This document shows positions 1 to 64,000 of a DNA stretch of 64,000 bases, one piece after another (within the stretch, counting starts at the first letter, position 1; each line of letters starts with the position of its first letter). The stretch is from Gelidibacter japonicus (GTDB lineage: Bacteria > Bacteroidota > Bacteroidia > Flavobacteriales > Flavobacteriaceae): NCBI RefSeq assembly GCF_010725055.1, contig NZ_BJKB01000008.1:124001-188000 (forward strand), in the 5' to 3' direction. A program made the position numbers and the translations under genes. The notes below the pieces were generated by a model that did no database searches, was not told where the DNA came from, and saw nothing but the letters and a program-made list of their open reading frames with translations.

Positions 1-955
1 ATTGACCGTCACTATAGGTTTGTATGGTTTTAAATGTTTTTAAATCTTCAACCAAAATGAAGTCTGCGGCATCTCCAACGTTTAATGTACCAACATCCAA
101 ACCATAATGTTTTACGGGATTGATACAGGCCACTTGTAAAACTTTGAAGATGTCCATATCTTTTGCGACCGCTCTCGTACAAAGATGATTAATATGATGC
201 AATAGCAAATCGTCAGGATGTTTGTCATCACTGCAAAACATCATATTCTCAAAATGCTCGGGCAGTAAATCAATCAAGGCTTCAAAGTTTTTGGCCGCAC
301 TACCCTCTCTAATCAAAATTTTCATACCTTTTTGAAGCTTTTCAAAACCTTCTTCATAAGTAACGCACTCGTGATCAGTAGTAATGCCTGCATTGATATA
401 TTTTGTAATGTCGTCACCCAAAACTCCTGGCGCGTGCCCATCAACGGGTTTGTTAAAATGTTTCGCCCATTGAATCTTTTTCATTACTTCAGGATCATCA
501 AAAAGAACACCGGGGTAATTCATCATTTCCGCCAAGTATTTGATGTCCGGATTTTCAAGAAGCTTTCTAATCCCTTCGGAATCGATAGTGGCTCCAGCCG
601 ACTCAAACTCTGTCGCCGGAACACATGAAGGCGCTCCAAAATTGAATTTAAAGGGTACTTTCTTTCCATTATCAATCATAAATTCGACACCTTCAACACC
701 AAGCACATTGGCTATTTCATGCGGATCTGAAACGGTTGCCACGGTACCATGTTTCACTGCTAAACGTGCAAATTCACTGGGTACCAACATGGAACTTTCT
801 ATATGAATGTGTGCATCTATAAATCCAGGAAGAATATAATGGTTGACCTCATGCTGCTTTTCTTTAATGTTGAGGATCTTTCCATTTTGTAGAGTGACTT
901 CTCCTTTGAATATTCGTCTGTTAGGGATATCGACTATTTGTCCTTGTAGCTTCAT
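1..955 (-). CDS. ade: adenine deaminase, 3' end outside window
   Basis: Translating the minus strand from the ATG at 955 gives about 318 residues of an adenine deaminase of the amidohydrolase superfamily, which converts adenine to hypoxanthine and ammonia in purine salvage. Visible family signatures are the metal-binding HIHIE motif (His49 and His51), an LPGFIDAH segment before it, and a downstream GHAPG motif. The family is usually around 540 residues, so roughly the last 40 percent lies beyond position 1. The stop codon of tilS is directly next to this start codon (956), so the two genes are probably co-transcribed. The assignment rests on motif recognition. Confidence 0.88.
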
Positions 956-2266
956 TTAATGTACTTCAATTTTTAGAATAGTTGTGGTGTTATCTGTGAC
1001 TTTAAAACGCTCATCGGGACGCCTTCCAATGACCCAAACCACATCATCGCCAGAAAACAGGATCCAAACCTTCTCTTTATCAACCAAGGAGAGCTTTTCA
1101 TCCTTGAAAAACTTGCTCAATTTCTTTTTGCCCTTCATTCCAAGCGGATAGAACAAATCGCCCTCGCTCCACTTCCTTATGGATAAGGGATATTTGAGTT
1201 GATCGGCATCAACAAATATCTTATTTTTTGAGGTTTCTGAAATGGCATTAACTTCATCAAAAGTCAACCTGCCAAAAGCTGTTGTGATTTCTTTACCTTC
1301 TTTTTGAACAGAAATTGGATGTTCGTCAGATACCGAATCCAATTCGCTCAGCACCAAAAACTCGCGATCCTTTAGCAATCTGTGGGTTGGAGAAAACACG
1401 TACTTTCCTGATTGGGCATTAAGCAAATTGACCACATCATCCCAAGCGGTAAAATTAAAATCCTTCAAAAGTTGATAAAGATACGCTTTGGGATTGGACA
1501 GTTTTTTTAATTTATTAATATCTAGTTTGATCTGATCGCCGTCTACCGCAACCAATTTCTTCTGGATTTTTACGACGGCATCGTCTATGAGATCCTGACT
1601 GTCCTGCAGATTGGAAATCGTCGTTTGAAAGTTTTGGAGCAACTGGGGGTTCATCTGTTTCAAGATCGGAATAACATCATGTCTTAACTTATTTCTCAGA
1701 TATTTTGTGGAGGCATTGCTAGCATCCTCTCGCCATTCAATGTATTCCTTCTTGGCAAAGGCTTCCAGTGCTTCTCTTGAAAACGGCAATAAAGGCCTCA
1801 CGATTTTATCGGATATTTCAGGAATTCCGGTTAACCCTTCCAATCCAGTGCCCCGGGTCAGATTGATCAAAAAAGTTTCGAGATTGTCATCGGCATGGTG
1901 CGCGGTAAGGATATAGTCAAAGTCCAATTGCTCTGCCAACTCAAAAAACCAAGTATAACGGAGTTCCCGGGCCGCCATCTGAATGGAAATATGATGTTCT
2001 TTGGCATAGGTCTCCGTATCGAAACTTTCGATATAAACATCCATGTCCAAATCATCTGCCAACTCCATTACAAATTCCTCATCGGCATCACTTTCAGCAG
2101 CCCTTAAATTAAAATTGCAGTGTGCCAATGACACCTTTAACTTTGACTGATGACATAAATGCGTTAAAACAACACTATCCAAGCCTCCAGAAATAGCCAA
2201 GAGCAGTCGGCTGCCGTGAAGCATATCTAAATGCATATCAAGATGTTTCTGAAAAGCCTGTAACAT
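956..2266 (-). CDS. tilS: tRNA(Ile)-lysidine synthase
   Basis: 436-residue TilS, which converts C34 of the CAU-anticodon tRNA-Ile to lysidine using ATP and lysine. The PP-loop motif SGGLDS is at residues 26-31, followed by the typical HHADDNLETFLINL stretch and the RPLLPFSREAL region. The C-terminal third carries the substrate-binding TilS domain (SEGDLFYPLGMKGKKKLSKF). Length matches the family. The gene lies upstream of ade with no spacer and downstream of pabB by 86 bases, so the three probably form one minus-strand unit. Confidence 0.95.
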   Translation of the reverse strand: MLQAFQKHLDMHLDMLHGSRLLLAISGGLDSVVLTHLCHQSKLKVSLAHCNFNLRAAESDADEEFVMELADDLDMDVYIESFDTETYAKEHHISIQMAARELRYTWFFELAEQLDFDYILTAHHADDNLETFLINLTRGTGLEGLTGIPEISDKIVRPLLPFSREALEAFAKKEYIEWREDASNASTKYLRNKLRHDVIPILKQMNPQLLQNFQTTISNLQDSQDLIDDAVVKIQKKLVAVDGDQIKLDINKLKKLSNPKAYLYQLLKDFNFTAWDDVVNLLNAQSGKYVFSPTHRLLKDREFLVLSELDSVSDEHPISVQKEGKEITTAFGRLTFDEVNAISETSKNKIFVDADQLKYPLSIRKWSEGDLFYPLGMKGKKKLSKFFKDEKLSLVDKEKVWILFSGDDVVWVIGRRPDERFKVTDNTTTILKIEVH

Positions 2267-2352
2267 TATTTTGAGTTTTATGGTGTCTGTCGATTTTTAT
2301 TGCGCATTCTTATTCCGATCTTCAAACTAAAAAATTAATTGTATTAATATAG

Positions 2353-3642
2353 CTAATTTTCAAGTACTTGCTTCATTGCCTTCGCCTTTATCAAACATTC
2401 CTCATATTCCTTTTGGGGATCACTTTTTGCAGTAATCGCACCACCTACCGAATAAGAAACATAGTGATTTTTCGCATTATACAAGATACTTCTAATAACG
2501 ACGTTAAAATCAAAATCACCCGTCGGACTAAAATAACCGATGGCTCCAGAATAAAGTCCGCGTTTGGTTTCTTCAAGATCCTCAATAATTTTCATGGCAG
2601 AAATTTTAGGTGCTCCTGTCATACTTCCCATAGGAAAAGTAGTCCGTAATATAGTAACTGGAGATGTTTCCTTTGCAACAACGGATGTGATGGTGGAAAT
2701 TAATTGATGTACCTGTTCAAAAGAATAGACTTCACATAATTCCTCAACCTTGACACTGCCTTTAAGAGCGGTTTGTGAAAGATCATTGCGCACCAAATCT
2801 ACAATCATGATGTTTTCACTACGTTCCTTTAGATTGCTTTTGAGCTCCTCTTTTAGTTGTTCATCCACTCCAGGATCTGATGAACGTTGGGCGGTTCCTT
2901 TAATAGGTTGCGAAATCACTGCAGTTCCGTCCTTTTTCAAATAGCGTTCAGGAGATGCAGATAAGGCGTAACAATGCTGATTTTTAAAAAAAGTCGTAAA
3001 GGGGGCTTTCGAGATGGTGTTCAGTTTTTGATAGGTCTCCAACGGATCAATTGGGGTGTTTTCAGTATAAAACTCCTGACAAAAATTAGCTTCGTAAATA
3101 TCGCCTCTATGGATATGCGCCAACATCCTCTTGACCTTTTCAAAATAATGATCCTTGGTCAATCGCAATTTTATATTGATTTTTTCTGAAATACGTCTAC
3201 TTTCATTTCCCGTATACTGCTCTATTTCCATAAGATCAGACATAAATTCGTCATCCACAATTTTTAGATAGTGCATTTCAACAACGCCCTCTTTTATCAG
3301 AAAAATTTTCTTTGGTTGAAAAAAGAATAGTTCCGGAAAGTTCAATCCATCAAAGTTATTGGAGCTTAGATCTTCGAGATCATTTTTTAAATCGTAACTC
3401 AAGTAGCCAAAAATCCAATCCTTGGTCACGCTTTGATATTCATGTAGTTTATCAAATGCCTGATAGCTATCTGTAGTGATACTTGTAAACGCATCAACTG
3501 CCAAAACCGCGTCATAGCTAGTGTATTTTTGAGAATGTTTATTGGAGTCCAACCAAACCACTTCCTGGAATTGCTGGCTCCATTGCAAAAGCCGGGTCGT
3601 AAAATCAGGGGATTGAATGATATAGGTGTGTTGTGTTCTCAA
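2353..3642 (-). CDS. pabB: aminodeoxychorismate synthase component I
   Basis: 429-residue chorismate-binding enzyme of the anthranilate synthase I/PabB family, making 4-amino-4-deoxychorismate for folate. Motifs seen in the C-terminal half: PIKGTAQR, IMIVDLVRNDLS, SFEQVHQLISTI and GSMTGAPKISAMKIIE, then the RGLYSGAIGY segment. Start is TTG (3640-3642), as in several genes here. TrpE is the alternative. The short N-terminal region, the PIKGT motif and the lack of trp neighbours favour PabB. A PabC-like lyase lies far away at 53525-54370. It is divergent from the epimerase gene across an 82-base gap. Confidence 0.88.
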   Translation of the reverse strand: MRTQHTYIIQSPDFTTRLLQWSQQFQEVVWLDSNKHSQKYTSYDAVLAVDAFTSITTDSYQAFDKLHEYQSVTKDWIFGYLSYDLKNDLEDLSSNNFDGLNFPELFFFQPKKIFLIKEGVVEMHYLKIVDDEFMSDLMEIEQYTGNESRRISEKINIKLRLTKDHYFEKVKRMLAHIHRGDIYEANFCQEFYTENTPIDPLETYQKLNTISKAPFTTFFKNQHCYALSASPERYLKKDGTAVISQPIKGTAQRSSDPGVDEQLKEELKSNLKERSENIMIVDLVRNDLSQTALKGSVKVEELCEVYSFEQVHQLISTITSVVAKETSPVTILRTTFPMGSMTGAPKISAMKIIEDLEETKRGLYSGAIGYFSPTGDFDFNVVIRSILYNAKNHYVSYSVGGAITAKSDPQKEYEECLIKAKAMKQVLEN

Positions 3643-3724
3643 GGCTCAATTTTCGGTGGTAAAGTTAATGAGATTCTACAAAACTAATTAAGAACTTTGT
3701 ACTTTCGTTAAAAATATCAAAACC

Positions 3725-4615
3725 ATGTTTACCTTAAAAAATTCGCTCCTGGAAATCGCCATCCATCCTGTAGGCGCAGAATTACAAAAAATTTCAGCTG
3801 TGAAAAATGGCTTAGAATTTATGTGGGATGGCAATCCTGAAATTTGGAGTGGGCATGCGCCCAATTTGTTTCCAGTTGTGGGCGAATTGAAGGATGGTAG
3901 ATTTACTTATGAAAAGAAAATCTATCACTTATCCAGACATGGATTTGCAAGACGTAGCGACGATTTCGTGGTAGCTGAACAAAGTGAAAATAATCTAAGT
4001 CTTAAGTTGACATATTCCGAAGCCACACTGCTCAATTATCCTTTTAAATTTGAGTTTTTGGTGAATTATTCCTTAGTGCAAAATCAGATTAAAATCACCT
4101 ATACTGTTAAGAATTTAGATGACAAAACCATTTATTTTTCAGTAGGTGGACATCCTGCCTTTAAATGCCCTCTATATCCTGAGGAAACTTATGAGGATTA
4201 TAGTTTGAAATTTGAACATCCAGAAACTTCACCAACACATTTGTTGAATGTAAGCACAGGACTTTTCACATCAGAAACTGAAGCAGTTTTTAATACACCA
4301 GATACAATTCCACTACACGCCCATTTATTTGATAAAGATGCACTCGTCTTCAAGGATTTAATATCAAAGAGTGTGGCATTGATCAGTAAAAATCATGGGG
4401 AAATCCTAAATTTCAAGTTTGGTGATTTTCCTTTTTTAGGCATTTGGGCGAAACCAAATTCCAATTTTGTCTGCATCGAGCCTTGGCAAGGTTTGGCCGA
4501 TTCTGAAGACAGCAATCAACTCATAAAAGATAAAGAAGGCATCGTGGCCTTAGAAAAAAACACAACCTACAATGCCACTTACATCATTGAAATACACGAA
4601 AAGCATTTAGTGTAA
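3725..4615 (+). CDS. aldose 1-epimerase family protein
   Basis: 296-residue protein of the galactose mutarotase-like fold (aldose 1-epimerase family, LacX/YeaD-type subgroup). It shows the early GAELQKISAVKNGLEFMWDG segment, the GHAPNLFPVVG and LSRHGFAR motifs, and VGGHPAFKCPL with its catalytic-type His. The expected role is interconversion of sugar anomers in the cytoplasm, but the true substrate is not visible from the sequence. No signal peptide. A single transcription unit, divergent from pabB, followed by a heptanucleotide repeat tract. Confidence 0.85.
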   Translation: MFTLKNSLLEIAIHPVGAELQKISAVKNGLEFMWDGNPEIWSGHAPNLFPVVGELKDGRFTYEKKIYHLSRHGFARRSDDFVVAEQSENNLSLKLTYSEATLLNYPFKFEFLVNYSLVQNQIKITYTVKNLDDKTIYFSVGGHPAFKCPLYPEETYEDYSLKFEHPETSPTHLLNVSTGLFTSETEAVFNTPDTIPLHAHLFDKDALVFKDLISKSVALISKNHGEILNFKFGDFPFLGIWAKPNSNFVCIEPWQGLADSEDSNQLIKDKEGIVALEKNTTYNATYIIEIHEKHLV

Positions 4616-4652
4616 GTTGATTATTAGTTTTAACTTTGGCCAGAATAAAGGT

Positions 4653-4712
4653 GGGTTGTCGGTTGTCGGTTGTCCGTTGTCGGTTGTCCGTTGTCGGTTG
4701 TCGGTTGTCGGT
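4653..4712. repeat. heptanucleotide tandem repeat (GGTTGTC/CGTTGTC)
   Basis: About eight and a half tandem copies of a 7-base unit, mostly GGTTGTC with C-for-G variants at the first base, between the epimerase gene and the helicase gene. The period of seven is visible by eye. It has no open frame and no dyad symmetry. Other period-7 tracts occur at 18903-18952, 40046-40210 and 48365-48467. Confidence 0.9.
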
Positions 4713-4791
4713 TTGAAATAAAATCATACGCTCTATCAAATTAAAAGTTATAACCCATCAATAATTTAACATAAAAAAAACATCAAACACC

Positions 4792-6144
4792 TTGAGCTTT
4801 AAAAACCTTAATTTAAACACCCCGTTATATAACGCCTTAGACGATTTAGGTTTTACCACGCCTACTCCTATTCAGGAACAAGCATTTAACGTTGTGGCTT
4901 CAGGCAAGGATGTGGTGGGTATTGCACAAACTGGTACAGGTAAAACTTACGCCTATATACTACCCATTCTTAAAAACCTACCTTTTTCCAAACAAGATAC
5001 TCCTCGAGTGATGGTTTTAGTGCCCACACGCGAATTGGTCGTTCAGGTGGTTGAGGATATTGAAAAACTGACCAAGTACATCAATGTGAGAGTGCTAGGT
5101 ATTTATGGTGGCGTCAACATCAACACCCAAAGACAGGCCGTGGCACAGGGTTTGGATATTATTGTAGCTACCCCAGGCCGTTTATTTGATTTGGCGGTGA
5201 GCCATGTTTTACCATTGAAATCCATTCAAAAAATGGTGATTGACGAAGTGGATGTCATGCTCGATTTGGGTTTTAGATATCAACTTCTAAATATTTTCGA
5301 TATTTTACCTGAACGCCGACAGAATATCATGTTTTCTGCAACCATGACTGATGATGTAGATGAATTGATTACTGATTTTTTTACCAATCCAGAGAAAATT
5401 ACCGTTGCAGTTTCAGGGACACCCCTGGAAAATATCGTTCAAGCGCGTTATAATGTGCCCAACTTCTATTCTAAGGTAAATCTCTTGGAGCACTTGCTGA
5501 AGGATAAGGAAACTTTCAATAAGGTTTTAATTTTTGTGGCCTATAAAAAAATGGCCGATTTATTATTTGACAAGATCGAAGTTCTTTTCCCAAACGAGAG
5601 CTGTGTGATCCATTCCAATAAAACACAAAATTACCGATTGCGGAGTATTGAGCAATTCCGAGAAGGAGAAAATCGCATCTTGATTGCTACCGATGTGATG
5701 GCACGTGGACTCGATATTGATCATATCAGTCATGTCATCAATTTTGACACCCCTCACTTCCGTGAAAACTATATGCATCGTATTGGACGGACTGGTCGTG
5801 CAGAGCGAAAAGGTCATGCCTTGTTATTTTCTACAGAGGCTGAACAAGAATGGGTTATGGCGATTGAAGATTTGATGCAAATGGAAATACCGCTAAATGA
5901 GATTCCTGATACCGTTACACTTTCAACGGAACTCATTGAAGAGGAACGTCCACAGAACAAAGAGCATTATAATCCCATAAAAAGACGGGATACAGATCAA
6001 CCTGGACCTGCCTTTCATGAAAAAAAGGAGAAGAATAAAAAAGTAAATCAAGGAGGTTCATATAAAAGGGAGATCGTCAAAAAATATAAAAAACCTAAAA
6101 CAAGAGGCGATAAAAACTACAATAAAAGAAATAAGAGAAAATAG
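4792..6144 (+). CDS. DEAD-box-family RNA helicase with DEVD motif II
   Basis: 450-residue ATP-dependent RNA helicase. The Q motif (FTTPTPIQEQAF) is near residue 20, motif I AQTGTGKT near residues 46-53, then PTREL, and motif III SAT. Motif VI is HRIGRTGRAERKG. Motif II reads DEVD instead of DEAD, keeping the Walker B Asp-Glu and the final Asp. The last 60 residues are very rich in Lys and Arg, an RNA-binding tail. Start codon is TTG (4792), chosen because the Q-motif region needs these residues and no ATG precedes it. Likely involved in ribosome assembly or RNA turnover; the exact target is unknown. Confidence 0.93.
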   Translation: MSFKNLNLNTPLYNALDDLGFTTPTPIQEQAFNVVASGKDVVGIAQTGTGKTYAYILPILKNLPFSKQDTPRVMVLVPTRELVVQVVEDIEKLTKYINVRVLGIYGGVNINTQRQAVAQGLDIIVATPGRLFDLAVSHVLPLKSIQKMVIDEVDVMLDLGFRYQLLNIFDILPERRQNIMFSATMTDDVDELITDFFTNPEKITVAVSGTPLENIVQARYNVPNFYSKVNLLEHLLKDKETFNKVLIFVAYKKMADLLFDKIEVLFPNESCVIHSNKTQNYRLRSIEQFREGENRILIATDVMARGLDIDHISHVINFDTPHFRENYMHRIGRTGRAERKGHALLFSTEAEQEWVMAIEDLMQMEIPLNEIPDTVTLSTELIEEERPQNKEHYNPIKRRDTDQPGPAFHEKKEKNKKVNQGGSYKREIVKKYKKPKTRGDKNYNKRNKRK

Positions 6145-6156
6145 TTTTATACCATT

Positions 6157-6936
6157 ATGAAATCAATATCAATATTTATTATTACTGCAGTTTTCCTTTT
6201 TAACTCCAATAGTTACGCCAACAAAAAATGGGGCGCTACAGGACATCGTGTTGTAGGGGCCATTGCAGATCAATACACGAGCAATAAAACAAAACGTCAT
6301 CTCAAAAAACTATTAAATCACCAATCCTTAGCCTTCGTATCAACTTTTGCTGATGAAATTAAGGCAGATCCACGTTATAACGAATTTGAATCTTGGCATT
6401 ATGTGAATATGTCACTTGATGAGGATTATGAGTCGTCCAAAAAGAATCCAAAAGGCGACTTGGTAACCGGTATCGCTTTTTGCAAAAAAGTCATTAAAGA
6501 TGATAAGTCTTCAGATGCTGATAAAACCTTCTATTTGAAAATGCTGATCCATTTGGTAGGCGATTTACACCAACCTTTACATATTGGGCGAGAAGAAGAC
6601 CGTGGCGGCAACGATATTAAAGTACAATGGCAATTTAAAGACACTAACCTCCATAGAGTTTGGGACAGTCAAATGATTGAATCCTATAATATGAGTTATA
6701 GTGAATTGGCCGCAAATGCTGAATTTATATCAAAAAAGCAAATCAAGTTTCTTCAACAAGGCTCTGTTATTGATTGGGTGAATTCTACACAAAACTTAAC
6801 CAAAACCATCTACAGCTCGGTCGAGGAAGGAGAAAATTTGCGTTACGCCTATTCCTATGAATATTTGGACATTGCAAGAACCCAATTGCAGATTGCAGGG
6901 ATTAGATTAGCGAAAGTTTTAAACGATTTGTTCTAA
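6157..6936 (+). CDS. secreted S1/P1-type nuclease
   Basis: 259 residues with an N-terminal signal peptide (hydrophobic stretch FIITAVFLFN, cleavage near Ala21) followed by the zinc-nuclease start KKWGATGHRVVGAIA. Zinc ligands of the S1/P1 family are recognisable: the Trp and His of WGATGH, a His in SWHYVN, HLVGDLHQPLH, and the later DTNLHRVWDSQMIE. The enzyme would cleave single-stranded nucleic acid outside the cytoplasm, giving phosphate and nucleosides. It follows the helicase by 12 bases and may share its transcript, although the two functions are unrelated. Confidence 0.92.
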   Translation: MKSISIFIITAVFLFNSNSYANKKWGATGHRVVGAIADQYTSNKTKRHLKKLLNHQSLAFVSTFADEIKADPRYNEFESWHYVNMSLDEDYESSKKNPKGDLVTGIAFCKKVIKDDKSSDADKTFYLKMLIHLVGDLHQPLHIGREEDRGGNDIKVQWQFKDTNLHRVWDSQMIESYNMSYSELAANAEFISKKQIKFLQQGSVIDWVNSTQNLTKTIYSSVEEGENLRYAYSYEYLDIARTQLQIAGIRLAKVLNDLF

Positions 6937-7090
6937 AAATTGTAGCCATTCTTCAGATTGAAATCCTGTCAATCCATAGAACATTCAAGTAAGATTATTT
7001 CGGTAGAATACTATTAAATTTAATATTAGTTGGGATTTTGGCACAACCATTTCAACCTTTTTACATCTAATAGAAAACGAACAATTTATT

Positions 7091-7525
7091 ATGACAAAAA
7101 ACATTCTTATTATTTGTCTATATATCCTAATTTTCAGTTGCAGCTCCGATGATGATAATTCTACTGTCAATCAGAATTGCGGTCTCATTTCTGAAATAGT
7201 TTCCGAAGATGAATTTAATTCAATCATTACTTCAAATTATGAAATAACAGAAGTTGAATTAAATAGGGATTGTCTGGAAATAACATATAGAGCCAGTGGA
7301 TGCGGAACAGAATTTTGGGAAGAGAATTTATATAGTGTAGATGCTTTTTATGCCGTTTTTCCATTACAGAGATATGTCAAAATGGAAGTGATAAATGAAG
7401 AGTTATGTGAAGCTATTTTTCAAAAATCAATTTCTTTTGACCTCACTCCATTTCAAATAAAAACTCAAAGTGAGATACCATTAAATATTGAAGGTTGGAA
7501 CCAACAAATCATTTATCGATATTAG
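7091..7525 (+). CDS. putative lipoprotein, unknown function
   Basis: 144 residues. Residues 1-17 form a lipoprotein signal ending in the lipobox-like IFSC, followed by an Asp-rich stretch (SSDDDNS) common after the lipidated Cys of Bacteroidetes surface lipoproteins. The rest has five cysteines, which could form disulfides outside the cytoplasm. I do not recognise a domain. The gene stands alone, 154 bases after the nuclease and before the convergent tRNA-His. Confidence 0.7.
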   Translation: MTKNILIICLYILIFSCSSDDDNSTVNQNCGLISEIVSEDEFNSIITSNYEITEVELNRDCLEITYRASGCGTEFWEENLYSVDAFYAVFPLQRYVKMEVINEELCEAIFQKSISFDLTPFQIKTQSEIPLNIEGWNQQIIYRY

Positions 7526-7600
7526 GGCTATTATTGGTTTTTTCTCTCCCTAACTTATTGACTTAACAACTAACCAGCCACATTTAAAAAATCAGTGTAC

Positions 7601-7630
7601 AAAAAAAGCCCTCAAATTTCTTTGAAGGCT
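7601..7630 (-). terminator. terminator for tRNA-His
   Basis: Read on the minus strand, AGCCTTCAAA pairs with TTTGAGGGCT (7607-7630; one G-T pair, four-base loop), followed by seven T. It lies just downstream of the tRNA-His gene. Confidence 0.8.
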
Positions 7631-7639
7631 TATATTTTG

Positions 7640-7714
7640 GGTGGAAGACCGGGCTCGAACCGGCGACCCTCGGTACCACAAACCGATGCTCTAACCAACT
7701 GAGCTACAACCACC
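7640..7714 (-). tRNA. tRNA-His (anticodon GTG)
   Basis: The minus strand folds into a cloverleaf with D-arm TAGCTCAGTTGGTTAGAGC, anticodon loop TTGTGGT (GTG, His) closed by TCGGT/ACCGA, and T-arm GCCGG-TTCGAGC-CCGGT. The extra 5' G opposite C73 that marks tRNA-His is present (7714 with 7640). The acceptor stem reads GTGGTTG against CTTCCAC, leaving two adjacent T-T oppositions at pairs 5-68 and 6-67. The anticodon and the extra G make the identity secure despite that. Confidence 0.93.
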
Positions 7715-7790
7715 ATGTAGCCGCATTCTTAAATGCGACTGCAAATGTAATTTATTTACTAATGTTTACAAAGCCTTTTGGTAAAAAAAA

Positions 7791-8507
7791 TTAAACTAAG
7801 TCGAATAAACTTTTAACTGCAGCATACCGTTCTACGGTAAAACCTTCAGCGTGTTCCGTTCCTATCAATCTACCCAAATCTCTCGCTCTGTAGTCAATAC
7901 TATCTGTAAAGTTTTTACTGCTGATTGGTGTTTGGGGCGCTTTGCTTTCGGGATCAAAGAATTGCGTTTTATATGCCGCAACTGCTTCCATTTTTTTATC
8001 CATAAATCCCGACACATCAACCACAATATCCGGCTCAATATTTTTCCATTGAATATAATGGTACACGTATTTTGGTCGCCAATGTTGTTGTTTTTTTCCA
8101 TCCAATTCGGTCTCAATTTTCATCAAGCCACTTAAAAAACAGGCATCACTTACCAATTGACTGCCCTTGGCATGGTCAATATGCCGATCATTGATGGCAT
8201 TGCACAACACCATTTCAGGTTGGTATTTTCTGATCATCCTAATGACTTCCAGTTGATGGGCTTTGTCATTTACGAAAAAACCATCAGCAAAACCCATATT
8301 CTCTCTCACCACAACACCTAGGATTTTTGCACCTTCTGCGGCTTCTGATTTTCTGGTTTCTGCAGTGCCACGCGTCCCCAGCTCACCTCGTGTAAGATCA
8401 ATAATTCCCACCTTTTTACCATGGTGGACTTCCTTCGCGATCGTAGCACCACAACCCAACTCAACGTCGTCAGGGTGAGAACCGATGGCTAAAATGTCTA
8501 ATTTCAT
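7791..8507 (-). CDS. bshB1: bacillithiol biosynthesis deacetylase BshB1
   Basis: 238-residue zinc-dependent PIG-L/LmbE-family deacetylase. Motifs seen: AIGSHPDDVELGCGA at the N-terminus (metal ligands His-Pro-Asp-Asp), a DLTRGELGTRGT segment, the NDRHIDHAKG motif carrying the third ligand, and a C-terminal GTEHAEGF. These match BshB1, which removes the acetyl group from GlcNAc-malate in bacillithiol synthesis. Bacillithiol is the usual low-molecular thiol of this phylum. Single gene, not in an obvious operon with other bsh genes. Confidence 0.92.
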   Translation of the reverse strand: MKLDILAIGSHPDDVELGCGATIAKEVHHGKKVGIIDLTRGELGTRGTAETRKSEAAEGAKILGVVVRENMGFADGFFVNDKAHQLEVIRMIRKYQPEMVLCNAINDRHIDHAKGSQLVSDACFLSGLMKIETELDGKKQQHWRPKYVYHYIQWKNIEPDIVVDVSGFMDKKMEAVAAYKTQFFDPESKAPQTPISSKNFTDSIDYRARDLGRLIGTEHAEGFTVERYAAVKSLFDLV

Positions 8508-8711
8508 CTGTTTATTATTTTATTAAAGGTTAAAAACCTTACTGCTTTATGGTTTCCGATAGTTGTCGAATTATAACCACGAATGACACAAATTAATACG
8601 AATTCATACGTGGATCATAAATTGACAATTCTTATGTTTTTAAATTTCTGAAATGAAACAGGGGTTCCGTCTGTTTTCAAACATTACTGACTTCAATTCC
8701 ATAGTTGCAGT

Positions 8712-9605
8712 TTAATTTTTAATCCAATCGTTTTGTTCTTTTTCGGTCAAAAATGACCACGTCACTACTCTACTTACCTTATTACCTTGGATCATATCCA
8801 ACACCCGAAACTCTGTTGCCCCCAATTTTTTTAATGAGGCTTCCATTGATCTGACATGGCTGACATTTGATACCAGACTTGTAAACCAGTAGCACTGTTT
8901 AGGGAATTGGGAACTTTCATACAAATAATTGTGCAAAAAGGCCTTCTCTCCGCCTGCGTAACACAACTCTTTTGGTGTCCCACTAAAGTTTCTAATTACT
9001 TTATCGCTTTTGTTGCCCAATCCTTTCAATTTCGTTTTGGTGGCATCAAGGGCATCTGCCTGACTTTTAAAAAATGGCGGATTGCAAACAGAAGCAGTAA
9101 ATTTATCTGACGGTCTAAGAATTCCCTTCAAAATATGCTGATAATCCCTTTGATGACGCAATTCAATGACATTTTCAAGATTGTTTTTATCTATAATTTT
9201 TTGGGCAATTTGGAGAGATTTTTCATCAATATCTGAGCCTACAAAACTCCAGTTGTAAATAGAATTCCCCAATAAAGGGTAAATACAGCTGGCACCCACG
9301 CCAATATCCAAAACTTTGACATCCGATTCCAAATGGCTTCGTCTCAATAAATCGGCCAAATGGTGTATGTAATCCGCGCGACTGGGAATTGGTGGACACA
9401 AGTTCTTGTCGGGAAATTCCCAGAATTTCACATCATAATGTGTATACAACAACGCCGTATTCAGGGCCTTTACAGCCTCAGGGTTTGAAAAGTCGATCGT
9501 TTGATTTTGATAGTCATTAACAAAAACATGTGATTTTAAAGCCTCATGGTTTTTTGTAAGCAGCTCAAAATCGTATGAATTAGTGTGAAGGGAGTTTTTA
9601 TGCAA
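8712..9605 (-). CDS. rlmF: 23S rRNA (adenine(1618)-N(6))-methyltransferase
   Basis: 297-residue SAM-dependent methyltransferase. It carries the RlmF-type N-terminus (SLHTNSYDFELL, NPEAVKALNTALL), a SAM-binding region VLDIGVGASCIYPLLG, and the catalytic N6-adenine motif NPPFF. Later SGTPKEL and GGEKAF segments also match the family. It would methylate A1618 of 23S rRNA. The start is TTG (9603-9605); no in-frame ATG exists before the conserved region. Confidence 0.9.
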   Translation of the reverse strand: MHKNSLHTNSYDFELLTKNHEALKSHVFVNDYQNQTIDFSNPEAVKALNTALLYTHYDVKFWEFPDKNLCPPIPSRADYIHHLADLLRRSHLESDVKVLDIGVGASCIYPLLGNSIYNWSFVGSDIDEKSLQIAQKIIDKNNLENVIELRHQRDYQHILKGILRPSDKFTASVCNPPFFKSQADALDATKTKLKGLGNKSDKVIRNFSGTPKELCYAGGEKAFLHNYLYESSQFPKQCYWFTSLVSNVSHVRSMEASLKKLGATEFRVLDMIQGNKVSRVVTWSFLTEKEQNDWIKN

Positions 9606-9648
9606 TTTATTTAAGTTTCTTTGATTCTAATTGTTTCGGTAGCAAGTT

Positions 9649-10824
9649 CTAATTTTGGGTCTGAAGTTTTGAACTTTTAACCGCCTTGATGGCTTGCTCA
9701 ATATCTGCTATCAGATCTTTTTTCGATTCTATCCCCACCGAGAAGCGAATCAAATTATCACTTACACCTATTTTATCTCGCTCTTCCTGGGTCAGTAAAG
9801 CATGTGAGGTTTTATGCGGCGATAGCATCGTACTTTCAACACCTGCCAAACTCATCGACGATTTGATCAATTTCAATTCCTTTTGAAATGCCGTGGCGTC
9901 CAATCCGTCAACCAACTCAAAGGAGAGCATGCCCCCAAATCCTTTCATTTGCGATTTTGCCAAAGCATACTGTGGATGGGTTTTAAGTCCAGGATAAAAC
10001 ACCTGTTTGACGTCTTCATGATTCGATAAAAATTGAGCTAATTTTTGAGCATTTTTATTTTGGGCCTTGACCCGTAAGGCCAAAGTCTTCATACTGCGCT
10101 CCAACATCCAAACGGTCATATCACTCAAACTGCCACCCAAGTTCTTGGCCACATTGAAAATGACTTCCATATGCGATTCACTACAGGCAACCGCACCTGC
10201 CAATATATCAGAATGGCCTCCCAAATATTTTGTGGCGGAATGCATGATAATGTCGATTCCAAAATCGATTGGTGTTTGATTGACAGGACTTGCAAAGGTA
10301 TTATCAATAGTCGTGACAATGTTTTTTGATTTTGCCAAATCGGCCACACCTTTAATATCCGTTATGGTCAACAAGGGGTTGGATGGGGTTTCTATATGAA
10401 TTAGCTTTGTATTCGGTTGGATGGCCGCTTCAAAATCGGCAACCTCGTATCCATCCGTAAACGTAAATTCGATACCGTATTTAGGAAACTCTTCCCTAAT
10501 GAAATTACTGGTACCACCATACAAGGTGTTTTGGACCACAATATGGTCGCCTTGTTTTAAAAAAGCCAAAAATACGGTACTAATGGCTGCCATTCCGCTT
10601 CCAAAAATCATTCCTGCTTCGGCATGCTCCAAGGCTGCTATCTTTTTGGACAAATGTTCTTGGTTTGGCGTGTTAAAATACCGTGGATAACGTTTTACAT
10701 CAACATCGTCAAATTGATATGATGTGGACATATAAATAGGCGACACCGCTCCTTTAAACTGTTCATCCTTGATTTCGCCAACGTGTGTGCAAATGGTGTT
10801 TAATCCGTATTTTGATTTTGACAT
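9649..10824 (-). CDS. PLP-dependent trans-sulfuration enzyme (cystathionine gamma-synthase/lyase family)
   Basis: 391-residue Cys/Met-metabolism PLP enzyme. The Schiff-base lysine lies in HSATKYLGGHSD. Other family marks are ALEHAEAGMIFGSGMAA, the YGGTSNFIREEF phosphate/PLP stacking region, TIDNTFASPVNQTPIDFG, and the C-terminal SLAGVESTMLSPHKTSHA. Cystathionine gamma-synthase, gamma-lyase, beta-lyase and O-acetylhomoserine sulfhydrylase share these motifs, so substrate cannot be fixed. Residue 1 ATG at 10822-10824. It sits 43 bases upstream of rlmF on the same strand, and a link is not obvious. Confidence 0.9.
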   Translation of the reverse strand: MSKSKYGLNTICTHVGEIKDEQFKGAVSPIYMSTSYQFDDVDVKRYPRYFNTPNQEHLSKKIAALEHAEAGMIFGSGMAAISTVFLAFLKQGDHIVVQNTLYGGTSNFIREEFPKYGIEFTFTDGYEVADFEAAIQPNTKLIHIETPSNPLLTITDIKGVADLAKSKNIVTTIDNTFASPVNQTPIDFGIDIIMHSATKYLGGHSDILAGAVACSESHMEVIFNVAKNLGGSLSDMTVWMLERSMKTLALRVKAQNKNAQKLAQFLSNHEDVKQVFYPGLKTHPQYALAKSQMKGFGGMLSFELVDGLDATAFQKELKLIKSSMSLAGVESTMLSPHKTSHALLTQEERDKIGVSDNLIRFSVGIESKKDLIADIEQAIKAVKSSKLQTQN

Positions 10825-11048
10825 GAGTTCTCATATTTAATAAGCTTTAAAATTACGAATAATTGGTTATACATTGATGGATAATTGCAACGCTTTTTTT
10901 GGTTTCTGTTCCAAAAAGTGCTCTTCAACGGTGCATTAAACCGACAAGAAACACAAATCTAAAAAAATCCCAAACTTCAAAACCGTTTTTTAGGCATTGT
11001 AAGTCATTTCACTTATATTCGTCATGCTATTAATAAATTACTTTCCAA

Positions 11049-11726
11049 ATGCTTAAAGCCGTATTATTTGATATGGACGGTGTTATTGTGAACACTGAAC
11101 CCTTACATCAAAAATCTTATTCCCTCATGTTTAACGATGTCAATATTGACGTGCCTGACTCACTCTATGCATCTTTTACAGGACAGTCCACTCGTGCAAT
11201 TTGCGAGTTTTTGGTAGACCATTTTAAATTGCCGTTAGGAGCTGAGACTTTACAGGGAATCAAACGCGATCATTTCAAATATTTATTTGAGAACGATGAT
11301 GAATTGGATCTTTTACCCGGGGTCTTAGACCTGATCAAGGACTATCATTCCAACGGATTAACCTTGGTCCTAGCGTCTTCCGCCACCATGGAAAACATCA
11401 ATAATATTTTTGAACGTTTTCATTTGAACCCTTATTTCGTGGCCAAATTAAGCGGTGCTGATTTAAAGGCGTCCAAGCCACATCCTGAAATCTTTGAAAA
11501 TGCTGCAAAAGCAGCTGGGTTTAAACGCGATGAATGCATTGTGATAGAAGATTCAACCAACGGTATTAGAGCGGCCAAGGATGCCGGTATATTTTGCGTA
11601 GGATATGATGGCTTACATTCCAATGATCAGGACTTTTCACTTGCCGATTTGGTCGTAAGCGACTTTAAAGATATTTCTTACAAGAATATTACTGCCCATT
11701 TCAATGCCGTTCTTGCAGAAAAATAA
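11049..11726 (+). CDS. HAD-family phosphatase, beta-phosphoglucomutase-like subgroup
   Basis: 225 residues. HAD motif I is LFDMDGVIVNTEPLH at residues 6-20, motif II LASSATMENI, and motifs III/IV KPHPEIF with VIEDSTNGIRAAKDAG, giving the usual helical C1 cap of the DhaH/beta-phosphoglucomutase group. Members dephosphorylate or isomerise sugar phosphates, and the substrate is not readable here. It stands alone between the divergent trans-sulfuration gene and the convergent mscL. Confidence 0.88.
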   Translation: MLKAVLFDMDGVIVNTEPLHQKSYSLMFNDVNIDVPDSLYASFTGQSTRAICEFLVDHFKLPLGAETLQGIKRDHFKYLFENDDELDLLPGVLDLIKDYHSNGLTLVLASSATMENINNIFERFHLNPYFVAKLSGADLKASKPHPEIFENAAKAAGFKRDECIVIEDSTNGIRAAKDAGIFCVGYDGLHSNDQDFSLADLVVSDFKDISYKNITAHFNAVLAEK

Positions 11727-11836
11727 GGCTGTCGTAAAGCTCTCCTGATTTTTAAAAAAAACTCGAAACCTTATAGGTTATTAAAACTTCCTTGAAACAA
11801 TCTCGAAAGTCTCTACTATAAAATATCCCCGAGAGC

Positions 11837-12280
11837 TTACTTTTGCTTCTTCAGCAATTTATTTTGCTCTTCCATCAACTCTTTTAAATGAGATAGCAAT
11901 TCAATATCCTTCGGTGTTTTGATTGTTTTATCTTTGACATCATCGGCTTTGCTCTTTAAGCTGTTCATAAATTTCACCACGATAAAAACGGTTAACCCAA
12001 TGATCAAGAAGTCGATAAAAGCCTCAAAAAGGGCTCCATAGCCAATAGCCACTTCATCAGAGACGAGTTGGCCAGCTGGATCCATTATTTTTTCTCTCAA
12101 AACAAGGCGTTTATCTTGAAATTTTATGCCGTCGGTCATTAACGACAAAGGAGGCATCAACACTTTTTTTACTAAGACATCAATAACTTTGTTAAACGAT
12201 GCGCCAATAATGATGCCGATGGCCATATCCATCATATTTCCTTTTACGGCAAATTCTTTAAATTGTTTAAAAAATCCCAT
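11837..12280 (-). CDS. mscL: large-conductance mechanosensitive channel MscL
   Basis: 147-residue inner-membrane channel that opens under osmotic downshock. The N-terminal FAVKGNMMDMAIGIIIGASF segment is the pore-lining TM1 of MscL, followed by VDVLVKKVLMPPLS-type periplasmic entry, a loop of about 40 residues, TM2 (FLIIGLTVFIVVKFMN) and a cytoplasmic charged helix. The length fits. It is separated from the ResB-CcsA gene by a hairpin at 12315-12341. Confidence 0.95.
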   Translation of the reverse strand: MGFFKQFKEFAVKGNMMDMAIGIIIGASFNKVIDVLVKKVLMPPLSLMTDGIKFQDKRLVLREKIMDPAGQLVSDEVAIGYGALFEAFIDFLIIGLTVFIVVKFMNSLKSKADDVKDKTIKTPKDIELLSHLKELMEEQNKLLKKQK

Positions 12281-12314
12281 CTCTTTATAGTTTTGGTTTT
12301 AATGTTAATTGCAA

Positions 12315-12341
12315 CAGCCACAAACAAAGTGTTTGTGGCTG
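12315..12341 (-). terminator. hairpin after the ResB-CcsA gene
   Basis: Perfect 12-base inverted repeat CAGCCACAAACA / TGTTTGTGGCTG with a three-base loop, 26 bases past the ResB-CcsA stop and 35 bases before mscL begins. There is no long T run on the minus strand, so it is either a weak terminator or an RNA-stabilising hairpin. Confidence 0.6.
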
Positions 12342-12366
12342 AAAAATAATTGAACTGAATTAGATC

Positions 12367-15300
12367 TTATTTTTTATAATATATAGCATATTTCCGGTAA
12401 GCGAAAAAGGCCAGAACAGCGACAGCCACTACGGTAATCGCAATAAATTTCAAACTGACAATTTGATCACCACTCGCATAGGCATGGAGCCCTGAGAGGT
12501 AAAAGTTCACACCAAAATAGGTCATCATAATACTTGCAAAAGCAATTATAGAAGCCAAGTTAAACCCAAATCGGCCGCGTAGTCCCGGAACCAATCTCAT
12601 GTGGATGACAAAGGCATAGACCATGATACTGATTAAAGCCCAAGTTTCCTTTGGATCCCATCCCCAATAACGCCCCCAACTTTCATTGGCCCACATCCCT
12701 CCTAAAAAGTTTCCAATGGTCAAAAGCACCAATCCAGTGGTCAGTGCCAATTCGTTGATGATGGTAAGTTCTTTGATGTTGAGCAACATCTTTTGTTTAT
12801 TCTTTTCGTTGGTGAAAATCATCAAGATTAATGAGACGGCTCCTAAAATCATCCCAAGTGTAAAAGGCCCATAACTCATCACAATTACCGCAACGTGGAT
12901 CATCAACCAATAACTGTCCAATACAGGCTCTAAGGTTGAAATGGCAGGATCCATCCAGTTCCAATGTGCGACCATCAGAATAATAGCGGTCACAAAAGCC
13001 GTTGCAGCGATGGTCAAGTCGCTTTTTCGTCCGAAAGCCAATCCAAAGAACATGGTTGCCCAGGCCACGTAAATCATCGATTCGTAAGCATCACTCCACG
13101 GCGCATGTCCTGACAGATACCAGCGCACACCCAATCCTAAGGTATGAAGGATAAACAAACCTAAAAGTATAAATCCGAAGACCTTAATGCTGACATTGAT
13201 GAATTTATTTCTACCGTTGAAAATTTGTATAATCAAAAGAACGAACATGAGCGTTCCGGCATACATATACCAACTGAACAAATTTTTGAAAATATCATAT
13301 TTATTATAAGCAATTTCGGTTTTTACTTTTTTATCAGACAACATGACCTCACTGCCATATTTCTCTTGGGTTTTCTTAATCCCATTCAATACCGCTTCAG
13401 CTTTTGAAAAATCGCCATCTTGCTTTGCCTGGTTAAGCGTCAATAAATAGGCACTAAATCCGTTATTGATAAAATTCCCTAAAAGCGAATCACTTATTTT
13501 CTCACGATATCCCTCATCTCTAAACTCCCTCGAAGATATCCACTTATTGTTATCATCCTCTGGAACCGGGAAAATTTTCATGGCGCGTCCCTCCAACGCA
13601 TTATGTAATAAGTTGACGCGTTGATCAGCTTCTTTAAATTCCTTTTGCGACCCGTTAGGTATTGCTGCACGATAGGCACTTTCAAGATAGGGTTGTAATT
13701 TGTAGATACCTTCTTCTGTAAAGAAATCGATAAACGCCACATATTTTTGATCCATGGGCGTTCCAATAATTTTTCTGATGGTATCTGCCTTCTTTGGAGC
13801 CAAATAAATGACTGGCACATTATACCATAATAATGGACTTTCCTGTATGGACAACATCACCTGATTGGCATCAAACTCCTCATAAGAATCATGCTTGCTC
13901 AGTTTCCGCAACATTTCAGAAGCGTACGTGTCCATAGGCATCATTCGCCCACTATAATCCTGAACAACCATATGCCCAAATTTATCAGCATGTTCTTTAG
14001 GAGTGATATTGGCCCTGAGTACCGAATCTATTTGTGCTTTGGTTGGCCTGCTGCTATTATGGTTATGCCCATCATCAGGAGAATGTGATTGAGAAAAGCC
14101 TAAGGTAGAACATCCTATAAGCAAAATGGTGGCAAGCTTTCGTTTTTGCTTTTTGACTTTTTCAAGCATACGATTCAAATCTGCAAATCGCGTGTTTTTG
14201 TCAAACCAGATGGCCATAAGTCCGATATACAATAGGATATATCCAATATAAGTAACCCAAGTACCCCAAAAATCATGGTTGACGGAAAGAATTGTTCCTT
14301 TCTCATCAGAATCAAAACTCGCCTGGAAAAAACGATAACCTCTATGATCAAGAATATTGTTCATATAGATATGGTAGTCAAAATCACCTTCTTCTTTATC
14401 CAGAACGGTTACTTTACTTTCATAGGACGAATAGCTTTTCTCAGTACCTGGATATTTCTTAGCGATAAATTCGTTGAGCTTCACCTCAAAAGGCAGCTCC
14501 ATCAATTTGGAACCGTATTTAAGGGCAATTTCCAAATTCCCGAATTTCAGTTGTTCGAATGGGTTATTTTTAAACGGACCTCCCAGCAAATTCGCGCGTT
14601 TTGTTTCGCCATCAACGGTAACCTTCAACACAACACCGTCTTCATCGCCGGCCATCATTTCAGACTTTTTGACCACATCAAATACCCCCTTGACTATAGG
14701 TTTTGGAAAGACTATGGACATATTCGCTATAAGATAACGGGAACGTAAAACTAACGGTTGTACACTGTCTTTTACCACGGTTCCCGTTTCCATGGTTGCC
14801 ATGGTCATATAAGTCCCTTCATAAGGGGACTCAATGGTTAAACCATCTGGAGTTGATGTTATATTGATGGCACCGGGTGTTGGTTTGTCTAAAGCCACCA
14901 AAACGTTATGGAGATTAGCAACCTCCCCAACCTTCAAAAAATGATTATGCGGCTGTCCATCTCCAGCTTCTACCAATTTAAGATACGATTCACCAGACTC
15001 GTCGGGAATGATATCTATTTCCGCACTTTTTATATATTTCTCCAACTCAAAAGTGATTGGAATATTATCATAATCAGTTTCTACATGGAATTTATTGTCC
15101 AAACGGTATGAAAAATCCACTTCACGTTCAATGATTTTGCGTTGTGCTACGCCATTCACCATATAATCACCGTCTATATAGGCAGTGACATAAGTTTTTT
15201 GCGATAAAAATTGATTTTCAGAGGCGCCTTCCCGTATATGCATCATCCCTTCATATCCAATATACCTCGTGATAAATGCTCCAAAAATGATCAATACAAA

Positions 15301-15564
15301 GGATAAATGCAGCATCAAAGTGGCCCATTTCTCCTTTCTCAATAATCTGTAGCGAAACATATTACCGAAAAAATTGATCATAAAAAATCCCATAATAGCT
15401 TCAAACCACCATGCATTATAGATCAAATGTCGTGTATATGGCGTTGGTGAAGTTTCCTGATTGGCATCCAAAAATGTACCAATTGCCATAGCCAGGGCAA
15501 AAACAACAAATAAAATTGCGGTTAAACGTGTGGAAAATAGAATATTAGCGAGTCTTTTTTGCAT
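12367..15564 (-). CDS. fused ResB-CcsA cytochrome c biogenesis protein
   Basis: About 1065 residues from the ATG at 15564. The N-terminal quarter is ResB-like (FSTRLTAILFVVFALAMAIGTF and three more membrane spans, then a large extracytoplasmic part). The C-terminal 280 residues are CcsA-like, with many spans and the haem-handling tryptophan-rich motif WGRYWGWDPKETWALIS. Between them a soluble region of about 300 residues contains the second segment after CSTLGFSQSHSPDDGHNHN. Together they form a system II haem exporter and ligase attaching haem to apocytochromes c. A longer frame begins with TTG at 15606, but a perfect -7 box overlaps that codon (15604-15611), so the ATG at 15564 is preferred. 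Confidence 0.92.
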   Translation of the reverse strand: MQKRLANILFSTRLTAILFVVFALAMAIGTFLDANQETSPTPYTRHLIYNAWWFEAIMGFFMINFFGNMFRYRLLRKEKWATLMLHLSFVLIIFGAFITRYIGYEGMMHIREGASENQFLSQKTYVTAYIDGDYMVNGVAQRKIIEREVDFSYRLDNKFHVETDYDNIPITFELEKYIKSAEIDIIPDESGESYLKLVEAGDGQPHNHFLKVGEVANLHNVLVALDKPTPGAINITSTPDGLTIESPYEGTYMTMATMETGTVVKDSVQPLVLRSRYLIANMSIVFPKPIVKGVFDVVKKSEMMAGDEDGVVLKVTVDGETKRANLLGGPFKNNPFEQLKFGNLEIALKYGSKLMELPFEVKLNEFIAKKYPGTEKSYSSYESKVTVLDKEEGDFDYHIYMNNILDHRGYRFFQASFDSDEKGTILSVNHDFWGTWVTYIGYILLYIGLMAIWFDKNTRFADLNRMLEKVKKQKRKLATILLIGCSTLGFSQSHSPDDGHNHNSSRPTKAQIDSVLRANITPKEHADKFGHMVVQDYSGRMMPMDTYASEMLRKLSKHDSYEEFDANQVMLSIQESPLLWYNVPVIYLAPKKADTIRKIIGTPMDQKYVAFIDFFTEEGIYKLQPYLESAYRAAIPNGSQKEFKEADQRVNLLHNALEGRAMKIFPVPEDDNNKWISSREFRDEGYREKISDSLLGNFINNGFSAYLLTLNQAKQDGDFSKAEAVLNGIKKTQEKYGSEVMLSDKKVKTEIAYNKYDIFKNLFSWYMYAGTLMFVLLIIQIFNGRNKFINVSIKVFGFILLGLFILHTLGLGVRWYLSGHAPWSDAYESMIYVAWATMFFGLAFGRKSDLTIAATAFVTAIILMVAHWNWMDPAISTLEPVLDSYWLMIHVAVIVMSYGPFTLGMILGAVSLILMIFTNEKNKQKMLLNIKELTIINELALTTGLVLLTIGNFLGGMWANESWGRYWGWDPKETWALISIMVYAFVIHMRLVPGLRGRFGFNLASIIAFASIMMTYFGVNFYLSGLHAYASGDQIVSLKFIAITVVAVAVLAFFAYRKYAIYYKK

Positions 15565-15603
15565 GATAGAAAAACTAATTTTTGCGTGTTCATTTAAGCA
15601 GTG

Positions 15604-15611
15604 CAAATTTA
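15604..15611 (-). promoter_or_regulatory. -7 promoter box for ResB-CcsA
   Basis: Minus-strand TAAATTTG matches the Bacteroidetes -7 consensus TAnnTTTG. It lies 40 bases upstream of the preferred ATG and overlaps the alternative TTG start, so it decides the start choice. No clear -33 TTG was found. Confidence 0.55.
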
Positions 15612-15937
15612 GCCTTTTTTGTTGGTGTTTGAGGGTATATTATATGTTAAAGTTGAGATATTTGAAGTGGGTTGGTTTTTGTGGAAAACAATTTCAAAAT
15701 AGGGTCAGAAGACTCGTTAGATTAAAATGAAAATAGCAGCCGTTTTTCACCAAAATAGATACCATTCCATTTTAACAGATTGAAAAAACGATGCGCAGAA
15801 TGATCTGATGAAATTAAACCCTAAGAGGTATAAAAAATTGTTTTTCAGACAAACAAAAACCTAAGGCCTATTAAAACCCAAAAAATCGGACTGACCAACC
15901 TCATGGAAAAGTTTCTAATATGGACTATTGAATTCTT
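15612..15937. other. intergenic region, no gene seen
   Basis: 326 bases between the promoter of ResB-CcsA and the end of the truncated-haemoglobin gene. I see no plausible coding frame, RNA gene or strong hairpin. A 269-base open frame on the plus strand (15461-15730) lies partly antisense to ResB-CcsA and has no recognisable protein character. Confidence 0.5.
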
Positions 15938-16342
15938 TTAAACTTCCTGTCTTGCCTGAAAAATATTCAAATACATGAAGGTTCCCATTTTGCGTGCCCT
16001 ATTTTTGGCATTTTGGGCGTATTCTCCTTCAAAAAATTCGTCGATAGTTGCAAACCATAAATTCATCCAGAGACCAAAGTGCAATTCTGTAATGCTGTTG
16101 TCATTTTCATTATCAACTTTGATGTGGACTTGTAAAGGATTTCCGTAATAACGGTTTTCCAATTTTCTTGTCATAAACAGGCTGGTTTCCCAAAACGTGG
16201 TCAAACGTTCAATATGAGCATCCCAATCTGTGATAACTCGATTGAAAAAGGGTCCTAAAATCTCGTCTTTTCTAACTTTTTTATAAAATTCAGAGACGAG
16301 TAAAAACACATCGTCCCTATTCTGAATATCTTTTTTTTCCAT
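15938..16342 (-). CDS. group III truncated haemoglobin
   Basis: 134-residue 2-over-2 globin. Features of the group III family: N-terminal DVFLLVSEFYKKVRKDEILGPFFN (helices A-B), the DWDAHIERLTTFWETSLF segment, GNPLQVHIKV carrying the haem-contact region, and LHFGLWMNLWFATIDEFFEG. Members bind O2 or NO and are usually tied to nitrosative stress or microaerobic life. It follows a small membrane-protein gene by six bases and is divergent from a Crp/Fnr regulator, which suggests the pair responds to gas or redox signals (inference). Confidence 0.88.
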   Translation of the reverse strand: MEKKDIQNRDDVFLLVSEFYKKVRKDEILGPFFNRVITDWDAHIERLTTFWETSLFMTRKLENRYYGNPLQVHIKVDNENDNSITELHFGLWMNLWFATIDEFFEGEYAQNAKNRARKMGTFMYLNIFQARQEV

Positions 16343-16348
16343 TATATA

Positions 16349-16639
16349 TTATGCCAAACGTACCAGATTAATAATAAGGAACGTAGAATGCACTAAAACT
16401 GTCGCTATCAATAAATTGTAGATGATTTTCGGTTTCAATAGTGCATACAACGAACCATTATATGCCATTGCAAAGCTAACAACTAATATCAAATCTAAAA
16501 AACGAAATGTATGAGTGCTGTTCATCAGGATAAACATTGCTGCAATAGAACCTAAGCAACTTTGAAAAATAATGGTCAACGGAACATATAAAGTCAAATG
16601 TTCTTTAAAATCTTCGAGTCCTTTCTTATAAAGTGTCAT
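16349..16639 (-). CDS. small membrane protein, three or four spans, unknown function
   Basis: 96 residues, mostly hydrophobic, with spans near residues 17-37, 44-60, 63-72 and 76-93. No named domain recognised. It is first in a two-gene unit with the truncated haemoglobin and begins 73 bases from the divergent Crp/Fnr gene. Start ATG at 16637-16639. Co-transcription suggests a role in the same NO/O2 response. Confidence 0.65.
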   Translation of the reverse strand: MTLYKKGLEDFKEHLTLYVPLTIIFQSCLGSIAAMFILMNSTHTFRFLDLILVVSFAMAYNGSLYALLKPKIIYNLLIATVLVHSTFLIINLVRLA

Positions 16640-16690
16640 AATTCTAATATTTTGTTTAATTACAAAGTTCTTAAACGTTTATTCGTACTT

Positions 16691-16708
16691 TTATGATTCT
16701 AATCATAA
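16691..16708. promoter_or_regulatory. perfect 18-bp palindrome, candidate Crp/Fnr operator
   Basis: TTATGATT-CT-AATCATAA is a perfect inverted repeat ending four bases before the ATG of the Crp/Fnr gene and lying 52 bases upstream of the divergent membrane-protein/globin unit. Its size and symmetry suit a dimeric Crp/Fnr-family regulator, so it may autoregulate that gene and control the globin operon (inference). Confidence 0.6.
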
Positions 16709-16712
16709 GATC

Positions 16713-17300
16713 ATGATTCCTGAAGATTTAATGTACACCTATGGAGGCCATTTAAAAAGCTATTCCAAGGACCAAACCATCTTTAATGAGGGTGACCGTG
16801 CCGATTTCTATTTTCAGATCAAAATAGGTCATGTCAAAATGTTCAATATGACTGAAGAAGGAAAGGAATTTGTGCAGGGGTATTTTGATAACGGCGACTC
16901 TTTTGGAGAACCACCACTGTTTGGAGCTTTCAAATATCCAGCCACGGCATTGACCCTTGATTTTTCTGAAATATTTGTACTTCCGAAAGTTTCGTTTTTC
17001 AACCTGTTGAAAACACACCCGGACATCCATTTAAAATTTACAAAATTGATTTGTAAACGCATGGTTTACAAAGCAAAAATGGCTCGGGAAGTATCCATTT
17101 ATCCTCCTGAACACCGTATTTTAACCCTGTTGCACCACCTTAAAGGAAGCACAGAAAGTGATAATTCTTTTGAAGTGCCTTTAACCCGTCAACAAATTTC
17201 TGAATTAACCGGATTGCGAGTAGAAACAGTGATCAGGGCCATTAAAAAACTCGAAAAATCAGAAGCTTTAGCAATTATTGACCGAAAGGTATTTATATAA
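16713..17300 (+). CDS. Crp/Fnr-family transcriptional regulator
   Basis: 195 residues. An N-terminal cyclic-nucleotide-binding-type beta barrel (FNEGDRADFYFQIKIGHVKM, then DNGDSFGEPPLFG) is followed by a long dimer helix and a C-terminal winged helix with the recognition segment VPLTRQQISELTGLRVETVI. Only one Cys is present, so there is no 4Fe-4S cluster of the Fnr type. The effector is unknown. The gene is divergent from a membrane-protein/truncated-haemoglobin unit and has a perfect palindrome at its start, so it probably controls both. Confidence 0.9.
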   Translation: MIPEDLMYTYGGHLKSYSKDQTIFNEGDRADFYFQIKIGHVKMFNMTEEGKEFVQGYFDNGDSFGEPPLFGAFKYPATALTLDFSEIFVLPKVSFFNLLKTHPDIHLKFTKLICKRMVYKAKMAREVSIYPPEHRILTLLHHLKGSTESDNSFEVPLTRQQISELTGLRVETVIRAIKKLEKSEALAIIDRKVFI

Positions 17301-17413
17301 AAAGCGATCCAATTTTAAATGCATCAGGACCGATTGCAAGCATAATTTTAATTGAAATCCAAAAATTCCGGATTCTTAATTCTTAATTCCTATTTCTTCA
17401 TTAATTTAGCAAC

Positions 17414-18229
17414 ATGATTTCAGTGGTTATTCTTGGGGCAGGCAATGTCGCAACGCATTTATTCAACGCTTTTAACAATTCAGATTCTGTTTCTGTCATC
17501 CAATGGTTTAACAGAAATATCAGCAGTCTGAAATCTTATAAGAACGGGGTTGAAATTACCGACGATTTATCGCAATTAAAAGAAGCTGATCTTTATATTA
17601 TTGCCGTCAGCGATGATGCGATTTCGAGTTTATCATCACAATTTCTATTTGAAAACAGGTTGGTGGTCCATACTTCTGGCACGGTCAATATTCACGACCT
17701 TGACAAAAAAAACCGACGTGGCGTGTTTTATCCTCTACAAACATTTAGTAAAAATGCCACCTTAGATTTTGCTGATGTGCCCATTTGTATTGAGGCTATA
17801 GATAAATCGGATCTTTCAACCTTAAAAGTCTTGTCAAAAGCCATAGGCAGTCCATACCATAAAGTCAGTACCAATCAACGTAAAGCCTTACATTTGGCGG
17901 CGGTGTTTGTCAATAACTTTACAAATCAACTCTACCGGGTGGCACATGAAATTACTGAAGCAGAAGGTGTAGAATTTGATATTTTAAAACCTCTTATCTT
18001 AGAAACTGCAAAAAAAGTCCAAAACCTGTCACCATATATGGCACAAACTGGTCCTGCAAAACGCAAAGACAAGAAAACCATAAAGAAACATTTAGATTTG
18101 TTGAAAAAAGAGCAGCACAAAGCTATTTATGAACTCTTGACCGCAAGTATCCAACAGACACATGGCGTTTTGACAGACCCAAGGACCCATTCGAAAAAAA
18201 ATAAAGTACATGGAAGAAAAAAGTTATAA
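17414..18229 (+). CDS. Rossmann-like protein with DUF2520 domain
   Basis: 271 residues. The N-terminus has a NAD(P)-type Rossmann start, VVILGAGNVATHLFNAF, and the C-terminal half is the all-helical DUF2520 domain (ALHLAAVFVNNFTNQLY, MAQTGPAKRKDKKTI). The pair resembles the F420/NADP oxidoreductase-like family, but no reaction is established. It overlaps kdsC by 20 bases and leads a conserved flavobacterial gene series: DUF2520, kdsC, UbiA, Maf. Confidence 0.85.
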   Translation: MISVVILGAGNVATHLFNAFNNSDSVSVIQWFNRNISSLKSYKNGVEITDDLSQLKEADLYIIAVSDDAISSLSSQFLFENRLVVHTSGTVNIHDLDKKNRRGVFYPLQTFSKNATLDFADVPICIEAIDKSDLSTLKVLSKAIGSPYHKVSTNQRKALHLAAVFVNNFTNQLYRVAHEITEAEGVEFDILKPLILETAKKVQNLSPYMAQTGPAKRKDKKTIKKHLDLLKKEQHKAIYELLTASIQQTHGVLTDPRTHSKKNKVHGRKKL

Positions 18230-18740
18230 AGAATACCTCGCGCACATCACGACATTTGTTCTTGACGTGGATGGGGTCTTGACCGATGGCACTATTTTAT
18301 TGACAACCAATGGCGACATGCTGCGAACCATGCACATCAAAGATGGGTTTGCCATGAAGACCGCAATAGACGCTGGATATAATCTTTGCGTCATTTCTGG
18401 AGGTAGTAATGAAGGCGTTCGCAAACGTTTAAATGGTTTGGGAATCACCGATGTCTATTTGGGTGCCCACAATAAAATCGACCAGTTGAATGATTATTTG
18501 AAAAAAAACAATATCAAACTTGAAAACGTGCTCTATATGGGTGATGACATTCCTGATTATCCCGTTATGAAACTTGTCGGATTACCCACCTGTCCGCAAG
18601 ATGCAGTTCCAGAAATCAAGGCCATTTCAAAATACATCTCCCATAAAAACGGCGGAAAAGGTTGTGTGAGAGATGTAATTGAGCAGGTATTAAAAGTACA
18701 GGAAAAATGGAATGGGAATTTTGATGCGAAATATGACTGA
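18210..18740 (+). CDS. kdsC: KDO 8-phosphate phosphatase-like HAD protein
   Basis: 176-residue HAD hydrolase without a cap domain. Motif I is FVLDVDGVLTDGTI near residues 15-28, motif II VISGG, and motif IV MGDDIPDYPVM. This is the KdsC pattern: removal of phosphate from 3-deoxy-D-manno-octulosonate 8-phosphate before lipid A assembly, typically as a tetramer. The gene starts inside the end of the DUF2520 gene, which indicates translational coupling. Confidence 0.9.
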   Translation: MEEKSYKEYLAHITTFVLDVDGVLTDGTILLTTNGDMLRTMHIKDGFAMKTAIDAGYNLCVISGGSNEGVRKRLNGLGITDVYLGAHNKIDQLNDYLKKNNIKLENVLYMGDDIPDYPVMKLVGLPTCPQDAVPEIKAISKYISHKNGGKGCVRDVIEQVLKVQEKWNGNFDAKYD

Positions 18741-18902
18741 TGGCGCTTGAAGCACGAAGCATGAAATTGGAAGACCAAGTAATGAGGGATTAGGCATTAT
18801 TGATTTGGAATTTAAACTTAATACACCTACTATTTGTTAACTAAATCCCTCAAATTTGCGAATATCTGCGGGAAACCTTTTGAAAAGAGGTGATTAATTT
18901 TG

Positions 18903-18952
18903 GATTTTGAACTCATAACTCATAACTCTGAACTCATAACTCATAACTACGA
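18903..18952. repeat. short period-7 tract (AACTCAT units)
   Basis: Tandem AACTCAT-type 7-mers between kdsC and the UbiA gene (AACTCATAACTCATAACTC and a second block). Same style as the tract at 48365-48467. The rest of the gap (18741-18984) shows no gene. Confidence 0.75.
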
Positions 18953-18984
18953 ACCTTTAATTTTGAACTAACACCACCAACCAA

Positions 18985-19908
18985 TTGAACATTCTAAATT
19001 TAATCCGCTGGAAAAACCTATTGATGATTGCTTTTGTACAATTGCTCATTAAATACGCCTTATTTCAACCTTTTTTGGAAACCACAGAACTAACCATTAC
19101 GCTCAATGGCTTTGGGTTTGGGCTTTTAGTACTATCTACCTTGTGCATTGCAGCTGCAGGAAATATCATCAACGATATTTATGATGTTGAAACGGATTTG
19201 GTCAATAGACCAGCGAAAGTAATTATCGGTAAAAAGATTTCTGAAAAAACTGCCTATACCCTATTTATCACACTCAATGTGATTGGAGTCCTTATTGGAT
19301 TTTACCTCTCACATTTGGTAGGGAGAAGTGGCTTTTTTGCCATTTTTGTCATCATTTCAGCCATGCTTTATATCTATGCATCCTATTTAAAACAGATGGT
19401 TTTATTAGGAAATATCGTGATCTCCATCTTGGTGGGATTGAGTATTCTAATTGTTGGTGTTTTTGAATTAATGCCAGCAATTACAGATCAAAATCAAACC
19501 ACCCAATTGACCTTTTTTAAGATCCTTTTTGATTATGCCCTATTTGCCTTTCTAATTAACCTTGTGCGTGAAATGATCAAGGACCTTGAGGATATAGACG
19601 GCGATTATAAATCTGGAATGAACACCTTGCCTATAGCCATCGGACGTGAAAGGGCTTCAAAATTAGCGTTTGGAGTATCACTATTGCCCCTATTTGGTTC
19701 CATGTACTATGTTGCCACTTATCTTCTAAACTATGAATTGTTTATCGGATATTTTATTGTATTGATTGTCGTGCCATTAATTTATATCGCGGGTAAATCA
19801 TATCATGCAAAAACAAAAAAGCATTTTCATCATATTAGCAATATGCTTAAATTAGTCATGCTATTTGGGATGCTGTCCTTACTGCTTTATCCCATTGTTT
19901 TGAAATAG
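18985..19908 (+). CDS. UbiA-family prenyltransferase
   Basis: 307 residues with about eight or nine membrane spans. The two Asp-rich prenyl-diphosphate/Mg2+ motifs are NDIYDVETD near residue 66 and DLEDIDGDY near residue 200, as in UbiA enzymes. Flavobacterial members in this gene order are commonly called geranylgeranylglycerol-phosphate geranylgeranyltransferase, but the acceptor cannot be told from sequence. Start is TTG (18985). Confidence 0.88.
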   Translation: MNILNLIRWKNLLMIAFVQLLIKYALFQPFLETTELTITLNGFGFGLLVLSTLCIAAAGNIINDIYDVETDLVNRPAKVIIGKKISEKTAYTLFITLNVIGVLIGFYLSHLVGRSGFFAIFVIISAMLYIYASYLKQMVLLGNIVISILVGLSILIVGVFELMPAITDQNQTTQLTFFKILFDYALFAFLINLVREMIKDLEDIDGDYKSGMNTLPIAIGRERASKLAFGVSLLPLFGSMYYVATYLLNYELFIGYFIVLIVVPLIYIAGKSYHAKTKKHFHHISNMLKLVMLFGMLSLLLYPIVLK

Positions 19909-20063
19909 GCGATTTTCTTGAAATTAATCTCTCGCAGATGCGCGAAGGCGCGGAGGGGTGTGGGGATGGAAGAAGGAAATTGGACGCTGGAAAGTAGAAG
20001 TAAGAAGTATAGTTGGTCAACACAATTTGGGCATTGACAAACTGTTGACTGCCTACTGAACAT

Positions 20064-20098
20064 TGCCTGCCCGTCCGCAGCTTTAGCGAAGGCGGGAA
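20064..20098. repeat. REP-like palindromic element
   Basis: CCTGCCCGTCCGCAGC followed by TTTAGCGAAGGCGGG forms an imperfect GC-rich hairpin in an AT-rich intergenic region just before maf. A close relative with the same CCCGTCC core lies at 39885-39916, and related inserts interrupt the second tRNA-Met copy. Confidence 0.65.
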
Positions 20099-20129
20099 GA
20101 CTGCCAACTGAACATTGAAGACTAAAAAA

Positions 20130-20723
20130 ATGCTCAACGAAAAACTAAAGGATTACAACATCATCTTAGCCTCGGCTTCACCAAGGCGACAACAGTTTTT
20201 TAAGGATCTGGGATTGGATTTTGAGATCCGTTTAAAACCTGTCATTGAAGAATATCCACTGCGACTTGCCCATTTCGAAATCAGTGATTATTTAGCGCAA
20301 TTAAAAGCTTTGCCCTTTAAAAAAGATCTAAAACCGAATGATATCCTCATCACCAGTGATACGATTGTGTGGCTCAAGAATAAAGCCCTGGGCAAACCAA
20401 GAAACGCTGCTGAAGCTTTTGAGATCATCAAATCATTGAGCAATGTCACCCATGAGGTCATTACCTCGGTCTGTTTCACCTCGACTTCCTTCGAAAAAAC
20501 GGTCAATGCAGTGACAAAAGTGACCTTTAAGCGATTTACTGATGAAGAAATTGACTATTATATCAAAACCTGCAAACCTTTTGATAAAGCGGGCGCTTAT
20601 GGTATTCAAGAATGGATCGGTCAGATTGGAGTCACCAAAATAGAAGGTTCTTATTTTAATGTCATGGGCCTTCCAACACATCTTGTTTATGAAACGTTAA
20701 ATGAGATGGTCCAAAAGATTTAA
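20130..20723 (+). CDS. maf: Maf-like nucleotide pyrophosphatase
   Basis: 197 residues from the ATG at 20130. The Maf signature ILASASPRRQQFF is at residues 10-22, followed by EEYP, TSDTIVWL with the catalytic-type Asp, the KPRNAAEAFEIIKSLS region and the FDKAGAYGIQEW motif. Maf proteins hydrolyse dTTP/UTP or modified pyrimidine triphosphates to monophosphates as housecleaning enzymes. A longer frame starts at a TTG (20115), but the ATG right before the conserved segment is preferred. Precedes a lipoprotein gene by 29 bases. Confidence 0.92.
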   Translation: MLNEKLKDYNIILASASPRRQQFFKDLGLDFEIRLKPVIEEYPLRLAHFEISDYLAQLKALPFKKDLKPNDILITSDTIVWLKNKALGKPRNAAEAFEIIKSLSNVTHEVITSVCFTSTSFEKTVNAVTKVTFKRFTDEEIDYYIKTCKPFDKAGAYGIQEWIGQIGVTKIEGSYFNVMGLPTHLVYETLNEMVQKI

Positions 20724-20752
20724 CATTGTATTTTTAGTCAAAACGATATTAT

Positions 20753-21685
20753 ATGAAACTATCATTCCCACTAATTGGTCTTACTTTTATATTCCTAACA
20801 CTGTTTTCATGCAAGGAAGACCCGCAGGAAATTCAAAAGGAAAAAGATATAACATCCTTTGCTACAGAAGAAACGTTGAAAAGTGCCCAGCCATTAACAG
20901 ACGAATTCAAAGCCTATTGGTTTGCCAATGAGGCCGAAATTACATCCTATGCCTTAGAACAAGGACGCTATGGTGAAATCCGAGAAGGCAGTGCCGTATT
21001 GGTTTTTGTTACCGAACCATTTTTAAAGGAAGAGCAAGTAAAAGCAGACCAATCATCACCCACAAATATCCCTGTCCTAAAGTTAAATGCCACAAAAAAC
21101 TTCCATACCGGCATTTATCCGTATAGCATCATGCAAAGCGTTTTTTATCCGTTGGCAAACAATCAACACGCGTTAAAGATATCGTGCTCTGTACAAGAAT
21201 GGTGTGGGCATGTCTATACCCAACTCAATAACCGTTCAGAATTTGAAGTGGTCTCCCATTCTTATTTTGAGGGTGAAGCTGATGAAGATTTTAGCATGGG
21301 CAAAGCCATTCTCGAAAACGAATTATGGACACAATTGCGTATCCATCCAGAAAGCTTGCCAATTGGCAATTTGGAAGTCGTTCCGTCTTTCGAATTTTTA
21401 CGCCTCCGACACATTCCTTTTAGAGCTTATCCGGCTTCCGCAGAATTGACATCAGGCACCTACACCATCACTTATCCCGATTTAAACCGAAGTCTCAGCA
21501 TCCAATTCAACCCGCAATTTCCTTTTGACATTACGTCCTGGGAAGAGACCTTTATAAGCGGATTTGGTGATAAGGCCAAGCCCTTGACCACGAAAGCGAC
21601 TAAATTAAAAACGATAAAATCGGACTATTGGAACAGGACCACAAATGACGATCTCCCATTGAGAGAAAGCCTCGGTTTACAATAG
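20753..21685 (+). CDS. conserved lipoprotein, unknown function
   Basis: 310 residues with a lipoprotein signal ending in TLFSC (Cys20). The body contains the segment EFKAYWFANEAEITSYALEQ and a central YSIMQSVFYPL region. I recall homologues in Flavobacteria that often follow maf and have inherited misleading Maf-type names, but nothing here looks like Maf. Function unknown. Probably anchored at the outer membrane and facing the periplasm or surface. Confidence 0.75.
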   Translation: MKLSFPLIGLTFIFLTLFSCKEDPQEIQKEKDITSFATEETLKSAQPLTDEFKAYWFANEAEITSYALEQGRYGEIREGSAVLVFVTEPFLKEEQVKADQSSPTNIPVLKLNATKNFHTGIYPYSIMQSVFYPLANNQHALKISCSVQEWCGHVYTQLNNRSEFEVVSHSYFEGEADEDFSMGKAILENELWTQLRIHPESLPIGNLEVVPSFEFLRLRHIPFRAYPASAELTSGTYTITYPDLNRSLSIQFNPQFPFDITSWEETFISGFGDKAKPLTTKATKLKTIKSDYWNRTTNDDLPLRESLGLQ

Positions 21686-21703
21686 AACTCTATCTTTTCT
21701 GTG

Positions 21704-21711
21704 TATCTTTG
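21704..21711 (+). promoter_or_regulatory. -7 promoter box for the MscS-like gene
   Basis: TATCTTTG matches TAnnTTTG. It sits 25 bases before the ATG at 21736 and overlaps a TTG that would otherwise extend the frame, so the ATG is the better start. It also shows that the channel gene has its own promoter. Confidence 0.6.
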
Positions 21712-21735
21712 CAAATAATTTTATATCATAAATTT

Positions 21736-22290
21736 ATGTTTTTTCAAAACTATCAGCAAGAGTTCATTTATACGGGCATTGTGCTACTTTTTTTATTGGT
21801 TACCAGGTATTTTGTCAATGCGCTAATTGGTAAAATATCGAGAAAAAACGGTATTAATATAGCACGAACCCAGTTAATGCAACGTTACGTGAGCGTAGCA
21901 CTGTTAATGCTCGCTCTTTTAATCATTCCTTTTATTTTTGGAACGCAGGCGAATGATCTGGTGGTACTTTTTTCATCTGTATTTGCTGTCATTGGAATTG
22001 GTCTTTTCGCTATCTGGTCAATTCTGAGCAACATCACATCGGGCATCATCATGTTCCTTTCGTTTCCTTATAAAGTAGGTGATAAAATAAAAATACACGA
22101 CCACGATTTCCCTTTGGAAGGGATCATTGAGGACATTAGGGCCTTTCAATTGCATTTGCGAATTGAAAATGGCGATTTGATCACTTACCCAAACAACCTA
22201 ATGCTTCAAAAACCAGTGACTTTAATCAAAAAGGACGCCATTTATGATGTGCTTGACGATGATAACGATTTGATAAAAGTCGATAAATAG
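21736..22290 (+). CDS. small MscS-family mechanosensitive channel
   Basis: 184 residues from the ATG at 21736. Three membrane spans are followed by the MscS beta domain: the pore-type helix region SVFAVIGIGLFAIWSILSNI, then GIIMFLSFPYKVGDKIKI and the loop where the PNN motif sits (TYPNNLMLQKPV). Much shorter than E. coli MscS (286 residues): the C-terminal alpha-beta vestibule is missing. Minimal channels of this type are common in the phylum. Likely an osmotic safety valve in the inner membrane. Confidence 0.85.
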   Translation: MFFQNYQQEFIYTGIVLLFLLVTRYFVNALIGKISRKNGINIARTQLMQRYVSVALLMLALLIIPFIFGTQANDLVVLFSSVFAVIGIGLFAIWSILSNITSGIIMFLSFPYKVGDKIKIHDHDFPLEGIIEDIRAFQLHLRIENGDLITYPNNLMLQKPVTLIKKDAIYDVLDDDNDLIKVDK

Positions 22291-22437
22291 GATTCATTCT
22301 CCGTTAATCTTATTTCATTTTTTCTTATGTCCTCTCAAAAAGAATCGAATCGTTCAGATTTTGAGTTAAATAAAAACTAAAATCGGAAATTACGGTGCTT
22401 CTTTTTTATATTTGAGGCATACGCTAAAGTCCAAAAC

Positions 22438-24963
22438 ATGTTCAAACCCTATTTTTTCTTTTTAATTGTCTTATTATACTGTTTTCCCACTCAAGCACAA
22501 CATCCTACAAAGCCTACAAGTTCAGAGATTTACCAAGCCATAGAAAAACTCAGTTTTCTTGGATCTGTGCTCTATGTTGCAGCACACCCTGATGATGAAA
22601 ACACGCGACTTATTTCGCATATGGCCAACGGTGTGAAGGCAAGAACAGCGTATCTTTCCCTAACCCGAGGTGATGGTGGACAAAATCTCATTGGACCGGA
22701 ACTTAAAGAGCTTTTGGGGGTGATCAGAACCCAAGAATTGTTGGCCGCACGCCGAATTGATGGTGGTGAGCAATTGTTTACTAGAGCCGATGACTTTGGC
22801 TACTCCAAACATCCTGATGAGACCTTGGCTATTTGGAATGAAAACGAGGTGTTGAGCGATGTTGTTTGGGCCATCCGAAACTTCCAACCGGACATAATTA
22901 TCAATCGATTTGATCATAGAAGCCCTGGAACAACCCATGGCCATCATACCAGTTCGGCCCTGTTGAGCCTGAAAGCATTTGATTATGCCGCCGATAAATC
23001 AAAATTCCCTAATCAATTGAAATCAGTTGACGTTTGGCAAGCCAAACGCGAGTTTTTCAATACGTCCTGGTGGTTTTATGGCAGTAAAGAAAAATTTGAG
23101 GCTGCCGATAAAACGAATCAGTATGCCGTGGAAGTAGGCGACTTCTATCCTGCTCTCGGCTTATCAAATCCTGAAATTGCGGCACTGAGCAGAAGTGCAC
23201 ATAAATCGCAAGGTTTTGGGAATACAGGAACTCGGGGAAGTGATTTCGAATATTTGGAACTCATAAAAGGCGATGCTCCAAAAGATAAAAACAATATTTT
23301 TGAAGGCATTGATACCAGTTGGAACCGAGTCAAAAATGGTCAACGCATTGGAGAATTATTGAAAGAGGTACAGGACAATTACGATTTCAAAAATCCGTCA
23401 GCATCTATTCCTAAATTGGTGGAGGCCTATAGGTTGGTTCAAAAACTCGAAAACTCCCATTGGAAAACCGTGAAGTCCAAAGATCTTAAAAACGTCATTG
23501 CTGCCTGCGCTGGCCTGTTTTTGGAAGCTGTGGCAGAGTCCAATCTGGCCACTCCTAATAGCAAGATGACATTAGAATTGGAGGCCATCAACCGCAGCCC
23601 CCAAAACATGAGATTAAATTCCATAAGCTTATCTGACGGCACAACGATTGAAAAAAATACAGATTTAAAATTCAACGATTCCCATCGATTTGAATCACAA
23701 ATATACATTCCCTCTTCGGCCTCCTACTCCACCCCCTATTGGTTGGAAACCAAGGGCAGCTTGGGCATGTATAAAGTTGATGACCAAAGCTTGATTGGCC
23801 TGCCTGAAACGCCAAAAGAAATTACCGCCACTTTCCATGTTTCCGTTGAAGGGGAACCATTATCGTACACCAAACCAATTGTCTATAAAACCAACGATCC
23901 TGTAAAAGGTGAGGTTTATAAGCCATTTGAAATTGTCCCAGTAGTTGCCGCCCATATTGCAGAACCCGTTATCATTTTTGCCGATGACCAACAAAAGGAG
24001 ATTCAGGTGATCGTAAAGGCCAATCGGAATACTATAGAAGGCTATGTGCAATTATCACATCCACAAGGTTGGCAGGTGTATCCGGAAAAACAACATATCA
24101 CCATTACAAATAAAGGCGAGGAACAAAGCCTAATCTTTACAGTCATTCCTCCAAAAAATCAGAGTGAAGGCCTATTGACGCCAATGGTTTACGTTGGCGG
24201 CGAGGTTTACAGTAAAAAATTGGTAGAAATCAACTATGATCATATTCCGTTTCAAATGGTACTGTTGCCAAATGATAGTAGAGTGGTCCGATTGGACATC
24301 AGGAAAAAAGGAGAAAACATAGGCTATATTGAAGGAGCCGGAGATGTTGTTCCCGAAAGCCTGCGACAAATTGGCTATAATGTGGCCATCATCAAGCCTG
24401 AAGAAATCAATGCCGAAACCCTGAGCCGTTTTGATGCGATTGTCGTCGGAATCAGAGCCTACAATACTGTGGATGCCCTAAAGTTTAAACAGCAACATTT
24501 ATTCGATTTTGTAGAGCAAGGTGGAAATTTAATTGTCCAGTACAATACCAACGGAGGACTTGTTGTTGATCAATTGGCACCATATCCGTTAAAATTGTCA
24601 AGAGATCGTGTAACCGATGAAAACTCCGAGGTGGTATTATTAAATACAACCAATGATCTGCTCAACTATCCCAACAAGATCACCACAAAGGATTTTGAAG
24701 GTTGGGTTCAGGAACGAGGCCTCTACTTTCCTAATCAATGGTCAAAGGAATTTACCCCAGTTTTATCCATGCACGACAAAAATGAATCCCCTAAAGAGGG
24801 CAGTTTATTAGTGGCCAAATACGGCAAAGGCCATTATATTTATACCGGCCTGAGCTTTTTCAGGGAATTTCCTGAAGGCGTAGCCGGCGCTTACCGTTTA
24901 TTTGCCAATATGCTTTCTGTGGGGAAAGAGAGCCTTAAAACAAGTCAACAACTGAAAAATTAA
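22438..24963 (+). CDS. large secreted PIG-L/LmbE-type deacetylase family protein
   Basis: 841 residues with a signal peptide (residues 1-20, ending TQAQ). Residues about 38-260 are a PIG-L deacetylase domain with the AAHPDDENT metal motif, LTRGDGGQNLIG, and a later HGHHTSSALLS. The middle 300 residues are beta-sandwich-like. The last 200 resemble a glutamine-amidotransferase-like/ThuA-type fold (IVVGIRAYNTVDAL, GGNLIVQYNTNGG). Likely acts on an N-acetylated or glycosidic substrate in the periplasm. It is followed by a tiny membrane protein, a symporter and an oxidoreductase, suggesting uptake and breakdown of a sugar derivative. Confidence 0.85.
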   Translation: MFKPYFFFLIVLLYCFPTQAQHPTKPTSSEIYQAIEKLSFLGSVLYVAAHPDDENTRLISHMANGVKARTAYLSLTRGDGGQNLIGPELKELLGVIRTQELLAARRIDGGEQLFTRADDFGYSKHPDETLAIWNENEVLSDVVWAIRNFQPDIIINRFDHRSPGTTHGHHTSSALLSLKAFDYAADKSKFPNQLKSVDVWQAKREFFNTSWWFYGSKEKFEAADKTNQYAVEVGDFYPALGLSNPEIAALSRSAHKSQGFGNTGTRGSDFEYLELIKGDAPKDKNNIFEGIDTSWNRVKNGQRIGELLKEVQDNYDFKNPSASIPKLVEAYRLVQKLENSHWKTVKSKDLKNVIAACAGLFLEAVAESNLATPNSKMTLELEAINRSPQNMRLNSISLSDGTTIEKNTDLKFNDSHRFESQIYIPSSASYSTPYWLETKGSLGMYKVDDQSLIGLPETPKEITATFHVSVEGEPLSYTKPIVYKTNDPVKGEVYKPFEIVPVVAAHIAEPVIIFADDQQKEIQVIVKANRNTIEGYVQLSHPQGWQVYPEKQHITITNKGEEQSLIFTVIPPKNQSEGLLTPMVYVGGEVYSKKLVEINYDHIPFQMVLLPNDSRVVRLDIRKKGENIGYIEGAGDVVPESLRQIGYNVAIIKPEEINAETLSRFDAIVVGIRAYNTVDALKFKQQHLFDFVEQGGNLIVQYNTNGGLVVDQLAPYPLKLSRDRVTDENSEVVLLNTTNDLLNYPNKITTKDFEGWVQERGLYFPNQWSKEFTPVLSMHDKNESPKEGSLLVAKYGKGHYIYTGLSFFREFPEGVAGAYRLFANMLSVGKESLKTSQQLKN

Positions 24964-25037
24964 TGCTTCCATAGCAAATTTCCCCGATTTCATACCCAAT
25001 AGGTCAAGACAAAAAGGATGTTTTAAAAATAAGAACT

Positions 25038-25145
25038 ATGCAGACACAACCACCAAAAGAGCGTTGGAAAAAATCATACACTTTAGTGCTGATTGCCAAT
25101 GCCATTTATATTGTATTATTCTATTTTATCATGAAATCCTTCTAA
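25038..25145 (+). CDS. 35-residue single-span membrane protein
   Basis: MQTQPPKERWKKSYT followed by a hydrophobic helix of about 18 residues and a short basic tail. A charged N-terminus (RWKK) before the helix predicts an inside N-terminus. The stop (25143-25145) is one base from the symporter ATG, so the two are almost certainly co-translated, and the peptide may be an accessory subunit of the symporter (inference). The translation is clean and has its own ATG. Confidence 0.7.
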   Translation: MQTQPPKERWKKSYTLVLIANAIYIVLFYFIMKSF

Positions 25146-25146
25146 G

Positions 25147-26835
25147 ATGCAGACATTGGATTGGATTGTACTTATTGGAACTCTGGTGTTTATCGTAGCC
25201 TATGGCACTTGGAAAACTAGGGGCAGCAAAAATGTTCAGGATTATATAAAGGGTGGCAACGAGGCCAAATGGTGGACCATTGGTTTGAGTGTAATGGCAA
25301 CACAAGCCAGTGCTATTACATTTCTTTCAACCCCCGGTCAAGCGTTTCATGATGGAATGGGCTTTGTCCAATTCTATTTTGGATTACCTATTGCCATGAT
25401 CATCATCTGTTTGGTGTTTATTCCGTTGTATTATCGACTCAAGGTTTATACGGCCTATGAATTTTTAGAAAATCGGTTTGATCTCAAAACCAGAAGTCTG
25501 ACCGCTATCCTGTTTTTGATCCAACGCGGATTGGCGGCTGGCATCACCATTTATGCACCTGCCATTATTCTATCCGCTGTCTTAGGTTGGAACTTGAATA
25601 TACTCATCATCATCATCGGAATTTTGGTTATTATCTATACGGTTTCTGGAGGCACAAAAGCGGTGAGTATCACGCAAAAACAACAAATGGCCGTTATTTT
25701 CACAGGCATGTTTATCGCATTTTTTCTCATTGTGAGTTACCTTCCTGAGAATATCACGTTCACGAACGCATTGGAGATTGCCAGTGCCAGCGGGAAAATG
25801 GATATCCTCGATTTTTCATTCGATTTCAACAATCGCTATACATTTTGGAGCGGCCTTATTGGTGGAACGTTTCTGGCCCTTTCCTATTTTGGGACGGATC
25901 AGAGTCAGGTGCAACGTTATCTTTCAGGAAAATCAGTAAAAGAGATGCAAATGGGACTGATTTTCAACGGATTGTTAAAAGTACCGATGCAATTTTTCAT
26001 CCTATTGGTTGGTGTCATGGTTTTCGTATTCTATCAATTCAACACCTCTCCCATTAATTTCAATCCCGCCGCTACGGAAACCGTTATGAATTCTTCCTAT
26101 GCTAAAGAATACATCCAATTGCAAAACGAACAAGACGAAATTTTTACGAAGAAAAAGGATTTGATGACCGCTTATGCCAATACCAAAAGCGATGCCATTG
26201 CCCGACAGATTGCCTCCTATAATTTGGGTGATAGAGCAAACAGGGAGGCTGCCAAAGAATTGATCGTCAAAGCAAATAAAGAACAGACACTTTCGGTTGA
26301 AACCAATGACAAAGATTATGTGTTTATCCATTTTATTTTAAACAATCTACCGCGAGGTTTAATCGGCTTGTTATTGGCAGTTATATTGAGTGCAGCCATG
26401 TCCAGTACGGCCAGCGAACTTAATGCCTTGGCATCAACCACCACGATGGATCTATACAAACGAAGTTTCGTAAAGGACAAAGATGAAAGCCATTATTTAA
26501 AAATATCAAAATGGTTTACCTTTGGTTGGGGTAGTTTGGCCATATTGATTGCCAGTGTAGCTTATTTGGCTGACAATCTAATTCAACTGGTCAATATTAT
26601 AGGCTCCGTTTTTTACGGTAACGTATTGGGGATATTCTTGCTGGCATTCTTCTTTAAATATGTAAAAGGCAATGCCGTATTTGTAGCCGCTTTAATTACA
26701 CAAGCCATCGTCATTACGGGTTGGTGGTATGATTGGATGCCTTATTTATGGCTCAATTTATTTGGATGTGCCCTAGTCATTGGAATCGCTTTTGTACTTC
26801 AAACCATTAATTCACCACAAAATGAAAACGCCTAG
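25147..26835 (+). CDS. sodium:solute symporter (SSS family)
   Basis: 562 residues with about 13 membrane spans. SSS marks: KWWTIGLSVMATQASAITFL at the first core helix, GMGFVQFYFGLPIAM, YTVSGGTKAVSITQKQQM, and FGTDQSQVQRYLSGKS. A charged cytoplasmic insert (residues about 315-395, with EQDEIFTKKKD) separates two late spans, which is common in Bacteroidetes members. Substrate is unknown. The neighbours (PIG-L protein, Gfo/Idh/MocA enzyme) suggest a sugar or amino-sugar. It overlaps the next gene by 14 bases. Confidence 0.92.
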   Translation: MQTLDWIVLIGTLVFIVAYGTWKTRGSKNVQDYIKGGNEAKWWTIGLSVMATQASAITFLSTPGQAFHDGMGFVQFYFGLPIAMIIICLVFIPLYYRLKVYTAYEFLENRFDLKTRSLTAILFLIQRGLAAGITIYAPAIILSAVLGWNLNILIIIIGILVIIYTVSGGTKAVSITQKQQMAVIFTGMFIAFFLIVSYLPENITFTNALEIASASGKMDILDFSFDFNNRYTFWSGLIGGTFLALSYFGTDQSQVQRYLSGKSVKEMQMGLIFNGLLKVPMQFFILLVGVMVFVFYQFNTSPINFNPAATETVMNSSYAKEYIQLQNEQDEIFTKKKDLMTAYANTKSDAIARQIASYNLGDRANREAAKELIVKANKEQTLSVETNDKDYVFIHFILNNLPRGLIGLLLAVILSAAMSSTASELNALASTTTMDLYKRSFVKDKDESHYLKISKWFTFGWGSLAILIASVAYLADNLIQLVNIIGSVFYGNVLGIFLLAFFFKYVKGNAVFVAALITQAIVITGWWYDWMPYLWLNLFGCALVIGIAFVLQTINSPQNENA

Positions 26836-27802
26836 AACCATACGTTGGGGCATTATCGGACTCGGTAAGATTGCCAATAAATTCGCAACAGACCTTCAAA
26901 CTGTTCAGCATAGCGAGCTTTATGCAGTGGCCTCCAGACAGCAGGAAAAGGCCAATTCATTTGCAAAACAACACAACGCTACCAAGGCTTATGGCAATTA
27001 TGAAAGCCTGGCTGCCGATCCCAACATCGACGCCATCTATATTGCAACACCACATAGTTTTCATAAGGAATACACCATTTTATGCCTGAACCATAAAAAA
27101 GCTGTGTTATGCGAAAAACCCTTGGCCATGAATCTTCAGGAAGTCGAAGAGATGATTGCTGCGGCCAACGCCAATAACGTCTTATTGATGGAAGCCCTAT
27201 GGACCTATTTTCTGCCGCACTACCAATTTGTTTTAAAGGAATTGGCCACTGGCCGATATGGCGCCATCACAAAACTAGAAGCCGATTTTGGATTTCAACC
27301 CAAAATGGATATGCATTCTCGTGTTTTCAATAAATCGCTTGGTGGCGGTAGTTTATTGGATATTGGCATCTACCCTATTTTTGCAGCTTTGTCCACCTTG
27401 GGCAGACCCGTTGACGTGGAAGCAAAAGCGAGGTTTTTTGATAATGGTGTAGATGCGTCCTGTAAGATCATCTTTAACTATTATAACGGCGTCAAAGCAT
27501 TTTTAAAGAGTTCATTTTTAGAAAAAACACCAACAGAGGCCATCTTTTATTGTGAAAAGGGCATCATTAAAATCAATGGACAGTTTCATCGTCCTTCAAC
27601 AGTAACCATCACCCATGACGGTAAACAGACCACCCATACTTTCGACTGTCGCACCCTTGGTTATAATTACGAAACGGAACATTTTAATGAGCTGTTACGA
27701 AACAACAAAACAGAAAGCCCAATCATGACCCATGATTTCAGTAGGGATTTAATGTTTATTTTGGATGATGTAAGACATCTTATCAACCTTAAATACGATT
27801 GA
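26822..27802 (+). CDS. Gfo/Idh/MocA-family oxidoreductase
   Basis: 326 residues from the ATG at 26822, which lies inside the end of the symporter gene. N-terminal Rossmann motif WGIIGLGKIANKFA and the family's CEKPLAMN motif are clear. The C-terminal domain has GGGSLLDIGIYPIFA. It should oxidise or reduce a sugar or cyclitol with NAD(P). An upstream in-frame TTG (26780) would add residues with no Rossmann character, so the ATG is chosen. Ends the PIG-L/symporter operon at a strong bidirectional hairpin. Confidence 0.92.
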   Translation: MKTPRTIRWGIIGLGKIANKFATDLQTVQHSELYAVASRQQEKANSFAKQHNATKAYGNYESLAADPNIDAIYIATPHSFHKEYTILCLNHKKAVLCEKPLAMNLQEVEEMIAAANANNVLLMEALWTYFLPHYQFVLKELATGRYGAITKLEADFGFQPKMDMHSRVFNKSLGGGSLLDIGIYPIFAALSTLGRPVDVEAKARFFDNGVDASCKIIFNYYNGVKAFLKSSFLEKTPTEAIFYCEKGIIKINGQFHRPSTVTITHDGKQTTHTFDCRTLGYNYETEHFNELLRNNKTESPIMTHDFSRDLMFILDDVRHLINLKYD

Positions 27803-27808
27803 AAACAA

Positions 27809-27838
27809 AGTAGCCCCACAAAATTTTGTGAGGCTACT
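27809..27838. terminator. bidirectional terminator
   Basis: AGTAGCC-C-CACAAAA with TTTTGTG-A-GGCTACT is a near-perfect palindrome (one mismatch) between the convergent oxidoreductase and DUF2911 genes. Confidence 0.8.
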
Positions 27839-27865
27839 ATTATCTGATTCTTATTTAGCTCTTAT

Positions 27866-28711
27866 TTATTTAGCTCCCCATTCTTTCAAGGAATCCTTAT
27901 TCATTTTGATATAGTCAAGATTACCAGCTTCTTCTGAGGCCTTCAAGGATTTTTTGGCAAGTTCAATCGCTCCTTTTTTGTCACCTGCCTTTGCATAAAT
28001 TAACGACTGTTGTCTTAATTGATAAAAAGCTGGTTTTGGAATCATGGACATCGCTTTGTCCATCCATGTTTTGGCTTGGTTAATATCCTTGTCTTCTTGA
28101 AAATAGTACACAGCCGCAGCATAATAATCGCCAGCTCCAGGACCGTTCATCACTTTATCAATAGACGCCGCTACAATCTTATCGGTTGGCACTTCAAATT
28201 TTACACCAGCATAAACATTGGCCCACATCATCCCAAGAGTAGCACCCGTACTAGAAAGGTCGTCAAAACTCATGGTGAAGGTTTCAATATCCATTGGCAA
28301 TTTATAAGTTTCTACTTTTACCTTAGCAGCAATCTTAGATTCATCCAATTCTTGAGGTGCACCCCAATTTTCCGCGCTCGAATAAAATACAACATCCCAA
28401 TTATTTTCATTAGGGATGGCAAATAGCGCATAAGTTCCGGCCTTTAATTCTTTTCCTCCTACGGTGACGTTGGTGCTAAACGTGATTTTGGTATTCGCAT
28501 TGGCACCTAAACGCCATACTCGTCCGTAAGGCACCAAATCGCCAAAAATAGTACGACCTCTCATATTTGGACGTGAATATTCCAAAGACACCTCTGTCAA
28601 TCCAACCGTTTGCTCAACTTTAGAAAACAGGCTTGGCTGTGGCGTTTGAATTTGGGCGTTTACGGAAAAAGTCATTCCTATAACACCAAAAAGCAGCATA
28701 ATTTTTTTCAT
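27866..28711 (-). CDS. secreted DUF2911 protein
   Basis: 281 residues. The signal peptide ends at NAQ (residues 1-19). Residues about 20-180 carry DUF2911 (VGLTEVSLEYSRPNMRGRTI, VPYGRVWRLGANANTKI, LKAGTYALFAIP). The C-terminal 100 residues look like a tetratricopeptide-type helical repeat (NQAKTWMDKAMSM, GDKKGAIELAKKSL). Function of the family is unknown. Likely periplasmic. Divergent from the tetR unit. Confidence 0.85.
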   Translation of the reverse strand: MKKIMLLFGVIGMTFSVNAQIQTPQPSLFSKVEQTVGLTEVSLEYSRPNMRGRTIFGDLVPYGRVWRLGANANTKITFSTNVTVGGKELKAGTYALFAIPNENNWDVVFYSSAENWGAPQELDESKIAAKVKVETYKLPMDIETFTMSFDDLSSTGATLGMMWANVYAGVKFEVPTDKIVAASIDKVMNGPGAGDYYAAAVYYFQEDKDINQAKTWMDKAMSMIPKPAFYQLRQQSLIYAKAGDKKGAIELAKKSLKASEEAGNLDYIKMNKDSLKEWGAK

Positions 28712-28887
28712 AATATTTTATTTTTAATTGATTTTTTTATTCAAAAGGTAAAATTACAGTTTTTAAAACCCTCAATTGTTAACGAAATCTTAAATTAAAA
28801 ACCGGGCTAAAGCTAAATTATTGAAATGCACTCCGTTAAATCAATATATACGTCAATATGTGCCAATCATAAACCCTTGTTAAATTT

Positions 28888-28930
28888 TGTTTAATAGAAT
28901 ACATTAAAGGTTAAACATATTGTATCTTTA
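28888..28930 (+). promoter_or_regulatory. operator TGTTTAA-N16-TTAAACA plus -7 box for tetR unit
   Basis: TGTTTAA (28888-28894) and TTAAACA (28911-28917) form a perfect 7-base inverted repeat with 16 bases between. The -7 box TATCTTTA lies at 28923-28930, 35 bases from the left arm. There is no -33 TTG at the right distance, as expected for a regulated promoter. The same layout occurs before the SDR gene at 35408-35450. The -7 box overlaps a TTG that would extend TetR, which supports the ATG at 28947. Confidence 0.7.
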
Positions 28931-28946
28931 CATCAAAATTACCATC

Positions 28947-29603
28947 ATGGCAAAAAAGAAAAACATATCAGATCAAAACATCCTTTCTTTTTATATGGAT
29001 TATGTTTTAGAACACGGCGCACCACCAAAATCAGTTTATATGTTCGCTAAGACCAACAACTTTGAGGAATCTAAGTTTTACGAACATTTTGGAACCTTTG
29101 AAGCCGTCGAAAAGCGTATTTTCAGAGTGCTTTTTGAGGATACATTAAAGCTTTTGAATAAAAGTGACGACTACCAGCTGTTTGATGCCCGCAATAAATT
29201 GTTAAGTTTTTACTTTACCTTTTTTGAGAATTTAACGGCCAACAGAAGCTATGTGTTATTTGCGCTGCAACAACATAAAAATGCTTTAAAAAACCTATCG
29301 GTCCTGACCGAATTGAAAACAGGCTTTACAAATTATATTGCAAGTTTAGACATTGAAACTTTAGATTTGAAAGAAGAACGGATAGATAAAATACAACGTC
29401 GTGCCTTGCAAGAATCGGCATGGATACAGCTGTTGTTGACCATGAAGTTCTGGATGGACGACACCTCCACTTCCTTTGAGAAAACGGATGTTTTCATTGA
29501 AAAGTCGGTCAACACCAGTTTTGACATTCTGAATATTACTCCGTTGAAAAGCGTGATCGACCTAGGGAAATTCCTCTTTAAGGAAAAAATTCAAATGAAA
29601 TAA
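28947..29603 (+). CDS. TetR-like transcriptional regulator
   Basis: 218 residues from the ATG at 28947. The N-terminal 50 residues form a TetR-type helix-turn-helix (ILSFYMDYVLEHGAPPKSVYM, then FEESKFYEHFGTFEAVEK, the usual recognition-helix tail). The remainder is an all-helical ligand/dimer domain. Divergence from classical TetR is marked. The stop codon touches the ATG of the ABC1 kinase gene, so the two are one operon. Its promoter carries the dyad shared with the SDR gene, so this protein may be the repressor of that regulon (inference). Confidence 0.8.
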   Translation: MAKKKNISDQNILSFYMDYVLEHGAPPKSVYMFAKTNNFEESKFYEHFGTFEAVEKRIFRVLFEDTLKLLNKSDDYQLFDARNKLLSFYFTFFENLTANRSYVLFALQQHKNALKNLSVLTELKTGFTNYIASLDIETLDLKEERIDKIQRRALQESAWIQLLLTMKFWMDDTSTSFEKTDVFIEKSVNTSFDILNITPLKSVIDLGKFLFKEKIQMK

Positions 29604-30914
29604 ATGAAAACAATCGACAGAATCCCCACCTCAAAAATCCAAAGAGCTTCAAAATTGGTTTCAACTGGCGCCAAGGTTGGCGTCAATTACCTCAAATATT
29701 ATGGTGATAAATTGACCAAATCCGAAGATGAGGCACGTTTAAAACTAAATGAAAACAATGCTGAAGACATTTACGACAGTTTAAAACAACTCAAGGGCAG
29801 CGCCCTAAAAGTTGCGCAAATGCTGAGTATGGAAAAAAGCATCATGCCTCAGGCCTATGTCGAGAAATTCTCCTTGGCTCAATTTTCGGTACCGCCATTG
29901 TCGCCACCCCTGGTAATCAAAACTTTTAAAACCTATTTTGGCAAAATGCCCAATGAGCTTTATGACTCCTTCAACACAACTTCTGTAAATGCTGCCAGTA
30001 TCGGCCAAGTCCATATGGCAGAAAAAAACGGGAAGAAACTTGCTGTGAAAATCCAATACCCTGGAGTTGCTGAAAGTATTTCGTCTGATTTGGCCCTTGT
30101 AAAGCCTATTGCCATGAAAATGTTCAATATAAAGGGCAAGGATTCAGACAAATATTTTAAGGAAGTTGAAGGAAAGCTTATTGAGGAAACAAACTATATT
30201 CTGGAAATGCAGCACAGCAAGGAAATTGCTGCGGCATGTTCGCATATTCCACATCTTTTGTTTCCTCAATATTATGAAGACCTATCCTCCGAAAGAATTA
30301 TCACCATGGACTATATGGATGGTGAGCATCTTTCGGAATTTACGGCTCACAACACCAATCAGGAAGTGGCCAACAAATTGGGTCAGGCGCTTTGGGATTT
30401 TTATATGTACCAAATCCACGTCCTTAAAAAGGTACATGCCGATCCGCATCCCGGGAATTTCTTAGTGTCCAAGGAACACAATTTAGTGGCGTTGGATTTT
30501 GGCTGTATGAAAACCATTCCGGACGACTTTTACGAACCTTATTTTGAGCTGGCAAAGCCTGAGAACATATCAGATCAAACTTTGTTTACTTCAAAACTCT
30601 ATCAGTTGGAAATTTTGCGGGAAGATGATTCAGAGGAAGAAATTGCGTTTTTCACTACCATGTTCCATGAGTTATTGAGTTTGTTCACACAGCCATTCCA
30701 CTCTGAAACCTTTGATTTTTCAGATGCCGATTTTTTCGGTAAGATTACTGAATTGGGACAACGGTATTCAAAGAACACCGAACTTCGGAAAATGAACGGC
30801 AACCGAGGGTCCAAACATTTTATCTATATGAACCGAACGTTTTTTGGACTCTACAACCTCATGTTCGACCTAAAGGCTAAAGACATCAAAATCAACAATT
30901 TTACGACCCTATAA
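29604..30914 (+). CDS. ABC1/UbiB-family atypical kinase
   Basis: 436 residues. The ABC1 signature helix LKGSALKVAQMLSME comes first, followed by the Ala-rich SIGQVHMAEKNGKKLAVKIQYPG region with the ATP-contacting Lys, the catalytic HADPHPGNFLV loop and the metal-binding LDFGCMK. UbiB/Coq8 relatives act in isoprenoid-quinone or lipid metabolism as ATPases. In this setting it probably serves a membrane-isoprenoid or light-stress function (inference). Start abuts the tetR stop with no spacer. Confidence 0.88.
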   Translation: MKTIDRIPTSKIQRASKLVSTGAKVGVNYLKYYGDKLTKSEDEARLKLNENNAEDIYDSLKQLKGSALKVAQMLSMEKSIMPQAYVEKFSLAQFSVPPLSPPLVIKTFKTYFGKMPNELYDSFNTTSVNAASIGQVHMAEKNGKKLAVKIQYPGVAESISSDLALVKPIAMKMFNIKGKDSDKYFKEVEGKLIEETNYILEMQHSKEIAAACSHIPHLLFPQYYEDLSSERIITMDYMDGEHLSEFTAHNTNQEVANKLGQALWDFYMYQIHVLKKVHADPHPGNFLVSKEHNLVALDFGCMKTIPDDFYEPYFELAKPENISDQTLFTSKLYQLEILREDDSEEEIAFFTTMFHELLSLFTQPFHSETFDFSDADFFGKITELGQRYSKNTELRKMNGNRGSKHFIYMNRTFFGLYNLMFDLKAKDIKINNFTTL

Positions 30915-31087
30915 GATATAAACCTCTTTTCCTTTTTTAAAAATCTTGACACCATCCTTCTTGTCTATAGACGTTCCAGAAGTTGATTTGGATAGACATG
31001 TATTTACCTGATTGATATTGTAGCTTATAAAGTGCTACTTATGCTTTTTGGTTTATTTTTTATATTTTTATTGTTTTCAGGCTAATA

Positions 31088-34000
31088 ATGGATATCTTTA
31101 CTCCCTTGAAACCTACCAAATTAACGTATAATTTGATCAATATAAATCCCCAAACGGCACAATTTTCAATTGTTGATTCTACTATTTATGAATTATTCAG
31201 TTCATCTCTTTATGACGGTGTCTGGTATTCTGAGAAATCACATCCCCATAGTTTTGTCATAAGTAAAAGCTTCAAGGTGTTATTGGGCTATGAACCCAAT
31301 CACCAACTGTTATGGGACCGCCTTCTTCATCCTGATGACCTGGGTAAATTTCAAGGACATCTCAATTCCATCTGCGGCAAACACGAAATTGGCATTAATG
31401 AAGATCTAAGATTGATCCATAAGTCCGGAGCCAATCTCTGGGTACAATGTCATATTTACTTCAAACCAAATACTGACAACGCGTCAGAATTTATTTTTAT
31501 AGCTTTTAAAAACATCTCTAAAAAAAGAGCTTCAGAATTAGAGTTAATCCACCAGCAAGAAAGGGCCCATGAAATCCTTACCGACAGTTCCATTGGGACT
31601 TGGGAGTGCGATTTAATTACGGGAGAGTCTTACAGTAATAAAAGCTTGGCCGCTATTATCGGTTATACGGCCGATGAGATGAAAGAGTTTACTATTGACA
31701 CATGGACAGCTCTCACCCATCCAGATGATGTTTTGGAGTCAAATCAAATATTGAAGGAACATTTCCGGTCAAAGTCATCTTGTTTTAACAATGAATATCG
31801 GATCAAGCACAAGAAAGGCCATTGGGTTTGGGTAACATCCATAGGAAAAGTTATCAATTACACTAAAGACCACCAACCGAAACGTTTAGAAGGCATATTA
31901 TACGAGATCACCGATAGAAAGAACAACGAGCTTCAGATACAAAAATACAAAGAGCTATTGGAAGGTGTCAATAAAGCTGCAGAAATTGGTGTTTGGGAAG
32001 TGGATTTAGAAACCAATAAGGTTTATTGGAGCAGTGAAATTAAAAAGATGTTTGGAGTTTCAATGTCTTACGAACCGAGCCTTGAAGATGCTATCGGCTT
32101 TTTTAAGGCAGGTGAAAGTCGCCAAAAAGTTATTGATGCTGTACAGAACGCCATTGAAAAGGGAGAGAATTACGACATTGAAGTACAGGGCGTCAACTCA
32201 AAAAACAAAGCCATCTGGACCAGATCCATTGGTGTTTCAGAATACAAGAATGGAAAATGTACCCGCTTATTTGGTTTTTTCCAAAACATCCATAAGAAAA
32301 CGGTAGCCACAAAAAAGCTAGCCCTAAAAGAAGAACTATTTCGGAAAACATTTTCACACGCGCCCGTTGGCATGGCCATTATAGATTTAAATGGAAATAT
32401 TTCTCGAGTCAATAAGGTTTTATGTGAATGTCTCGGCCACAGTGAAAAAGACCTTTTACAAAACAACTTTAACAAGTTCACACATCCTGAGGACAAGGAC
32501 ATTTCCAATGAGTTTATCGATGAGCTTGTACAAAAAACCAGAGAGAGCTTCAAAATGGATAAGCGCTATATCCATAAGGATGGTTCGACCATTTGGGCAC
32601 ATATATCTGTTGCATCCGTTAAAAACGACCTAAACAAAATCACCCATTTTGTGGTTCAGGTTCAAGATATTACGGAACGAAAGAAAAATGAACTTCTTTT
32701 GATCAATTATCAAGACTTACTTGAACGCTCCAATTATCTCGCGAAAATTGGTTCATGGGAAATTAACGTTGATGATTATACCGTCACCTGGAGCAAGTCC
32801 TTACGTAAGATCATAAAAACCAGAGATAATTTAGTTCCCAATTTTCTTGAGTCTATTGAATTTTTCGCCGGCAACACACCTCATAAAGAAGTGCTACAAT
32901 CCGCCTTACACAAGGCCTTAAAGGAAGGGGTAAGTTTTGATCTTGAAGTTCTGGTCAAAGCGGATGGTAAAAGGCGAAAATGGATAAGAATGATAGGCAT
33001 ATCAGAGTTTGTGGACGGGAAATGCAAAAGATTATATGGTCTTATCCAGGACATCAATGATATTAAAAAAGCGCAACTTGCAATCGCTGTCAAAGAAGAG
33101 CAGTGGCGTACGACTTTCAGTCATGCCAAAGCAGGAATGGCCATCATCAATTTTAACGGTAAGGCCGATAATGTCAACAAAAGTCTCTGTGATATTTTTG
33201 GTTATAGCATGAATGAAATGCTAGAAATTGGCATTAAGGATATTTCTTTGAGTGAAGATCTTGACAGAAATATCCAATTAATGGACAATTTGATCAACGG
33301 AGAGGCTGAAAACTTTACCGACGATCTGCGTTTTGTTCATAAAAACGGACATGTAATTTGGGCCAATGTTTCGGTTTCGGCCGTAAAAAATGACTTCAAC
33401 CAATTTACACATATGGTAGCTCAAGTGGTTGATATTACGGAATCAAAGACGAATCAAATTCTTTTAAAGAAATATAAAGACAGTTTAGAGCGCTCAAATA
33501 CGGTTGCTAAGATTGGCTCGTGGGAAATAGATCCTGAAACAAAGAGCTTATATTGGAGCTCCAACCTTGGTCGATTGCTCGGCGCGACCACTTACACTCC
33601 CCGTATTTTTAGTGATTCAATTAAAAAATATGTGCTTGATGAAGACCAGGACCAATTGGTCAGCTTGATTAACGATGCCATAGAAAAAGGTATTAATTTC
33701 GATTTAGAAATTCAGTTAAAAACAAGTATGGGCCTTCGTTGGATGCGGATGTTGGGGGTTTCCGATTTTGAGAATGGATCCTGTAAAATGCTACATGGAC
33801 TGATACAGGATATTGACGATTTCAAAAAAGCGGAATTGGAAATTGTACTCAGGGAAGAGGAATTTAGACAAACTTTCTGGCATGCTCCAATTGGGATGGC
33901 CCTCTTGGATTTAAACGGTAAAATCATCAAAGTCAATCCGGTAATTTGTGAAACTTTCGGTTATACCGAACAGGAATTGATCAATATTGAGAAAAGTGCC

Positions 34001-34909
34001 ATTTCACATCCGGATGATATGGAACTTACAAACAAGTTACTTGATGAAGTTTTAAGTGGAAAGCGCGAAAGTTTCCAGCAGGAGAAACGCTATTTTCATA
34101 AAAATCGAAAATTGATCTGGGGCATCCTTTCCGTTTCAGCCGTTAGGAACGACAAGGGAGAAACAACACACTATGTGCTACAGATCAGTAATATTACCGA
34201 TAAAAAGCTATTGACCGAAAGTTTAAAAGAACACAATAACCGACTTCAAAATTACGCTCATATTGTATCCCACAATTTGCGATCGCATACCGGAAATCTG
34301 TCTATGTTGTTGGAATTGATTGAATTAAGCAATCATCAAGGCTGTAATAATGAGCTCTTTAGCCATATCAAGTCAGCTTCCAACAATATGAATGAAACGG
34401 TGCAACATTTAAGCGAGATCGTCGAAATCAACAATCTCATTAAAGACACACTTGAACCACAAAATCTAAGAAAACGGGTTGATAAATCGATAGAAAACGT
34501 TCAGACGTCTATAAATCAAATCAACGGCGAAATGATCGTTAAGGTTAGAGAAGATTATATGGTTTATGCTGTTCCGTCCTATTTGGACAGCATTGTACTC
34601 AACCTACTCACCAATGCGATAAAATACAGATCTCCCCACCGACTTTTAAAAATCGAGATAAAAGCTGGAAAAAGGAATGGTTATACTTACCTGAGCATTT
34701 CAGACAATGGATTGGGAATCGATCTCGAAAAAAATGGCTTAAAGATATTTGGTATGTACAAAACCTTTCATGAGCACAAAAATGCCAGAGGTATTGGGCT
34801 ATTTATCAGCAAAAATCAAATTGAGGCCATGGGAGGACGGATAGATGTTGAAAGCCAACCTAATATTGGAAGTACCTTCACTTTATATTTTAATGATGAA
34901 AAAAATTAA
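31088..34909 (+). CDS. multi-PAS sensor histidine kinase
   Basis: 1273 residues and no membrane span, so a cytoplasmic sensor. About eight PAS/PAC units occupy residues 30-1045. From about residue 290 they fall into three tandem copies of a two-PAS block of about 255 residues: type A begins IGVWEVD or IGSWEI, and type B has FSHAPVGMAIIDLNG-like text ending in QVQDITERK. The kinase core has the phospho-acceptor His1062 in IVSHNLRSHTG, N-box NLLTNAIKYRSP and G-box DNGLGIDL, with a second glycine motif GIGLFISKNQIEAMGG. The response regulator gene overlaps its 3' end. Confidence 0.92.
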   Translation: MDIFTPLKPTKLTYNLININPQTAQFSIVDSTIYELFSSSLYDGVWYSEKSHPHSFVISKSFKVLLGYEPNHQLLWDRLLHPDDLGKFQGHLNSICGKHEIGINEDLRLIHKSGANLWVQCHIYFKPNTDNASEFIFIAFKNISKKRASELELIHQQERAHEILTDSSIGTWECDLITGESYSNKSLAAIIGYTADEMKEFTIDTWTALTHPDDVLESNQILKEHFRSKSSCFNNEYRIKHKKGHWVWVTSIGKVINYTKDHQPKRLEGILYEITDRKNNELQIQKYKELLEGVNKAAEIGVWEVDLETNKVYWSSEIKKMFGVSMSYEPSLEDAIGFFKAGESRQKVIDAVQNAIEKGENYDIEVQGVNSKNKAIWTRSIGVSEYKNGKCTRLFGFFQNIHKKTVATKKLALKEELFRKTFSHAPVGMAIIDLNGNISRVNKVLCECLGHSEKDLLQNNFNKFTHPEDKDISNEFIDELVQKTRESFKMDKRYIHKDGSTIWAHISVASVKNDLNKITHFVVQVQDITERKKNELLLINYQDLLERSNYLAKIGSWEINVDDYTVTWSKSLRKIIKTRDNLVPNFLESIEFFAGNTPHKEVLQSALHKALKEGVSFDLEVLVKADGKRRKWIRMIGISEFVDGKCKRLYGLIQDINDIKKAQLAIAVKEEQWRTTFSHAKAGMAIINFNGKADNVNKSLCDIFGYSMNEMLEIGIKDISLSEDLDRNIQLMDNLINGEAENFTDDLRFVHKNGHVIWANVSVSAVKNDFNQFTHMVAQVVDITESKTNQILLKKYKDSLERSNTVAKIGSWEIDPETKSLYWSSNLGRLLGATTYTPRIFSDSIKKYVLDEDQDQLVSLINDAIEKGINFDLEIQLKTSMGLRWMRMLGVSDFENGSCKMLHGLIQDIDDFKKAELEIVLREEEFRQTFWHAPIGMALLDLNGKIIKVNPVICETFGYTEQELINIEKSAISHPDDMELTNKLLDEVLSGKRESFQQEKRYFHKNRKLIWGILSVSAVRNDKGETTHYVLQISNITDKKLLTESLKEHNNRLQNYAHIVSHNLRSHTGNLSMLLELIELSNHQGCNNELFSHIKSASNNMNETVQHLSEIVEINNLIKDTLEPQNLRKRVDKSIENVQTSINQINGEMIVKVREDYMVYAVPSYLDSIVLNLLTNAIKYRSPHRLLKIEIKAGKRNGYTYLSISDNGLGIDLEKNGLKIFGMYKTFHEHKNARGIGLFISKNQIEAMGGRIDVESQPNIGSTFTLYFNDEKN

Positions 34910-35300
34910 AACCATATGTATCATAGACGACGACCCTATCTTTAGATTTGGAACCATAAAAATGATGGAGAACGTACAATTGTCACTCAATTTTTTGGTT
35001 TATAAAAATGGAAAAGACGCCTATGATCAATTATTGCCTAAACTTCAACTTAATACCAACTTGCCAGATGCCATTTTATTAGACCTCAATATGCCAGTAA
35101 TGGACGGTTGGCAATTTTTGGACGAACTGGCCAAAATTCCTATCGCTGAAAACATCCCAATTTACATTGTCAGCTCATCTGTGGATAATCGGGATATTAA
35201 AAAGGCAAAAACCTATAAAATGGTCAATAAATATATCATAAAACCATTTTCAATTCCCAAAATCAAGGAACTCATTGAAGAATTGGAAAACCAGGATTAA
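34896..35300 (+). CDS. single-domain response regulator
   Basis: 134 residues from the ATG at 34896 (an ATG three bases earlier is equally possible). It starts inside the kinase gene, which ends at 34909, so the two are translationally coupled. Receiver-domain residues: acidic pair IIDDDP near residue 10, phospho-acceptor Asp63 in LLDLNMPVMDG, Ser in IVSSSVD, and Lys in YIIKPFSIPK. No output domain, so it acts by protein contact, probably in a phosphorelay with the large PAS kinase. Confidence 0.9.
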   Translation: MKKIKTICIIDDDPIFRFGTIKMMENVQLSLNFLVYKNGKDAYDQLLPKLQLNTNLPDAILLDLNMPVMDGWQFLDELAKIPIAENIPIYIVSSSVDNRDIKKAKTYKMVNKYIIKPFSIPKIKELIEELENQD

Positions 35301-35407
35301 TCGTTTTTTAATTCCGTTTACGTCCGCCCTATAACGCTTTAACTTCACTTGCAAGTAGAGAAAGGCCATTCATTCTAAAAGATATTGACCCTCCTTAGCT
35401 TTATTTT

Positions 35408-35450
35408 TGTTTAACATTTATTATTTTTAGTTAAACATATCGTATCTTTA
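35408..35450 (+). promoter_or_regulatory. operator TGTTTAA-N16-TTAAACA plus -7 box for SDR gene
   Basis: TGTTTAA (35408-35414), 16 bases, TTAAACA (35431-35437), then TATCTTTA (35443-35450). Spacing is identical, base for base, to the tetR promoter at 28888-28930, and the shared block TTAAACATAT-x-GTATCTTTAC continues past the arm. The start codon of the SDR gene is 19 bases beyond the -7 box. Confidence 0.7.
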
Positions 35451-35468
35451 CCTAAAATTCGCACTCTC

Positions 35469-36899
35469 TTGAAAATTCTTGTTACAGGTTCCACTGGTTA
35501 TATCGGAAAAAGACTCATTCCCATTCTTCTCAATGAAGGCCACGAAGTGGTGTGTGCCGTCAGGGACAAGCTAAGAGTGGACAATAATCTTCTTGAAGAA
35601 CCGCATATTTCCTTTGTTGAGGCCGACTTTTTAAAACCGGAAACTCTTGAGACTATCCCGAAGGACATTGATGTTGTTTACTATCTAATTCACTCCATGT
35701 CAAGCAGCTCCGATGATTTTGAAAAATTGGAAGCAGCATGTGCAACAAACTTTAAAACCTATTTTGACACAACAAGGGTCAAACAGGTGATTTATTTGAG
35801 TGGTATTACCAATGAAGAGAGTTTGTCAAAGCATCTGCAATCACGAAAAAATGTGGAAGATTTACTGGCTTCCGAACACTATGCACTTACCATATTCAAA
35901 GCAGGCATTATTGTAGGTTCAGGGAGTTCTTCCTTTGAAATCATTCGGGATTTGGTTGAAAAATTACCGGTGATGATTGCTCCCAAATGGTTAAACACAA
36001 AGACACAACCACTGGCAGTCAGAGACATACTGTCATTTTTATCAAGAGCAAAAGGCAAAGAGGAACTTTATAACAAAAGCTATGATGTCTTTGGTCCAGA
36101 AACCATGACCTACAAAGAGATGCTGCTCAACTTCGCTGAAATCCGAAATTTGAAACGCTACATTCTTACCGTGCCGATCATGACCCCGAAACTATCTTCC
36201 TACTGGCTCTATTTTGTGACTTCCACGTCGTATAAACTAGCGTCGTCCTTAGTGGATAGTATGGGTGTGCAAATTATTGGTAAAGAAAGTAATATCAATG
36301 AGCTTTTAGATGTGCATCCCATTAGTTATCGAGAGGCCGTGGAATTGGCCTTTGAAAAGATTGAGCAAAACAGCATTGTTTCCAGTTGGAAGGATTCTCT
36401 GGTCAGTAGTGGCCGACTCAAAAAGAGTCTTCATAAATATGTCAATGTACCCACCTATGGTTGCTTCACAGATTATAAGGAACGTGAGGTCTTGGACATG
36501 GACACCACTATTAATCGCATCTGGTCCATCGGTGGCTCTACGGGTTGGTATTATGGGAATTATTTGTGGCAGATTAGAGGCCATCTCGACAAACTATTTG
36601 GAGGAATTGGCTTGCGACGAGGGAGGACGCATGCTTCCGAATTGAATGCTGGAGATGCGTTGGATTTCTGGCGCGTGATTTTTAGCGATAAAAAAGAACG
36701 GAAACTATTGCTCTACGCCGAAATGAAACTTCCTGGCGAAGCATGGCTGGAATTCAAGATAGAGGACGGATTATTAAAGCAAACTGCCACATTTAGACCT
36801 CACGGACTGGCAGGCAGGTTATATTGGTATAGCGTGTTGCCTTTTCACGGGTTTATTTTTAGGGGAATGATCAATAAATTAGTTGAAAATAAAGTCTAA
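35469..36899 (+). CDS. SDR-family oxidoreductase with DUF2867 domain
   Basis: 476 residues. N-terminal extended SDR/NmrA-like Rossmann domain (ILVTGSTGYIGKRLIPIL, later VVYYLIHSM and KAGIIVGSGSSSF). The C-terminal DUF2867 domain spans about residues 320-470, with RIWSIGGSTGWYYGNYLWQI and FRPHGLAGRLYWYSVLPFHG. Such fusions occur near photolyase genes in Bacteroidetes, and the substrate is unknown. Start TTG at 35469, set by the promoter 19 bases upstream and the immediate Rossmann motif. Confidence 0.88.
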   Translation: MKILVTGSTGYIGKRLIPILLNEGHEVVCAVRDKLRVDNNLLEEPHISFVEADFLKPETLETIPKDIDVVYYLIHSMSSSSDDFEKLEAACATNFKTYFDTTRVKQVIYLSGITNEESLSKHLQSRKNVEDLLASEHYALTIFKAGIIVGSGSSSFEIIRDLVEKLPVMIAPKWLNTKTQPLAVRDILSFLSRAKGKEELYNKSYDVFGPETMTYKEMLLNFAEIRNLKRYILTVPIMTPKLSSYWLYFVTSTSYKLASSLVDSMGVQIIGKESNINELLDVHPISYREAVELAFEKIEQNSIVSSWKDSLVSSGRLKKSLHKYVNVPTYGCFTDYKEREVLDMDTTINRIWSIGGSTGWYYGNYLWQIRGHLDKLFGGIGLRRGRTHASELNAGDALDFWRVIFSDKKERKLLLYAEMKLPGEAWLEFKIEDGLLKQTATFRPHGLAGRLYWYSVLPFHGFIFRGMINKLVENKV

Positions 36900-37006
36900 A
36901 GGCAATTTTACTACAATCGGAGATTGGTAAATTATGGCTCAAAATTGATCATTTATTCCTAATAAAATCTATAAATTCCAAAATCACTGAAGAATGTGTT
37001 AATTAT

Positions 37007-37059
37007 TGTTTAATGTTTTGGCCATAACTGTAAACGCCAATTTAATTTAACTATCTTTA
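37007..37059 (+). promoter_or_regulatory. weaker copy of the TGTTTAA-N16 operator
   Basis: TGTTTAA (37007-37013), 16 bases, then GTAAACG (37030-37036), which matches five of seven positions of TTAAACA. The only -7-like box, TATCTTTA (37052-37059), is 10 bases further away than in the two strong copies. Supported by the identical half-site spacing but uncertain. Confidence 0.4.
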
Positions 37060-37063
37060 GGCC

Positions 37064-37498
37064 ATGATTTTGAACACCACATATTCCAATAAAAAACACG
37101 ATGAACTCATCAATGACCTGCTCGGCAAACCGTTTAGTTTGTGGCAGTCCATAATGATGAAAGGTATCGGCTCCAAACGGATGATCATTGAAGAGACGAG
37201 CCCAAATATGACGCCATATCTCAATACGGTGGCAGACGTCAATTATGCCAACTTGGAATTACGTCCTGTAGGCATACTCGTTAGAATCAATAAAGGCCTA
37301 AATAATTATACTTGGGTCATTCCTTATTACAAACTGGCCATTCACAGAAGCAATGGATGCAGCATTCATGCAGAGGGGAAATTCATCAATTTTAGACCGA
37401 ATTCGAATTACAGGGAAAACAAGGCTTTTTTTGACAAGCTCCTGAACGAGAAAGTAAAATATGAGTCACAATACCATACCCTCCCGTCATTTCAATGA
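37064..37498 (+). CDS. uncharacterised protein of the photolyase neighbourhood
   Basis: 144 residues, soluble, no signal peptide. Visible landmarks: FSLWQSIMMKGIGSKRMIIEE, a basic, Asn-rich stretch in the second half and the tail YHTLPSFQ. I do not recognise a named domain. Its position between SDR-DUF2867 and folE, with a likely copy of the shared operator upstream, suggests a role in the same response. Codon use is like that of the neighbours. Confidence 0.65.
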   Translation: MILNTTYSNKKHDELINDLLGKPFSLWQSIMMKGIGSKRMIIEETSPNMTPYLNTVADVNYANLELRPVGILVRINKGLNNYTWVIPYYKLAIHRSNGCSIHAEGKFINFRPNSNYRENKAFFDKLLNEKVKYESQYHTLPSFQ

Positions 37499-37587
37499 AA
37501 CAATCGATTCGCCATTTTAATTTTTAACACTAAATGTTGCTTTGCTTTGGATAGCAAATTCCAAGGACAGCACTCAAAAAAGACACT

Positions 37588-38283
37588 ATGATTCCGGAAA
37601 AAGATTTAAAAATATTTAAAGTCAACCAAATGATCAACGATTTCAACACACAGGTTGGCGACGATCATTTATACACGGGATTGGAAACTCCTATGAAGAA
37701 AGATGCTTTTAAGCTTTCTGACAAGGAAAAGAAAAAGCGGATCTCCGTTTTGTTTGAAGAAATCATGGAAGTGTTAGGATTGGATCTCACCAACGACTCA
37801 TTAAAAGGCACACCAAATCGGGTAGCCAAAATGTATGTGGATGAGATTTTTTCTGGTCTGAATCCTGCCAACAAACCTAAAATCACTTTATTCGACAACA
37901 ACTACCAGTACAACCAAATGTTGGTGGAAAAAAACATCAGTTTCCATTCCAACTGCGAACATCATTTTGTACCCATTTTTGGCAAAGCTCATGTCGCTTA
38001 TATTTCTGCAGGAAAAGTCATTGGCCTGTCAAAATTAAACCGCATTGTTCACTATTATGCAAGTCGGCCGCAAGTTCAAGAGCGCTTGACCAATCAGATT
38101 GCAGAAGAATTAAAACATATTTTGGGAACTGAAGATGTCGCGGTCATTATTGACGCAAAACATCTATGCGTTTCCTCTCGAGGCATCAAGGATGAATCCT
38201 CAACAACCATTACCTCATATTACGGTGGAAAATTTGGCGCACCGGAAAAAATCGCCGAATTACAAAACTATTTAAAAGATTGA
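37588..38283 (+). CDS. folE: GTP cyclohydrolase I
   Basis: 231 residues. Zinc ligands Cys123 and Cys194 lie in CEHHFVPIFGKAH and in AKHLCVSSRG. The GTP-binding stretch LSKLNRIVHYYASRPQVQE and the end motif DESSTTITSYYGG are also intact. It converts GTP to dihydroneopterin triphosphate, the first step of folate and pterins. Co-location with a photolyase suggests it supplies the folate antenna pigment (inference). It is followed after four bases by a small helical protein gene. Confidence 0.95.
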   Translation: MIPEKDLKIFKVNQMINDFNTQVGDDHLYTGLETPMKKDAFKLSDKEKKKRISVLFEEIMEVLGLDLTNDSLKGTPNRVAKMYVDEIFSGLNPANKPKITLFDNNYQYNQMLVEKNISFHSNCEHHFVPIFGKAHVAYISAGKVIGLSKLNRIVHYYASRPQVQERLTNQIAEELKHILGTEDVAVIIDAKHLCVSSRGIKDESSTTITSYYGGKFGAPEKIAELQNYLKD

Positions 38284-38287
38284 CATT

Positions 38288-38512
38288 ATGGACATTATTA
38301 ATGAAGCACTCGAATTTGAGAAGCAAAAATTAAGATCACTCTCTACTAGTGACAGAATAGAAATTTCCAGAAAAGCAAAAAGCCTTATTTTAGGGCTGAA
38401 TGAGATTTATAAACGCAAGAAAGATGAACAGATCATGGACATTATGAAACGATTGACGGTCATCAAACAGAGAGTGGAAAAACGATTGAAAGGTAAACCA
38501 CTTACTGCTTAG
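38288..38512 (+). CDS. small helical protein downstream of folE
   Basis: 74 residues, highly charged and predicted all-helical (about a quarter Lys/Arg), with a repeated leucine/isoleucine heptad pattern from residue 8. No named domain. Only four bases separate it from folE, so the two are an operon. Could bind RNA or protein by its coiled coil. Function unknown. Confidence 0.6.
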   Translation: MDIINEALEFEKQKLRSLSTSDRIEISRKAKSLILGLNEIYKRKKDEQIMDIMKRLTVIKQRVEKRLKGKPLTA

Positions 38513-38792
38513 GTTGAACATAAAATAATCACCGGAAACCTATTGGGTTATTTGGGCAAATGGCTGAAATAACCCAATAGTTCCAAAATTAAAACATAAA
38601 GTGTTCTTCAATTCTGCGGTCAAAGGTCAGGGTTTTTATTTATAATATTCTATAGGAGAATCGTCACAAAATGGAACGAAACTAAGATAGAATTTTTACT
38701 TTTTAATAGCCTTACCCAGTCATCAGCAGAATCCCGAACCTACTCTTAGGATGGTTTTTATCAAGGAGCAACGAAAAAATTAAAAGTAAGAT

Positions 38793-39254
38793 ATGAAGTT
38801 TTTAAAACCACTTTTCGTATTTCTGATCCTAAACTTTGGTGCCCTGGGACTTGGCATCTTGCTTATGGGCAATGGTCCTACAAGCGATTGGTACACCTCT
38901 ATGAACCAAGCACCTTGGACGCCTCCAAATTGGCTTTTTGGCATAGCGTGGACATTCATCATGCTCTGCTTTTCATTTTATATGACCTTTCTTTATCTCA
39001 AGCATCCCACCAATAAAGTCATCGCCCTTTTTATCTTTCAATTTGTTTTGAATGTAGCCTGGAACTTCATCTTTTTCAATCAGCATTTGATTGCCTTTGG
39101 ATTGCTGACCCTCATCGCATTGACGTTCGTCATTACCGCATTTTTAGTTACATATTTCAGATTGTTGAAAGCGTATTCCCTGCTTATTGTCCCGTATTTT
39201 ATATGGATCTATATTGCAACCACTCTAAACCTGTATATATTAATAAACAATTAA
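38793..39254 (+). CDS. tspO: TspO/MBR-family membrane protein
   Basis: 153 residues with five membrane helices. The TspO pattern is clear: WYTSMNQAPWTPPNWLFGIAWTFI in the first loop and helix 2, NVAWNFIFFNQHLIAFG in helix 4, and a Trp-rich composition throughout. TspO proteins bind porphyrins and handle light- or oxygen-linked stress. This fits the photolyase cluster. Confidence 0.92.
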   Translation: MKFLKPLFVFLILNFGALGLGILLMGNGPTSDWYTSMNQAPWTPPNWLFGIAWTFIMLCFSFYMTFLYLKHPTNKVIALFIFQFVLNVAWNFIFFNQHLIAFGLLTLIALTFVITAFLVTYFRLLKAYSLLIVPYFIWIYIATTLNLYILINN

Positions 39255-39396
39255 AGACGATTTGGCTTTTAACGGGATTGGCTTATTGACCATTTTGAAT
39301 CTCTTCACGAGGTTCTCCTGAAATGTTGCTGGCATTCTGGAAACGTAAATCCCATTTAGAATTACCTAAACCCACCACCGCTTCCGCACCATTACT

Positions 39397-39879
39397 ATGA
39401 AAATATACACCCTTCACCAAAAGCAGAACTTGCCCATTAGCATTGAAACCGCATGGGATTTCCTTTCTGACCCAAGAAATTTAAAAACGATAACACCAGA
39501 GTACATGGGTTTTAATATTCTGTCTGGAGCCGACAGACCGATGTTTGCGGGACAAATCATCCAATATATCGTTACGCCTGTCATGGGCATTAAAACCAAA
39601 TGGGTCACTGAAATCACCCACAGTGTCAAAAATGAATATTTTGTGGATGAACAGCGGTTTGGACCGTATGCGTTGTGGCACCACAAACATTTTATTAAAG
39701 AAATTGACGGTGGTGTCGAAATGGAAGATATTATCGATTATAAATTACCCTTTGGCATTTTAGGTCAATGGGTCCACCCTATTATTGTCAAACCGAAATT
39801 GGACGAAATTTTTAATTTTAGAAGAAAAAAGCTGGAAACACTTTTTGGGGTTTATAAAGATCGAATTTCAAGTAGTTGA
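39397..39879 (+). CDS. SRPBCC-family ligand-binding protein
   Basis: 160 residues of the START-like helix-grip fold: N-terminal HQKQNLPISIETAWDFLSDPRNL, then PEYMGFNIL, and a late PFGILGQWVHPI followed by the long closing helix. Proteins of this kind sit beside photolyase genes in many Bacteroidetes. Ligand unknown. Separated from tspO by 142 bases and from the photolyase by repeats. Confidence 0.85.
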   Translation: MKIYTLHQKQNLPISIETAWDFLSDPRNLKTITPEYMGFNILSGADRPMFAGQIIQYIVTPVMGIKTKWVTEITHSVKNEYFVDEQRFGPYALWHHKHFIKEIDGGVEMEDIIDYKLPFGILGQWVHPIIVKPKLDEIFNFRRKKLETLFGVYKDRISSS

Positions 39880-39884
39880 AATTG

Positions 39885-39916
39885 CTTGCCCGTCCACAGC
39901 GAAGCGTAGGCAGGAA
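39885..39916. repeat. REP-like palindromic element
   Basis: CTTGCCCGTCCACAGCG then AAGCGTAGGCAGGAAG is an imperfect hairpin sharing its CCCGTCC core with the element at 20064-20098. Confidence 0.6.
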
Positions 39917-39979
39917 GTTGAAGCGCATCGTACGATTAACATTCAATGCTATAGATGCGAAGACGTGGAACTTTGAATA

Positions 39980-40210
39980 TTTAATTTTTGAACACCGAAT
40001 AGCGAATTTTGAATAGCGAATGATGAAATAGAACATCGCAAAAACTTTGAACTCTGAACTCTGAACTCCGAACTTTAAGCTTTGAACCCTAAATAGATGC
40101 AAAGAGCTGAAAATTTGAACCTTTAATTTTTGAACACCGAATAGCGAATTTTGAATAACGAATGACGAAATAGAACATCGCAAAAACTCTGAACTCTGAA
40201 CTCTGAACTC
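39980..40210. repeat. two 89-bp direct repeats before the photolyase gene
   Basis: Copy 1 spans 39980-40068 and copy 2 spans 40122-40210. They differ at only a few positions and end in TGAACTC heptamers. Copy 2 finishes six bases before the photolyase start. The 53 bases between include further heptamer-like text. Confidence 0.85.
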
Positions 40211-40216
40211 AAAAAA

Positions 40217-41530
40217 ATGAAACAAATGAAAAACCCCATCAACATCTTCTGGTTCCGCCGCGATTTGAGATTGGATGACAATATCGGTTTCTATGAGGCC
40301 TTGACTTCGAAACACCCTGTGCTTCCCCTCTTTATTTTTGATACGGAGATCTTGGAAGGTCTTCCTGAAGATGATGCACGTGTGAGCTTCATATTTGATA
40401 CGCTGCAAAACATGCGAACTAGATTGCAGGAGGAGCACGATAGCAGTCTGGCCATATACCACGGAAAACCTTTGGAGATTTTCAAACACCTTGTCAAGGA
40501 TTTTGATATTGCCACAGTTTACACCAATCACGATTACGAACCCTACGCCCAAAAGCGCGATTCGGAAATCAAGGAGTTTCTAGCACCAAAGAACATCGAC
40601 TTCCTCACTTATAAGGATCAGGTGATTTTTGAAAAAAACGAAGTTGTGAAAAAAGATGGCGAGCCTTATGTTGTCTATACGCCTTATATGAAGGTTTGGA
40701 AGGAAAAATTCAAGACCCTTAATTTGAAAATTTACGATACCAAGTCCTATGTTCACAACCTCGTCAAAAACACTAGACTTCCAAACTTAAGCTTGTCCGA
40801 AATTGGGTTTAAAAAAGCATCGCAAACCATTGCCGATTATGAGGTGACCCCATCCATGATTCAAGACTACGAAAAAACCCGAAATTTCCCTGCCCAGGAC
40901 AGCACCTCCCGATTGGGCCCACATTTGCGTTTTGGAACCGTCAGCATTCGAAAAATAATGGCAAAAGCCATTGCCGAAAAAAATGAAGTATTTTGGCAAG
41001 AACTTATTTGGCGTGAATTCTTTATGCAAATTCTATGGCATTTTCCACATACGGTCAATGAAAGTTTCAAACCGAAATATGACCGCATTGAATGGCGAAA
41101 CAATGAAGCAGAATTCAAACGTTGGTGCGAAGGCATGACCGGATATCCGCTGGTTGATGCGGGGATGCGTCAATTGAATGCTACTGGATTTATGCATAAT
41201 CGGGTGCGGATGTTGGTCGGCAGTTTTCTATGTAAGCACCTCTTGATTGACTGGCGTTGGGGCGAAGCCTACTTCGCTGAGAAATTGCACGATTACGAGA
41301 TGTCAAGCAATGTTGGGAATTGGCAATGGGTTGCAGGAAGTGGTGTAGATGCCGCGCCTTACTTTCGCATTTTCAATCCGACCACTCAGATTGAAAAATT
41401 TGACAAAGATTTAAAATACATCCGCAAATGGGTCCCTGAATTCCAAGAATTGACCTATCCCGAAAAAATGGTGGACCATAAAGAAGCCCGACAGCGTTGT
41501 TTGGAGAGGTATAAACGCGCCTTAGATTAA
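40217..41530 (+). CDS. class I photolyase/cryptochrome family protein
   Basis: 437 residues. N-terminal antenna domain begins INIFWFRRDLRLDDNIGFYEAL. The FAD-binding domain carries TSRLGPHLRFGTVSIR, WQELIWREFFMQILWHFP, and the MRQLNATGFMHNRVRM and DYEMSSNVGNWQWVAG motifs with the electron-transfer tryptophans. It would repair pyrimidine dimers using blue light, or act as a light sensor. Length is slightly under E. coli PhrB (472). A second ATG nine bases downstream is possible as start. Low-complexity repeats sit directly upstream, so its promoter is not visible. Confidence 0.93.
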   Translation: MKQMKNPINIFWFRRDLRLDDNIGFYEALTSKHPVLPLFIFDTEILEGLPEDDARVSFIFDTLQNMRTRLQEEHDSSLAIYHGKPLEIFKHLVKDFDIATVYTNHDYEPYAQKRDSEIKEFLAPKNIDFLTYKDQVIFEKNEVVKKDGEPYVVYTPYMKVWKEKFKTLNLKIYDTKSYVHNLVKNTRLPNLSLSEIGFKKASQTIADYEVTPSMIQDYEKTRNFPAQDSTSRLGPHLRFGTVSIRKIMAKAIAEKNEVFWQELIWREFFMQILWHFPHTVNESFKPKYDRIEWRNNEAEFKRWCEGMTGYPLVDAGMRQLNATGFMHNRVRMLVGSFLCKHLLIDWRWGEAYFAEKLHDYEMSSNVGNWQWVAGSGVDAAPYFRIFNPTTQIEKFDKDLKYIRKWVPEFQELTYPEKMVDHKEARQRCLERYKRALD

Positions 41531-41887
41531 GGTCTCTACTTTCCAAATAACTTCAAAACCCTTTTGGTGGTCATTTCAATGGATGGAATTGTTGACCGCA
41601 TTTGTCACTTATGAGCTAACAAATTGATCGCTATCTTTTGAACTCAATTGAAAATTAAAAAATAATTGTTTATCCGCTTTTGGTCAAAGGAATTAAAACT
41701 TGAAAATACAATGCCGATTTTTTGTTTGCCCTTCTGATAGATTCTGTGTTAACTAACAAGAGATTTTCTTTTTTTGTTTTATTATTTTTGTTATTCAAGA
41801 CGGCTATAAGCTAGTTGGCAACAAGCCAAAATCCGTAAAATCAAGAAATATTCGAACTGAATTTTATAATTTAGTATCTTTGATAAA
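41531..41887. other. intergenic region with the left flank of the toxin-antitoxin cassette
   Basis: 357 bases with no gene. Contains TATAAGCTAGTTGGCAACAA (from 41805), related to text just after the toxin gene: TTGGCAA (41815-41821) is inverted as TTGCCAA at 42457-42463, and TATAAGCTA reappears directly at 42469. A -7 box TATCTTTG lies at 41875-41882. Confidence 0.6.
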
Positions 41888-42133
41888 ATGCAATTCAAAA
41901 TGAATATAGATGCTCGAAAAATAGAATTTATTCAAGAATTTTTAAAAGTTCAAAGTGAGGACGTCATTTCTCGTCTTGAAAAAATTTTGAGAAAGGAAAA
42001 TAACACTTCAGACGAAAACAAATTTGAGCCAATGACTGAAGAGGAATTGAATAAAAGAATTGACCAATCGGAATCGGATTTCCGCAATAACCGATTCAAA
42101 AGCAGTTCGGAACTTTTATCCAAATACGAATAA
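41888..42133 (+). CDS. antitoxin of a ParE/RelE-type module
   Basis: 81 residues, acidic, with an N-terminal helical part and a C-terminal unstructured acidic tail (PMTEEELNKRIDQSESDFRNN), the usual look of an antitoxin that wraps its toxin. The downstream toxin ATG overlaps its stop by one base. The promoter box at 41875-41882 is so near that the second ATG (41900) could be the true start. Family not named with certainty. Confidence 0.75.
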   Translation: MQFKMNIDARKIEFIQEFLKVQSEDVISRLEKILRKENNTSDENKFEPMTEEELNKRIDQSESDFRNNRFKSSSELLSKYE

Positions 42134-42450
42134 TGGGATTAAAGATAATTTGGTCTGCATTTGCTGAATCTCAACTTGACGAAATTTATGATTATTACGA
42201 AAAGAAAGCAAGTTCAAGAGTTGCTACAAAACTCGTAAAGGGCATTATCAACGAACCAAAAAAATTGATTAAATCTCCTTTCATCGGACAAGAAGAAGAA
42301 TTGCTCAAGGATAGAAAAATCAAATATCACTATCTGGTTTTTAAAAAATACAAATTAATATATTCGGTCGACGAACAAAACGGATTTATAAAAATTGCTG
42401 ATGTTTTTGACACTCGACAAAATCCGCCGAAAATGAAACGGACGAAATAA
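42133..42450 (+). CDS. ParE/RelE-superfamily toxin
   Basis: 105 residues. Pattern of the family: LKIIWSAFAESQLDEIYDYYE at the N-terminus, a central helix pair, then KIKYHYLVFKKYKLIYSVDEQ and DVFDTRQNP at the end. RelE types cleave mRNA on the ribosome while ParE types poison gyrase. The sequence does not decide. Coupled to the antitoxin by a one-base overlap. Confidence 0.85.
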   Translation: MGLKIIWSAFAESQLDEIYDYYEKKASSRVATKLVKGIINEPKKLIKSPFIGQEEELLKDRKIKYHYLVFKKYKLIYSVDEQNGFIKIADVFDTRQNPPKMKRTK

Positions 42451-42496
42451 AGCCAGTTGCCAAGAAAGTATAAGCTATGGCTTGGTCAGTCCACAC

Positions 42497-42521
42497 TTGG
42501 AAAATCCTGCAGATTTTCCAA
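42497..42521. terminator. hairpin after the toxin gene
   Basis: Perfect inverted repeat TTGGAAAATC-CTGCA-GATTTTCCAA, followed about 8 bases later by TTTTTATTT. A probable terminator for the toxin-antitoxin unit, or part of the end of the neighbouring IS. Confidence 0.55.
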
Positions 42522-42599
42522 AACCAGTTTTTATTTGGAGAGGTTCGTGCCGAGACACGCCACAGCTCATATACATAAATGTCTGTAAAAGGATACTTT

Positions 42600-43630
42600 C
42601 TGCATTTGCATTTGGTGTCCTTTTTTGTTGATAATTATTCTCAAACCTAGTTTTATTCTTATCTATAACAAATATAAGTTCCAGCATTTTTCTCTGCACA
42701 GCTATCAGTGCTTTCATTTTAACCCCGCTTTTGGCAACGATTCTCGCATAGATTTTTATGGGATTCATTGTACTTGACGGATGACAGAGAAGGTAGATGC
42801 AATGATTTTCTAAGATGCCTGTTCCCTTTTCTTGATATTCGAGGTTTGCCCTTCACTGATGTACCTGATTGTTTTTCCCTAACATCTAAACCTGCATAAC
42901 CGGTCAACTGTTTTTTGTTTCTTATCAGCTCGAACCCATTGGTCTCAGCTAATACTATAACCGCCGTCAGTTCTCCCACGCCCGGGTATAGTGCAAATAT
43001 TCTTTATTCGCTCCATGATATCTGGATGGTCCTTTAGCAACACTGCTATGTCCATCTTGATTTCTTTCTCTTGTCCGTTGAGAAACTTGATGCGCTCTGC
43101 AATGCGTTTTAGGCTTCTTTCATTTGGCGTAGCCTCTGTTTTCTCTAGGTGTAGCTGATTTTTGACCATTGATCTCTGATCCACTATTTGATCACGCTCC
43201 CGGGTTAATTGCTTGAGCTGTCTATAAGCTTCTTTGGGAGGCTCCAGTTCTCTAGTTTACGTTCAAGACCAAACCTCATAATAGCCTGTGACGCTGTTTT
43301 ATCAGTAATCGTATTTATGTCCAATGTCCTAAAAAAATTACTGATCTTATTGGGCAATACAACACTTAGATCAAAACCACTTTCATCAAGGACATAGGCA
43401 AGTTTTTCGTGATAGACTCCAGTAGCCTCCATGACATATCTAACGCTATCTGCATTATGACCGTGATCAGCAACCCAATCGATCAAAGATTTTATACCAT
43501 TGTCGGTGTTTTTAAACACTTTGTACGCTATGATCTCTACGTCAAGACTCTCATAGAGTCTTCCCAGAGATACAACTAATTCCTTTTGAGCTACATCAAT
43601 ACCTGCAACCTCTTTTAAAACTTTTTTCAC
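42600..43630 (-). pseudogene. IS110-family transposase, three frameshifts
   Basis: Pieces of one DEDD transposase lie in successive frames. Residues from 43630: GIDVAQKELVVSLG (first Asp), VMEATGVYHEKLAYVL (Glu) and DKTASQAIMRFG (Asp). The frame is lost near 43238, resumes as ERDQIVDQRSM and the coiled part (43184-42985), is lost again at a GGGC run near 42982, and resumes as VLAETNGFELIRNKKQLTGYAGLDV. That piece contains the family C-terminal GKPRISRKGNRHLRKSL with its serine. A third shift near 42760 leads to IVAKSGVKMKALIAVQRKML. Each break is a single-base slip. The element can no longer make its transposase. No terminal inverted repeats, as usual for IS110; the ends cannot be fixed. Confidence 0.85.
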
Positions 43631-44111
43631 ATGTCAATTTTTAAGATTAAAAGTGAAAAATCTCTGTTCGTCTTTTCTCCTGGTTGGATATTCTGGATAC
43701 CGTTAAAGTTCCTTACATTCTGTTCAAACTCTACGGGATATAAAAGGATAAGGTCATATCTATCGGTCGATATATCTTATGATTATCTATCCATCGGTTG
43801 ACTCTTATCCTCATTCACTTATATTTGTAAAACTAAAAATTTATTTCCAAAGCAAACATAGGAGCTATCGGGTCAAAAGGGAGCAAAAAATCTCAATGAA
43901 TAATTGATTTGAGCATAAGCCATCCTTTAGTATCGATAACTATCGGGAGGATCAAGGATTATTCGGATTTTAAATGAGCAATTTCAATTTTTTTTTTAGG
44001 ATTGATTATGGCTATGCAATAAAAATACTTCAAAAAATACTGTAACATTTTTAAGATGCTCGTATCCAAAAGAAAAATCATCGAATATTAATTTAATCTT
44101 TTGTGACTATT
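43631..44111. other. noncoding end of the IS110-like element and intergenic space
   Basis: 481 bases without a gene. The part nearest the transposase holds the long stem at 43746-43810. Beyond about 43850 I see only AT-rich spacer with scattered TATCG text before the hydrolase gene. Confidence 0.5.
43746..43810 (-). ncRNA. structured element, candidate IS110 bridge RNA part
   Basis: GGATAAGGTC (43746-43755) pairs with GACTCTTATCC (43800-43810) with one bulged base, closing a loop that holds a second stem ATATC/GATAT (43756-43773) around TATCGGTC. It lies about 115 bases upstream of the transposase start, where IS110-group elements encode their bridge RNA. No RNA has been shown here. Confidence 0.4.
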
Positions 44112-44963
44112 ATGAACATCAAAATCAGCATTGCCATTATCCTTTACTTTATTCATTTTTCCTTATCTACAGTTGACTCTCCCGAAAGCTACCCTTTTAC
44201 TGTTGAAATATCTGGTCAAGGCGATAAGGCGATCCTCTTTATTCCAGGATTTGCCAGTTCCGGTGAGGTCTGGGAGGACACTGTAAAACAATTTGAGCCC
44301 AACTATACATGTTATACCTTTACCATGGCAGGATTTGCAGGGGTAGCTCCACAATCACCGATCACTTTTGACCATTGGAAATCAGAAATTGCCAATTACA
44401 TCAAAAACGAAAACATTGAAAAGCCTATCCTAATTGGCCACAGTATGGGTGGTGGGCTGGCTATGGCCATTGCCGCCGATTTTCCAGAGCTTATTGAAAA
44501 AATGGTTATCGTAGATGCTCTTCCAGCCTTAATGGCATTGACCAATCCCAATTTCAAATCCACTGATAATGTAGACTGCACCGACATGGTCAAGCAGTTT
44601 CAGGAGATGAGCGATGAAAGCTTTTACGAGATGCAAAAATCGAGCTTGCCGATGTTGATGCAGAATACCGAAATGCACGACACCGTTCTAGGATGGAGTA
44701 TGGCATCAGATAGAGAAACCTTTGCTAAAATGTACTGCGACTTTTCCAATACCGATTTAAGACCACTACTTAGTCGGATTGAGTGCCCAACACTCGTTCT
44801 TTTGGAATCTTATTTTGTAAATTTCAAATCCGCAATTGAAGCGCAATACCAGGACCTAAAGACGGCGCAGTTGCGCTATGCCAATAAGGGTCTACATTTT
44901 ATAATGTATGATGATGTCGATTGGTATTTAAAAGAGTTACATCAATTTATGACAGCCCACTAA
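44112..44963 (+). CDS. alpha/beta hydrolase
   Basis: 283 residues from the ATG at 44112, with a signal peptide (IKISIAIILYFIHFSL). Catalytic nucleophile Ser lies in LIGHSMGGGLAMAIAADFPE, and the oxyanion region in LFIPGFASSGEVWEDT. The charge-relay His is probably in NKGLHFIMYDD. A GTG nine bases earlier is also in frame. It overlaps the ECF sigma gene by one base and belongs to its operon. Substrate unknown. Probably secreted to the periplasm. Confidence 0.85.
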   Translation: MNIKISIAIILYFIHFSLSTVDSPESYPFTVEISGQGDKAILFIPGFASSGEVWEDTVKQFEPNYTCYTFTMAGFAGVAPQSPITFDHWKSEIANYIKNENIEKPILIGHSMGGGLAMAIAADFPELIEKMVIVDALPALMALTNPNFKSTDNVDCTDMVKQFQEMSDESFYEMQKSSLPMLMQNTEMHDTVLGWSMASDRETFAKMYCDFSNTDLRPLLSRIECPTLVLLESYFVNFKSAIEAQYQDLKTAQLRYANKGLHFIMYDDVDWYLKELHQFMTAH

Positions 44964-45433
44964 TGCCTTTTGAAGAGATTTACAATAACTACTGGTCAAA
45001 AATCTTTCGTCTCTGCATGGGCTATGTGAACGACCATGCTTTGGCACAAGATCTGGCCCAGGAGACCTTTATCATCGTTTGGCAACAATTACCAAATTTC
45101 AGAAATGAATCCAACATTGGAACGTGGATTTACCGAATTGCCTCGAACAGATGCCTAAGGCAACTTGAAACCGACAAAAGAATTCAAAAATCGGAATTGC
45201 CCTTTCAAATAAAAGAAGAGGCCCCTTTATCGATAGAACCACAAATCCAATTTTTATACACCTGTATTTCTGAACTTCCGGAAACCGATCGGATCATCAT
45301 TTCGCTGGAATTGGAGGATATCAAACAGGCAGAAATCGCTAAAATTGTTGGGCTATCGGAAGGCAATATCCGAGTCAGGATTCACCGTATCAAAGCAATC
45401 TTAACAGAAAAATTCAAAGTCTATGAGCGCTAA
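44963..45433 (+). CDS. ECF-family RNA polymerase sigma factor
   Basis: 156 residues from the ATG at 44963, which overlaps the hydrolase stop. Sigma region 2: FRLCMGYVNDHALAQDLAQETFIIVWQQL, with the -10 recognition stretch FRNESNIGTWIYRIASNRCL. Sigma region 4: LPETDRIIISLELEDIKQAEIAKIVGLSEGNIRVRIHRIK, a helix-turn-helix. An in-frame TTG at 44921 is inside the hydrolase and unlikely. It overlaps the downstream membrane-protein gene by 11 bases. Confidence 0.92.
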   Translation: MPFEEIYNNYWSKIFRLCMGYVNDHALAQDLAQETFIIVWQQLPNFRNESNIGTWIYRIASNRCLRQLETDKRIQKSELPFQIKEEAPLSIEPQIQFLYTCISELPETDRIIISLELEDIKQAEIAKIVGLSEGNIRVRIHRIKAILTEKFKVYER

Positions 45434-46031
45434 TATCGATTTTAAAAATCTTTGGAAACAACAGGAAGCTGAGCAACCTGAACTTTCGGATTTAATGCTA
45501 CTACTGAGAAGTTACAAAAACAAAGGCCTAAAGCGCCTGGTATTGACCAATGTTCTATTAGTTATCACGACGGTGGGTTTAGTGTTGATCTGGTATTATT
45601 TTCAACCCCAATTGATCACCACAAAGATCGGGCTTATAACTACCATATTAGCTATGCTTATTTTTGTTCTTGCCTACAATACGCTATTTAAATATTACAA
45701 ATCTGCTTCTGAATTTGAAAGCAATAGCGCCTATTTGAAGAATTTAATTACCATTAAACGTAAACAAAAATTTATGCAGACCACGATGCTGCAGCTCTAT
45801 TTTATTTTACTCTCCCTTGGAGTCTGTCTATATCTATATGAATATGTCAAATTGATGCCCACAGTTGTAGGGCTTTTGGTCTATGCGCTAACCCTTGCGT
45901 GGTTGGCATTCAACTGGTTTTATCTCCGACCAAAAACCATAAAAAAACAAGAGAAAAAATTGGACATCTTGATCAAAAAGTTTGAAATGATCAATCGGCA
46001 GTTGGATGAGCTGGATGAATTAAATGCATAA
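45423..46031 (+). CDS. membrane protein, candidate anti-sigma factor
   Basis: 202 residues with a soluble N-terminus of about 38 residues, four membrane spans (residues 40-58, 67-85, 118-136, 146-163) and a charged C-terminal coil (KKFEMINRQLDELDEL). It starts inside the ECF sigma gene, and the first soluble part (NLWKQQEAEQPELSDLML) is of the size that binds sigma in known anti-sigma proteins. No zinc-binding HCC motif. The anti-sigma role is inference from operon position. Confidence 0.6.
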   Translation: MSANIDFKNLWKQQEAEQPELSDLMLLLRSYKNKGLKRLVLTNVLLVITTVGLVLIWYYFQPQLITTKIGLITTILAMLIFVLAYNTLFKYYKSASEFESNSAYLKNLITIKRKQKFMQTTMLQLYFILLSLGVCLYLYEYVKLMPTVVGLLVYALTLAWLAFNWFYLRPKTIKKQEKKLDILIKKFEMINRQLDELDELNA

Positions 46032-46063
46032 AACAATGCCTCGAAAAATTCGAGGCATTGTTT
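46031..46063. terminator. bidirectional terminator between anti-sigma candidate and murA
   Basis: Perfect 15-base inverted repeat AAACAATGCCTCGAA / TTCGAGGCATTGTTT with a three-A loop, flanked by A and T. Serves the two convergent genes. Confidence 0.9.
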
Positions 46064-46090
46064 AATAGTATATTTTATAGTCAAAGGTGA

Positions 46091-47401
46091 TTAACCCACC
46101 CTCGTAATCTTGGCTCCTATCGCCCGTAAACGCTCATCAATGCGCTCGTACCCACGATCGATCTGCTCAATATTATGAATGGTGGACGTACCTTTTGCCG
46201 ATAAGGCAGCAATCAATAGTGAGATTCCAGCTCTAATATCGGGCGACGTCATTGTGGTCGCTTTTAAAGTCGATTTGAAGTCGTGACCTATAACCGTAGC
46301 GCGATGCGGATCGCACAGAATGATCTTCGCGCCCATATCAATCAATTTATCCACAAAGAACAAACGGCTTTCAAACATTTTTTGATGTACTAAAACGGCA
46401 CCTCTGGCTTGAGTGGCAACCACCAATACGATACTCAAAAGATCTGGTGTAAATCCAGGCCATGGCGCATCGGCAACCGTCAAAATGGAACCATCGATAT
46501 AACTCTGGATTTCGTAACCGTCCTTATGGGCAGGAATATGGATATCGTCTCCATCTTTCTCAATGGTGATTCCAAGTTTTCTAAAGACATTCGGGATCTG
46601 TCCCAAATCGTCCCAGCTGACATTTTTGATGGTCAGTTCACTTTTGGTCATGGCCGCCAATCCTATCCAGCTTCCAATTTCAATCATGTCAGGAAGCATC
46701 CTATGTTCTGTTCCTTTTAACGAATCAACACCTTCAATAATTAGCATATTGGAACCCACACCGCTGATCTTAGCGCCCATTCGGTTCAACATTTTACACA
46801 ATTGTTGCAAATAGGGCTCACAAGCGGCATTGTAAATTGTGGTGGTACCTTCGGCCAGAACAGCTGCCATGACAATATTGGCCGTTCCGGTTACAGAAGC
46901 TTCATCCAATAGCATATAGGTGCCTTGTAATCGGTCCGCTTCCACGCCGTAAAAATGGTCCTCACGGTTGTAACGGAATTTTGCACCCAGATTTATAAAG
47001 CCCTCAAAGTGGGTATCCAGTCTTCGACGTCCAATTTTGTCACCTCCAGGTTTCGGGATATAGCCTTTACCAAAACGTGCCAATAGTGGACCTACAATCA
47101 TTATGGAACCGCGAAGCCCTTTTCCATCTTCTTTAAATTCAGCAGATTCAAGGTATTTCATATTCACTTCATCCGCTTGAAACGTATAGGATCCAGAACC
47201 CATTTTATTGGTTTTGACACCTAACTTTTGTAAAAGCGAAATGAGTTTATTGACATCAATGATGTCTGGAATATTATGGATAGTGACGATTTCCGGGGTG
47301 AGCAAAACAGCACATAAAATTTGTAGTGCTTCATTTTTTGCGCCTTGAGGTTGGATACTTCCCTTTAATTGATGACCTCCTTCAATTATAAATGTTGTCA
47401 T
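46091..47401 (-). CDS. murA: UDP-N-acetylglucosamine 1-carboxyvinyltransferase with Asp121
   Basis: 436 residues, the first committed step of peptidoglycan synthesis (PEP addition to UDP-GlcNAc). The N-terminal GAKNEALQ holds Lys22. The active-site loop reads KPGGDKIGRRRLDTHFEG, with Asp121 at the position of the Cys that fosfomycin attacks in E. coli (Cys115). The same Cys-to-Asp change gives natural fosfomycin resistance in mycobacteria and Chlamydia. Catalysis is expected to persist. Six bases separate it from the DUF4290 gene, suggesting one unit. Confidence 0.95.
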   Translation of the reverse strand: MTTFIIEGGHQLKGSIQPQGAKNEALQILCAVLLTPEIVTIHNIPDIIDVNKLISLLQKLGVKTNKMGSGSYTFQADEVNMKYLESAEFKEDGKGLRGSIMIVGPLLARFGKGYIPKPGGDKIGRRRLDTHFEGFINLGAKFRYNREDHFYGVEADRLQGTYMLLDEASVTGTANIVMAAVLAEGTTTIYNAACEPYLQQLCKMLNRMGAKISGVGSNMLIIEGVDSLKGTEHRMLPDMIEIGSWIGLAAMTKSELTIKNVSWDDLGQIPNVFRKLGITIEKDGDDIHIPAHKDGYEIQSYIDGSILTVADAPWPGFTPDLLSIVLVVATQARGAVLVHQKMFESRLFFVDKLIDMGAKIILCDPHRATVIGHDFKSTLKATTMTSPDIRAGISLLIAALSAKGTSTIHNIEQIDRGYERIDERLRAIGAKITRVG

Positions 47402-47407
47402 GTATGT

Positions 47408-48055
47408 TTAGTAGCGTTTTCTATTACGGCTAGAACCGCCTTTTTTAGAGTGCGATTTCTTGGTGCCCGAAGAATATTTCTTTTTGTTTCTCATCAATGT
47501 AGTAACATCAGACAAGTCTTCATCTTCTTCCTTCAAATTGATTTTTCCTCCAGACAGCTCATATAAGTGACTGAAAATAACATCATCTTCCACAGTATCC
47601 TTGTTCCAGTTGAGGAAGCATTTTTTCATGTGGTTGGCAATGGTATAGATCAAAGCCTCTTTTAATTCGCCGTCCTCCCAAGTATTGGCCACATCAATCA
47701 TCGTTTTGATGTTGTTGCCATAGAAACGGTATTTCGGAAAGTTTTGCGGATATTTTAAAGGTTCAGGATGTGCCTGTAATTCCTCTTTTATCGGTTTTGG
47801 ATAAGGAGAATCCACATCCAGATCAAAATCGGCCATGATGAATAGCTGATCCCAAAGCTTGTGCTGAAAATCGGGAACATCTCTTAAATGAGGTTGTAAG
47901 TTGCCCATTACCGAAATAATGGCCTTCGAAACCTTGTTGCGCTCTTCTTTTGTTTCACGCGATTTAGCGTAGTTGATCATCTTCTGCAAATGCCTTCCGT
48001 ATTCAGGAATAATCAAATGTTCACGCTCTGTATTGTATTCTAAATTGTCTATCAA
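47408..48055 (-). CDS. DUF4290 protein
   Basis: 215 residues with the DUF4290 start NLEYNTEREHLIIPEYGRH, then a helical body and a C-terminal Lys/Arg/Ser tail (KKYSSGTKKSHSKKGGSS) typical of RNA- or membrane-interacting tails. Bacteroidetes-specific and of unknown function. Paired with murA downstream. Confidence 0.85.
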   Translation of the reverse strand: MIDNLEYNTEREHLIIPEYGRHLQKMINYAKSRETKEERNKVSKAIISVMGNLQPHLRDVPDFQHKLWDQLFIMADFDLDVDSPYPKPIKEELQAHPEPLKYPQNFPKYRFYGNNIKTMIDVANTWEDGELKEALIYTIANHMKKCFLNWNKDTVEDDVIFSHLYELSGGKINLKEEDEDLSDVTTLMRNKKKYSSGTKKSHSKKGGSSRNRKRY

Positions 48056-48596
48056 AATAATTAAGTGTAGTATTAAATGTTATGCATCGTAGTAATTTGT
48101 GCATGCCTGCAAAATACGAAAAAAAACAAAGAAAGCTTAATTGTGCCCTAAAAGTTTCGAAAAAATCAGTCTTCAGGCCTCAGATCTTATAAAAGGACTG
48201 AAATTTCCCGCAGATTGTGCAGAGTGCCGCAGACAGTGTGCGATGGTAAGTCAGTTATCGGTCTTCCGTCAGAGCTCATCCGTCATCACTCATAACTCTG
48301 AACAATAAGAAATAATATTCAGTCGACAGTCTTCAGTGATCCGGTCGTCCGTCATCACTCAAAAACTCATCACTCATCACTCATCACTCATCACTCATAA
48401 CTCATAACTCATAACTCATAACTCATCACTCATCACTCATCACTCATAACTCATCACTCATCACTCTAAAAAGTACGAAGTAATCTTCAGTCATCCGTCA
48501 CCAGTCATCCGTCTCCCGTCATCAGTCAAAACTCACCACCACCCTCTCTCACCACTACCCACTACCCACTACCCACTACCTACTCCGCACTAAACC
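48056..48596. repeat. 541-bp noncoding region with heptamer repeats
   Basis: 48365-48467 is a tandem array of about 14 ACTCATC/ACTCATA 7-mers. Flanks are a G-poor tract of CATCAGTC, CACTACC and similar short words up to 48596, where the DUF493 gene begins. No gene or RNA seen. The strong pyrimidine/purine bias and repetition set it apart from the AT-rich spacers elsewhere. Confidence 0.85.
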
Positions 48597-48890
48597 CTAC
48601 AACGAAATCACCCCTTCCACATTCTCGGTCACTTCCTTGTATTTTTCAATGACATTTTCTGGAGTTGACATCTGTAAATTAATGGACACACTGGTATATT
48701 TTCCATTTTTTGAAGGTTTGGTTTTTATCACCGCCCCCATATTATCAAAAACAGATTCTATTTGTTGCACTTTATCGCCCTCTGTTACGACAATAAACTT
48801 ATAAAGATATTCAGATGGCCAGCTTGCCGTTGCGTAAAGCTGTGCTCTTAATTTAACGTAAAATTCCTCTTGATTTTTTTCTGTACTCAT
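48597..48890 (-). CDS. DUF493 (YbeD-like) family protein
   Basis: 97 residues of the ferredoxin-like DUF493/YbeD fold: WPSEYLYKFIVV near the middle, then a TSVSINLQMSTPENVIEKYKEV beta-alpha end. Probable ligand-binding regulator. Function not established. Its stop meets the repeat-filled spacer. Confidence 0.85.
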   Translation of the reverse strand: MSTEKNQEEFYVKLRAQLYATASWPSEYLYKFIVVTEGDKVQQIESVFDNMGAVIKTKPSKNGKYTSVSINLQMSTPENVIEKYKEVTENVEGVISL

Positions 48891-48909
48891 AATGTTTCGT
48901 GTTCATCTG

Positions 48910-48917
48910 CAAAGATA
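48910..48917 (-). promoter_or_regulatory. -7 promoter box for DUF493
   Basis: Minus-strand TATCTTTG, 19 bases before the DUF493 ATG (48888-48890). No -33 TTG noticed at 19 bases. Confidence 0.55.
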
Positions 48918-48982
48918 CATTTTACTTTACATTTTTTAATTTCTATTAAAATTACGATTTTTGCAGCCAAAACCTTGCCAAA

Positions 48983-49522
48983 TTGAGCACAAAGAAGATT
49001 GTTATTACGGGTGGCCCAGGAACTGGAAAATCATCCATAATAGAAGAATTAAAGAAAAGAGGGCATATTTGCTTCGAAGAAATTTCGAGACAAGTCACGC
49101 TCGATGCGAGGAAAAATGGGATAGAACAGCTTTTTTTAACCCAGCCCCTACTCTTCAGTAAATTGCTTTTAGAAGGACGGGCAAAACAATTTATTGAAGC
49201 CGATTCCTACAAAAACAGCACCATATTCCTTGATCGGGGCCTTCCTGATGTTTTGGCATATATGGATTTTTATGGCAGTGAGTATCCTGAAAGCTTCGTG
49301 AACATCTGCCAAAACAGCAGCTATGATACTGTTTTTATCGTCACTCCATGGAAAGCTATTTTCCAAAGTGACAATGTGCGCTATGAAACTTTTGAGCAGT
49401 CAGAGGAGATCCATGAGCAGCTTTTAAACATCTATAAAAAATTTGGGTATCATTTGATCCCTATTCCCTTTGATACTGTCAAAAATCGCGCAGACTTCAT
49501 ATTAGATTCCTTAAATTTATAG
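48983..49522 (+). CDS. P-loop ATPase, NadR/AAA_28-like
   Basis: 179 residues with a Walker A at ITGGPGTGKSSII, a DRGLPD segment acting like a Walker B/substrate region, and a VTPWKAIFQSDNVRYETFEQSEE lid-like stretch. This combination matches the AAA_28 family, related to nucleotide/cofactor kinases. Substrate unknown. TTG start (48983) is required by the immediate Walker A. Confidence 0.8.
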   Translation: MSTKKIVITGGPGTGKSSIIEELKKRGHICFEEISRQVTLDARKNGIEQLFLTQPLLFSKLLLEGRAKQFIEADSYKNSTIFLDRGLPDVLAYMDFYGSEYPESFVNICQNSSYDTVFIVTPWKAIFQSDNVRYETFEQSEEIHEQLLNIYKKFGYHLIPIPFDTVKNRADFILDSLNL

Positions 49523-49524
49523 CG

Positions 49525-51429
49525 ATGTCACATCCTATAATCATTTTAGAGCGCTATTGGCAACACACCTCCTTCCGACCATTGCAAGAGGAGATCATCA
49601 ATGCGGTCCTAAACAACGAGGATACGTTTGTATTGCTGCCAACAGGTGGGGGAAAATCCATTTGCTTTCAGATTCCCGCCTTGGTAAGGGACGGGATTTG
49701 CATTGTGGTCTCTCCATTGATCGCCCTAATGAAAGATCAGGTGGATCAACTCAAAGCCAAGGGCATTAAAGCCATGGCCATTACCAGTGGCATCCCCTAC
49801 AATACCTTAGATACTCTCTTGGACAATTGCATTTATGGGAATTACAAGTTTCTGTACCTTTCTCCAGAACGGTTGCAACAGACTTTGGTCCAGGACAGGA
49901 TCCAGCAAATGCCGGTCAATTTGATTGCTGTAGATGAGGCGCATTGCATCAGCCAATGGGGAAATGATTTCAGGCCTGCCTATAAGAATATTGCCATTTT
50001 ACGCCAACTGCACCCGTCAGTCAACGTGATTGCCCTTACGGCAACGGCAAAACCCAAGGTGGTTCAAGAAATCATGATCGAATTGGACTTTATGGCGCCT
50101 AAGGTATTTCAGGCGTCATTTAGAAGGCCAAACCTTGCCTATATGGTCCTGGATACCAATGATAAGCATTACAAAATTGAACAGATTCTAAACAAATATC
50201 CAGGGACCTCCATTATTTACGTCAGGACACGCCGTGCCACTTTGGAGATTCATGCATTCTTGGAATCGAAGGGCATATCCGCTACTTACTATCACGGCGG
50301 TATAAGTAGCAAAGAAAAGAATGCACATTTGGAACAATGGACCACTAACCAAAAAACGGTCATGGTGGCCACAACGGCCTTCGGAATGGGAATCGATAAA
50401 GCGGATGTCAAAACCGTCATCCATATCAATTTGCCCGAAAGTCTCGAAAGTTATTACCAGGAAGCAGGACGTGCGGGGCGGAATGGCGAGAAGGCCTTTG
50501 CGGTCATCCTAAAGAATGCATCGGACGAACAACAGCTGAAACATCAATTTTTAAGCAGCCTTCCTACCGTCGATTTTATTAAACAAGTGTACCGCAAGCT
50601 GTGCAACTATTTTCAGATTTCTTATGGCGAAGGCCACTTGACACAGCATCAGTTCAACTTTAACGTGTTCTGTAAAACCTATGGGTTTCCTACGGGCACA
50701 ACTTATAATGCCCTTCAAATACTGGATCGCAACAGCATCATTAGTCTATCGCAGCAATTCAACCATCAAACCAAGCTCCAGTTCCTCATTAGCAGTCCGG
50801 CGTTATTTGGTTACCTGAACACCCATAAAAATTTTGAACCCGTTATTAAGGCTATTTTGCGAACTTATGGTGGTATTTTTGAGCATCAACTAAAAATCAA
50901 TCTCACTTTGGTTGCAGAAAAGTCGAATGTTGATGAAAACCAAGTGCTAAATATCCTTCAGCAATTGGATAAAGATGAGGTGGTGACATTTCAACACTCC
51001 AACACCGATTCTGAACTCACCTTTCTTCAACCGCGGGAAGATGACAAGACCATCAACCGGATTGCCACTATTATAGAACAACAGCAACGCTTAAAAGAAA
51101 ATCAAATTGATGCGGTCATTACTTATATTTCTGATGAAAGTCAATGCAAGAGCATTCAGCTTTTAGAGTATTTTGGTGAGAAGAACAGCACACCATGTGG
51201 GATTTGTTCGTTTTGCATCTCAAAAAAGCCAAAAACCAAAACGGCGTCCATAAAAAGCATATCTCACGAGATCATTTTACTTTTGGAAAACCAACCATTG
51301 AGTTCAAGGGCCTTGGTTGATCAGATGCAGCATCCAGAAGATGCAGTTTTGGAAACACTCCAGCGGATGCTTGCCAACAATATCCTGGCCATCACTCCCG
51401 ACAATTTGTACAAAATAAAACACACATGA
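49525..51429 (+). CDS. recQ: ATP-dependent DNA helicase RecQ
   Basis: 634 residues. Superfamily 2 motifs: FRPLQEEIINAVL (motif 0), LLPTGGGKSICFQIPAL (Walker A), VDEAHCISQWGNDFRPAYKN (DEAH plus RecQ loop), and the RecQ-type QEAGRAGRNGEK. Zinc ligands appear in CKSIQLLEYFGE and CGICSFC, followed by a winged-helix region. Slightly longer than E. coli RecQ (609). Unwinds DNA during recombination and repair. Only two bases separate it from the P-loop ATPase gene, and it overlaps fmt by four bases. Confidence 0.93.
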   Translation: MSHPIIILERYWQHTSFRPLQEEIINAVLNNEDTFVLLPTGGGKSICFQIPALVRDGICIVVSPLIALMKDQVDQLKAKGIKAMAITSGIPYNTLDTLLDNCIYGNYKFLYLSPERLQQTLVQDRIQQMPVNLIAVDEAHCISQWGNDFRPAYKNIAILRQLHPSVNVIALTATAKPKVVQEIMIELDFMAPKVFQASFRRPNLAYMVLDTNDKHYKIEQILNKYPGTSIIYVRTRRATLEIHAFLESKGISATYYHGGISSKEKNAHLEQWTTNQKTVMVATTAFGMGIDKADVKTVIHINLPESLESYYQEAGRAGRNGEKAFAVILKNASDEQQLKHQFLSSLPTVDFIKQVYRKLCNYFQISYGEGHLTQHQFNFNVFCKTYGFPTGTTYNALQILDRNSIISLSQQFNHQTKLQFLISSPALFGYLNTHKNFEPVIKAILRTYGGIFEHQLKINLTLVAEKSNVDENQVLNILQQLDKDEVVTFQHSNTDSELTFLQPREDDKTINRIATIIEQQQRLKENQIDAVITYISDESQCKSIQLLEYFGEKNSTPCGICSFCISKKPKTKTASIKSISHEIILLLENQPLSSRALVDQMQHPEDAVLETLQRMLANNILAITPDNLYKIKHT

Positions 51430-52379
51430 AAAAGAACGATTTAAGGATTGTATTTATGGGCACCCCAGAGTTTGCGGTGGCCACTTTAAAACTATTGGTA
51501 GAAAACGACTATGAGATCGTTGGTGTCATCACGGCGCCAGACCGACCTGCGGGGCGCGGACAAAAACTGCAGCAGTCTGATGTAAAAACCTACGCCCTTT
51601 CCCAAAATTTAAAACTTTTGCAGCCTACCAATTTAAAGGATGAGGCTTTTTTAAAGGAACTCCAATCCTTAAATGCCAATGTACAGGTTGTTGTCGCCTT
51701 TAGAATGCTGCCCGAAGTGGTATGGAACATGCCGGCCTACGGCACCTTTAATTTACATGCTTCCCTTCTACCCGATTACCGAGGTGCAGCCCCCATACAT
51801 TGGGCAGTGATCAACGGCGAGAAAAAAACGGGAGTGACCACATTTTTTATTGATGATAAAATTGACACGGGTGCTATTATCCTACAAAAAGAAGTTTCGA
51901 TAAAAGATGATGAAACCGTTGGAACCTTACATGACACGCTTCAAGAGCTGGGAAGCGAATTGGTTATTGACACCCTTAAACTGATAGAAAGCGGGAAGGT
52001 CAAGACCACGGTACAGCCCAAGGTTGATCAACCAAAAACGGCCTACAAGCTCAATAAGGACAATTGCAAAATTGATTGGGGCCAGGATTTGGATGTCATT
52101 TACAACAAAATAAGAGGTCTGAATCCATTTCCGGGAGCCTGGAGCTATCTTAAGACGAAGGATGAAAAATTAACGGTCAAATTGTTTGGGGTATCCAAAG
52201 AACACACTTCGCATTCAGAAGCACCGGGAACGATTATCTCGAGTAAAAACGAGTTAAAAGTCGCAGTCAAAGGTGGTTATCTATTTGTTGATGAAATGCA
52301 GTTACCAGGAAAGCGAAAAATGGATATCAAGTCGCTTTTGAATGGATTTAATTTCAATAAAGATGACAAAATGCTGTAA
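51426..52379 (+). CDS. fmt: methionyl-tRNA formyltransferase
   Basis: 317 residues. FMGTPEFAVATLK at the N-terminus, the formyl-folate-binding HASLLPDYRGAAPIHWA motif (catalytic His and Asp nearby) and FFIDDKIDTGAII are all present. The C-terminal OB-like domain has KLNKDNCKIDW. Adds the formyl group to initiator Met-tRNA. The start overlaps the recQ stop. Confidence 0.95.
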   Translation: MKKNDLRIVFMGTPEFAVATLKLLVENDYEIVGVITAPDRPAGRGQKLQQSDVKTYALSQNLKLLQPTNLKDEAFLKELQSLNANVQVVVAFRMLPEVVWNMPAYGTFNLHASLLPDYRGAAPIHWAVINGEKKTGVTTFFIDDKIDTGAIILQKEVSIKDDETVGTLHDTLQELGSELVIDTLKLIESGKVKTTVQPKVDQPKTAYKLNKDNCKIDWGQDLDVIYNKIRGLNPFPGAWSYLKTKDEKLTVKLFGVSKEHTSHSEAPGTIISSKNELKVAVKGGYLFVDEMQLPGKRKMDIKSLLNGFNFNKDDKML

Positions 52380-52483
52380 ACCCTTATGGACACTGATATT
52401 ACAGGAAATCGTCCAAAACGCTTCAGCTTTATTAACAAATGGTCAAAGTTATCAACAAAAATTTGCATTTCCCTTGTCATTAC

Positions 52484-52513
52484 TTGCGTGAATGAATATT
52501 CCGTATAATTTTG
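52484..52513 (+). promoter_or_regulatory. promoter of the HU gene
   Basis: TTG (52484-52486), 19 bases, TAATTTTG (52506-52513): an exact Bacteroidetes -33/-7 pair. Predicts an untranslated leader of about 53 bases before the HU ATG. Confidence 0.7.
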
Positions 52514-52572
52514 TATGAGGTTTTGACAAAATGTTAACCCAACTATTATTTAATAATTAAAATTTCAATTTT

Positions 52573-52845
52573 ATGAACAAAACAGATTTAATCAATGGAA
52601 TGGCTGAAAACGCTGGAATTACAAAAGCAGCAGCTAAAAAAGCATTAGATTCTTTATTAACTGATATCGAAAGTACTTTAAAAAAAGGTGATAGAGTATC
52701 TTTAGTAGGATTTGGGTCTTGGTCAGTTTCTAAAAGATCAGCAAGAGAGGGAAGAAACCCACAAACAGGTAAAACAATCCAAATCAAAGCCAAAAACGTA
52801 GTAAAGTTTAAGGCTGGTTCTGATTTAAGTGCCGCTGTAAACTAA
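52573..52845 (+). CDS. hup: HU-family DNA-binding protein
   Basis: 90-residue HU. The conserved arm and beta-ribbon motif GRNPQTGKTIQIKAKNVVKF and the dimer core (FGSWSVSKRSAREGRNP) are plain. Binds and bends DNA as a nucleoid protein. Own promoter 60 bases upstream and a terminator at 52869, so it is monocistronic. Confidence 0.95.
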   Translation: MNKTDLINGMAENAGITKAAAKKALDSLLTDIESTLKKGDRVSLVGFGSWSVSKRSAREGRNPQTGKTIQIKAKNVVKFKAGSDLSAAVN

Positions 52846-52868
52846 GATCATATTAGATATATTATAAG

Positions 52869-52896
52869 GTCCACTCCACTCGGGTGGACTTTTTTT
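52869..52896 (+). terminator. terminator of the HU gene
   Basis: GTCCACTC pairs with GGGTGGAC across a five-base loop (52869-52889), then seven T. Confidence 0.9.
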
Positions 52897-52967
52897 ATGT
52901 GTTTTTTTTAACAAATTTATTGGATTTTCAGAAAATATGTTTTAGATTTAATTCCAAATCATGACTT

Positions 52968-53528
52968 ATGATTACAATTAAGCCCGAAAAGGGACATCTT
53001 CTGATAGCTGAGCCCTCCATTATTGGTGACACTTCTTTTAACCGTTCCGTTATTTTATTAGCCGATCATACCATTGAAGGGTCTGTAGGTTTTATATTAA
53101 ATAAACCTTTGAAATACACCTTAAAAGATTTGGTTCCGGACACTGATGCCGAGTTCAAAGTGTATAATGGTGGTCCTGTTGAACAGGACAATCTCTATTT
53201 TATACATAAAATCCCAGATTTAATACCTGAAAGTATTGAGATTTCGTTGGGTATTTATTGGGGTGGCGATTTTGATGTGGTGCTCAACCTTATCAATAAA
53301 GGCGCCATCAAACCTTGTGACATTCGGTTTTTCCTTGGCTATTCCGGATGGGAACCTTCCCAATTGGAAAGCGAACTGGAAATCAACTCCTGGATCGTCA
53401 CTGAAAACATCTACAAAAAAGGCATTATTGAAAAAAAGGATGACACTTTTTGGAAAGAAAAGATGTTGGAATTGGGTGGCGACTACAGTATTTGGTCAAA
53501 TGCCCCTGAAAACCCTACTTACAATTAA
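52968..53528 (+). CDS. YqgE/AlgH family protein
   Basis: 186 residues with the YqgE pattern: KGHLLIAEPSIIGDTSFNRS, ADHTIEGSVGFILNKPL, GPVEQDNLYFIH and GYSGWEPSQLESELEINSW. Function unknown. Convergent with the PabC-like gene: their last four bases overlap. Confidence 0.93.
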   Translation: MITIKPEKGHLLIAEPSIIGDTSFNRSVILLADHTIEGSVGFILNKPLKYTLKDLVPDTDAEFKVYNGGPVEQDNLYFIHKIPDLIPESIEISLGIYWGGDFDVVLNLINKGAIKPCDIRFFLGYSGWEPSQLESELEINSWIVTENIYKKGIIEKKDDTFWKEKMLELGGDYSIWSNAPENPTYN

Positions 53529-54370
53529 GACAGCCTAATTTTCATATTCAGTCTTTCTATCAGCAGTTTTGAAACCTCTGTTGTAAATTCCTTTTTTCTG
53601 TAATTGGTGACAGGCTGAATGCCCACTATGCAATTGGTTATAAACAGTTCATCCGCTTTTTGAAGTTCAAAAGGAGAGATGGGTGCTTCCTCAAAAATAT
53701 AACCTTCAAGCTTTTCGACCAGCTCAATAATCTGTTTTCTCATGATGCCCTTCAGACATCCCTCCGATAATGGAGGCGTTTTGATGACCCTATCCTTGAC
53801 CAAAAACAAGTTACCGTTCAAGGCCTCTACCACTGTCTTTTCGGTATTCAGCAACAAACAATTCTCAAAATTATTTTCCTTGGCGAAAATGCTGCCCAGG
53901 ATATTGATGTTTTTACCGGTCGTCTTTAAGGTTGACAACAAGCCTGGAGCCACATAAAAATCCTTGAACAACTCGATTGTGTACGGCCCAGTGTTCAATG
54001 CGTAAAAATCAGATTCCAATCGCTCTGCGATGATGTTATAATTGATATCATTGGAGGTTGGAGTATATTTTCCGCCCTCCACGCGGTGGACATTCATGCG
54101 CACTCGTGCGGTGGCTTTCATCAATTGATTGGCTTCGACCGTCTTTAGGATTTCGCCTTCTATGAATTCCATGGTAAAGTCCATAGGAATTTCCATCCTC
54201 AGAATTCGCATGGAGGCCATCAATCTAAAATAATGATCTTCCCAAAACAGGATTTTCCCGTGCACTACCTTGATGGTTTCAAAGAGTGCATCGCCATAGG
54301 CGTAACCTCTGTTTTCGAGGGACAATAGATTTGAAGAAGATTCGTGAAGGGTACCGTTAAAATTAACCAT
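53525..54370 (-). CDS. aminotransferase class IV, PabC-like
   Basis: 281 residues of the branched-chain/D-amino-acid/aminodeoxychorismate lyase fold (ENRGYAYGDALFETIKV, then the NTEKTVVEALNGNLFLV and TPPLSEGCLKGIMR segments). Aminodeoxychorismate lyase, which makes 4-aminobenzoate, is likely since pabB lies in the window, but a D-amino-acid or branched-chain aminotransferase cannot be excluded. The ATG touches a terminator hairpin, so no 5' leader is visible. Confidence 0.82.
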   Translation of the reverse strand: MVNFNGTLHESSSNLLSLENRGYAYGDALFETIKVVHGKILFWEDHYFRLMASMRILRMEIPMDFTMEFIEGEILKTVEANQLMKATARVRMNVHRVEGGKYTPTSNDINYNIIAERLESDFYALNTGPYTIELFKDFYVAPGLLSTLKTTGKNINILGSIFAKENNFENCLLLNTEKTVVEALNGNLFLVKDRVIKTPPLSEGCLKGIMRKQIIELVEKLEGYIFEEAPISPFELQKADELFITNCIVGIQPVTNYRKKEFTTEVSKLLIERLNMKIRLS

Positions 54371-54402
54371 AAAAAAGTCTCGACGTTTTAAAAAATCGAG
54401 AC
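54371..54402 (-). terminator. terminator of the START-like gene
   Basis: Minus-strand GTCTCGA ... TCGAGAC (54377-54402) is followed by TTTTTT (54371-54376), and the next three bases are the ATG of the PabC-like gene. Confidence 0.75.
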
Positions 54403-54431
54403 AAATATACTATTTATACAAAAGAGTCGGC

Positions 54432-54818
54432 CTAAGCAGAGCCTAAAACCTGCTTTAAATCGGAGATTTGATTTTCCCAGAGCATTTTGGCTTCTTCCAC
54501 TTCATCTTCATCAATGAAATCTGTGATTATAATGGACACGTCCTTAGTGATTTCATCTACTTGGATTCTGATTTCAAAATAATAAGGTTCATCTTCATCG
54601 ACCATCCATCTGAATTTGATGCGTTCGCCACTTTTTTTACTAAGCAACTTTGCCTTCTCTTCGCTATCATTCCATATAAACGTAAACAACTCCCCGCGAG
54701 AGTTGACGTTATCTGCAAACCATTCAGACAATCCTGAAGGTGTTGATATATATTGATACAATAGTTGAGGAGATGACTGAATGGGAAACTCCATTTCAAA
54801 TTTTATTTTTTCTTGCAT
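54432..54818 (-). CDS. START-like domain protein
   Basis: 128 residues of the AHSA1/SRPBCC-like helix-grip fold (QSSPQLLYQYISTPSGLSEWFAD, then KFRWMVDEDEPYYFEIRIQ and an acidic C-terminal helix). Bacteroidetes-specific and of unknown ligand. First gene of a minus-strand unit ended by the hairpin before PabC. Confidence 0.82.
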   Translation of the reverse strand: MQEKIKFEMEFPIQSSPQLLYQYISTPSGLSEWFADNVNSRGELFTFIWNDSEEKAKLLSKKSGERIKFRWMVDEDEPYYFEIRIQVDEITKDVSIIITDFIDEDEVEEAKMLWENQISDLKQVLGSA

Positions 54819-54914
54819 AGGTGTATTATGTTAACCCGCTCAATATATAATTAATTGTTTAGTTTAAAGACAAATTGGCAAAAATAATTTTAATGCATTT
54901 TTATGGTTTTATTG

Positions 54915-54945
54915 TTTGGTGAGATTAATAATGTTTTTATATTTG
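54915..54945 (+). promoter_or_regulatory. promoter upstream of tRNA-Met
   Basis: TTTG (54915-54918), 19 bases, TATATTTG (54938-54945): an exact -33/-7 pair. Drives the tRNA-Met transcript and the short frame at 54958. Confidence 0.8.
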
Positions 54946-54957
54946 CAGCCTTAAATT

Positions 54958-55017
54958 ATGGCACCGCAGCGTCAGTCCAAACCTGAGTCTGCTCCGAAAT
55001 GGAAAAGATGGAATTGA
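54958..55017 (+). CDS. possible 19-residue leader peptide before tRNA-Met
   Basis: ATG at 54958 opens MAPQRQSKPESAPKWKRWN and stops at 55015-55017. It sits 13 bases beyond the -7 box and 33 bases before the tRNA. Basic and Trp-rich. May be a real leader peptide, a remnant, or chance. No homology recognised. Confidence 0.35.
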   Translation: MAPQRQSKPESAPKWKRWN

Positions 55018-55049
55018 GGATCTGATGGTGTTCGAAAAATATAATTAAT

Positions 55050-55123
55050 GGCGAGGTAGCTCAGCTGGTTAGAGCGTCGGATTCATAACCCGGAGGCCTC
55101 GGGTTCAAGTCCCGATCTCGCTA
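55050..55123 (+). tRNA. tRNA-Met (anticodon CAT)
   Basis: Cloverleaf: acceptor GGCGAGG/TCTCGCT (G-T closing pairs at each end), D-arm with GCTC/GAGC, anticodon loop TTCATAA with CAT, and T-arm TCGGG-TTCAAGT-CCCGA. Elongator versus initiator: the closing stem has no three G-C pairs next to the loop, so elongator Met is more likely. A modified tRNA-Ile with CAT is possible. Discriminator A at 55123. Confidence 0.92.
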
Positions 55124-55141
55124 CAGTGTAAATGATGGAAA

Positions 55142-55170
55142 AGTCAAGATGTCAAAGTCTTGACTTTTTT
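55142..55170 (+). terminator. terminator of tRNA-Met
   Basis: AGTCAAGA and TCTTGACT pair around an eight-base loop (55142-55165), followed by six T. Confidence 0.85.
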
Positions 55171-55480
55171 ATTTGCTAAAATATTTGTGGTTTTCTCTAC
55201 AACTTATATAAGATGGGATACTTTTGAATTTGAAGATCTAGGTAATGATTATTCATGTACCTATCAATTGATATATAAAATTATGTCTGACGGTAAATTT
55301 AAAGACAAGGTTTACCATTTACGGATCAAAGCTACGTGGAGAGAGGATTTAAGATTAAAAAGCATTACTGAAGAAAGATTATAACGACAAATAGCACATT
55401 TAAAAAAAGGAATCGACGCGAAATACATAAAAGAGTTAATCGAGTTCAAAGTCTGATGCTCTTCGATGAGTAAAATTAAT
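55171..55480. other. spacer between the two tRNA-Met copies
   Basis: 310 bases. A 74-codon frame covers 55160-55384 but would start with TTG inside the terminator hairpin. An inner ATG at 55283 would give 33 residues (MSDGKFKDKVYHLRIKATW...), with no recognised domain. Probably a gene fragment. Not called as a gene. Confidence 0.45.
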
Positions 55481-55642
55481 GGCGAGGTAGTCCGTCTGAA
55501 CGAATTCATTCGGACAGGCTCAGCTGGTTACCCGCCCGTCCCGCCCGCCTGAACGGATTCATTCGGGCAGGAAAGGTACGTTCGGGCGGGGAGCGTCGGA
55601 TTCATAACCCGGAGGCCTCGGGTTCAAGTCCCGATCTGCTAC
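55481..55642 (+). pseudogene. second tRNA-Met copy split by two palindromic inserts
   Basis: Aligned with 55050-55123: GGCGAGGTAG (55481-55490), then 28 inserted bases (55491-55518), CTCAGCTGGTTA (55519-55530), a 60-base insert (55531-55590), and the remainder from GAGCGTCGG (55591). The second insert contains CCTGAACGGATTCATTCGGG and the first the related TCTGAACGAATTCATTCGG. Both are partly palindromic and interrupt the D-arm. The acceptor end has also lost one C (CGATCTGCTA for CGATCTCGCTA). The flank before it (AAAATTAATGGCGAGGTAG) matches the first copy, so a larger segment was duplicated. Not expected to be a working tRNA unless processed. Confidence 0.8.
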
Positions 55643-55664
55643 GTATTGTAATTGCATTAAAATT

Positions 55665-55696
55665 AACGGTTTAGTTCACTCTAAACCGTTTTTTTT
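55665..55696 (+). terminator. terminator after the split tRNA copy
   Basis: AACGGTTTAG pairs with CTAAACCGTT across a six-base loop (55665-55690), with T run 55689-55696. Suggests the duplicated locus was once transcribed. Confidence 0.85.
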
Positions 55697-56067
55697 GCAA
55701 ACAGTTTAGGAATTGGATATGATTCTCGCATAAGTTTTGCTTAAACACAAGCCTAGTTTTTGATCCGATTTTAAAATGAGCTATAAAGTTTGTGGTTCAC
55801 AATTTATTAAGACCCGATGAAGTTTGACGATTGTGGATTAAGATTTGGTCCATCTATTTTGCCAAAAGACAGTCGCTGGGTCATTAATAAATTTCTCAAA
55901 GTAGTAGTAACCATCCCAACAAGAGACTGCTAATGATTGGGCATGGGCGTTACGGGCCTTACCAAAGGCTAACCGCAATGATATACGGAGTAAACCAGGA
56001 GTATATACGCTATAGATACGCTATACCTATTGTTTATATGACTGATTTACACTATTTTAGCCTCACT
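55697..56067. other. region before the MARQKG-type gene
   Basis: 371 bases. Two similar TATACGCTATA/GATACGCTATAC words occur near 55999-56022. A 45-codon upstream extension of the next gene (from 55933) exists in frame but looks noncoding. No RNA gene seen. Confidence 0.4.
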
Positions 56068-56811
56068 ATGGCACGACAAAAGGGAATTTTTAAAATTACA
56101 GGGACCATTGGCGACATCAATTTTTATATCACCAAGGGCGTGGGCTATGCCAGAAAAGCAGGCGGTGGATTTAATGGCCATGCCATTCGCACCCAAGCTA
56201 GTATGCAACGGGTACGTGAGAATGCCAGCGAATTTGGGCATTGCAGTAGAGTCAAAAAACAATTTCGTTTGGCGCTGCTGCCTTTTATGAGCGCGGTTCA
56301 AGACAAGAAATTTCATTCAAGGTTGATGCAACTGTTCTTGCAACTCAAAACTTTGGACACGGTTTCTGAGCGTGGCAATCGCAGGGTGTACCGGGGTCTG
56401 CAAACCGCCAAAGGCAAACACTTGTTAAGGCGGTTTGAATTGACTCCCCCTAGCGCCATCTTAGATGCACTGTACCGGAACGCTTTTTTTGATTGGGACA
56501 CACAAACATTACATATTGCCAATTTTAATACTTCCAATTTCAAAGCTCCATTAACGGCCACACACCTTGGAATTACACTTGGCATTTTAGACTTTAACTT
56601 TGATACGCTTCAATATAGTTTGGTGGTTTCGCCGACTGCTTTCTTGGACGTTGATACAGAAACTACTTCGTTTGACCTGATTCCTGAGGTGGCTGTGCCT
56701 CCTTCATATACGGGAATAGCTATCTTAGGGTTCTCCTATTATGAAATAATAGCCAATGAGGTTTATGGCCTGGAAACTTTGCGTGGGGTTCGGATTATAG
56801 AGGTTGTTTAA
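56068..56811 (+). CDS. MARQKG-type conserved Bacteroidetes protein, unknown function
   Basis: 247 residues from the ATG at 56068. It opens MARQKGIFKITGTIGDINFY and continues with GYARKAGGGFNGHAIRTQAS and a Glu/Asn-rich middle, then a beta-rich C-terminal half. I recall similar openings (MARQKG, KLKGTIGG, GHLAREKGG) in many Bacteroidetes proteins of unknown function, often in accessory DNA. A 45-codon extension upstream is unlikely. Located between the split tRNA copy and an XRE/HEPN pair, in the accessory end. Confidence 0.7.
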   Translation: MARQKGIFKITGTIGDINFYITKGVGYARKAGGGFNGHAIRTQASMQRVRENASEFGHCSRVKKQFRLALLPFMSAVQDKKFHSRLMQLFLQLKTLDTVSERGNRRVYRGLQTAKGKHLLRRFELTPPSAILDALYRNAFFDWDTQTLHIANFNTSNFKAPLTATHLGITLGILDFNFDTLQYSLVVSPTAFLDVDTETTSFDLIPEVAVPPSYTGIAILGFSYYEIIANEVYGLETLRGVRIIEVV

Positions 56812-57383
56812 CTGTTTAGAACACAGAACGTCATTGGGTTCCCAATCTATGTTGGTGGTTGTTTTGTTCTTCGAATAGATCAGCACATTTGAATCTTATT
56901 GGTAACGCTGAACAATCAATGCGTTTGGTGTCCAGTTTATTAGCAACAGCGCAGGACATGATCCGCTCTCCTATTCGCTAATTTAATTTATAATTAGCGT
57001 TGAACATATGTGTTTTCTGGTGGGAATGAAATGATGTTGATTTATTTCTCTTGCTAATTCTAAAAATCCAAAAGTAAGCTGATATGATGGTTGAATTTTA
57101 CGGATTTCAATTAGATGACTCAATTTGGTTTCGTTTTTTTAATGGCTGCCAACTAAGCTAGAGGTTTCAAAGTCATATTAAACTTGATAATACTTTCTTA
57201 AGTGCCTACATATTGGGGAAACGTGTAAAATGGATGCTCTTCCATATTGCCAATAAGAAAATAGTTTAATTCAACAATACCCATGACCGCATCCAACCCA
57301 AAATAATAATTAATCTGTCAGGATTTAAACTCTTATAGGGCAAAAAAAATAAGCGGTTAGCCCCAAAATTAATGGTCTGTAAT
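56812..57383. other. 572-bp noncoding stretch
   Basis: No coding frame of note on either strand. One hairpin, CGCTAATT/AATTAGCG (56975-56998), lies in an AT-rich context. Length and low GC fit decayed mobile DNA. Confidence 0.5.
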
Positions 57384-57602
57384 TTAACCTTTAGGAAGTT
57401 TTAGGTCTTTACATACCTCTTTTAATAATTCACATGGATCTTCGTCAATAGCAAGAGAAATCAAGTATAACTCATTCACTCTCAATTGTGTTTTTCGGTT
57501 ATTCGAAAGCTCACTTAATCTTGTTTTGCTAATGCCAGTTTTACGAGATACATCCGATCTATTTATCGATTTTTTAGCAAAGTAGAGCCCTAAATTTGTC
57601 AT
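57384..57602 (-). CDS. XRE-type HTH regulator
   Basis: 72 residues, essentially one Cro/C1-type helix-turn-helix: LGLYFAKKSINRSDVSRKTG then ISKTRLSELSNNRKTQLR with the recognition helix. No dimer or catalytic domain. It is divergent from the HEPN gene across 152 bases that hold direct repeats. Probably regulates both promoters. Confidence 0.85.
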   Translation of the reverse strand: MTNLGLYFAKKSINRSDVSRKTGISKTRLSELSNNRKTQLRVNELYLISLAIDEDPCELLKEVCKDLKLPKG

Positions 57603-57619
57603 ATGTATATCCTGTTTTC

Positions 57620-57641
57620 AGTATATAAAGTTAGTATATAA
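57620..57641. promoter_or_regulatory. direct repeats before the XRE gene, candidate operator
   Basis: AGTATATAA occurs twice (57620-57628, 57633-57641) at a 13-base step, in the shared gap between the XRE and HEPN genes. The step is not a full helical turn count, so the match to an XRE operator is tentative. Confidence 0.4.
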
Positions 57642-57754
57642 GATAAAGCTTTCCGATTTTCTAAACTTTTATTTGTTATTATGTCTTAAATTATGTACAT
57701 TAGTTCCGATTATATGAAATATTTGTCCGAATATGCAAATTCATTTTTTTGATT

Positions 57755-58903
57755 ATGTATGAAATAAACAACTCAAATATGGAATCGGTAATAAACAAGC
57801 TTATCAACTGTCTTGAAGTAAGGTCTATTTATAAGACAGAAATTGAATTCCAACAGGATGGCAAATCACTGTTAATTGTAATCCTCAAAGGAAGTTGCTC
57901 ATCTTTGACCAAAGAATTATCAGCAATGGTCGCCAAAATATTTCAGGAAGAAACAAATTATCTATACAGGATATTTTCGTTTGAATATGCACTTCAACAA
58001 CTAAAAGAAGACAACTTGTTTTTTGTGCATGGTTGTGTATGGGAAAAACTAATGTATCAGCATCCTGATGAAAAATTAGACAACTTTTACGAATATAGAT
58101 GTTCCGAACAAACACTGAGCCATATACAGTCAGCATTTGAAAAAGAACAAAATAAAATCACAGCTTTTATGGATGGCGCTCTCTTTTTTGTCGAGAAAAA
58201 CAATCTTTGTCATGCCGCTTACATGTTCCATCAATATATCGAATTATGGTTTCGATTCGGTGCATTATTGACTATGGGAAAGGAGCGCAAAAGCCATAGC
58301 ATCAAAGAACTCCAGACGTACATCAGTTCATATTCCCCACACCTCGGAAAACTTTTCAAAACCGAGATAGAAGAAGAACTTAATCTTTTAAAGTTGCTGG
58401 ATGATGCTTATATCACTACACGTTATGAAAACAATTACCATATCAACTTAGAACAAGTTCTCGACATCCAAGAGAAGGCAAAACTAATTGAAACGCTAGT
58501 TTCCAATTTATTTACAGAGAAAATGTCTGCTTGTAAAAAGATTATAAATAAACAAGATTCTTCTGAAAAACAAATGTCGGATACCAATGGCGAATTGATT
58601 TTGGATAAGATAAAAAAACTTACTCAGGAACATTTTTATATTTTAAAACCGCACCCTCATAGGAAAGATATTTTCCACATAAACCTTTTGGCTAATGGCT
58701 ATCTTGAAACGTCCTTTATGATAGCCAACTTATTAAAGGTCTGCGTTATGGCTTTGGAAGCAGATTATGGCCCAAATCATCTTATTAAGGAACCAGAAAA
58801 TAATATAAGTGAAGTTCTTGGGTATGCTCTACAAATGATACCCTATGAGGAGATGGATTTCTTGGATAAGGTTAAGGAGTTGTTAGCGGTTAAGGAACCA
58901 TAG
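57755..58903 (+). CDS. HEPN-domain protein with a repeated C-terminal module
   Basis: 382 residues from the ATG at 57755. Residues 1-110 form an alpha/beta region resembling a degenerate nucleotidyltransferase (ILKGSCSSLTKEL, RIFSFEYALQQLKEDNL), but the GS-D-D catalytic motif is not seen. Residues 134-255 are HEPN-like (CHAAYMFHQYIELWFRFGAL, HSIKEL, DDAYITTRYENNYH). The catalytic Rx4-6H of RNase HEPN domains is not clear. Residues 282-378 repeat in two downstream small genes (see findings). Divergent from an XRE gene. Mechanism unknown. A toxin or defence role is plausible by context only. Confidence 0.75.
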   Translation: MYEINNSNMESVINKLINCLEVRSIYKTEIEFQQDGKSLLIVILKGSCSSLTKELSAMVAKIFQEETNYLYRIFSFEYALQQLKEDNLFFVHGCVWEKLMYQHPDEKLDNFYEYRCSEQTLSHIQSAFEKEQNKITAFMDGALFFVEKNNLCHAAYMFHQYIELWFRFGALLTMGKERKSHSIKELQTYISSYSPHLGKLFKTEIEEELNLLKLLDDAYITTRYENNYHINLEQVLDIQEKAKLIETLVSNLFTEKMSACKKIINKQDSSEKQMSDTNGELILDKIKKLTQEHFYILKPHPHRKDIFHINLLANGYLETSFMIANLLKVCVMALEADYGPNHLIKEPENNISEVLGYALQMIPYEEMDFLDKVKELLAVKEP

Positions 58904-59068
58904 CGTTAACATTTTAAAATGAAAACCATGAAAAACGACGTGTAGATGAACGTTGTCGCGTATTCAATAACCCTTTTTATACTGGTGATGAACTCTTAAA
59001 GTTTATTGAATTTTTCCATTAGATATGGTTGAGATTAAGCCACACAGAAACATATAACTCATAAATAA

Positions 59069-59410
59069 ATGATCATGAAGCACCCTGAAGAAAAACTTAT
59101 AGAAAAACTAAATTATCACAAGACGGACAACACCCCAATCCTAATTCCCCATCTACACTTTAAAGGCAAATACCAACCTTCATATTTTTATGTGGATGAC
59201 CATACTGATTTGTTGCTGACCGTGCGCGCCTTAATTTATCTATCCATGAAAGTTATCGATCCCGAATCCGAAACGGATGACATCTTGGAAAGAAACGAGG
59301 ACGAATACGTTCAGCAAACCTTGAAAATCGCCAATCGTTTATTGCCTTGGGGCGAGGAGGCCTTAATGGATCACATTAACGAGTTTTATAGAGCGCAAAC
59401 AACAATTTAA
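59069..59410 (+). CDS. small protein, paralogue of the HEPN C-terminal module
   Basis: 113 residues, no signal or membrane span. LTVRALIYLSMKVIDPESE, TLKIANRLLPWGEEALMDHIN and the segment ILIPHLHFKGKYQPSYFYVDD align with the HEPN protein's residues 296-378 and with the next gene. A second ATG at 59075 is possible. Function unknown. Confidence 0.7.
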   Translation: MIMKHPEEKLIEKLNYHKTDNTPILIPHLHFKGKYQPSYFYVDDHTDLLLTVRALIYLSMKVIDPESETDDILERNEDEYVQQTLKIANRLLPWGEEALMDHINEFYRAQTTI

Positions 59411-59425
59411 CAAACCTTAATCGTT

Positions 59426-59758
59426 ATGAGAATAAAAAAGAAAGAACTCAAGAAATTAATAAAATCGGCAAAATATAAATTGGATACGTTGCGACCATCG
59501 GACATTCAAAAAGACAAATTCAAACCTTCTTATTTGCAGTTTGAAGGCTACCTCGATTTGTTTTCTACAATCGAAGCCTTAATCAATGTTAGTATCCTTG
59601 CCACACAGGGTGATCCATACTCTCCACCCCATGTTAAGGATCATGGCAGAGACATTCGAAGAACGCTGGAACTGGCCAGTAAATTATTACCATTTGAAGA
59701 AGGTGAATTTTTGGATGATGTCCATGTTATGATGAAGCAATTGGAATCACAACCTTAG
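59426..59758 (+). CDS. small protein, second paralogue of the HEPN C-terminal module
   Basis: 110 residues with a basic N-terminus (RIKKKELKKLIKSAKYKL). Core LDLFSTIEALINVSILATQG and TLELASKLLPFEEGEFLDDVHVM align with the previous gene and the HEPN C-terminus. Starts 15 bases after the previous stop, so the two are one unit. Confidence 0.7.
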   Translation: MRIKKKELKKLIKSAKYKLDTLRPSDIQKDKFKPSYLQFEGYLDLFSTIEALINVSILATQGDPYSPPHVKDHGRDIRRTLELASKLLPFEEGEFLDDVHVMMKQLESQP

Positions 59759-59889
59759 CGACTGGATTGAAGATTGTGATAGCGACATACTTTCCTCGGA
59801 ATGCATCTTTTCGCGAAATGTGGAGGAATGAATTAAAATGTAATATTATTCTACTTCTAAGGCTAATTCCTAAGGTGTACTACTTCCGC

Positions 59890-60085
59890 AACCGGTAGGA
59901 AGATATATTGCCTTACCTATAAAATCTTGAAAATCCCGAGTTTCAGTAGCCATGGAAAAACAAACCAATTGAACCCTCCTAAAATAGCTCTATTTTATAA
60001 CGAGCAAATCGCCCTCTACGAGCGAATGCTGAAAGAGAAGGACGAGATGAGGGCGCGGTTGGAGCGGTTGATTGAGGGGAAGTAA
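59890..60085 (+). pseudogene. remnant of an HTH/excisionase-like gene
   Basis: The frame ending at 60083-60085 reads TGRKIYCLTYKILKIPSFS, then LNPPKIALFYNEQIALYER and MLKEKDEMRARLERLIEGK. Tails of this kind end HTH proteins of Bacteroidetes mobile elements. No start or DNA-binding part is in frame, so it is a 3' fragment, perhaps frameshifted. Confidence 0.4.
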
Positions 60086-60118
60086 TGGGGTATTGGAAGC
60101 CTTCTGAAATGGGATCAA

Positions 60119-60163
60119 CATGAGATTGCCACGCTCGTGCCTCGCTCGCAATGACGGGTGATT
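60119..60163. repeat. dispersed GC-rich repeat
   Basis: GAGATTGCCACGCTCGTGCC followed by TCGCTCGCAATGACGGGT. I recall similar text as a dispersed intergenic repeat in many bacteria. Partly palindromic. Confidence 0.5.
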
Positions 60164-60474
60164 AGACCGAAAAATTTTTACCAAGAAACCCTTCTGCTCA
60201 AAACTCCCTAAGATCTTCTCCTCTATTCCCTGATCCAATTTATCATCTGCATCCAAAACATTCGTTTCAATAATACCTAATCTTACTTATAGTATCATAT
60301 TACCATCCTAATTTTGTAAGTAAAAACCCACCATATTCAATATAATTATTATATTTAAACCCTCCCTCAAAAAACAACCAGATTTTTTATTAGTTAATCC
60401 ATAAAATAGTAAACAGTAATAAACCTTATCCCAGTAAATATAATTGGGTTAGATACTAATATTAGATTAACAGA

Positions 60475-61251
60475 ATGCAATTAATAAATACAGAACACAG
60501 TTTTTCATTTTATAATAATCTACTATCAGCCAAAGAACCAGACAACGAATTTGACATTAATCAATTGATTGAAGTTATCAGGTACGGCTATATAAAAAAC
60601 GAAATTCAATCCTTGAGAGGTTTAAATGACAAACAGGAAAAAAACAGACTAAAGCAATCGAAATTACCTTGCGTCACCTTATCTGGCACTTTCGAAAAAA
60701 GAAATAAGCACCATTTACAAGAGCATTCCGGATTAATTCAAATAGACATCGACGACTTAGAAGATTATGATGCTGTTTTCAATACCTTAATTTTAGATGT
60801 TTATACGTTTGTAGCATTCAGAAGCCCAAGTGGGAATGGCATTAAGTTGGTAGTAAAAATAAACCCCTCCATTGACACCCATTTAGAGCAGTTTCTTTCG
60901 CTTGAAAAATATTACTTGGATGAGTATAATATAGAAATAGATAGTGCTTGCAAAGACATTGCGAGATGTATGTTATTATCCTATGATCCTAACATCTATT
61001 GTAATCCATTCTCGGATGTATATGCAGAATTATATATGCCTGAAATTAAAGAAACACCTGAGAAGCACCATAAAGTAAATTATAAGATTGATGTCAATTC
61101 AAATAATGCTATTGATATCATAGAAAACCTAAGCTCAGAAATTGAAAGAAACAACATTGATATTACTGATGGTTATATCAATTGGATAAGAAAGACAACC
61201 GTAAAGAATCATTTCCGCTTGCCTACCATGTTGACTAGCTTGATAAGATAA
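60475..61251 (+). CDS. truncated VirE-N/BT4734-like primase
   Basis: 258 residues. The VirE N-terminal/BT4734-like primase-polymerase region is recognisable: LPCVTLSGTFEKRNKHHLQEHSGLIQIDIDD, FVAFRSPSGNGIKLVVKI and DSACKDIARCMLLSYDP. Full proteins are usually two or three times longer, with a helicase part. The last part, ITDGYINWIRK, is followed by a foreign tail (TTVKNHFRLPTMLTS) where the reading frame runs into antisense DUF6804 DNA. Typical of mobilisable islands. Probably inactive. Confidence 0.75.
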   Translation: MQLINTEHSFSFYNNLLSAKEPDNEFDINQLIEVIRYGYIKNEIQSLRGLNDKQEKNRLKQSKLPCVTLSGTFEKRNKHHLQEHSGLIQIDIDDLEDYDAVFNTLILDVYTFVAFRSPSGNGIKLVVKINPSIDTHLEQFLSLEKYYLDEYNIEIDSACKDIARCMLLSYDPNIYCNPFSDVYAELYMPEIKETPEKHHKVNYKIDVNSNNAIDIIENLSSEIERNNIDITDGYINWIRKTTVKNHFRLPTMLTSLIR

Positions 61252-61374
61252 AATTGAAAAGCCAATTAATCCCGCGAACCTTACAAACTGGTAAAAACCG
61301 TATGCCATATCCAACAAGCATAAAAACATCAATATTGCTAGTAAGAGCTTTATCAAGGTTTCACTTTTACTCAT
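61190..61374 (-). CDS. DUF6804-like membrane protein, 3' end replaced
   Basis: The frame runs 61135-61374 (79 residues), but only 61190-61374 looks original: two or three hydrophobic spans (ETLIKLLLAILMFLCLLDMA, FVRFAGLIGFSILSY) and RQAEMILYGCLS. DUF6804 proteins continue past this with further spans. Here the frame continues into the antisense of the primase gene. Its start overlaps the end of the TerB-like gene by 8 bases, so it is the last gene of the operon. Confidence 0.6.
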
Positions 61375-61903
61375 TTGATTCTTTAAGACTATTCAATATA
61401 TCATCATCTAATTCACTTATCAATCGAAATTCATGCGAGATATGAGTATCAAAAAAGTCATCTTGAAGTCGTGATAAATACGAATCACTAATAATGTCTT
61501 GCTCTAAATAATCCTCAAAGTCAGGATGTTTTTCAAGAATTGGATCATTGTCAATTTTTAATTTCGAACGAATAACTTTGAAAAACTTAATTTCACTATA
61601 CTCAATTACATCATCCGCTTTAATGGTTTCAATCGCAACTTCAATTAATTTCAATTCGTTGGCTTCTGATAGTTCAGATGAGTTAAGTTCATTGAAATAA
61701 CTTTTTAAAAATTGGTGCCCATCTTTATTTATAGCAAGTAACAACATATCCAATTCAGAATTAATATCAATTTCGCCAAAGGTTCTTTTTTCCATGTGTA
61801 ATTTCTTAATCAATTGAATTTCACGCTTATCAATATTACCATCACAAGCCATACAAGAAAACGCAGTCTTTAGTAATAATTTATTAAAGTTTAATGTTTC
61901 CAT
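61367..61903 (-). CDS. TerB-like domain protein
   Basis: 178 residues from the ATG at 61903, one base after the kinase stop. The TerB-like all-helical metal-binding fold shows FNKLLLKTAFSCMACDGNID with its acidic DGNID and a second acidic turn IKADDVIEYSE. The C-terminal 50 residues are acidic. TerB-like domains accompany stress and conflict systems. Precise role unknown. An in-frame TTG at 61924 is also open. Confidence 0.78.
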   Translation of the reverse strand: METLNFNKLLLKTAFSCMACDGNIDKREIQLIKKLHMEKRTFGEIDINSELDMLLLAINKDGHQFLKSYFNELNSSELSEANELKLIEVAIETIKADDVIEYSEIKFFKVIRSKLKIDNDPILEKHPDFEDYLEQDIISDSYLSRLQDDFFDTHISHEFRLISELDDDILNSLKESNE

Positions 61904-61904
61904 A

Positions 61905-63677
61905 TTAATTGTTTTTAAAACCAATTCTTGGTCGTTCGTTAGTATTTTCTGCTAAACCATCCATTTTTGCCTTAATAGCAATATAACTATTCAAATCTTT
62001 GATCTTGATTGAAGATCGTTTACTCTTAATTGTTTCTAATAATATTTCCTTCGAGATTCTGGATCTTAATTTTAACGCTTTTCTTGAAGCTTCATCACAT
62101 AAGAATTTTATATCACTCGATACATAATTTTCTGTTTCTTTGGCCAAAACAGAATAATTCAACCCTATTTCTATAGGTCGATTTTCTAAATAAAGTTTAA
62201 ACATCAACTCACGAGCTTCAAGGTCTGGAGGTGGTAAATATATAAGTTTATCTAACCGTCCCGCTCTCAATATCGCCGGATCAATCGAGTCGGGTCTGTT
62301 GGTCGCTCCGATAATGAACACACCGTCGTCACCACAATTATTCATCTGTGCTAAAAACTCATTTACAGCACTTGTATTCATATGATTAACGTTTGAATTA
62401 TCCCGATTTGGAGCAACTGCATCTAATTCATCAATAAAAATGATGCTAGGGGCATTCTCACGGGCTTCATCAAATATGTTTTTAATATTTTCTTGTGAAG
62501 CGTTTACCCATTTACTTTGTATGTCGGAAGGTTTTAGCTGATAAAAGTTAAAACCTATTTCCTCACCCATTCGTTCTGCAAAAAATGTTTTACCACAACC
62601 TGGTGGACCATAAAGCAACATTCCGTTTGGAATAGTTATACCATATTCAGCATATCTTTCTTTATCATTTAAGGCATCAATAACATCCAATTTGATGGTG
62701 TCTTTCAATTCCTGCATTCCTGCAATTGCTGAAAATCCTTGCCCTTTTTTAATTTTATTAGGTTTTGGATTATTCACTTTTTGGGGTGTTGAAAGTTGTT
62801 TTATTTCCACCTCTCCATTAACTGCTTTAATAAAGTCTTTGGCATTTTTGAAACGATATTCAGTATCTGGTTGTAAAGCCTTTCGAATTATATTTTGAAT
62901 TTGATGGTCTGTAACGGAGGTAAACTTTAAAGTCTTTTTTCGTTCTTCTATTACAGCATCTTCCAACTTTGTCGAATCTACTTTGTATTTTGAGATTTCG
63001 ACAAACCAAGGCGGCAGACCTTCTAATAAATGGTAGTATAGTGCACCAACCGAAAATATATCACTTTGAGTTGAAAACACTTTGTTAAAAGCCTCATTAG
63101 CTTGGTAAAACGGATTTAATCCATCTTTTAAAAAGTCCTTGTTAGACTGACTTAAAAATCGGGCATAGCCAAAATCAATGATTTTAGGAATCACAACCTT
63201 ACCTGAAAGATCTAACATTACGTTCAAATTCGTAATGTCATTGTGTATAATTGGGTTATCAAGCGAGTGCAAATAATTCACCCCATTTAAAACACCTAAA
63301 ATAATATCTTTTGCATCATATGTGTTTAGCACCTCCTCTCTTTTTAGCTTATCAGCCAACGTCTCACCACTGATGAAGTCTAGAATTACGTAGGCATACT
63401 TTTGATTTTGTATAAGCAGCTCTCCACATTCTATGTAATTAGCCAAATTAGGATGATTGATTTGTTTTAGAACTTCAATCTCTAAAACATCATCATTATC
63501 ATCAAATTGGGTTCTATCCAATTTTGAGTAGAGAAACAACTTTAATAATTTGGTTTTCCCATTTTGGTCTTTTACACGATAGGTTTCTGCATAACTCCCT
63601 TTTTTAAGGAAGAAAGTGACCTTATACTTGTTGTCAATTCTTTGATCTTTGGATAGTATTTGATTATTCTTACTCAT
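61905..63677 (-). CDS. Ser/Thr-kinase-like domain fused to an AAA+ ATPase
   Basis: 590 residues. Residues 15-290 form an eukaryotic-like kinase fold: Gly-rich FFLKKGSYAETYRV, Lys46 in LLKLF, an HND-type catalytic loop (IIHNDITNLNVML, His145 to Asn152, Asp147) and DFG Asp168 in IIDFGYARF. Residues 315-590 are an AAA+ domain of the VCP/FtsH type: Walker A GPPGCGKTFFAERM (357-364), Walker B IIFIDELDAVAP (412-420) and second-region-of-homology arginines in RAGRLDKL. The domains look complete. A Lys/Asn-rich linker (295-312) joins them. Start abuts the upstream stop codon. Likely a regulated unfoldase or motor. Confidence 0.88.
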   Translation of the reverse strand: MSKNNQILSKDQRIDNKYKVTFFLKKGSYAETYRVKDQNGKTKLLKLFLYSKLDRTQFDDNDDVLEIEVLKQINHPNLANYIECGELLIQNQKYAYVILDFISGETLADKLKREEVLNTYDAKDIILGVLNGVNYLHSLDNPIIHNDITNLNVMLDLSGKVVIPKIIDFGYARFLSQSNKDFLKDGLNPFYQANEAFNKVFSTQSDIFSVGALYYHLLEGLPPWFVEISKYKVDSTKLEDAVIEERKKTLKFTSVTDHQIQNIIRKALQPDTEYRFKNAKDFIKAVNGEVEIKQLSTPQKVNNPKPNKIKKGQGFSAIAGMQELKDTIKLDVIDALNDKERYAEYGITIPNGMLLYGPPGCGKTFFAERMGEEIGFNFYQLKPSDIQSKWVNASQENIKNIFDEARENAPSIIFIDELDAVAPNRDNSNVNHMNTSAVNEFLAQMNNCGDDGVFIIGATNRPDSIDPAILRAGRLDKLIYLPPPDLEARELMFKLYLENRPIEIGLNYSVLAKETENYVSSDIKFLCDEASRKALKLRSRISKEILLETIKSKRSSIKIKDLNSYIAIKAKMDGLAENTNERPRIGFKNN

Positions 63678-63998
63678 CTATAAAGCTTCTTCAGGGTTAC
63701 TAGGGCGCGTGTTGAAATTCCCATTTTCTTGCAAAATCAATTGATATTCCAAAATATTATTGCTCAAAATTTGTGGATTATCTTTCCCAAAATCTTCGTT
63801 AGCTGTAAAACCACCTTTCAATTTGCCACCATTCATTTCCTTTTCAGGATTCCAACCTTTTCCATAGTAAAAGAATGTCTGATAAGTGCCATTTGTAAAT
63901 GAAAAGGTATAACTACTATCTGAAGTGATATAAGCATGTGTTACCACACTACCATTTTTTTTGATAATGACTACAACGTCGGAGTTACTTGTTCTCAC
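63678..63998 (-). CDS. uncharacterised protein, 5' end outside window
   Basis: The last 106 residues (minus strand) of a larger protein: SDVVVIIKKNGSVVTHAYI, FFYYGKGWNPEKEMNGGKLK, GFTANEDFG and the C-terminus NGNFNTRPSNPEEAL. The frame is open beyond the window, and the GTG at 63998 is only the first usable codon. I recall similar C-terminal segments beside Bacteroidetes Ser/Thr kinase genes. Function unknown. Its stop and the kinase ATG abut, so the pair is an operon. Confidence 0.65.
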   Translation of the reverse strand: MRTSNSDVVVIIKKNGSVVTHAYITSDSSYTFSFTNGTYQTFFYYGKGWNPEKEMNGGKLKGGFTANEDFGKDNPQILSNNILEYQLILQENGNFNTRPSNPEEAL

Positions 63999-64000
63999 TT

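Follow-up and report, generated by a model that had tools for sequence, protein, structure and literature searches.

Remnant in Gelidibacter japonicus of a mobile operon for a putative envelope-linked Hsp70 machine with a kinase-AAA+ fusion

The locus and its central gene

The window analyzed here, a 64,000-nucleotide stretch of the Gelidibacter japonicus contig NZ_BJKB01000008.1 (positions 124,001 to 188,000), ends in a compact reverse-strand cluster whose central gene encodes a protein kinase joined to an AAA+ ATPase (Table 1). The initial annotation had read these as a single protein in a tightly packed operon. Matches to the Pfam Pkinase and AAA (1.4e-38, aa 353-482) models bear out the fusion, and the open reading frame coordinates agree with the spacing described: the stop of the lipoprotein-like gene (63678) abuts the start of the fusion gene, one base separates the fusion's stop from the ATG of the TerB-like gene, and the DUF6804 and TerB-like frames overlap by 8 bases. 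The start of the lipoprotein-like product has a hydrophobic stretch (aa 4-24) and a Cys at the lipobox place, and beyond its gene, outside the window, lies a truncated Hsp70 gene.

Table 1. Features of the window discussed in the text
Feature	Position	Strand	Evidence
tRNA-Met, landing site of a variable island	55050..55124	+	tRNA and congener comparison
47-bp piece of the tRNA gene, att-like	55072..55118	+	Exact repeat
Second exact copy of the 47-bp piece, att-like	55591..55637	+	Exact repeat
BT4734-like (VirE-N) gene, truncated	60475..61251	+	Pfam, congener comparison
DUF6804 membrane protein, truncated, 79-aa ORF	61135..61374	-	Pfam 3.2e-15
TerB-like protein, ATG 61903 (ORF open from TTG 61924)	61367..61903	-	Pfam TerB 0.0082
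Kinase-AAA+ fusion, full length, 590 aa, ATG start	61905..63677	-	ORF, Pfam, relatives
AAA+ domain and start of lid, aa 353-536, CDC48/FtsH-like	62070..62621	-	Pfam AAA, NCBIfam, residues
Kinase domain, aa 26-277	62847..63602	-	Pfam Pkinase 1.3e-34
Lipoprotein-like protein, C-terminal part of 226 aa	63678..64000	-	Continues past window (L023 9679-10359)

The kinase domain of the window protein has the residue set of an active kinase, namely K46, E66, N152, D168-F-G, and H145-N146-D147, the HND catalytic loop that had been pointed out from the sequence. Its AAA+ domain carries the Walker A residues K363 and T364, the Walker B residues D416 and E417, sensor-1 N460, R474, and an aromatic pore residue at position 390. 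We found 25 relatives, two of which (L047 and L054) are cut by contig edges; L024 and L025, judged from the gene map to duplicate L038 and L052, were left out of the counts. Among the 29 family members compared, K46, E66, and H145 are kept throughout, D147 in 24, and D168 in 27, whereas K363, T364, D416, E417, N460, and R474 are intact in every one; residue 390 is always W, Y, or F, and R471 is kept in 28. The loss of the catalytic Asp in five of the 29, against the constancy of six AAA+ residues, indicates that the family can do without kinase catalysis. Judged by these residues, kinase activity is not universal in it, and the notion that the kinase is necessarily catalytic was dropped. Mutation of Asp147 would thus be informative only for members with an intact kinase. 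The NCBIfam CDC48 (4.6e-54) and FtsH (3.7e-52) models match the homologue at locus L030 far under their cut-offs, so the AAA+ half is kin to these named families rather than a member of them. The AAA+ genes at L026-L029 (38-41% identical) were not accepted as the same system, as they lie in other contexts and no Hsp70 match was seen in the stretches read. Separately, a Thermococcus plasmid encodes a kinase and AAA pair with a PP2C phosphatase and no annotated Hsp70 within the 16 kb read.

The complete operon in homologous loci

The initial annotation had likened a unit of four genes, with kinase-AAA+, TerB-like, and DUF6804-like products among them, to NTP-dependent systems of conflict or stress type. 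A recurring, tightly packed NTP-driven unit beside defense genes does exist, but these four genes are not the whole of it. In homologues, the order is a helical protein with a J-like start, a GrpE-like protein, Hsp70, a lipoprotein/SH3 protein, kinase-AAA+, a TerB-like protein, and DUF6804. Hsp70 lies upstream of the fusion in 31 of 32 loci, the remaining one beginning at a contig edge, and a GrpE-like gene is found in 26.

The Hsp70 of L030 is a divergent member of the Pfam HSP70 family (1.1e-62) that scores 223 bits with the DnaK model, against a cut-off of 822.55, and is hence not DnaK itself; the phosphate motifs are retained in 31 of the 32 Hsp70s. The product of the second gene spans the membrane and contains a coiled coil. 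Compared end to end with 30 GrpE sequences, its profile gave P 2.8e-4 (reversed control 0.16, DnaJ control 0.58), with P 6e-4 against 16 sequences and P 0.022 against one GrpE only. Its top-ranked solved-structure match was a chain of a GrpE-DnaK model at E 0.031, in a fold search with no match at E ≤0.001 that started from a poor predicted model (pLDDT 69.9, pTM 0.32). At E values up to 1, Pfam GrpE matched 10 of 20 members (best 7e-4), DASH_Dam1 13, and DUF7584 12 of the same 20; the L030 protein scored 16.8 bits, under the GrpE gathering score of 25.8, which leaves it outside that family, and a plain GrpE profile search across the loci returned nothing significant (best E 0.82). Taken together, the fold and profile comparisons suggest that this protein is GrpE-like.

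For the helical protein, likeness to DnaJ is limited to helices I-II at its start (22 aligned columns, P 2.5e-4; reversed control 0.14, GrpE control 0.15). The HPD motif occurs in none of 25 N-terminal stretches, so that no J-domain proper can be assigned, and Foldseek did not bring out the likeness, returning helical-repeat proteins with none at E ≤0.001. The spare reversed controls gave 0.072 for the GrpE-like protein against DnaJ and 0.014 for the helical start against GrpE. Searching solved structures by sequence with the GrpE-like, TerB-like, and helical proteins yielded coiled coils or marginal matches; for the helical protein, a designed CTPR repeat protein was matched at 7.6e-6. The tails of the helical protein are swapped between species.

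The downstream partners are less constant. The window TerB-like protein scores 16.9 bits with Pfam TerB, under the gathering score of 24.4, and is therefore described as TerB-like rather than filed in the family. The affinity proposed for it at the outset holds at this weaker level: 18 of the 19 homologues likewise match weakly, at best with 1.9e-4, and a plasmid homologue is annotated as "TerB family tellurite resistance protein." TerB is missing from seven of the 31 loci with downstream sequence (L054, whose contig ends inside the kinase, was dropped from this count) and thus looks like an accessory. DUF6804 is likewise not universal, and in L039 it occurs with the lipoprotein as a separate pair. 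Membrane spans or starts resembling export signals are present in several partners. The operon proteins scanned showed neither a recognizable nuclease nor a toxin domain, and the effector is accordingly not obvious.

Against this arrangement the window copy appears as a remnant. Homology of its DUF6804 extends no further than aa 62 out of some 103 (position 61189), that of the BT4734-like gene, which matches 239 aa of a 500-aa congener copy, ends at 61191, and the two truncated genes abut at about 61190. At the other end, the front of the operon was lost at a multi-copy repeat within the Hsp70 gene: the genome lacks the C-terminal part of the helical protein as well as the beginning of the Hsp70 NBD, and there is no room for a GrpE-like gene beside the fragments. 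The kinase-AAA+, TerB-like, and lipoprotein reading frames are whole; given the missing helical, Hsp70, GrpE-like, and DUF6804 parts, the copy probably no longer functions as a system. Being broken, it is a poor choice for experiments, for which the homologues offer intact operons that can be tested directly, among them those of Maribacter sp. MMG018 (L030, 2275-10616) and Leeuwenhoekiella (L034).

Distribution and genomic setting

The kinase-AAA+ fusion was returned in seven of 395 genomes of the phylum Bacteroidota and in none of eight congeners. The Hsp70 of the operon was returned in six of the 395, all among the same seven, an overlap with a chance probability of about 1e-12 on the lists as returned. 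The tally of six is a lower bound, since the Hsp70 of G310, a genome without the fusion, was not returned, even though a direct comparison of its ORF with the profile gives a match. A plasmid-borne copy of the operon was found, and the tree of the fusion family mixes classes; read from these data, the operon is mobile and has spread between classes. Carriage by phages was considered and rejected: three viral contigs had matches to the AAA part only, and none of 172 phage records covered 80% of the query.

In the window the operon lies in a tRNA-Met hotspot. At least three of seven congeners have type I restriction enzymes at this hotspot, as seen in a scan of 10 proteins chosen from five of the seven loci (L161 and L163 were left out). 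BREX adjoins the full operon in one relative. PADLOC matches among the proteins flanking the operon include type I restriction, BrxL, PglZ, ThsB, and AbiE; these were pooled over loci, with the BREX genes of L065 included and no formal enrichment computed, and come from 150 of 157 listed proteins with a control of 44 (from 165 flanking ORFs of ≥100 aa, eight shorter than 110 aa and seven others were left out). A 5-methylcytosine restriction component in L065 is part of the neighboring BREX cluster. Of the more distant sister cassettes, one is close to zorA, one is carried by a Tn7-like element, and one adjoins rdrB and a dptF fragment. The initial annotation had asked whether the arrangement recurs and keeps company with defense islands; the gene order does recur, with BREX and type I restriction nearby, and zorA and rdrB are neighbors of the distant sisters.

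Possible function and competing explanations

We slightly favor the view that the window contains the damaged end of a mobile operon for a dedicated envelope-linked Hsp70 machine, whose most likely role would be defense against phages or other mobile elements. In such a machine, Hsp70 with its J-like helical partner and the membrane-spanning GrpE-like factor would bind a protein that is foreign or becomes exposed on infection. The CDC48/FtsH-like AAA+ ring could then receive this client upon nucleotide exchange, a step that the GrpE-like coiled coil would couple to the envelope, and would thread and unfold it. The kinase or pseudokinase domain may position or gate this ring, and the TerB-like, lipoprotein/SH3, and DUF6804 proteins may anchor the complex at the membrane. 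The target would be a folded foreign protein that is inactivated or sensed, rather than nucleic acid.

Because Hsp70, GrpE-like factors, unfoldases, and TerB-like proteins are all stress-related families, and membrane spans or starts resembling export signals occur in several partners, the operon might instead be a horizontally spread second Hsp70 machine that mends proteins of the envelope or cytoplasm under metal, redox, or temperature stress, found in islands simply as accessory genes are, with no anti-invader role. We regard this as distinctly less probable, though still a serious contender, as it sits poorly with defense-gene neighbors in several independent settings, with the patchy occurrence, and with tail swapping in the helical protein, which is unusual for a housekeeping chaperone. 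Service to the mobile element itself, either in superinfection or plasmid exclusion or as an addiction-like module with kinase-AAA+ and Hsp70 restraining a membrane protein, would account for copies on plasmids and in the Tn7-like element, and the lipoprotein-DUF6804 pair of L039 is what an entry-exclusion module might look like. Yet no toxin domain was recognized, 10 of the 25 relatives are on contigs longer than 200 kb, and viral records offer AAA-part matches only, which makes this reading unlikely. That the kinase-AAA+, TerB, and DUF6804 genes are neighbors in the window by chance, an idea that rearrangement of this copy at both ends could have encouraged, is refuted by the same gene order in many genera and the co-inheritance of Hsp70 and the fusion, leaving it a negligible probability.

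A bolder form of the defense reading, which we hold tentatively, is that a complete Hsp70 machine has been turned into an immune device spanning Bacteroidota and Proteobacteria, where it would lie beside a RADAR gene in one E. coli genome. Phage proteins would be recognized by their folding state and destroyed or disabled by transfer to an AAA+ unfoldase whose attached kinase is becoming a pseudokinase. What most defense systems detect is nucleic acid, a small signal, or a single phage protein. If the proposal is right, the folding state of proteins would itself be an immune target, and the repeated joint travel of kinase, unfoldase, TerB-like, and membrane proteins would be explained.

Comparison with known systems

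The initial annotation knew the gene combination under no name, and this stands: we found no published name for the Hsp70/kinase-AAA+ gene set in the sources searched, and no dedicated PADLOC match for the operon. PADLOC matches are limited to single domains. IetA of IetAS resembles the AAA+ half (1.8e-34), and the MADS kinase mad6 and the PD-T4-6 kinases the kinase half; none of the 25 models listed, of 38, covers both halves, which points to generic domain similarity. Eight partner proteins were scanned, and only the coiled-coil protein matched, weakly; neither the TerB-like protein nor DUF6804 did. Shango is a defense operon with a TerB-domain protein (SngA), a helicase, and an ATPase. The operon here shares with it a TerB-like protein and an ATPase but has no helicase among its recurring genes, and no Sng model is among the same 25 of 38 families.

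The proteobacterial GrpE-like/Hsp70/AAA+ cassettes L082-L087, for which we found no name, are sisters of the operon. Their five plasmid copies encode an Hsp70 of the same family, matching along 509 to 833 of the 841 positions, have a protein of 114-130 aa directly upstream of Hsp70, and have a short GrpE-like part. A related AAA+ gene follows in three of the five and in E. coli. Their NPF-start protein is read as J-like, with a weak DnaJ profile test (P 0.037), and L082-L086 have no TerB-like match. A degenerate kinase at the N-terminus of the sister AAA+ was considered and discarded (P 0.38; controls 0.30 and 0.53).

Among described systems, CoCoNuTs combine McrB/McrC-like proteins with, in several types, HEPN nucleases, and encode NBD/SBD units resembling Hsp70, to which some types add TerY-P modules that contain kinases (PMC11090510). 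Hsp70-like units and, for those types, kinases are found in both. The CoCoNuT units, however, have degenerate ATP motifs (PMC11090510), whereas those of the Hsp70 here are mostly intact, as noted above; "GrpE" and "TerB" do not occur in the main text of that paper, a general Pfam scan placed no McrB/McrC-like domain in those recurring genes of our operon that were scanned, and HEPN nucleases are not among the recurring genes. Another parallel is offered by the GTPase-centered GAP1-N2 conflict operons, which, as described by Kaur et al. 2020 (PMC7159879), carry their own HSP70, GrpE, and DnaJ/TPR protein and occur alongside FNIII-repeat proteins, chiefly in actinobacteria and firmicutes. Both operons join HSP70 to GrpE or a GrpE-like factor and to a DnaJ, J-like, or TPR-bearing protein; the operon described here differs in that no GTPase was recognized among its recurring genes, in using the kinase-AAA+ fusion as its motor, and in adding TerB-like and membrane components.

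Organization and likely core of the operon

Our ORF map of the window bears out the gene calls and spacings of the initial annotation, as well as its single protein joining a kinase to an AAA+ domain (590 aa; Pfam kinase, 1.3e-34; AAA, 1.4e-38), which is followed 3' by a TerB-like and then a DUF6804-like gene. The genome measures 4.67 Mb, and the window is close to one end of its contig C8, which continues for 2,347 more bases. These carry the rest of the gene upstream of kinase-AAA+, for a 226-aa protein that starts like a lipoprotein, and, further on, the code for the last 593 aa of an Hsp70 (82% identity to residues 249 to 841 of a Maribacter protein).

A scan of the species-genome collection returned 25 kinase-AAA+ relatives from several Bacteroidota classes, as judged by record title and tree label; these, the window, one plasmid copy, and five further genomes make up the 32 loci that were mapped with profiles. 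The usual order is a helical protein with an N-terminal NPYRI, a GrpE-like protein, Hsp70, a lipoprotein, an SH3 protein or neither, kinase-AAA+, TerB-like, and DUF6804. Hsp70 lies upstream of kinase-AAA+ on the same strand in 31/32 loci, the exception (L047) having a match that starts at contig base 32. The GrpE-like gene is present in 26/32, and five of the six loci lacking it reach the contig end there; in L051, it is truly absent and Hsp70 is shortened. TerB-like is found in 24 of the 31 loci with downstream sequence (L079, one of the seven without it, has just 530 bases left) and DUF6804 in 24 of 32, on the opposite strand in L078 and before the kinase in three Flavobacterium/Algoriella loci. 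Two loci carry additional genes: a second DUF6804 with a lipoprotein stands alone as a pair next to a complete operon of the SH3 type, and two Hsp70 genes flank a lipoprotein gene, the second with degenerate nucleotide-binding motifs (see table).

A compact set found via TerB in genome G310 combines an Hsp70 (profile, 1.2e-115) with TerB-like and DUF6804 proteins, a 115-aa GrpE-like protein 42% identical to the protein upstream of Hsp70 in Pseudomonas L082, and a large protein that has a hydrophobic segment close to its end. Kinase-AAA+ is absent from its 7-kb contig, and the Bacteroidota profiles do not reach its GrpE-like and first proteins. Because of this set and the order seen across the 32 loci, the constant core of the system seems to be its Hsp70 part. 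Among 395 genomes from the phylum, the kinase-AAA+ profile at 1e-70 was returned in seven (G475 with the AAA+ half only) and Hsp70 at 1e-100 in six, all within those seven, an overlap with a chance probability of ~1e-12 as computed for the lists as returned. The tally of six is a lower bound, the Hsp70 of G310 having been missed by this search. Five of six TerB matches fall in the six Hsp70 genomes, and the sixth is G310. The full-length fusion occurs in 3/98 near relatives and 0/8 genomes of the same genus.

Coordinates of features in the window and in related loci
Feature	Sequence	Positions	Strand
Kinase-AAA+ fusion	Window	61905-63677	-
tRNA-Met direct repeat, exact, 47 bp	Window	55072-55118; 55591-55637	
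77% copy of tRNA-Met upstream flank	Window	55439-55490	
HEPN-domain protein (384 aa), small ORFs (113 and 110 aa)	Window	57749-59758	
End of DUF6804 homology (aa 62)	Window	61189	
End of BT4734-like homology (239 aa)	Window	61191	opposite to DUF6804
Second DUF6804 and lipoprotein	L039	13653-14658	opposite to operon
Two Hsp70 genes, lipoprotein between	L045	1035-10613	
Compact set of G310	L176	104-5655	
Kinase, AAA+ (ATP-binding protein), PP2C phosphatase in tandem	L066, Thermococcus peptonophilus plasmid	6341-9968	

Domain composition of the proteins

The Hsp70 matches the Pfam HSP70 nucleotide-binding domain (1.1e-62), and its phosphate motifs are intact in 31/32 cases, the exception being the second Hsp70 of L045. 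The second protein of the operon has a single membrane span (127-149) with long helices on either side, and the coiled coil before the span would probably be periplasmic. Three lines weakly suggest that its C-terminal domain is GrpE-like: a Pfam GrpE match in the right register (other Pfam families match an equal or greater number of members), a GrpE-type match at Foldseek rank 1 (E, 0.031), and a profile comparison with GrpE using reversed and DnaJ controls; a plain GrpE profile search of the loci gave no significant match. The helical protein yields an all-helical model with helical-repeat proteins as weak best matches, and in profile comparison it is similar to J-domain helices I-II over its first 30 residues; HPD is absent from all 25 starts. 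Across 19 copies, its median identity is 0.70 over residues 1-375 and 0.27 beyond, with the tails past residue 450 falling into six groups (sizes 7, 5, 4, 1, 1, and 1), the second of which has a CFI-box in L034 (Leeuwenhoekiella).

In kinase-AAA+, Walker A, Walker B, sensor 1, and R474 are intact in 29/29 copies, pore residue 390 is aromatic in all, and R471 is kept in 28/29, but the kinase catalytic Asp is substituted in 5/29; thus, the unfoldase is the constant activity. The substitution is to Glu in L065, L076, and L077, where the remaining kinase residues are intact, and is joined by other kinase losses in L078 and L080. The kinase fold, to judge from these sequences, can apparently serve without the usual catalytic Asp.

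Mobility, neighborhood, and the window copy

The window copy of the operon is a remnant. Similarity in its truncated Hsp70 begins at about residue 224, where a 127-bp sequence starts that has five more copies in the assembly (four of 127 bp, one of 119 bp), all at contig ends, and that presumably resembles the end of an IS21-type element. Besides a weak partial match, a search of the same genome for the Hsp70 N-terminus found only the genome's DnaK-like gene, at 34% identity. Residues 1-148 encoded by the operon's first gene are found on another contig (C29), at whose end they run into a related-looking end sequence, and the two contig ends leave no space for the GrpE-like gene beside these fragments. 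On the other side, a BT4734-like gene matches a 500-aa copy from a same-genus genome for 239 aa, and this match ends 2 bases from the end of DUF6804 homology; therefore, two truncated genes meet at one junction.

The operon lies within an island behind tRNA-Met, where the repeats are traces of repeated integration. The site is present in all eight same-genus genomes; in the seven stretches compared (G001 and G003-G008), the kinase-AAA+, TerB, and lipoprotein of the window are absent from all. Of the window's other island ORFs, five recur in G006 and one each in G008 and G003; none occurs in G001, G004, G005, or G007. A scan of 10 proteins from this site found type I restriction enzymes in three genomes (G004, G008, and G006) and type II-like matches in two (G003 and G007). 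The HEPN-domain protein and its two small ORFs also form a trio in G006 (L164).

The tree of kinase-AAA+ places copies from Cyclobacteriaceae and Saprospiraceae with a Flavobacteriaceae one (97/95) amid other Flavobacteriaceae, and a Chitinophaga-labeled MAG with Flavobacterium/Algoriella (100/98). In the Haliscomenobacter plasmid copy, brxL, pglZ, and a 5-methylcytosine restriction component directly follow the operon. A PADLOC scan at 1e-15 of 150 of the 157 listed flanking proteins, drawn from 29 loci, returned 138 families, the 25 listed including subunits of type I systems (methylase, restriction, and specificity), BrxL and PglZ (both carried by plasmid locus L065), ThsB, AbiEi/ii, and type II methylases. 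As a control, 44 proteins encoded in the window's first 54 kb gave 20 families, chiefly DpdF and further models that we take to be helicases; these pooled counts, with hits unassigned to loci, are not a formal enrichment test.

Wider relatives and relationship to known systems

The Hsp70 profile (841 positions) also matches plasmid proteins of Pseudomonas (5-837), Vibrio (8-825), Aminobacter (8-708), Polaromonas (8-615), and Aeromonas (9-517, in a 545-aa version). Upstream of each of these five lies a 114-130-aa protein, matched by the GrpE-like profile in two (2e-4 and 3e-4), and in three plasmids the downstream AAA+ genes resemble the AAA+ half of kinase-AAA+. Proteins starting with NPF in the proteobacterial sets are tentatively read as J-like, with a weak P of 0.037 vs DnaJ. 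The Polaromonas plasmid has zorA ~4 kb away and that of Aeromonas tnsD/tnsE; in Escherichia coli HeN100, a similar set adjoins rdrB (RADAR) and a fragment of dptF, with an IS3 in between. Any DNA match was found in 2/5,426 E. coli genomes, with query coverages of 65% and 13%. These examples were picked by hand among 251 plasmid records and the results of a single E. coli search and do not constitute a rate. Elsewhere, an archaeal plasmid (L066) pairs a kinase with an AAA+ protein, and same-family genomes (L026-L029) have a 431-446-aa AAA+ protein, 38-41% identical to the AAA+ half, in a different context, followed by or found with a 408-419-aa gene of TPR-like appearance.

The alternative is an accessory stress role for a horizontally spread second Hsp70 machine without any function against invaders; with restriction and BrxL/PglZ genes among the neighbors, we regard this as rather unlikely. 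We infer instead, at somewhat better than even confidence, a mobile chaperone-driven system, most likely directed against phages or plasmids. Such an Hsp70-unfoldase system would have as its targets proteins located at the membrane or close to it.

Among the matches listed in the open-licence literature, we found no description of this gene set. Precedents for chaperone-centered conflict operons are available: the GAP1-N2 class contains HSP70, GrpE, and DnaJ/TPR (PMC7159879), CoCoNuTs include Hsp70-like units (PMC11090510), and phage protection by a bacterial NLR-like protein requires DnaJ co-chaperone activity (PMC12169576). The passages on these three systems do not describe the present gene set. 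In light of these precedents, the present operon would be a variant of the chaperone-centered conflict systems.
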